A model generated the notes under the pieces. It searched no databases. It saw nothing but the letters and a program-made list of their open reading frames with translations, and was not told where the DNA came from. A program made the position numbers and the translations under genes. Below, piece by piece: positions 1-21,298 of a DNA stretch of 21,298 bases (positions within the stretch are counted from its first letter, which is position 1; every line of letters starts with the position of its first letter). The DNA is from a virus. The stretch covers positions 1 through 21,298 of IMG/VR virus record IMGVR_UViG_3300030451_003583; one strand, given 5' to 3'.

Positions 1-49
1 AAAGACGCTTAGGTATAAAGTTTCTAGCAGATGATACGGTTACATTCAC
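1..49 (-). CDS. Partial ORF leaving the left edge, unrecognised
   Basis: An open frame begins with GTG at 49-47, overlapping the TGA stop of the preceding gene (GTGA overlap), and stays open to the window edge (MNVTVSSARNFIPKRL..., 16 residues seen). The overlap is typical of the tightly packed neighbouring genes, which is the main reason to list it. The fragment is too short to assign a function, and the GTG start is a guess. It could be a chance open stretch. Confidence 0.3.
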   Translation of the reverse strand, partial: MNVTVSSARNFIPKRL

Positions 50-189
50 GAATGCCTCTTTACTACTGGTACATTCATTGTTAATGATGATCCTTTGTGT
101 TTTTTATATCCACCTCTTGGATTTTTCATCAACTTAAACTTACCTTTCTTTTTCATAAAGTGATATCCTCGTGGTGCTTTCACTTTCAT
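46..189 (-). CDS. Small basic hypothetical protein (47 aa)
   Basis: Begins MKVKAPRGYHFMKKKGK and contains two Lys/Gly/Tyr-rich segments followed by a short hydrophobic-basic tail (VPVVKRH). The ATG overlaps the stop of the upstream 24-residue gene (TAATG), so translation is probably coupled. From memory, basic mini-proteins with an 'APRGYH..MK' opening and a '..KHKG.S' middle are common in marine phages near structural genes, but their function is unknown. The high positive charge suggests nucleic-acid or capsid association, which is inference only. Confidence 0.6.
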   Translation of the reverse strand: MKVKAPRGYHFMKKKGKFKLMKNPRGGYKKHKGSSLTMNVPVVKRHS

Positions 190-263
190 TATTTTCTACC
201 CATTTTTCTTTTTTTCTTTTTACCCATTTTCTTTTTCTTTTTTCCCATTTTATGATATGGCAT
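189..263 (-). CDS. Lysine-rich 24-residue mini-protein
   Basis: Reads MPYHKMGKKKKKMGKKKK then RKMGRK, so more than half the residues are Lys or Arg, arranged as three rough KMG-plus-lysine units. It has a strong Shine-Dalgarno sequence (GAGGAG, 7-8 bases before the ATG) and is coupled at both ends: it starts just after the upstream stop and its own stop overlaps the next ATG. The good ribosome site and tight fit argue that it is translated despite its size. Function unknown; a DNA-condensing or capsid-associated peptide is possible. Confidence 0.55.
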   Translation of the reverse strand: MPYHKMGKKKKKMGKKKKRKMGRK

Positions 264-265
264 AG

Positions 266-421
266 TTATCTCCTCTTTTTTATCTTGTCTTTTGGACAAG
301 TATTCATATAATCAATTCTATTTTGTGCTTTATTTCCTGTATGCAACCCACAATAAGTAAGTTTACCTTCTTTGGCTGCAAACGCACAATTTTTTTTTAT
401 CAAAATACAATAATCAAACAC
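266..421 (-). CDS. Cysteine-containing small protein (51 aa)
   Basis: Starts with GTG whose G is the last base of the preceding TAG stop. It has a spaced Cys/His set: C5, then NCAFAAKEG, LTYCGLH and NTCPKDK, suggesting a small metal-binding fold. The C-terminus is basic (KIKKRR). It sits between the FmdB-like gene and the lysine-rich peptide in a run of overlapping genes. I recall similar 'NC.FA...G.L.YC..H' proteins in phages but cannot name a function. The start codon is inferred from the overlap. Confidence 0.55.
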   Translation of the reverse strand: MFDYCILIKKNCAFAAKEGKLTYCGLHTGNKAQNRIDYMNTCPKDKIKKRR

Positions 422-624
422 TAATCAATGTCTAATTCTTTGCGTAATGCACGATCTGACATCGTACTTTTACTATTAATGACTAATTTTGGCTTACTTG
501 GTAGTCTTTTTACTAAAAATTTCTCTCCTTCGCATAGACATTCCTCTAAGGGATCATCTGCGAACTTCTGTTCGACTTCAAAAACCTTTTCACACTCCAA
601 ACATTGATAATCGTATCTTGCCAT
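421..624 (-). CDS. FmdB-type zinc-ribbon protein (67 aa)
   Basis: The N-terminus MARYDYQCLECEKVFEVEQ matches the FmdB/CxxC_CxxC_SSSS family pattern (M-x-x-Y-x-Y-x-C-x-x-C-x-x-x-F). A second cysteine pair (CLC) sits near residue 30, completing a probable zinc ribbon, and the rest is basic and polar. FmdB-like proteins are usually described as putative regulators, with no demonstrated phage function. I chose the ATG at 624 because the family signature starts there; the frame is open up to a TTG at 663. No clear Shine-Dalgarno is visible. This is the first gene of the leftward arm, about 90 bases from a promoter candidate. Confidence 0.7.
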   Translation of the reverse strand: MARYDYQCLECEKVFEVEQKFADDPLEECLCEGEKFLVKRLPSKPKLVINSKSTMSDRALRKELDID

Positions 625-714
625 AGGATAATATACTGTAAAAAGATTATAAAAAACTATCAAAATTTAGGATTTGTTGTCTGATATTTTTAGACTTCAA
701 GTTATACTTTAACT

Positions 715-744
715 ATTATACTTTATTTTCTATTATATTGTCGT
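715..744 (-). promoter_or_regulatory. Leftward sigma70-like promoter candidate
   Basis: On the minus strand a perfect TATAAT (720-715) is preceded, 18 bases upstream, by ACGACA (744-739; four of six match TTGACA). It would start transcription near 708, about 80 bases before the FmdB-like gene. In AT-rich DNA a perfect -10 can arise by chance, so support is moderate. Confidence 0.4.
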
Positions 745-817
745 TTATAGAATTTTTTTTAAATCTTGATTTTAAATATAACCGTATTAAATTATTACTA
801 TTTACTTAGTCGTTATT

Positions 818-846
818 TTGATCCTTGCAAGTAATACTAGTACAAT
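818..846 (+). promoter_or_regulatory. Rightward early promoter candidate
   Basis: TTGATC (818-823) and TACAAT (841-846) are separated by exactly 17 bases, a good sigma70 match (four of six and five of six). The -35 contains a GATC site and the -10 overlaps the palindrome TACTAGTA (835-842), so methylation or repressor control is conceivable. Transcription would begin near 853, giving a leader of about 240 bases before the first rightward gene. Confidence 0.5.
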
Positions 847-878
847 ACAGGTGTGTGCTGTAACTCGCCCTAGGGGGC
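835..878. promoter_or_regulatory. Cluster of three palindromes, possible operators
   Basis: Within 44 bases: TACTAGTA (835-842, perfect palindrome), TACAG-GTGTGTG-CTGTA (846-862, 5 bp hairpin) and GCCC-TAGG-GGGC (867-878, 4 GC pairs, containing the palindrome CCCTAGGG). Two of the three are centred on CTAG. They sit over the -10 and the predicted start of the rightward promoter, as operators or early-transcript hairpins would. No repressor of known specificity is identifiable here. Confidence 0.4.
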
Positions 879-1028
879 ATAAATCAAGCAAACAAGCGAC
901 AAACAAACAAAAAAAAATAAGATCTAAACAAGCAAAATGATCATAAAAAAATAAAAGGGCGATCCATAGGAACTAATACAAACAAACACAAAAAACAAAA
1001 GATGTTTTACAATAGTACAAAAAATGTA

Positions 1029-1057
1029 TTGACATTTAAATAAAAAGGTTTTAGGTT
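1029..1057 (+). promoter_or_regulatory. Second rightward promoter candidate
   Basis: A perfect TTGACA (1029-1034) is followed, 17 bases later, by TAGGTT (1052-1057), a weak -10 with three of six matches. It lies about 40 bases before the first rightward gene. The good -35 is worth noting, but the poor -10 keeps confidence low. Confidence 0.3.
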
Positions 1058-1095
1058 CTTAGTATGAGATTAACAAACAAAGAAAGGGTTTTAAA

Positions 1096-1404
1096 ATGAA
1101 TGAAAAAAGAAAACAAGCAAAAAAACTTAATTTAAAAACGCAATACAATAGAACGATCTTAAATAACAAATTCGGCTACAAATACGCAATTAAAGATCAA
1201 TTAAAAGAACTAATTAAAGATCTTGATGATTTAGATCAATTACTTTTAAAAGGTTTAGACATTGGAAACGCTGATCTAAGAGATGAGATCAATAAAATTT
1301 GTACAAATAGAATTGAAAACTTAGATCTATTAAGTGATCTAGTAAGTGAATTAGTGTTTAAAAAAATAGAGTTAAGATCAAAAAAGGATCACTTATCAAG
1401 TTGA
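1096..1404 (+). CDS. Unrecognised early protein (102 aa), GATC-dense gene
   Basis: First gene of the rightward arm, preceded by an AACAAACAAAG leader and a GAAAGGG ribosome site. The protein is charged and Leu/Ile/Lys/Asp-rich, with a predicted helical centre (DQLKELIKDLDDLDQLLLKG) that could form a coiled coil. No family is recognised. Its position immediately after the early promoter fits an early host-takeover or regulatory role, which is inference. The coding sequence is crowded with GATC sites (ten inside the gene), well above the rest of the window. Confidence 0.6.
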   Translation: MNEKRKQAKKLNLKTQYNRTILNNKFGYKYAIKDQLKELIKDLDDLDQLLLKGLDIGNADLRDEINKICTNRIENLDLLSDLVSELVFKKIELRSKKDHLSS

Positions 1405-1420
1405 TCAATTTAATAACTTA

Positions 1421-1441
1421 GGGCGATCTATGTTGATCGCC
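1421..1441 (+). terminator. GC-rich hairpin after the first early gene
   Basis: GGCGATC (1422-1428), loop TATGTT, GATCGCC (1435-1441) form a perfect 7 bp stem just downstream of the 1096-1404 gene. There is no T-run, so it may be an attenuator, an RNA-processing site or a protein-binding site rather than a simple terminator. Both arms contain a GATC. An ATG in the loop opens a frame into the next gene, but the better start is at 1466. Confidence 0.35.
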
Positions 1442-1465
1442 TTAGTAAATAAGAAAGGGCAAACA

Positions 1466-1612
1466 ATGAACATTAAAGCAAAAGCATATATTACTTATTT
1501 TGAGAACTTAAACCATATCAAAAAGCAAAAAAGAAAACAATTTATAATAGATTTATTTGACTTTATCGGCTTAATTTTTATGATCCTCTTAACTTACTTG
1601 ATCATATTTTAA
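1466..1612 (+). CDS. Small membrane protein (48 aa)
   Basis: Begins MNIKAKAYITYFENLN and ends in a hydrophobic segment of about 20 residues (FIGLIFMILLTYLIIF), so it probably inserts once in the membrane with a basic N-terminal part in the cytoplasm. I chose the ATG at 1466 because AAGAAAGGGC lies just upstream. An in-frame ATG at 1430 would add 12 residues but lies in a hairpin loop without a ribosome site. Function unknown; early phage membrane peptides sometimes affect host physiology or superinfection. Confidence 0.5.
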   Translation: MNIKAKAYITYFENLNHIKKQKRKQFIIDLFDFIGLIFMILLTYLIIF

Positions 1613-1644
1613 AAGAATTTTTAACAAACAAAGGTAAATAAATA

Positions 1645-1785
1645 ATGTATATAAAAACGATTAGTAAAAAAGAATGGAATAAATTAAATAAATATTCTAA
1701 ATATATAGGAATGAATAAAAAATTTTATTTAGTTAAATATGATGATTTAAAAGGTACATATTTAAAACAAGTAAAAGTAAAATAA
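1645..1785 (+). CDS. Small hypothetical protein (46 aa)
   Basis: Short ORF starting MYIKTISKKEWNKLNKYSK and ending KQVKVK: basic, rich in Lys, Asn and Tyr, with no membrane segment. The leader TAACAAACAAAGGTAAATAAATA precedes the ATG, the same leader type used by its neighbours; this and the lack of overlap with other genes are the main evidence. No family recognised. Confidence 0.5.
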   Translation: MYIKTISKKEWNKLNKYSKYIGMNKKFYLVKYDDLKGTYLKQVKVK

Positions 1786-1810
1786 AAATAACAAATAAAG
1801 GTAAAAACAA

Positions 1811-2212
1811 ATGGAAAAAACATTAAAACAAATTAAACAAGACGAGCAAACAAAAATAATAAAAAATAATGGGGGGTTTTTTGCGTTTAATGATGAGCAA
1901 TATAAACAACAAAAAAAACAAAATACTATTTATGTAAATATGGGTGTTGGTTTAATATGCCCAAAAAATAACGCAAAGAAATTAAAAAAAGAACTTGATG
2001 ATCTAAATAAAAAAGCAATTAAAAAACAAATGGAAACGCAAAGTATTAAAGACATTGTTTTTAAAAATTGTTTTAATTATGAGTTGCAGTATTCTTATAA
2101 TGGTTTTAAGGAATTAAAAGAAATATTACAAGATTACCCAATAAAAGAAACTGAATTAAGTTTATACTATAATCAATTTATAGATCATTGTGTAAAAAAT
2201 GATTTAATATAA
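1811..2212 (+). CDS. Hypothetical early protein (133 aa)
   Basis: Preceded by the leader ACAAATAAAGGTAAAAACAA. Near residues 20-60 it carries 'GGFFAFNDEQY' followed by 'MGVGLICPKNNAKKL'. I recall this arrangement (FFAF then G..CPK.NA) in a phage hypothetical family, but I cannot confirm the family or a function. The C-terminal half is mixed helical. It is followed by a weak hairpin with a T-run, so it may form a self-contained cassette. Confidence 0.6.
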   Translation: MEKTLKQIKQDEQTKIIKNNGGFFAFNDEQYKQQKKQNTIYVNMGVGLICPKNNAKKLKKELDDLNKKAIKKQMETQSIKDIVFKNCFNYELQYSYNGFKELKEILQDYPIKETELSLYYNQFIDHCVKNDLI

Positions 2213-2218
2213 ACAAAA

Positions 2219-2245
2219 TAAAAAACTACGTTTATAAGTTTTTAT
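2219..2245 (+). terminator. Weak AT-rich terminator candidate
   Basis: AAAAACT (2221-2227) and AGTTTTT (2237-2243) are perfectly complementary around a 9-base loop, with the 3' arm running into further T residues. It lies 8 bases after the 1811-2212 gene. The stem has only one G-C pair, so it is weak, but its position and T-run fit a rho-independent terminator or attenuator. Confidence 0.4.
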
Positions 2246-2286
2246 TAATAGTTTTAGATTAAGCAAACAAACAAGGAAAAAATAAA

Positions 2287-2610
2287 ATGATATATAAACC
2301 AAATTACAACGCTAAAAAACACGCCGAAAAGTTTATAATACTTGATTGGGCGGGTAATATTAAAACATTTAACAAAAAAAATATTATTGCTTTTGATACT
2401 ATTCAAGACGCCGATGATTATTTAGATGAGCAAATACATAAAATGAGCAAATCAAAAGACGAAAAAGAAATTATTAAAAATGATTATAATAATAATTTTG
2501 ATGATTGGTTTTTTGATACTAAAAATGAATATCAAATAAAACAATGTAAAGAGATCTTTACTAATTATATTTGTGATCCTTTCGGCTTTACACAAGCAAT
2601 TAATATATAA
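2287..2610 (+). CDS. Hypothetical early protein (107 aa)
   Basis: Starts MIYKPNYNAKKHAEKFIILD after an AAACAAACAAGGAAAAA leader. The protein is acidic-polar with a central helix-forming stretch (DADDYLDEQIHKMSKSKDEK) and an aromatic segment (FDDWFFD). No family recognised and no membrane segment. A good terminator follows directly, so the gene and its leader form a compact unit. Confidence 0.6.
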   Translation: MIYKPNYNAKKHAEKFIILDWAGNIKTFNKKNIIAFDTIQDADDYLDEQIHKMSKSKDEKEIIKNDYNNNFDDWFFDTKNEYQIKQCKEIFTNYICDPFGFTQAINI

Positions 2611-2614
2611 TAAT

Positions 2615-2648
2615 AAAAGCCGTTTATTTAATTATAGACGGCTTTTTT
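2615..2648 (+). terminator. Rho-independent terminator
   Basis: AAAAGCCGTTTA (2615-2626) pairs with TAGACGGCTTTT (2635-2646) through 12 positions with one G-T wobble, with an 8-base loop and a six-T run. It lies 5 bases after the 2287-2610 stop. The stem ends in A and T runs on both sides, so it could work in both directions. Confidence 0.8.
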
Positions 2649-2708
2649 ATATAAGATTTAAAAAGATTTTTAATAATTATTTTAATAACAAATAACAAAG
2701 GGTATAAA

Positions 2709-2885
2709 ATGAAATATAAAAAAAGATCAGATAATATTTATAATGATTATGAATATTATGTAAGTAAAGAAAATTTATTTGAAATTGCTTTTTTTAATTG
2801 GTTTCCAACCAACAAGCAAAGAAATAAATTAAATTATATATGGAAAACATTATTAAAACAACATAACAAAAAAGGGATCAATTAA
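2709..2885 (+). CDS. Hypothetical early protein (58 aa)
   Basis: Short ORF beginning MKYKKRSDNIYNDYEYYVSK, preceded by AACAAATAACAAAGGG. It is basic and rich in Asn, Lys and Tyr, with one aromatic patch (FFNWFP). A strong terminator overlaps its stop codon, so the last codons form part of the hairpin, an economical gene-plus-terminator unit like the previous one. No family recognised. Confidence 0.55.
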   Translation: MKYKKRSDNIYNDYEYYVSKENLFEIAFFNWFPTNKQRNKLNYIWKTLLKQHNKKGIN

Positions 2886-2896
2886 GATCCCTTTTT
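2874..2896 (+). terminator. Rho-independent terminator overlapping the stop codon
   Basis: GGGATC (2874-2879), loop AATTAA, GATCCC (2886-2891), then TTTTT. With the A-run before the stem it is symmetric and could act in both directions. The TAA stop of the 2709-2885 gene lies in the loop. Confidence 0.85.
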
Positions 2897-3018
2897 CATA
2901 ACAAACAAGGTTTAATAATTATATTATAATAATACCACTATATTCTACTATATTTATAAATATACAAATAATGGTTGCTTTTATTATAAATATGTTATAA
3001 AGTATGATACAAACAAGT
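2897..3018 (+). promoter_or_regulatory. AT-rich intergenic stretch with an orphan leader and possible promoter
   Basis: After the terminator comes another copy of the leader AACAAACAAGG (2900-2910), but no start codon or gene follows at the usual distance. The rest is almost pure A/T. TTGCTT (2975-2980) and TATAAA-like sequence near 2996-3001 are a weak promoter candidate that could serve the next operon. Nothing else is identifiable. Confidence 0.3.
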
Positions 3019-3162
3019 ATGAACAAAAATTTAAAAAAGATCAATTATATTATATTGGGCATAGTTATATCTTTATATCTCATTGTAACACCTATATCAG
3101 TTAATCCTAATTATAATTATGCCCTAAATTTTATTTTAACAAACAAGGAAAACAAATGGTAA
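3019..3162 (+). CDS. Small membrane protein (47 aa)
   Basis: Starts MNKNLKKINY, followed by a hydrophobic segment (IILGIVISLYLIVTPI) typical of one transmembrane helix or an uncleaved signal, then a polar tail. Its last codons overlap the start of the 3156 gene in another frame. No strong ribosome site is seen; the AAACAAG before the ATG is only a loose match. Function unknown. Confidence 0.45.
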   Translation: MNKNLKKINYIILGIVISLYLIVTPISVNPNYNYALNFILTNKENKW

Positions 3163-3374
3163 GAAAAATAATAGAAATGAAAGTATCTATGGAAGTAAAT
3201 GTATTTGAGGAATTTTGTTCTATTCCAATGGATTATGATGTAGATAGTTATGCACAGAAACTATGCAAGAAATGGGCAAAGAAAGAGCCATCAAAAAAAT
3301 TTAATTACTACATAGATTATGATTTATTAGATAATATGAGTGGAGAAACTATTGGCTACATATATGAGGATTAA
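3156..3374 (+). CDS. Hypothetical protein (72 aa)
   Basis: Begins MVRKIIEMKVSMEVNVFEEF with the leader AACAAACAAGGAAAACAA directly before the ATG. A later in-frame start (MKVSMEV) is possible. It contains mixed strand and helix segments and acidic residues towards the end (IDYDLLDNMSGETIGYIYED). No family recognised. Confidence 0.55.
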   Translation: MVRKIIEMKVSMEVNVFEEFCSIPMDYDVDSYAQKLCKKWAKKEPSKKFNYYIDYDLLDNMSGETIGYIYED

Positions 3375-3402
3375 CATTTAATAACAAACAAGGAGAAAAA
3401 TA

Positions 3403-3645
3403 GTGTATAAAAACGCAATAATAAAATGGGCAGAAAAATCTTATAACGAACAATTAAAAGATTGTTTCAATAAGTACGATAATAAATTATTAACAACAGA
3501 AACAGATGAGGCGTATGCTGGTGGTTTTTGGGATCTGTCTGAGGATATGTATGCAGAAAATCCAACAGGTATGGAACAAGATAGTATTTATTATCTATTA
3601 ACAGATTACTATGAAAGAGTACAACACAACAAGGAGAACAAATGA
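3403..3645 (+). CDS. Hypothetical protein (80 aa, GTG start)
   Basis: AACAAACAAGGAGAAAAATA precedes a GTG at 3403, with good Shine-Dalgarno spacing, so GTG is the probable start. The protein begins (M)YKNAIIKWAEKSYNEQLKD and is acidic and aromatic-rich. It overlaps the next gene by four bases (ATGA), implying coupled translation. No family recognised. Confidence 0.55.
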   Translation: MYKNAIIKWAEKSYNEQLKDCFNKYDNKLLTTETDEAYAGGFWDLSEDMYAENPTGMEQDSIYYLLTDYYERVQHNKENK

Positions 3646-3866
3646 ACGACATATTACCTGAGTGGACTATGACAGTAATGCTATTAATTTTAGCAGTAAT
3701 GATTTTTATTTTAATAAGGCAATTTGAGGAAAGAATAAAACAAGTTAAATCTGATTTTTATTTAGAGGGATATAAAGACGGTTGTAAAGCAACAGCAGAT
3801 AAGACAACAGAAATGATCAAAGATCTTAATAAAAAAAATATAGTAAATAAAAATGAGGTACTTTAA
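3642..3866 (+). CDS. Single-pass membrane protein with coiled-coil tail (74 aa)
   Basis: Residues about 10-27 (MTVMLLILAVMIFILIRQ) form a clear transmembrane helix. The rest is charged and helical (FEERIKQVKSDF...), so the tail probably lies in the cytoplasm. The ATG overlaps the previous stop and follows AAGGAGAACAA. Function unknown; the layout is typical of small phage membrane proteins. Confidence 0.55.
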   Translation: MNDILPEWTMTVMLLILAVMIFILIRQFEERIKQVKSDFYLEGYKDGCKATADKTTEMIKDLNKKNIVNKNEVL

Positions 3867-4108
3867 TGACTAAACAAAAAATTATTGAGCAGTTAGATAA
3901 GATTGGTAGAAAGGTAGATATAATTACTGAGGGTTATACCAAAGATCAGATTGAGGAAAACATAGAACACTTTATTCACAATGAAAAAGAATTATTATCT
4001 ACTTGTTGTGGTTGGAGTGCTTTGGGTAATCTACATAATGTTGAAGGAACATATATAGGTTTATGTTCTAAGTGTTGTGATCATTGCGATTTTGAGGAGG
4101 AGGAATAA
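3866..4108 (+). CDS. Cysteine-rich zinc-finger-like protein (80 aa)
   Basis: The C-terminal half carries CC (near residue 47) and CSKCCDHC (near residues 67-74), a four-cysteine/histidine arrangement that suggests a zinc ribbon, followed by an acidic tail (DFEEEE). The N-terminal half is helical. Its start overlaps the previous stop by one base and its stop overlaps the next start. Role unknown; small zinc-ribbon proteins in early phage operons often bind nucleic acid or host proteins. Confidence 0.55.
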   Translation: MTKQKIIEQLDKIGRKVDIITEGYTKDQIEENIEHFIHNEKELLSTCCGWSALGNLHNVEGTYIGLCSKCCDHCDFEEEE

Positions 4109-4302
4109 TGAAAGAATATACAGATAAACAAATAAACTCAATGATAAGACATTTAAAAGTAAAAGATATTGCAGAAATGTATTATTTAGATAACGAGCAA
4201 GATCCTGATAGAAAGTTTTACGATTATAAAACTGATAGTTGGCTTACTCGTGAAATGATTATAAGTAGTGCAATAGAAACAGGTTGGAAGGAAAGTAAAT
4301 AA
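4108..4302 (+). CDS. Hypothetical protein (64 aa)
   Basis: Begins MKEYTDKQINSMIRHLKVKD after GAGGAGGAATA, a strong ribosome site inside the previous gene. Charged, mostly helical, without membrane segments. No family recognised. It ends the overlapping run 3403-4302 and is followed directly by the structured intergenic RNA candidate. Confidence 0.5.
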   Translation: MKEYTDKQINSMIRHLKVKDIAEMYYLDNEQDPDRKFYDYKTDSWLTREMIISSAIETGWKESK

Positions 4303-4387
4303 ATTATTAGGTATGTGCAGAAAGGGGCGACAAAGCACACTAAGTATACACTTGGGATTTTGGTAATCATATTGTATGCCTAATAAT
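4303..4387 (+). ncRNA. Candidate structured RNA / cis-regulatory element
   Basis: The 5' arm ATTATTAGGTAT (4303-4314) pairs with ATGCCTAATAAT (4376-4387) in a 12 bp closing stem with one wobble. Inside are three hairpins: GTGC/GCAC (4315-4318 with 4335-4338, 16-base loop containing GGGGCGA), CTAAGT/ACTTGG (4340-4345 with 4350-4355, loop ATAC) and GATT/AATC (4356-4359 with 4365-4368, loop TTGGT). The result is a cloverleaf-like four-way junction. It ends four bases before the AAGGAG of the next gene, so it could be a leader switch; it could also be a stand-alone RNA. It is not a tRNA, having no T-loop consensus. Pairings were found by eye. Confidence 0.45.
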
Positions 4388-4403
4388 AATAAAAGGAGAG
4401 TAA

Positions 4404-4634
4404 ATGAAAATAGATGAGTTTAATTATGATGTAGTATCTATTGATTTAGATAGCATAAATCAACATTTAATAGATAATGAGGACAATCAAGGGCTTAAAA
4501 AACTTGAACAATTATCAAAAAATGAATTGCAAGATATTGTCTTTAAAGTAGATGATATGTTTTGCAACACAAGATCGGAACTTTGGCAAGATTTTATTTA
4601 TGAAATATGTCAAAAAATTAAGGAGAAAAAATGA
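4404..4634 (+). CDS. Acidic hypothetical protein (76 aa)
   Basis: Starts MKIDEFNYDVVSIDLDSINQ, preceded by AAAAGGAGAGTAA. Strongly acidic in the first half and helical after it. No family recognised. It follows the structured intergenic element and overlaps the HTH gene by four bases (ATGA), so any regulation of this start would also reach the HTH protein. Confidence 0.55.
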   Translation: MKIDEFNYDVVSIDLDSINQHLIDNEDNQGLKKLEQLSKNELQDIVFKVDDMFCNTRSELWQDFIYEICQKIKEKK

Positions 4635-4831
4635 GTAAAGATAATGATTGGTATTCTATACAATTATATTTAGATGTCAATGAAAGATCAATGGCTTGGC
4701 TTTCAAGGAGATTGGGTGTTCATATAAACACTATAAGATCTTGGAAAAGAACAGGCAAAGTATCTCAAATGGGTAAGTTAGCATTGTGCTATATTACAGG
4801 GCAAACTTATGAACAACTATTTGGATCATAG
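4631..4831 (+). CDS. Helix-turn-helix DNA-binding protein (66 aa)
   Basis: Residues about 18-45 read SMAWLSRRLGVHINTIRSWK, a typical Cro/C1-type helix-turn-helix (first helix AWLSRRLGV, recognition helix INTIRSWKR), followed by a short helical tail (YEQLFG). The length fits a minimal phage repressor or Cro-like regulator. There is no integrase or lysogeny module in the window, so it may control early gene expression rather than lysogeny. Preceded by AAGGAGAAAAA. Confidence 0.65.
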   Translation: MSKDNDWYSIQLYLDVNERSMAWLSRRLGVHINTIRSWKRTGKVSQMGKLALCYITGQTYEQLFGS

Positions 4832-4832
4832 T

Positions 4833-5042
4833 ATGGGTTATAAATACGAAGTTCAACAAATAGGTTTAAAAGGTAAAAAATATATAGTCAATAAATTTCA
4901 TATGGGGCAATGGATTTGTAAAAATTGTGAAGAAATTGTTTTGGAAGATTATACATACGAAGAAGATTGTGGTTGTTGTAAACCTGATTTAGTAATGTAT
5001 CAAGATTGGCTAATAGACAAAGTAGAGGAGAAAAGAAAATGA
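4833..5042 (+). CDS. Zinc-ribbon-like small protein (69 aa)
   Basis: The frame is open from an ATG at 4809, but I prefer the ATG at 4833 (MGYKYEVQQIGLKGKKY), which lies just after the stop of the HTH gene. Neither has a good ribosome site. Cysteine pairs CKNC and CGCC, about 18 residues apart, suggest a zinc ribbon. It overlaps the next gene by four bases (ATGA). Function unknown; its position ahead of the annealing-protein candidate suggests a DNA-related role. Confidence 0.5.
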   Translation: MGYKYEVQQIGLKGKKYIVNKFHMGQWICKNCEEIVLEDYTYEEDCGCCKPDLVMYQDWLIDKVEEKRK

Positions 5043-5590
5043 GTGATGATCTAATTAAAAAGTATAATCTTGATGAGGACGATTTTTGGACTTTGCGAGG
5101 CAATAAGATTATATCTTTTGACGGAGTGATTAAGATTATAGAGGCAGAAAACATTAAGTTTGAAATGTCTGATAATCTTGATGTATCGCCAAGTGTAGCA
5201 ATAAAAGTAAGAGCATATCAAGAAAATGATGAACTTGGTTTAATTGAGGAAATAACTTTTGGCGAGGCAAACGATAATAATTGCAAAAATCAATACTTTT
5301 GGGCAATGGCAGAGAAAAGAGGTAAAGCAAGAGCAACTTTAAAACTGCTTGGCTTGTATGGTAAAAATGCTTTTTATACTGATATAGAAAGTGATGATTG
5401 GACTATGCAAAAACCTACGATAAAACAAATTGAGGCAATAGATCGTTTAGAAAAACAAGCATTGGATAGTGGTGTATTAGGTAAAGACGCAAGACAATGG
5501 CTAAAAGAAAACAAAAATGGTATTAGAAATAATATTGATGTTTACGAAAAAGCAAAAGCAAGTCTTAAAAATCATCTTGGTTTGCAATGA
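5039..5590 (+). CDS. Possible single-strand annealing recombination protein (183 aa)
   Basis: Starts MSDDLIKKYNLDEDDFWTLR after AGAGGAGAAAAGAAA; an upstream in-frame ATG at 5006 is less likely. The layout (N-terminal strands, then IEEITFGEA, then YFWAMAEKRGKARATLKLLG) resembles the core of Rad52/Sak-type annealing proteins, where a G-E-A strand turn is followed by an 'A..R...R....' helix. The C-terminal third is helical and basic. Its neighbours are replication, nuclease and SSB-like genes, which supports a recombination role. The family call is from pattern memory only. Confidence 0.45.
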   Translation: MSDDLIKKYNLDEDDFWTLRGNKIISFDGVIKIIEAENIKFEMSDNLDVSPSVAIKVRAYQENDELGLIEEITFGEANDNNCKNQYFWAMAEKRGKARATLKLLGLYGKNAFYTDIESDDWTMQKPTIKQIEAIDRLEKQALDSGVLGKDARQWLKENKNGIRNNIDVYEKAKASLKNHLGLQ

Positions 5591-5724
5591 TAGATGAAAT
5601 TAGAGATACATTAGACGGAGCAACTTTAATATTGATTATATATGTTGCTTTTATGTTTTGGGTTTTTGACGGATTTTATATTTTAATAAGGTTATTGGAT
5701 TTTATATGGATCAAAGTTTCATAA
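5587..5724 (+). CDS. Small membrane protein (45 aa)
   Basis: Begins MIDEIRDTLDGATLILIIYV: a short acidic N-terminus followed by a long hydrophobic stretch (ATLILIIYVAFMFWVF, then YILIRLLDFIW), probably one or two membrane passes. The ATG overlaps the previous stop (ATGA) and the end overlaps the replication gene by 19 bases. Double coupling supports translation. Function unknown. Confidence 0.45.
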   Translation: MIDEIRDTLDGATLILIIYVAFMFWVFDGFYILIRLLDFIWIKVS

Positions 5725-6464
5725 AGGTTTATAGAAAGATCCAAGATAATTGGATTTGGGATAATCCGTTATATCTAAAATGTTGGATAGATATGTTGAT
5801 GAGGGCAAGTATTAAGTCCTCATCAATGTTGATTAATAATCAAATTATAAAAGTCAATAGAGGGGAAATTGTATTTTCTCAAAATAATTTTGCTAACAGA
5901 AATAAAATGTCAAGACAACAACTAAGAACATTTTTAAAAAAGTTAGAAAAAACAAATATGATTGAGGTAAAATCTAACCAACTTTTAACACACCTAATTA
6001 TTGTCGGATACCAACAGTATAATGACTACAAGCCAACAAATAAATATATAAAAGCAACCAAGAGCCAACCAACTAATAACCATATTATAAGAAAGAAAGA
6101 AAGTAAGAATAAAGAAAACAAAGACTTTGATTTATTTTGGGAGCATTATCCAAAGAAAGTTGGAAAGAAAAAAGTACAGGATAAGTTTAACTCAAACAAT
6201 TATCCTATTGATTTAATATTAAAGAATTTAGAATTACAAAAGAAGTCGGATCAATGGCAAAACCAACAATTCATACCTAATCCTGAAACTTATCTTAATC
6301 AAGAAAGGTGGACTGATGAGGTAGTATTACCAGTTGCAGATGATGAGCCGATTTATGTTTACCAATGTGGTAAGTGCAAACAAACAAAGACAACATCGGA
6401 ATATAGAGATTTATTTGTTTCGTGTTGTGATGAACAAATACAACCAATAAAGGAATACAAATGA
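5706..6464 (+). CDS. Phage replication initiator/organiser protein (252 aa)
   Basis: The N-terminal 110 residues (SFIKVYRKIQDNWIWDNPLY... FSQNNFANRNKMSRQQLRTFL) look like the winged-helix domain of phage replisome organisers (O-like/DnaD-like). A Lys/Asn-rich linker follows, then 'FWEHYPKKVGKKKVQDKF' and 'IPNPETYLNQERWTDE', a segment typical of many phage replication proteins. The extreme C-terminus adds CGKC...SCC, a probable zinc ribbon not usual in this family. It would bind the phage origin and recruit host helicase. The start follows the membrane-protein frame without a strong ribosome site. Confidence 0.7.
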   Translation: MDQSFIKVYRKIQDNWIWDNPLYLKCWIDMLMRASIKSSSMLINNQIIKVNRGEIVFSQNNFANRNKMSRQQLRTFLKKLEKTNMIEVKSNQLLTHLIIVGYQQYNDYKPTNKYIKATKSQPTNNHIIRKKESKNKENKDFDLFWEHYPKKVGKKKVQDKFNSNNYPIDLILKNLELQKKSDQWQNQQFIPNPETYLNQERWTDEVVLPVADDEPIYVYQCGKCKQTKTTSEYRDLFVSCCDEQIQPIKEYK

Positions 6465-6637
6465 TGACATTATTATTAAAGACGCAACAAGAGTTGCACA
6501 GAAATACAACCAAATGGAATAAAGTTATAGAAAAAATAAAAAAAATAAACTTTAAGAAATATGATAGTAATCAAACAGTTGGTTTTATTATTGATGATAT
6601 TGTAAAAGGAGAGTTTATAGCAGATGAAAGAGATTAA
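6461..6637 (+). CDS. Hypothetical protein (58 aa)
   Basis: Starts with ATGATG (6461 or 6464), overlapping the stop of the replication gene, with AAGGAATACAA upstream. Sequence begins MMTLLLKTQQELHRNTTKWN; charged and helical, ending acidic. It overlaps the next gene by 14 bases in another frame. No family recognised. Confidence 0.5.
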   Translation: MMTLLLKTQQELHRNTTKWNKVIEKIKKINFKKYDSNQTVGFIIDDIVKGEFIADERD

Positions 6638-6794
6638 TGATATAATAAATACAAAATGGAGTATTAAGGTTGAGGGAAAACTCAATCGTAATAATATTAT
6701 ATTCCATACTAATAAATATCAAAAACTTTATCAAAAAATGGAAAAATATAATAACTTTATAAAAAAACGAAAGAGGCAAGATGAAACCAAGTAG
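6624..6794 (+). CDS. Basic hypothetical protein (56 aa)
   Basis: Begins MKEINDIINTKWSIKVEGK after AAAGGAGAG (about 11 bases upstream) and ends in a strongly basic helix (FIKKRKRQDETK). The start lies inside the previous gene and the end overlaps the nuclease gene by 14 bases. A small nucleic-acid-binding protein is possible. No family recognised. Confidence 0.5.
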   Translation: MKEINDIINTKWSIKVEGKLNRNNIIFHTNKYQKLYQKMEKYNNFIKKRKRQDETK

Positions 6795-7140
6795 TGCAAA
6801 AGCAAAAGGCAGGAACTTTCAAAATAAAGTTAGAGAAATGATAATGGACAAGTTGGGTATAAATGAACACGATATAAAAACGGCAGTAATGGGCGAGAGT
6901 GGTATGGATATTATATTATCAAAGGCAGGTAGAGATACTTTTCCATATGCAGTAGAATGTAAAAAGGTAGAAAAAATTAATATTTGGAAGTGCTTTGATC
7001 AAGCGTGTGAAAATTCAGAGGACTTAATACCACTATTAATATTCTCTAAAAACCGTTCAAAAGTAATGGTTTGCTTTGAATTTACAGATTTATTAGATTT
7101 AATAAACAATAGCAATGGATTTAAGAGATTGACTAAATGA
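6781..7140 (+). CDS. PD-(D/E)XK-type nuclease (119 aa)
   Basis: Residues line up with a PD-(D/E)XK core: Glu19 in the first helix, 'GESGMDIIL' with Asp43, and 'YAVECKK' with Glu59 and Lys61, 16 residues after the Asp. The small size fits phage Holliday-junction-resolvase-like or VRR-type nucleases, which process recombination or replication intermediates. Position next to the replication initiator and near the annealing-protein candidate supports this. Substrate specificity cannot be told from the sequence. It overlaps the phosphoesterase gene by four bases. Confidence 0.65.
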   Translation: MKPSSAKAKGRNFQNKVREMIMDKLGINEHDIKTAVMGESGMDIILSKAGRDTFPYAVECKKVEKINIWKCFDQACENSEDLIPLLIFSKNRSKVMVCFEFTDLLDLINNSNGFKRLTK

Positions 7141-8369
7141 AACTTTCAGAGGACGGCTTATATGTTTTATCCTGCCCTAATTGTGGTAGCAAGGATCTTA
7201 TTAAAAAAGGTACACAAAAAAGTGCAGGTGGCAATTATAGACAAAGGTATTTATGCAATAGTTGTAAAACCAAAACAATATATCCAATAAAAAACGATAT
7301 AGAAGTTGTTAGAGAAAATGTAAAACTTGCTAAACAAAAACAATCTGCACAAGATACTAATAGAATAGAAAGAAAATCTTTTAGAGAGTATGCAAGATAT
7401 GAAAACGCAATACATAATTTATTATTTGATATTCAAGCATTATTGCAAGAGAAAAATTTTTCAGAGTTTAAATTTAAAAAAGTTAAGCAAGGTAAAAGTG
7501 TTGGCGTTCTGCAAATATCTGATACACATTTTAACGAACTTGTTTCCTTACCTCATAACAATTATGATTTCAAAGTTGCTAGTAGACGCTTAAAACACTA
7601 TGTAGACAGAGCAAAACAAATATTTAAAGTGTATGGAGTAGATAGCGTATTGATTGCAATCACAGGAGATCTTATAAATTCTGACAGAAGATTAGACGAA
7701 ATGCTTAATATGTCCACCAACAGATCAAAAGCAGTATTTCTTGCAGTTGATTTATTACAACAAGTTATATTTGATATTGGACAAGATTATTCTGTAACCG
7801 TTGCTTGTGTAACTGGAAATGAGAGTAGATTAAAACAAGATTGGGGTTGGAGTGATTTTATGGCGTCAGACAACTACGATTTTATGATTTTTGAAATTTT
7901 AAGACACTTTTTTAAAAAAACAAATGTGCAGTTTGTAGTTGATGATCCAACTGAGTGCGTTGTAAATGTCGCAGGACAAAATTTATTACTATTACACGGA
8001 AACGGTAGTTTTACTACGCAGTATGAAAAAAGCGTAAATCAAATCAAGGGAAGATTTTCTGGCAGAGGTGTGCATATAGATTACATTATATCTGGACACA
8101 TACACTCTGCAAGAGTAGGAGATATTGCAAGTAGAAGTAGTTCGCTAGTTGGAGCAAACGAATACAGCGAAAAAGGATTAAATCTATCAGGACGAGCAAG
8201 TCAAAATATTTATATTTTTCATCAAAATAAAAATATAGACGCTATGAAAATAGATTTGCAAAATGTTGGAGATGATTGTTATGACATAGATCAAGAATTA
8301 GAAAGTTATAACGCAAAATCCTCTTCAAAACTAAAACCAAGTAAAACCATATTTAAGGTAACGATATGA
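7137..8369 (+). CDS. Calcineurin-like phosphoesterase with N-terminal zinc ribbon (410 aa)
   Basis: The N-terminus has C13-x2-C16 and C40-x2-C43 in a layout like the zinc ribbon of transposase-type proteins (CPNCGS...RYLCNSC). After a helical linker (55-118) comes a metallophosphatase domain: SDTH (Asp129, His131), GDLIN (Asp178), GNES near 228, LLHGNG near 288 and SGHIHSA near 321. These are the metal ligands of the family, except that the usual GNH(E/D) Asn-His step reads GNES. Such phage enzymes probably act on DNA or nucleotides; the zinc ribbon suggests a DNA target. Its start overlaps the nuclease stop, suggesting joint function. Confidence 0.75.
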   Translation: MKLSEDGLYVLSCPNCGSKDLIKKGTQKSAGGNYRQRYLCNSCKTKTIYPIKNDIEVVRENVKLAKQKQSAQDTNRIERKSFREYARYENAIHNLLFDIQALLQEKNFSEFKFKKVKQGKSVGVLQISDTHFNELVSLPHNNYDFKVASRRLKHYVDRAKQIFKVYGVDSVLIAITGDLINSDRRLDEMLNMSTNRSKAVFLAVDLLQQVIFDIGQDYSVTVACVTGNESRLKQDWGWSDFMASDNYDFMIFEILRHFFKKTNVQFVVDDPTECVVNVAGQNLLLLHGNGSFTTQYEKSVNQIKGRFSGRGVHIDYIISGHIHSARVGDIASRSSSLVGANEYSEKGLNLSGRASQNIYIFHQNKNIDAMKIDLQNVGDDCYDIDQELESYNAKSSSKLKPSKTIFKVTI

Positions 8370-8566
8370 TGTTAAAGTTAAATCCAAAGGAAACAGAAGT
8401 GCTTAAACATATTTTTGATAGTCACTATGTTAGAAAGTTGCCACCTGAAATTAAAAATGTTGCATTAGAAATCAACAGGGCAATTACTAATCCTAAAAGA
8501 GTGACAGAACAAGAGTATATAGGGCTAAATCCAACTTGGAAACATTGCGAAAATTGTGACGATTAA
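8366..8566 (+). CDS. Hypothetical protein with C-terminal CxxC (66 aa)
   Basis: Starts ATGATG (8366 or 8369), overlapping the phosphoesterase stop. The first half is helical (NPKETEVLKHIFDSHYVRKL) and the C-terminus ends HCENCDD, half of a possible metal site. No family recognised. It belongs to the same operon as the phosphoesterase. Confidence 0.5.
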   Translation: MMLKLNPKETEVLKHIFDSHYVRKLPPEIKNVALEINRAITNPKRVTEQEYIGLNPTWKHCENCDD

Positions 8567-8595
8567 TTAGTATGATTATAGCAAGATTACATCAA

Positions 8596-8610
8596 TGCGT
8601 TTATAACGCA
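8596..8610. promoter_or_regulatory. Short perfect hairpin between genes
   Basis: TGCGTT (8596-8601), loop TAT, AACGCA (8605-8610) in the 86-base gap before the winged-helix gene. There is no T-run, so it is not a classic terminator. It could be an operator for the downstream winged-helix protein or a processing site. Confidence 0.25.
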
Positions 8611-8652
8611 ATAGTATCGCTTTGTCTTAAATATAAAAACAAGGAAGGTAAA

Positions 8653-8976
8653 ATGTACTACAACACAACAAATGAAACAGGAAGTTTGCTAAGAAAAAAA
8701 ACAAAAAAAGCAAATAATCAAAAACATAAATGCTTGTCATATTTTCAAGCAAATCCGTATACAATGTATACACCTGAAATGCTACACAATGATTTAGTTG
8801 CAACAAATGATATAAACGAAAATACACCACTAACATCAATTCGTAGAGCATTTAGCGATTTAAGTAAAGAGGGATACATAATAAAGACATCTAAAAAGCA
8901 CATAGGAAATTATGGTAGACACTCTTATCTATGGATTTTAAAAAACTATCACAACGAAAAGAAATGGAGTAAATAA
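8653..8976 (+). CDS. Winged-helix-like protein (107 aa)
   Basis: The frame is open from 8572, but the ATG at 8653 has AAGGAAGGTAAA immediately upstream and is preferred. After a basic N-terminus (LRKKTKKANNQKHK) the middle (CLSYFQANPYTMYTPEMLH... LTSIRRAFSDLSKEGYI) looks like a winged helix with recognition helix 'TSIRRAFSDL' and a wing ending in 'SYLWIL'. It may be a DNA-binding regulator or replication accessory protein. It overlaps the SSB-like gene by one base. Confidence 0.55.
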   Translation: MYYNTTNETGSLLRKKTKKANNQKHKCLSYFQANPYTMYTPEMLHNDLVATNDINENTPLTSIRRAFSDLSKEGYIIKTSKKHIGNYGRHSYLWILKNYHNEKKWSK

Positions 8977-9203
8977 TGGCTTACGAGCATAAAGAAAATA
9001 ATGGATCGTTATTTAAAAACGATAAAAAAGAAAAAGATACACAACCAGATTTTACTGGACAAGCAAATGTAAATGGAACATTATATAATGTATCTTCTTG
9101 GATTAATGAAAGTAAAGGTGGTAAAAGATACTTTAAATTAATTTTTTCTATTCCTAAACCAAAAAATGATAAGCCAGTAGATCCACAAGACTTACCATTT
9201 TAA
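8976..9203 (+). CDS. Small SSB-like OB-fold protein (75 aa)
   Basis: Begins MAYEHKENNGSLFKNDKKEK, then alternating strands (QANVNGTLYNVSSWINESKG, RYFKLIFSIP), and ends PQDLPF. The acidic-to-hydrophobic tip (D-L-P-F) resembles the C-terminal peptide of bacterial SSB (D-I-P-F) that recruits partner proteins. I recall similar phage proteins (DUF736-like, 'GSLFKN..K') proposed to bind single-stranded DNA. Its place beside the replication and recombination genes fits. Half the length of a normal SSB, so one minimal OB-fold at most. Confidence 0.6.
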   Translation: MAYEHKENNGSLFKNDKKEKDTQPDFTGQANVNGTLYNVSSWINESKGGKRYFKLIFSIPKPKNDKPVDPQDLPF

Positions 9204-9310
9204 CAAACTGGGGTAGTTTGGTAAAAATATAAACAATTAAATATAGGAGATTACTCTTTGTTAATAAGTTTATGCAAATACCTGGTTGGCTACGGCTACC
9301 CCATAAAATT
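9204..9310 (+). promoter_or_regulatory. Possible RNA switch ahead of the cytosine methyltransferase
   Basis: A hairpin CAAACT-GGGGT-AGTTTG (9204-9220) directly follows the SSB-like stop. GGGGTAG (9210-9216), which includes its loop, is perfectly complementary to CTACCCC (9296-9302), nine bases before the methyltransferase ATG. Loop-to-downstream pairing would give a pseudoknot, or an alternative long-range fold. AGGAG/CTCTT (9246-9250 with 9255-9259) also could hide the only Shine-Dalgarno in the region. Together these suggest translational control, but no known riboswitch class is matched. Confidence 0.35.
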
Positions 9311-9314
9311 ATGA
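9258..9314 (+). CDS. Possible 18-residue leader peptide
   Basis: TTG at 9258, seven bases after AGGAGA, opens the frame MLISLCKYLVGYGYPIKL, whose TGA overlaps the ATG of the methyltransferase (ATGA). The methyltransferase itself has no ribosome site, so translation could be coupled through this peptide. A TTG start and very short length keep confidence low. Confidence 0.35.
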   Translation: MLISLCKYLVGYGYPIKL

Positions 9315-9940
9315 AAACATTAGAATTGTTTGCAGGAAGTAGAAGTTTTAGCAAGGTTGCCGATGATTACGGATTCAAAACCTATACAACCGATATTAGT
9401 CCGTATGAAAACATTAATCAAGTCGCTGATATTTTTCATTTTGATTTAGATAAAGCTATAACATACTTAGGTGGCAAACCTGATATAATTTGGGCAAGTC
9501 CACCTTGTGAAACTTTTTCAATAGCGTCTGTTTCACATCATTGGTATAAAAATCGCAGAGCAAAATCTAAACAAGCAAAACGAGGTTTAGAAATAATAAG
9601 ATTGACTATTGACATAATACAATATGTAAAACCAAAATATTGGTTTATTGAAAATCCTAGAGGAATTTTAAGAAAGCTATACATATTAAAACAATACGAA
9701 AGAAAAACAATTACTTATTGTTCTTATGGAGATGATCGTATGAAACCTACTGATATTTGGACAAATTTAAATTGGACACCAAAACCTATGTGCAAAAGAA
9801 GTGAAAGACATTTGTGTCATCATAAATCGTATCCAAGAGGTAGTAGTGACGGCAGTTATAGAAAAATGCGTGGACAGCACATACCACCAAAATTATTTGT
9901 AGAAATATTTGAAACAATAAAGGAACAAAACAATGATTAA
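9311..9940 (+). CDS. Small DNA cytosine-C5 methyltransferase-like protein (209 aa)
   Basis: Motif I is MKTLELFAGSRSFSKVA, motif IV is WASPPCETFS (catalytic Cys66), and motif VI reads WFIENPRG, with Glu-Asn-Pro where many enzymes have Glu-Asn-Val. Later segments (TYCSYGD, KPTDIWTN) fit the C-terminal part of this family. At 209 residues it is much shorter than typical enzymes (over 300), leaving little room for a target-recognition domain. It probably modifies phage DNA to avoid host restriction. The start at 9311 is chosen because the family begins at KTLELFAG; an in-frame ATG at 9272 would add 13 residues. Confidence 0.75.
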   Translation: MKTLELFAGSRSFSKVADDYGFKTYTTDISPYENINQVADIFHFDLDKAITYLGGKPDIIWASPPCETFSIASVSHHWYKNRRAKSKQAKRGLEIIRLTIDIIQYVKPKYWFIENPRGILRKLYILKQYERKTITYCSYGDDRMKPTDIWTNLNWTPKPMCKRSERHLCHHKSYPRGSSDGSYRKMRGQHIPPKLFVEIFETIKEQNND

Positions 9941-10154
9941 ACTTAAAGACTTAGATGAGGCAATAATTGGTGTTGTTGATGATACTGCAACAGGAACTAA
10001 ACGCTGGGTTTATGATTACAATAAATGTATTCAAACATTAGTAGAACAAGGAGATGATGAACAAAGTGCTATTGATTGGATTGAATATAATGTAATTGGA
10101 TCAAATCAAGGAAAAAATTCAGCAATAATTGTACATAGGAGAAACAATGATTAA
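9933..10154 (+). CDS. Hypothetical protein (73 aa)
   Basis: Begins MIKLKDLDEAIIGVVDDTAT. The pattern 'LDEAIIGV ... WVYDYNKCIQTLVEQG-D---AIDWIEYNVIGSNQG' is one I recall from small hypothetical phage proteins, without known function. It is acidic, alpha/beta, and overlaps both methyltransferase genes, so all three are probably translated as a unit. It could be an accessory factor for DNA modification, which is inference from position only. Confidence 0.55.
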   Translation: MIKLKDLDEAIIGVVDDTATGTKRWVYDYNKCIQTLVEQGDDEQSAIDWIEYNVIGSNQGKNSAIIVHRRNND

Positions 10155-10641
10155 CGAAGGAATGTTTACATCAAACAAAGATGATTGGCAAACTCCAAAA
10201 TGGTTATTTGACAAATTAAACAAACATTTCAAATTTAATTTAGATGTATGTGCAAATGATGAAAACGCTTTATGTAATAAATATTATACAAGTTATGATA
10301 GTTGTTTAGATAAAGATTGGGAGGTGTGCAACTTTATGAATCCACCTTACGGTAGAGAAATTTCTAATTTTGTAAAAAAAGCACACGATCAATGGTTAGA
10401 AAATGATTGCACCACCGTTGCATTGCTACCTGCGAGAACTGATACTAAATGGTTTCACGAATATATTTATTTACCTGCTACTATTATATTTATTAAAGGA
10501 CGATTAAAGTTTGAAGGTGGAGAAAAATTAGCACCTGCACCTTTTCCAAGTATGGTAGTTGTATGGTGGGGTATGGAAAAAATTAACGATCAAGACTTTT
10601 TGAGCGACGAACAACTAGAAAAACTTATAAATTCAAAATAA
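10147..10641 (+). CDS. Phage DNA N6-adenine methyltransferase, Dam family (164 aa)
   Basis: Clear match to the phage Dam family (PF05869): DDWQTPKWLFDKLNKHF, then NLDVCANDENALC (SAM-binding region, Asp33), the catalytic NPPYG (Asn65-Pro66-Pro67-Tyr68), ALLPARTDTKWFH and RLKFEGG...APFPSMVVVWW. Length is normal for the compact phage form. It would transfer a methyl group from SAM to adenine, probably in GATC, although phage members can be less specific. The ATG at 10147 follows AGGAGAAACA. It is the last gene of the rightward arm. Confidence 0.88.
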   Translation: MINEGMFTSNKDDWQTPKWLFDKLNKHFKFNLDVCANDENALCNKYYTSYDSCLDKDWEVCNFMNPPYGREISNFVKKAHDQWLENDCTTVALLPARTDTKWFHEYIYLPATIIFIKGRLKFEGGEKLAPAPFPSMVVVWWGMEKINDQDFLSDEQLEKLINSK

Positions 10642-10745
10642 CGCACTATTTGGGGTTGTCATACCACTTTGTTGTATCACGCTTACGATATGCTATTAAA
10701 AGTCTTTTTATGGCTATGTAGGGGTATTTTAAGAAGAAAAATTTC
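10642..10745. terminator. Convergent junction with weak bidirectional hairpins
   Basis: The two arms meet here, so termination from both sides is expected. A stem of about 9 bp with one mismatch and one wobble, GCTATTAAA/TTTATGGC (10692-10714), has AAAG and CTTTTT near the loop, and AAGAAG...TTTCTT (10731-10747) gives a short A/T stem with a T-run on the minus strand. Neither is a strong textbook terminator. Another imperfect pairing lies around ATACCACTTTGTTGTAT (10661-10677). Confidence 0.35.
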
Positions 10746-11141
10746 TTATAATTGCTCTTCAATTTCAATATCAACATTGAAAGCATTATAAGCCACTTCT
10801 GATATGTTTAATTTGTTATTTACAAAGCGAACTTCGGTAGCAGTAGAGAAATCATCTTCACTATAAAAAAAAGAATTTAGTTGCCCTTTGGCATAATCAA
10901 ATAAAGCCACTAATTTATTTTTATCAGCAGAACTTAAATTTGAATATGATAACTTTCTTGAAAATCTGGAAGTGCTATGATTTGCTACTGCGTATGTTTT
11001 CCCACTTAAAGATTTTCTTGCAACTATACCGTCATACTCTTTTGGTTGTTCGGACGCTATATTTGGATTACGACTTGGAGAATAAGTTGCTTTGTCTGAT
11101 CCGTTAGACGCTGTTGAGTATTTTGCAGATTGTATAGCCAT
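10746..11141 (-). CDS. Minor tail protein, last gene of the virion operon (131 aa)
   Basis: Begins MAIQSAKYSTASNGSDKATY. The central pattern (GKTYAVANHSTSRFSRKLSYSNLS, then LVALFDYAKGQLNSFFYSED) with C-terminal strands (EVRFVNNKLNISEVA, FNVDIEIEEQL) suggests a beta-rich tail-tip component such as a distal tail or hub-accessory protein. I cannot name the family. It follows the large hub protein by 18 bases with an AGAGG ribosome site and ends at the convergent junction. Confidence 0.5.
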   Translation of the reverse strand: MAIQSAKYSTASNGSDKATYSPSRNPNIASEQPKEYDGIVARKSLSGKTYAVANHSTSRFSRKLSYSNLSSADKNKLVALFDYAKGQLNSFFYSEDDFSTATEVRFVNNKLNISEVAYNAFNVDIEIEEQL

Positions 11142-11159
11142 AATTTAATTTACCTCTTT

Positions 11160-13508
11160 TTATATTTCTCTCAAAGTTACTTTTAAACTACCTGGACTTC
11201 TTGCAATGGAAATCACTATAAATATAGTGCTAGTAGTCAATCCGTTAAATACAGGCATATTATTTATTACTGTACTTTCAAACTGACAAAAATCTCCTAC
11301 TTCCATACCATAAAAATATTTACTACTATCGCCACTATTAGAACTTTGCGAGTTTATTATTTCTACATTAGCCGTAAATTTTGGAACACCATTTATAGTT
11401 CTATAATAATTAGCAAAACTGTCGTTTCTATTTCCCGATCCAGTATTTATAGCAGATGTTGATTTATCTAAATCTCCATCATCTATCAATATATCTAATG
11501 TGTTAGTTACTATATTTTCATTGCTTTGTATATTATAATTTGATCGTATAGAATTTGTAGTATCTTCTGCTGTTTGTTCATATATCTGTTTATCTGTAAT
11601 TGGACTTTTTTGATATTTTATAATTCTTTTGGTAACTAGTTTATCTATAGGACTAACTGATAAGTCAAAAGAAGATATATCTTCTAAACCTATTTTATGA
11701 TCTACTGTCGGATTACTATTCGGTATATGAATATATTGAGGTTTATCATCACTAGTTCTAAATCTGAATACGAATCCACCTTCAAATTGTATTTTTTCTA
11801 AAAGTTTTTTTACTTCTATTGGTTTTGTATTCCAATATTCTACTTTCCAACCAGATCGAGCAGATGCCATATCACTATATCCCTCTGGTGTTTCTGACGA
11901 TCCACCTCTGCCAGTAAACCTCGATAGTATATCTCTGTGCATATCAATTACGTTTGTTACTACGCCACTTCCAAAATGTTTTTCAAATCCGTCACCACCA
12001 AAATATAATTTTTTTATAGAGGTTACAGCAGATTGATGCTCCAATGGATTTGATTCACTATCAGATGATCCTTCGTCTACAATTTCTGCCTTTGCAATAA
12101 TTTGTATATCTTTAATTTTTACAGTCATTGAAGAAGTTTCTGCGTTGTGCATATTTACACTATTAAACAATAAAGATATTTCAAAACTAGCAGGAGCATT
12201 ACCGTCAGACTTAGAAAAATCAGATAAAAAATCAAATGTATGACTAAATGATCCGTTAGCATCTTTTGAATCATCAGTTTCTGTTTCTACTGTATCATCT
12301 CCGTCAAACAAACCACGACATTGTACTGATACTTCGTATGCGTCTTGTGAACTTGATCCACCAAAACCATTATTATAACTTGCAACATCGTAGGAAATAA
12401 AAACACTATATGCTGTAACTTTATGATCCTCTTTTGTAGGACTAAATTTTATTCTAAAAAAATCATTGGCGTCCTTGTCAGAGTTTGTTGCTGCCGAAGT
12501 AACTCTATGATTTATTTGAAAAAAACTGCTTGTACTTGTATCTGTTGCATTTGCCTGTGGATTTAAACCTTCTAATTCGAAAGGATCTGCGTGTACATTG
12601 TCACTATCAATTACTTCTGAAGTTGAATCTATCTTCGGACGATATTTATATTCTCTCAATAAATTAAGTTGTGATTGTATTACATTTCTATTTGTATCTG
12701 CTGTTTCAGATTCGTATGTATTTATAGATGTTAGATTATTTGTTTTATTATTACTACCGTCTAATTGTTCTATTGGTGCAAATATAGGATAAGAGTCAGA
12801 ATTTCTAAAAGCATCTTTAACAGGATAATGCAAAAATTCATTAGAAAAAGATCTGTGTATCAAGCAATTATATCTACCACCATTCAAAGTATCTACTTCT
12901 ACTGGAAAAACTTTTACATCGCTATCTTCGTCTACTAATGCAGGACTAGCGTCTGTCGAGGCAACTGTTTTTTTATAATCTCCATAAACAATAGGATAAT
13001 AATTACCAGAGTCTGATTGAAATTGTGGTATTTTTATAAAATCTATAGGTGTTGCAGACGCAATAGTTAAAGTTACTTGATGATTGCTATTTAACTTTAC
13101 ATCTTTAAGTCTACCTGTAAATACTGTCAAATAATCTCCACTAGATATACTGCCTACTTTAGACTGAACAGTAACAGTATGATTCAAATAATACCTTGTG
13201 CCTTGATTTAATATTTCTTCTGATAATTTAGCGTCAGAGTGATTAGCTAATTGTCCATTGTGACACACTATACTAATATTTCCTGTTTTTGCCGTACCTT
13301 TTTCTAAATCAATAGATTCACGAATTGACATATTATTTAAAATAAAAGGGTGGTAAACGGCATCTGTACCTGCACCTACTTCTTCCGTGCCTAATCTTAT
13401 GTATGCTGCTGTTCCACTACCACCAGTATTTGATATTTGTACTAGCCAAGATTCTGCAAATCCCTGTGCTAATGCAGATCGATAATTAGATTGTAATGTT
13501 AAAGCCAT
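11160..13508 (-). CDS. Large tail hub / baseplate-like protein (782 aa)
   Basis: Located directly after the tape measure, where siphophages keep tail-tip proteins. The N-terminal 160 residues are beta-rich with 'DYLTVFTGRLKDVKL' and 'HQVTLTIASAT', as in tail-hub domains. A central region rich in Ser, Thr, Asp and Asn may be an insertion exposed on the virion. Around residues 560-620 'IEVKKLLEKIQFEGGFVFRF' resembles hub proteins that build the tail tip ring. It may include receptor-binding parts. It starts in a TAATG overlap with the tape-measure stop. Confidence 0.6.
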   Translation of the reverse strand: MALTLQSNYRSALAQGFAESWLVQISNTGGSGTAAYIRLGTEEVGAGTDAVYHPFILNNMSIRESIDLEKGTAKTGNISIVCHNGQLANHSDAKLSEEILNQGTRYYLNHTVTVQSKVGSISSGDYLTVFTGRLKDVKLNSNHQVTLTIASATPIDFIKIPQFQSDSGNYYPIVYGDYKKTVASTDASPALVDEDSDVKVFPVEVDTLNGGRYNCLIHRSFSNEFLHYPVKDAFRNSDSYPIFAPIEQLDGSNNKTNNLTSINTYESETADTNRNVIQSQLNLLREYKYRPKIDSTSEVIDSDNVHADPFELEGLNPQANATDTSTSSFFQINHRVTSAATNSDKDANDFFRIKFSPTKEDHKVTAYSVFISYDVASYNNGFGGSSSQDAYEVSVQCRGLFDGDDTVETETDDSKDANGSFSHTFDFLSDFSKSDGNAPASFEISLLFNSVNMHNAETSSMTVKIKDIQIIAKAEIVDEGSSDSESNPLEHQSAVTSIKKLYFGGDGFEKHFGSGVVTNVIDMHRDILSRFTGRGGSSETPEGYSDMASARSGWKVEYWNTKPIEVKKLLEKIQFEGGFVFRFRTSDDKPQYIHIPNSNPTVDHKIGLEDISSFDLSVSPIDKLVTKRIIKYQKSPITDKQIYEQTAEDTTNSIRSNYNIQSNENIVTNTLDILIDDGDLDKSTSAINTGSGNRNDSFANYYRTINGVPKFTANVEIINSQSSNSGDSSKYFYGMEVGDFCQFESTVINNMPVFNGLTTSTIFIVISIARSPGSLKVTLREI

Positions 13509-15664
13509 TATGCAAGATTTCTCCCTACGGCATTTTCTATTTCTGGTATAAGCGTATCTCTTACAAACTCATCTGTGCCAAGTATATTACCATTTAAGTT
13601 AATAGTAACAGAACTATCTCCACCTGCAGATCCACCTGCATTACCGAGAGGTGTTACTTGAACTCTTTCTCTACCTGTTGGATTATCTCCAACCATAATC
13701 ATTTGTCTACCTTGTGTAATAAAGTCTGCTCCGATTGCTGCTTTTCTTGCTGCATCTATCTGTGATTTAAATTGTGCAACTTTTGTCATACCTGCAGCAA
13801 ATAAACTTAATGCTTTACCAAGACTTCCTTCTTTCAATGCTTCTGTAAATGCTAATAAAGTATTACCAATAGCTAACGCTTGGCGAAGTCTTAATAATGA
13901 TATAGTGACTTCTTTGTTGCCTTTAGAAAACTGCATTGCTGCACCTGCTAAATCATCAAATGCTTTTATAGAATCCTCGTTTTCTTCTTTAAATTTTACT
14001 AAATCATCTCCGAGTTTTTGTAAGAAACTTCTTTCATCTTCGCCACCTAAACCAGTTTCTTGTTGATATTTTAATATTGCTTCTCTTAATAAATTTATTT
14101 GATCTATGGTTGCTTGATTTTCATCAAAAGATATTTCTCCACTAAATATTCGATCTAATATATCTGCAAAAGGAGATACATTTGCCATTTCACTAGTATC
14201 GCCTAAATCTCCAAAGTTTAATGCCATAGCAGCTGCTATATTTGTCATAAAATCATTATCATTAAAAGTTCTAGTGAGTTCTTCTGGTGTTAAAACGCCG
14301 TCTGCTAAAACTTCATTAAAAAAATTTCTTAATTCTGTTACATTAGCATTTCTTGCATCATTGGTAAATTCAAAAAGTTTATCATCAAATTTGTCAAATA
14401 AATTATCAAATCCAAATGCACCACTATCAGTCATTAGTTGTTCTATGTTAATTGCAGGAAATCCAGTTTCTAATGTTTTAATTAAGTCATCAAAAAAAGT
14501 TACTTCAGTAGTTGGAATATCTCTTAACTGTTGATTTAACATTTGCAATGCTTCATTAGGATTATCTCTTAATGCGTTTCCAAACTCGATTACTCTTTGT
14601 TCATTTGATTCATTAAAAAATTTTCGTAAGTCTAAATCATCTGAAGCAAAACCTATTTCTTTCATTATGGACAACACTTTGTCATCTAACACATTTCCTA
14701 AATTATTTTGAAAACTAATAGTTTTTTGAGATTCTTTATTTAAACTTGCGAAAAACTCTGTAAACTTATTATCAGGTGTTTCATTTAAAGATTCTATAAA
14801 CTCTGTTGTTAAGTTTGTAATACCTAATACAAACGGCTCTAACTTACCACCACCAGTTTCAAGCAAATCCCCAAATGCAGAACTTAATCTACCAAATGCT
14901 ATAGTTGTAGCATCTACATTTAATGCAGTTCCACCAAACTGTATTTCTAATTCTTTTAAAATAATTTCTTGTGCTTTTACAGTTTGATTCGTTTTGTCTA
15001 ACTGTTTAATCATTGCTTTTTGTTGATCGGTAAACTGAATACCTATTCTTTGCAATGCTGCTACCCCACGAGCAGGATCATTCAATGCTTTACCTACTTG
15101 TATAGCAGATTGTTGTAAATCTTGTCCGAGTGCAACAGAAATATTTAATATTGCCTCTGTAGCATCTTTAAATACCTGCCCTTTAATTTGTGTGAAGGTT
15201 AATAAAACACCTTGCATAGATAGTATTGTTTCATCTCCAATACCTGTCAATCTTTGCATTTGTGAAGCAAGTCCTTGCAATTCTCTTGAACTAACACCTG
15301 CAGCAAACTTGGTAGATCGTAATGTTTGATTTAATTTTGCTACTGCTCTTTCTTGTTCTGAAAAAGCTCTAATCAATCTACCAACTGTTCTATCAGCTAA
15401 GTTGAATGCAAAAGTTACAAGAAGTAACTGTGAACGAAAAGTTGCAAAACTTATTCTTGCTTTACTAGCATTATTTGTTAATCGATTAAAACTTACTCCA
15501 AATAATCCTGTTTGTTTTCTTGCTTTGTTTTGTGCAGCAGCAAGTTTCCTTGTTGCATCATCTAGTTTTTTTTGTGCGTTTGCAGCAGTCGTAAATGCTT
15601 TTGCTAGTTCTTTATCTCCAGTCGCTTCAAACCGTACCTGTACTTTTAAATCTGTTTCAGCCAT
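13508..15664 (-). CDS. Tail length tape-measure protein (718 aa)
   Basis: Begins MAETDLKVQVRFEATGDKEL, then a long coiled-coil (residues about 20-55), a hydrophobic segment near 75-100 (QLLLVTFAFNLADRT) and the conserved tape-measure core 'ALGQDLQQSAIQVGKAL-NDPARGVAALQRIGIQFT' near 180-220. The C-terminal third has hydrophobic helices (LFAAGMTKVAQFKSQI) and a Gly-rich tail. By the usual rule of about 1.5 angstroms per residue the tail would be roughly 110 nm. It sits after the chaperone pair as in lambda-like phages. Confidence 0.85.
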   Translation of the reverse strand: MAETDLKVQVRFEATGDKELAKAFTTAANAQKKLDDATRKLAAAQNKARKQTGLFGVSFNRLTNNASKARISFATFRSQLLLVTFAFNLADRTVGRLIRAFSEQERAVAKLNQTLRSTKFAAGVSSRELQGLASQMQRLTGIGDETILSMQGVLLTFTQIKGQVFKDATEAILNISVALGQDLQQSAIQVGKALNDPARGVAALQRIGIQFTDQQKAMIKQLDKTNQTVKAQEIILKELEIQFGGTALNVDATTIAFGRLSSAFGDLLETGGGKLEPFVLGITNLTTEFIESLNETPDNKFTEFFASLNKESQKTISFQNNLGNVLDDKVLSIMKEIGFASDDLDLRKFFNESNEQRVIEFGNALRDNPNEALQMLNQQLRDIPTTEVTFFDDLIKTLETGFPAINIEQLMTDSGAFGFDNLFDKFDDKLFEFTNDARNANVTELRNFFNEVLADGVLTPEELTRTFNDNDFMTNIAAAMALNFGDLGDTSEMANVSPFADILDRIFSGEISFDENQATIDQINLLREAILKYQQETGLGGEDERSFLQKLGDDLVKFKEENEDSIKAFDDLAGAAMQFSKGNKEVTISLLRLRQALAIGNTLLAFTEALKEGSLGKALSLFAAGMTKVAQFKSQIDAARKAAIGADFITQGRQMIMVGDNPTGRERVQVTPLGNAGGSAGGDSSVTINLNGNILGTDEFVRDTLIPEIENAVGRNLA

Positions 15665-16070
15665 TTTCTTTTATTTTATATTGTTGTGATTGAATATAAT
15701 TTAACATTTTTTCTATAACATTGCACTTATCAATCCATTTTTTTGGTTGATTTCCGTATGATCCTGGATAAGGTGGTACTTTCATCTTTTTGCAATATAT
15801 AAACTTTTGTATATCTCTTTGATATTCTTTGCTTAAAAAATGATTAGGACAAGAAAAAAACGGTAGATGTGATACGATTGCTTGATGCAATTCAAATTTC
15901 TTTTTTGATGTTTTATTGTGTTCTATTAACTCTTCTTTGAGAAGTCCTATAACTTCCCATACATCGTCCATAGATGTAAAGGTGTGAACGCTGTTATTCT
16001 TTTTTAGAGGTAACTTAGCTTTATATGGAAAGGTAGAATACTGACAACCCTCACACCAATCATCTAACAA
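15657..16070 (-). CDS. T part of the tail assembly chaperone (made by -1 frameshift)
   Basis: This frame lies directly after the 87-residue chaperone and before the tape measure, the place of gene T in lambda. Its only stand-alone start is a TTG at 16070 without a ribosome site, but it joins the upstream gene without a stop after a -1 slip at GGGGGAA. The segment has CEGC near its start and CPNHF in the middle, and a basic C-terminus. The fused product would help the tape measure and tail tube assemble. Confidence 0.65.
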   Translation of the reverse strand: MLDDWCEGCQYSTFPYKAKLPLKKNNSVHTFTSMDDVWEVIGLLKEELIEHNKTSKKKFELHQAIVSHLPFFSCPNHFLSKEYQRDIQKFIYCKKMKVPPYPGSYGNQPKKWIDKCNVIEKMLNYIQSQQYKIKENG

Positions 16071-16360
16071 TATATTTAATTCTAGTGAGAGGGATTCTAT
16101 TCCCCCAAGCTATTGTAATCCTGTATAGCTACTTGCAGTTCTGCTCTATCATCTATTGATAAAGACTTAATAAATTTATCATCTACTGATTCTACGCCTG
16201 ATCTAATCCATAGCGTACTTAAAGCAAATTGATTTTTAATTACTGCTTGTCCGTCTACCATATCTACGACAACTGCGTCCATACATTTGTCAAAATCGTC
16301 TACAGACATCTCTTTTAGAGTAGCTTTAATACCACTCTTAAGTGTTATTTTTTTAGACAT
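15657..16360 (-). CDS. Fused tail assembly chaperone GT, ribosomal -1 frameshift product (about 234 aa)
   Basis: Reading 16360 to the slippery GGGGGAA (16106-16100), stepping back one base and continuing to 15657 gives one uninterrupted frame; 704 bases plus the re-read base equals 235 codons including stop. The junction reads NSLG-GIESLSLELNILLDD. A 9-position stem with one mismatch starts six bases downstream of the heptamer. Tail chaperone pairs in siphophages are commonly made this way, so gene order supports it too. Not proven without protein data. Confidence 0.6.
16048..16106 (-). other. Candidate programmed -1 frameshift signal
   Basis: Slippery G-GGG-GAA (16106-16100) lies just before the zero-frame TAG (16099-16097). 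After a six-base spacer, CCCTCTCAC (16093-16085) pairs with GTGTGAGGG (16056-16048) with one T-T mismatch and a 28-base loop. The P-site GGG re-pairs perfectly after slipping; the A-site GAA-to-GGA step is imperfect, so C-TTG-GGG just upstream is an alternative slip point. Confidence 0.6.
16097..16360 (-). CDS. Tail assembly chaperone, G-like (87 aa)
   Basis: Begins MSKKITLKSGIKATLKEMSV after AAAGGATAATCA. Small, acidic, helical, with the 'SGIKATLKEMSVDDFDKCMD' opening and 'ALSTLWIRSGVES' segment seen in gpG-type chaperones that follow the major tail protein. It ends SLGE-TAG at the slippery run, so most ribosomes should stop here and a minority extend into T. This would give the usual G:GT excess. 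Confidence 0.65.
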   Translation of the reverse strand: MSKKITLKSGIKATLKEMSVDDFDKCMDAVVVDMVDGQAVIKNQFALSTLWIRSGVESVDDKFIKSLSIDDRAELQVAIQDYNSLGE

Positions 16361-16378
16361 TGATTATCCTTTATTTGT

Positions 16379-17395
16379 TTATTCTATAGTGATAGCAACT
16401 AAATCTCCAGAAGTACCTGCTACACCTCTTGTACTTACTGACAAGAACATAGCTTCTTCTTCTGAAAAAGATACATCTGTTATAATTGCTTTCGGTATTG
16501 AAAAATCTACATTTCTAGTAACACTATCTTTTGCAGTCAAAGTATTAGCAACAGTTGATGATCCGTCTTGTCCTTCAAAGGTAGCGACTAATCCGTCTGT
16601 GTCTGCGTCATACTTAATAACAGAATCAAATGTTACAGATGCTTCTGGTAAAGCTCTTGCAATAATTTGAAAACTACCTGCAGCATTGAATCCCATAAAT
16701 TGTGCATCATTTTCTATTGTACAACTGAATGATTTCATAATAGGATCTGCAACACCTGCAATAACTGTTACTGCATTTGTGTCAGCATCATCTCCATAAT
16801 CTGTTGTAAAATAGTTTGTATTAAAGTGAGCTGTGCTAGTAGGATTTAAATTACTTGTAAAACTTGGTTTCATACCACTTTTGAAAGTTCCAGACATTTT
16901 AATTCTTCCTGATTCTTCAGCAATATCTCCATTTAAAGTCAATGAAGTTAAAACACAGCCAGTAAATAACATTGAGTTACTAGCTTCTGGAACGTTTAAT
17001 AATATGCTAAAAGTACCTACATCTGCAGTAGATGTACTGTCGCCTACTTTTAACTCTGAAGGATCGTATGATGCAGGTATAGAAGAAGCACCACTTGCAT
17101 CTTGTGTAATATTTTTGACTAATTTAGGTAAAATAGTTGCGTCTGCAATTCCTGAAAAACTTATTTCTTTAATAGTAAGATTGTTTGATAGGAACATATC
17201 TACTTCTTTTAAAGTTCTTCCTGCTCCGTGTCTTACATCTAAAACTTGTTGTGGATTCAATGAAGGCATTTCGATTGAATCAATATTCATTAATATATAA
17301 TCTCCTACCGTAGAACTTGCTGTACCTACTGTTGCCTCGTGAGCAATAGCTAACTCAAATTCTTTCGGAGAAAATGCTGTACTTAGATTTGCCAT
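16379..17395 (-). CDS. Major tail protein (338 aa)
   Basis: Begins MANLSTAFSPKEFELAIAHE. Beta-rich throughout, Ser/Thr/Asp-rich, with the pattern of tail-tube subunits: an N-terminal strand pair (DYILMNIDSIEMP), a middle 'GCVLTSLTLNGDIAEESGRI...SGTFKS' and C-terminal strands ending GDLVAITIE. The 'LTLNG..AEESGRI..SG.F' segment is typical of siphophage tube proteins. Its place before the chaperone pair matches lambda V. The length suggests an added C-terminal Ig-like or similar domain. Confidence 0.75.
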   Translation of the reverse strand: MANLSTAFSPKEFELAIAHEATVGTASSTVGDYILMNIDSIEMPSLNPQQVLDVRHGAGRTLKEVDMFLSNNLTIKEISFSGIADATILPKLVKNITQDASGASSIPASYDPSELKVGDSTSTADVGTFSILLNVPEASNSMLFTGCVLTSLTLNGDIAEESGRIKMSGTFKSGMKPSFTSNLNPTSTAHFNTNYFTTDYGDDADTNAVTVIAGVADPIMKSFSCTIENDAQFMGFNAAGSFQIIARALPEASVTFDSVIKYDADTDGLVATFEGQDGSSTVANTLTAKDSVTRNVDFSIPKAIITDVSFSEEEAMFLSVSTRGVAGTSGDLVAITIE

Positions 17396-17396
17396 T

Positions 17397-17576
17397 TTAC
17401 TTTACCTCTTTTACTTTTGATTTTACTTCTTCTAAATAATCTTTTGCTAATTCTGGCACACTATCTAATTCTACAGATTTGCCACTATTAAGTTTTGCCC
17501 AGTCAGAATAGTCTAACCTTAGAAAGCTAGGTTTTCTAGGCATAAGTTCGTCTTTTAATTTATATTTTTTAGCCAT
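17397..17576 (-). CDS. Small protein between tail completion and major tail genes (59 aa)
   Basis: Starts MAKKYKLKDELMPRKPSFLR, with GAGTTAATT upstream. Basic N-terminus, then charged helices (PELAKDYLEEVKSKVKEV). It ends one base before the major tail start, so translation is coupled. No family recognised. Possibly a small tail assembly factor or a capsid-tail joining accessory protein. Confidence 0.6.
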   Translation of the reverse strand: MAKKYKLKDELMPRKPSFLRLDYSDWAKLNSGKSVELDSVPELAKDYLEEVKSKVKEVK

Positions 17577-17578
17577 AA

Positions 17579-18088
17579 TTAACTCCTTACAATATAAAAA
17601 GATCCATCTGAAAGTACAAAGAATTTATCATTAGAGGTAACAAATCTCACAAACTTCTCGTGTACCTCTTCATATAGGACTGGAACTGATATTCTCGAAA
17701 CGTAAGAATCTTGTATTCCTGCATCAATGTTGTGTTCTATGGTAGGCATAGCTGCATAAAAATAGGGTATGCTTCCACCATTAGAATTGTTGAATAAAAC
17801 TGTTTCTATTCGACTCACATCTTTGTACATAACATCTAGTGCTTTTTCGTTATTTAATTTTGTATTGATTACATAATCCATTTCTATATTATATAGATTC
17901 ATAAAACTATTTGTTCGTTTTTCTTGCAACTCTTGAGATGTCGGATATATACGCAATGACTTTGTTCCAATGTCTTGATGCTTTGTATCAAAATAAATCG
18001 GCAATGCACCTTTAAATTCTGTGCGTAGTTTATCTCTCAAAGGAGTCATAATTTTATCATAAGTAATGTTGTTTGATGATATTGCCAC
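17579..18088 (-). CDS. Tail terminator / completion protein, copy B (169 aa)
   Basis: Contains 'PLRDKLRTEFKGALPIYFD', 'NLYNIEMDYVI', 'SRIETVLFNNS' and C-terminal 'SYVSRISVPVLYEEV'. This alpha-beta order fits tail terminators or head-tail joining proteins of siphophages, which cap the tube. It shares the same order of motifs with the neighbouring 18088-18507 gene, so the two look like divergent duplicates. It starts in an overlap with that gene's stop and carries an extra C-terminal strand pair. Confidence 0.55.
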   Translation of the reverse strand: MAISSNNITYDKIMTPLRDKLRTEFKGALPIYFDTKHQDIGTKSLRIYPTSQELQEKRTNSFMNLYNIEMDYVINTKLNNEKALDVMYKDVSRIETVLFNNSNGGSIPYFYAAMPTIEHNIDAGIQDSYVSRISVPVLYEEVHEKFVRFVTSNDKFFVLSDGSFYIVRS

Positions 18089-18507
18089 TATCTTACACTC
18101 CTCAATGAAATTTCAAATACTGCTTTTCTGTATCCTTCAAACTCATTATCATCTTCATAGCTTATTCCATCTACTTGTATCTTAAAAGTAGGATCAATCT
18201 CTAGTAAAGAATATAAAGTTTCTTCTAGCCTAGAAACTATTTTAAAAAATTTCTTAATAGTATTGTCATTTCTTTTTCTATCAATCATAAAAAAATCTAT
18301 ATTAAGATTGTATGTGCTAGATAGTTTTGCAAACATAGTTTGATTAGGATTAGATGAATTGCCTCGAATTACAACAAATTGATTACCTCTTATTTGATTT
18401 ATTTTAGAACGAAATACTGGAAGAGATGATTTAAATTCATTTCTTAAAGCACTTTGAATAGTTTCTTCTATACTGGATTTCCAAGCATTAGTAGATACGA
18501 GAGCCAT
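18088..18507 (-). CDS. Tail terminator / completion protein, copy A (139 aa)
   Basis: Motifs: 'TIQSALRNEFKSSLPVFRSK', 'STYNLNIDFFMID', 'VSRLEETLYSLLE' and 'RKAVFEISLRSVR'. Same order as in the 169-residue neighbour, supporting tandem duplication or a paired role such as neck plus tail-terminator. It overlaps the head-tail adaptor gene by 20 bases. The exact family is not certain. Confidence 0.55.
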   Translation of the reverse strand: MALVSTNAWKSSIEETIQSALRNEFKSSLPVFRSKINQIRGNQFVVIRGNSSNPNQTMFAKLSSTYNLNIDFFMIDRKRNDNTIKKFFKIVSRLEETLYSLLEIDPTFKIQVDGISYEDDNEFEGYRKAVFEISLRSVR

Positions 18508-19468
18508 TCTTACCTCGATAGAATTGTTTGAAATCTTTACGAGTCATTTTGACTGAACGCATAGAGGCATTTTCTACTTCTTCATATATACCAGTTACTT
18601 CTATTTCCCACTCATCATTCTGTGTTGCAGTAGATGAATCACTTGATCCTTGAAATCTTATTTGCAATCCTGCTGCTAAATCTTGATAATCTCCATTAAT
18701 AACTTCATCAGTTACAACTTGATTATTTTTTAATGTGTTATCGTCTTTTGCGAAAACAGAATATTTAGCAGTACCAATAGCACCACCAGTTGTTACTATG
18801 ACTTTTAATCTGTCATAGCTACCAAAGTAATTTCCTCTAGTATCAACAATATTAAGGTTTCCAGACACAGATATTTTTCTTACAATTCCCTTAGAGGCAT
18901 CTCCAGTATTCATATAGCTTAACTTTGCTTTTCCACTATTTAAGTCGCTAATGTGCATTTGTGCTTCATCAAAAAGAGATTCTGCTATATCGCTAGTTGG
19001 ATTTTTCCCTCTCACTAAAAAGAAAGCTGCTACTAAAGAAGTAACTCGTCTAATAAGATAATCATAAGTTCCATCTTTTAACAAAAATTGCTCTCTAGGC
19101 AAATTGGAATCAAGCTTAGAATCTACATAGTCACTAGCATCTTTCATTACTCTATTTTTCAAAGTAACGAAATCTTCTCCAGCTTCCATCAATAAATCAT
19201 CTGGACTACTGCTATCGTTATAATAATATACTGCATCTGTTGCACTATCATAAAACCATTCATTGTTTGCATTTACATCAGAAAGAGCAGATTGTGCTGA
19301 TCCTAAATCTTTTCCATCTACAAACAATACAGTAACTAATCCAGAGTCGTGTGATACATACCTACTTCCTGAATCTACAACCCAATTATATATTGGTTTC
19401 TTTGTATCAAATTCATCTAAATTTGGAAAAGTATCTTTTAGATCTCGTGATGTTATATATGTAGGCAT
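18488..19468 (-). CDS. Head-tail adaptor-like protein with extra domains (326 aa)
   Basis: Begins MPTYITSRDLKDTFPNLDEF and later has 'DASDYVDSKLDSNLPREQFL' and 'DYLIRRVTSLVAAFFLVRG', the helical pattern of DUF1320/gp6-type adaptors that dock on the portal ring. Residues about 28-95 (VVDSGSRYVSHDSGLVTVLF...) look like an inserted beta domain, and residues 185-310 form a further beta domain, so it is about twice the usual length. Gene order (before tail terminators) supports the call. Confidence 0.55.
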   Translation of the reverse strand: MPTYITSRDLKDTFPNLDEFDTKKPIYNWVVDSGSRYVSHDSGLVTVLFVDGKDLGSAQSALSDVNANNEWFYDSATDAVYYYNDSSSPDDLLMEAGEDFVTLKNRVMKDASDYVDSKLDSNLPREQFLLKDGTYDYLIRRVTSLVAAFFLVRGKNPTSDIAESLFDEAQMHISDLNSGKAKLSYMNTGDASKGIVRKISVSGNLNIVDTRGNYFGSYDRLKVIVTTGGAIGTAKYSVFAKDDNTLKNNQVVTDEVINGDYQDLAAGLQIRFQGSSDSSTATQNDEWEIEVTGIYEEVENASMRSVKMTRKDFKQFYRGKNGSRIY

Positions 19469-19942
19469 TTACTCTCCTTTGGCTCTTTTATACCACCCAT
19501 ACCAAAATTTTTCTTGTGTGGGGTTATCAGAAATTAGCAAAGAATAGAATAAAATTCTATATGAAATAAATCTATCTGCCTCTAATTTTTTACAAGCAGA
19601 TATTGTTGCAGCACCAATTAATCCATCTTCTTTAATTTCAAAAGTATTTTTATTGTTACACGCTTGTTGCAGTATCTTTACTGCTCTGCGTTGCCCAGTA
19701 TTGACTACACAATCAAAGTATGGATAGCGTAATTCTTTCGGTAGTGATTTGGCTTTAGAAGGAATCCAGTAGTCTTGATAATAAATTTCTTTAGCTTGTT
19801 CTCTAGTTAAGTTCTTGATGTCAAGATGAGGATAGAATCGTTTGGTTATACCGTACTTAGTTTCCCCACCTAAATCGTCTTTATCATTGACATATCCTCC
19901 TTCGTGTTCGAGAACTTTTTCAATAATTTCGTTGAACTCCAT
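19469..19942 (-). CDS. GH108-type lysozyme / endolysin (157 aa)
   Basis: Starts MEFNEIIEKVLEHEGGYVND. The catalytic Glu14 lies in EGGYVNDKDDLGGETKYGI, the signature of the glycosyl hydrolase 108 family (PF05838). The C-terminal half (FDCVVNTGQRRAVKILQQAC, DGLIGAATISACK) is the PG_binding_3 region. It would cut peptidoglycan at lysis after release by the holin. The frame is open further upstream, but the ATG at 19942 overlaps the holin stop (TAATG) and matches the family start. No signal peptide. Confidence 0.85.
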   Translation of the reverse strand: MEFNEIIEKVLEHEGGYVNDKDDLGGETKYGITKRFYPHLDIKNLTREQAKEIYYQDYWIPSKAKSLPKELRYPYFDCVVNTGQRRAVKILQQACNNKNTFEIKEDGLIGAATISACKKLEADRFISYRILFYSLLISDNPTQEKFWYGWYKRAKGE

Positions 19943-20313
19943 TATGCTGATCTCTTCACTTTTTCGAATGAACGCATTCCCCCCAAACCGAGAAGTCCAA
20001 GAAGTATTGTTGTCAATGTACTCATATCGAATACTGGTAAATCCACTTGATAGCCAAATGAATATACAAGAAAAAGTAAGAACGGCTGTAATACGAAGTG
20101 ATAACATAGTGCTACTCCACAAGTCCAACCAACAAAAGGACGCCAACCTGCAACAAATAAACTATTGCTATTGGCTTCAACTTTATTAACCTCAATTTGT
20201 GCTTTGTTAATTTCTTGTATGAGTTGTGCTTTTTCTGTTTTGTCCAGAGTAAAGTCATCGATTTTATCTGCTACTTTATCTATTATACCTGCTACAACAT
20301 TAAGTTTTGGCAT
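19942..20313 (-). CDS. 3TM holin, GTA type (123 aa)
   Basis: Matches the 3TM holin family described for gene-transfer agents (PF11351): an amphipathic N-terminal helix (EKAQLIQEINKAQIEVNKVE), then 'FVAGWRPFVGWTCGVALCYHF', a second hydrophobic segment (VLQPFLLFLVYSFG), and a third (TLTTILLGLLGLGGMRSFEK). It would form holes in the inner membrane that release the endolysin. Directly coupled to the lysozyme, giving a two-gene lysis cassette. Confidence 0.8.
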   Translation of the reverse strand: MPKLNVVAGIIDKVADKIDDFTLDKTEKAQLIQEINKAQIEVNKVEANSNSLFVAGWRPFVGWTCGVALCYHFVLQPFLLFLVYSFGYQVDLPVFDMSTLTTILLGLLGLGGMRSFEKVKRSA

Positions 20314-20482
20314 TTTTACTACCTTTTTCTAAAGATTGTAGTGCTTCTATAACTCCTTGTTGTTTTGCTATTTGCATACGCAATTCTGCATTATTTGCTT
20401 GTAGCATTGTAATTTGCTCATTGCATTGATTGAATTGATCTACTAATTCTTTTAGTTTGGATTGTTGTTCTTCTAGTTTCAT
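20300..20482 (-). CDS. Coiled-coil small protein upstream of the holin (60 aa)
   Basis: Begins MKLEEQQSKLKELVDQFNQC and continues as a heptad-rich helix (EQITMLQANNAELRMQIAKQ) with little else, so it is probably a coiled-coil dimer or trimer. It overlaps the holin by 14 bases and has AAGGAATACT before the ATG. It may modulate lysis, or be a small virion component. No signal or membrane segment, so not a typical spanin. Confidence 0.55.
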   Translation of the reverse strand: MKLEEQQSKLKELVDQFNQCNEQITMLQANNAELRMQIAKQQGVIEALQSLEKGSKNAKT

Positions 20483-20523
20483 AGTATTCCTTACTTTATT
20501 TATATTTCTAAGAATATAATAAA

Positions 20524-20763
20524 TTATGAATATCTACGCATTCTTTTTCTTGTTTTTCGAGAATACTTAGCTCGTTGCTTACCTGCTTTAGTGGCTTTTC
20601 TTTTCTTGCGAGTTTCGTATGCGTACTCTGATGCAGTCATTGCTTTGAGTAATCTTTCTGGTAAATATCTTTCTCCAGTTTTAGATGACGGCTTACCAGA
20701 TTTGGTACGCCATTTTTGTTTTGTCCACCTGCGTAGACTTTTCTGTGATTTCTTGAGAGCCAT
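20524..20763 (-). CDS. Basic protein, DUF5872-like (79 aa)
   Basis: Starts MALKKSQKSLRRWTKQKWRT and contains 'SGKPSSKTGERYLPERLLKA', a pattern I recall from a DUF5872-type family found in marine phages and some large eukaryotic viruses. Strongly basic (K/R about a third). It overlaps the preceding basic protein by one base (TAATG). Function unknown; DNA packaging or capsid-internal association is conceivable. Confidence 0.65.
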   Translation of the reverse strand: MALKKSQKSLRRWTKQKWRTKSGKPSSKTGERYLPERLLKAMTASEYAYETRKKRKATKAGKQRAKYSRKTRKRMRRYS

Positions 20764-20951
20764 TATCTATAACCACCACCTGCTCGTTTGTAGGCGAGTG
20801 CTAACATCTGTGCTTTTCTAGCACTCCATTGTCCAGGATTACCACCTTTATTTCCTCTTAGGATTTTTTGAAATAGACGCTTTCTAAGCGTAGGTTTAGT
20901 ATAATTACCTGCTTGATTGACTCTCGATTTTCTTTTCTTTTTTCTAGCCAT
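20763..20951 (-). CDS. Basic protein with GQWSARKAQ motif (62 aa)
   Basis: Begins MARKKKRKSRVNQAGNYTKP and ends 'GQWSARKAQMLALAYKRAGG'. This layout (basic start, NYTKPTLRKRL, KGG-PGQWSARKAQMLA-YK--GGGY) is familiar from marine viral genomes, where it often accompanies the previous type of basic protein. Function unknown; high charge and small size suggest nucleic-acid binding. It overlaps both neighbours (TAATG). Confidence 0.65.
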   Translation of the reverse strand: MARKKKRKSRVNQAGNYTKPTLRKRLFQKILRGNKGGNPGQWSARKAQMLALAYKRAGGGYR

Positions 20952-21052
20952 TACTTACGCATCTTTTTTAGTATTGCTTTTTGTAAAGCCATTGGTAATT
21001 TTTTTTGTTTGGCTGTTAAACCTTTTTTCTTTTTTTTCATTTTGCGTTTCAT
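20951..21052 (-). CDS. Lysine-rich 33-residue mini-protein
   Basis: Reads MKRKMKKKKKGLTAKQKKLP then a short helix (MALQKAILKKMRK). It has a GAGG ribosome site about 8 bases before the ATG and is coupled to both neighbours: the ATG overlaps the thioredoxin-like stop and its stop overlaps the next ATG. The arrangement supports real translation. Similar in style to the 24-residue peptide at the left end. Confidence 0.55.
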   Translation of the reverse strand: MKRKMKKKKKGLTAKQKKLPMALQKAILKKMRK

Positions 21053-21298
21053 TGTATTTCCTCTTTAATTTTTTTAAGAACTTCGTCTTCGTTAAATCTC
21101 ATTGATATTCCTGCCTCAAATCTCATTACTTCCTTGCCTTTTTCTAATATAATAATAGTAGGTACAGTTTTAATATTCCACTCTTTTTGAATAACTGCTC
21201 CAATATTTTTATTAGCAAGATCAATTTCTGCTATGTAACAATCTTTTAATTTTTCAATTTTCAGTCTATTTGCGTAATTCCAAGAAGCATTTACTTGT
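21049..21298 (-). CDS. Thioredoxin-like protein, N-terminus outside the window
   Basis: The 82 visible residues begin QVNASWNYANRLKIEKLKDC and continue 'YIAEIDLANKNIGAVIQKEW', then 'NIKTVPTIIILEKGKEVMRF', with the cis-proline motif TVPT followed by a buried strand and a Gly turn, typical of the thioredoxin fold. The active-site Cys region would lie just outside the window, so catalytic activity cannot be judged. It may be a redox protein or a polymerase-processivity-like partner; only the fold is supported. Confidence 0.65.
   Translation of the reverse strand, partial: QVNASWNYANRLKIEKLKDCYIAEIDLANKNIGAVIQKEWNIKTVPTIIILEKGKEVMRFEAGISMRFNEDEVLKKIKEEIQ

Follow-up and report, generated by a model that had tools for sequence, protein, structure and literature searches.

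A very probable programmed -1 frameshift site, followed by a conserved stem-loop, at the G/GT tail assembly chaperone genes of a siphovirus-like marine phage

Frameshifting by -1 in the G/GT genes is a textbook mechanism of phages, and Xu, Hendrix and Duda are said to have described the general G-T class in 2004. The locus described here resembles the G/GT pair of lambda in its place between the major tail and tape measure genes and in its small G with a chaperone-type fold, near the end of which a -1 shift would give a GT fusion. It is unlike lambda in its heptamer, which is G GGG GAA and not the lambda G GGA AAG, a difference that the preliminary description of this DNA had recognized, and in its strongly conserved stem, S1; sequence similarity to lambda was not detected. 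The heptamer GGGGGAA has been reported in about a thousand motifs of SEA-PHAGES actinobacteriophages and makes up all of the cases in the 'fivetwo' class of PRFect (PMC10885494). Corynephage phi16, for which an internal SD and a downstream structure have been proposed as they are here, also uses it (PMC5506516). We saw GGGGGAA directly in the annotated chaperone pairs of the Mycobacterium phages Nergal and prophiGD43A-5, and in the latter it is followed at once by TAG, as in our locus. The actinobacteriophage 'fivetwo' pairs have the identical heptamer and the same gene order but they are GC-rich, whereas our locus has 30% GC, a different S1 sequence and a long hairpin, LSL, that competes with S1. 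Both the kind of mechanism and the heptamer are already known, and the conserved competitor LSL is the sole part that may be new. The GC-rich actinobacteriophage-like loci L488 (prophiGD43A-5), L337, L371 and L403 carry the decamer GGGGGAATAG at the same place. Homology with the pairs in L337, L371 and L403 that share GGGGGAATAG was considered and none could be demonstrated. BetterKatz has a tape measure distantly related to that of the window, and its first chaperone gene ends in GGGAAAATAG instead of GGGGGAATAG.

The window, that is, the whole stretch of DNA that was analysed, belongs to an uncultured virus in IMG/VR, spans 21,298 bases and has 30% GC. On its minus strand a 338-aa ORF is followed by the 87-aa G, the overlapping -1-frame ORF T and the 718-aa tape measure (Table 1). 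Two overlapping ORFs, the second in the -1 frame, thus adjoin the tape measure upstream as in the G/GT class, and the T stop and the tape measure ATG overlap by 8 nt. The order of major tail, chaperone pair and tape measure, called classic in the preliminary description, holds for the tape measure through phrog_27166 and for the major tail by position only, protein-family searches with the 338-aa ORF giving no match. The tape measure also matched TMP_2 with an E of 5e-7, slightly below the TMP_2 cut-off. Runs of at least five G occur only four times on both strands of the window. A GGGGGG run on the minus strand (19984-19979) lies where a holin-like ORF (19942-20313) is overlapped by the reading frame of a lysozyme-like ORF, which continues without a stop upstream of the lysozyme-like ATG; this may be a second shifty place or a mere overlap.

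Table 1. Positions of the features of the locus in the window
Feature	Position	Strand	Basis or remark
Putative major tail protein, 338-aa ORF	16379..17395	-	Inferred from gene order, directly upstream of G
Gene G, 87-aa tail assembly chaperone (0-frame product)	16097..16360	-	ORF and predicted fold
SD-like CAGGA, possible internal stimulator	16119..16123	-	12 nt before the G run
-1-frame stop TAG, upstream bound for a productive slip	16110..16112	-	Read from sequence
Slippery heptamer G GGG GAA	16100..16106	-	Invariant in 81 distinct close sequences
Gene G 0-frame stop TAG	16097..16099	-	Read from sequence
Stem-loop S1, predicted stimulator of -1 slippage	16048..16093	-	Conservation, compensation, codon-shuffle z
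Long competing hairpin LSL	15972..16065	-	Constraint, codon shuffles, paired substitutions
ORF T in the -1 frame, predicted to form the C-terminal portion of GT	15657..16109	-	Open frame, protein conservation
Tape measure protein	13508..15664	-	phrog_27166 tail length tape measure, E 4e-34

The AlphaFold2 model of G has a pLDDT of 94. In BFVD its matches, with a probability of about 1.00, included proteins annotated as tail assembly chaperones in Halobacterium phage ChaoS9 and Bacillus phage Gemini, and its best match among 350,542 PDB chains was the HK97 chaperone 2OB9, although this match was weak (E 0.09, probability 0.63, TM 0.35-0.40). These matches point to a tail-assembly-chaperone fold for G as in the G/GT class, the likeness being one of predicted fold only. 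The fold search with T gave no match, and neither G nor T of the window had a trusted match in PHROGs, Pfam or PDB sequences; 3 of 29 T proteins weakly matched the tail assembly chaperone family phrog_9001 (E 5e-4). Sequence searches with G, T and the major tail protein found no relative among named phages and none in 84,980 bacterial and archaeal genomes, and the tape measure alone has named-phage relatives, which are distant. Residues 19, 22 and 87 of T are invariant cysteines in the 29 aligned T proteins (a CxxC and a later C), a pattern that could possibly form a metal site.

The heptamer had been placed directly before the TAG of the 87-residue ORF and this position is exact on the minus strand, with the five G at 16106-16102, the two A at 16101-16100 and ...AGC TTG GGG GAA TAG as the 0-frame reading across the site. 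The -1 frame is open down to 15657 as had been claimed, from just past the TAG at 16112-16110 to the TGA at 15659-15657, and because of this upstream TAG a productive slip is confined to CTT GGG GGA ATA. Of the description of the site as a near-textbook one, the G/GT frameshift reading stands but not the epithet, because the A site departs from the classical X XXY YYZ: GGG to GGG is a perfect re-pairing, and GAA to GGA is changed at the middle position, where only G-U is formed. Since GAA re-pairs with GGA through this middle G-U, on which the authors of PRFect had remarked for GGGGGAA, the site was assigned to the 'fivetwo' class (PMC10885494), and five identical bases followed by two identical ones were found in the window and in all close relatives. 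The perfect re-pairing of GGG, the sole one at the site, would also allow the P-site tRNA-Gly to slip alone, with GGA then decoded as Gly. The predicted junction would be ...NSLGGIESL in that case and ...NSLGEIESL after tandem slippage. All relatives have GAA or GAG as the A-site codon, as expected if tRNA-Glu participates, and such constancy of GAR suggests slippage by tRNA-Glu as well; however, a required C-terminal Glu in G would also explain it. Slippage at the P site alone is a real possibility, if a rather less than even one. Upstream of the heptamer, the SD-like CAGGA is kept in that G codon 80 is CAG in 81 of 81 close sequences and all distinct close sequences match AGGAG in at least 4 of 5 positions, whereas the distant sequences do so only in part.

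Close relatives were gathered by T-protein searches down to 70% identity and, since many of the loci come from duplicate contigs, distinct sequences were counted. The comparison of heptamer and stem in related phages that the preliminary description had proposed as a check showed that GGGGGAA, TAG and both stem arms are invariant in 81 of 81 distinct close sequences. This invariance includes the third codon positions, while the flanking codons vary synonymously. Together with the rarity of G runs in the window, it marks the site as more than a chance occurrence. At T codon 6 the amino acid varies (Thr, Ser or Ala) and yet the two C that open the stem are constant. A distant group, with T proteins about 40-45% identical, first came to light in a DNA-pattern search that was biased towards the site; the search was therefore repeated with motifs of the proteins well away from it, and all 80 loci obtained in this way carry GGGGGAA or GGGGGAG. 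Altogether, one or the other is present in all 104 distant loci, GGGGGAG in 21 of them. The G stop lies 3-21 nt further downstream in 19 of the 104, with heptamer and stem unchanged. Thus the 0-frame stop is not always adjacent, and the conserved element is the heptamer with the stem and not its adjacency to the stop. Related phages without a slippery run had been named as grounds for abandoning the frameshift; there were none among the close or distant relatives found, and the slippery sequence in the overlap is kept as in the G/GT class. The frame break itself could in principle be a sequencing or assembly error, to which homopolymer runs are prone, or the mark of a decayed gene, but the same run and frame relation recur in every relative on about 200 metagenome contigs and both frames are under purifying selection, so that this explanation is barely credible. 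A 51-kb contig, IMGVR_UViG_3300030102_002442, carries two different copies of the locus (L031 and L064) about 33 kb apart, which suggests that it is a chimera or concatemer of two related phages.

If T were a separate gene, it would be translated after G by reinitiation or from an internal start. The downstream frame had been said to have only a TTG start, and indeed the TTG at 16070, which is 27 nt past the G stop, is the sole start before 16048. It is not preceded by an SD, and a TTG at this place, T codon 14, is found in 15 of 34 distinct close sequences and so is missing from over half of them. The close relatives have no ATG in the first 30 codons and no conserved proper start, and in this clade the downstream ORF is thus without an independent start, as in the G/GT class. 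An ATG does occur at T codon 23 in 20 of 57 distant sequences, but it is beyond the conserved N-terminal part. T is kept as a protein down to about 38-47% identity, and its conservation begins right at the slip. A separate T would leave the conserved heptamer and S1 without a role and does not accommodate the 19 distant loci in which G ends later while heptamer and stem are the same. A separate T is therefore very unlikely.

The spacer, stem and loop of the preliminary description were confirmed to the base: a six-base spacer, TAGAAT, at 16099-16094, a stem of nine positions formed by CCCTCTCAC (16093-16085) and GTGTGAGGG (16056-16048) with one mismatch, T-T at 16088/16053, and a 28-base loop at 16084-16057. 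The extent of the structure was underestimated, however, the conserved RNA being much larger than that stem. When the 67-nt stretch was simply shuffled by dinucleotides, z was an unimpressive -0.92; this test being uninformative, it was replaced by synonymous-codon shuffles in which the protein and the codon usage were held fixed. Against these the stability of S1 had a mean z of -3.2 in the close and -2.9 in the distant relatives, and two control stretches of the same gene gave z of about 0. A helix joins the same two places in 91 of 91 distinct sequences, starting about 3-6 nt past the heptamer, with duplex energies of -10.6 to -22.1 kcal/mol. Compared to the window, which has CCCUCUCAC/GUGUGAGGG with the mismatch, relatives have a perfect CCCUCACA/UGUGAGGG; another branch has a register-shifted CCCUCCA/UGGAGGG, L422 has GCCUCCA/UGGAGGC, and in L417 an A-U pair has become G-C. 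An alignment of 35 distinct sequences from the distant group that share one register has 93.4% of its cells paired, versus 46-62% when the partner is slid, and there are double-sided changes at 3 pairs. S1 also exceeded the shuffles of the tool that was used, but that figure is inflated by the relatedness of the sequences and therefore the case rests on the slid control and the compensations. S1 is a conserved RNA structure kept by compensating changes. An Rfam search gave no match over the gathering score, and its lone hit, RefA9, was at chance level (E 2.4) and off the site. In one locus, L215, 19 nt are deleted from the S1 loop with the arms intact and the -1 frame broken, probably an assembly artefact at the hairpin.

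These properties of S1 also bear on RNA polymerase slippage, by which mRNAs with an altered number of G would fuse the frames. A homopolymer run exists at the site, but five G are short for such slippage, and it needs neither a conserved RNA stem, kept by compensation at an almost constant distance, nor an invariant A plus a purine after GGGGG. It is extremely unlikely as the explanation.

Within the clade of the window, synonymous sites remain almost wholly constrained for about 100 nt past S1. Along T, synonymous diversity in the close clade is 0.00 for codons 1-8, 0.42 in codons 9-14 (the loop), 0.00 in 15-21, 0.13 in 22-36, 0.01 in 37-48 and 0.27 from there to the end. LSL has its two strands in codons 15-21 and 37-48, where 16065-16045 pairs with 15972-15993 and is extended by 16040-16035 pairing with 15995-16000. 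Seven pairs of LSL vary yet stay paired through one-sided G-U changes; two pairs are broken solely in L180, the most distant member, and the outermost pairs are broken in a few sequences. In the close relatives LSL had a z of -3.9 against codon shuffles, and of -3.0 when the S1 arm was fixed and only the downstream codons were shuffled. A second stem, H2, downstream of S1 and without its 3' arm, was not significant on its own (z -0.8 to -1.0), and thus the signal lies in the re-use of the S1 arm. In the fold of the window LSL has a basal extension, which the relatives do not conserve. LSL was also tried as a general feature and rejected: the distant group with later G stops gave a z of -0.9, and in the other distant group it was partial, with a z of -1.5. 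S1 is general and LSL is particular to the window's clade. In a separate stretch of T, codons 119-135 (15755-15704), synonymous variation is also nearly absent in the 81 distinct sequences; this stretch precedes the tape measure ATG by 40-90 nt and has no stable fold.

Since LSL uses the 3' arm of S1, it cannot coexist with full S1. In a series of foldings the probability of S1 was about 0.997 until the strand near 15980 was added, and then it was about 0. We tentatively propose, as a possibility and not the likelier course, that this is a switchable RNA stimulator in which S1 folds first, while the mRNA is nascent or has just been translated, and LSL then removes it. Once the strand 15998-15972 is free, LSL would capture the 3' arm of S1 and the stimulator would be lost, and the GT:G ratio would be set by transcription or by a leading ribosome occupying that strand. 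Competing conformations of frameshift elements are known in RNA viruses (for example PMC4737148). As an alternative to the switch, S1 and LSL may be combined in one pseudoknot; by inspection, an H-type pseudoknot of a reduced S1 (CCCUC/GAGGG) and the lower LSL helix is topologically possible. The constraint 3' of S1 could also serve another RNA or DNA function, such as processing, pausing, regulation of the tape measure or packaging, and not frameshifting. LSL starts too far downstream to touch a ribosome on the heptamer and is weak or absent in the distant group, which would fit such a function, but it sits immediately 3' of S1 and shares the S1 3' arm base for base. We regard this other function as conceivable but rather doubtful.

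The conserved heptamer, the conserved S1, the predicted chaperone fold of G and the lack of a conserved start for T, together with the gene order, support the earlier claim of a -1 frameshift that yields a G/GT chaperone fusion. Thus, a siphovirus-like phage from the sea very probably expresses its G/GT tail assembly chaperones through a programmed -1 frameshift at this site. The majority of ribosomes would read G and end at TAG to give the 87-aa chaperone. A minority, paused by S1 six bases past the heptamer and perhaps aided by the SD-like CAGGA 12 nt upstream, would slip by -1 on G GGG GAA, with tRNA-Gly re-pairing perfectly on GGG and tRNA-Glu re-pairing on GGA with the middle G-U. Slipped ribosomes would continue in the -1 frame to give a GT fusion predicted to be 234 aa in all. 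In the G/GT class such a fusion is made in a low proportion to G and tails require it. By analogy with lambda, G would bind the tape measure protein and T would recruit the major tail protein. We infer the occurrence and efficiency of slippage, its tandem or P-site-only mode and the roles of G and GT on the model of the lambda G/GT system (PMC5009743).

The G/GT recoding rule now very probably extends to an uncultured marine phage lineage, at a locus where gene callers would give two unrelated ORFs. Phages of 30% GC are likewise fixed for GGGGGAA, the heptamer familiar from GC-rich actinobacteriophages, and they supply many natural variants for comparing heptamer and stem. If it is true that LSL acts, the phage might tune its chaperone ratio through an RNA switch.
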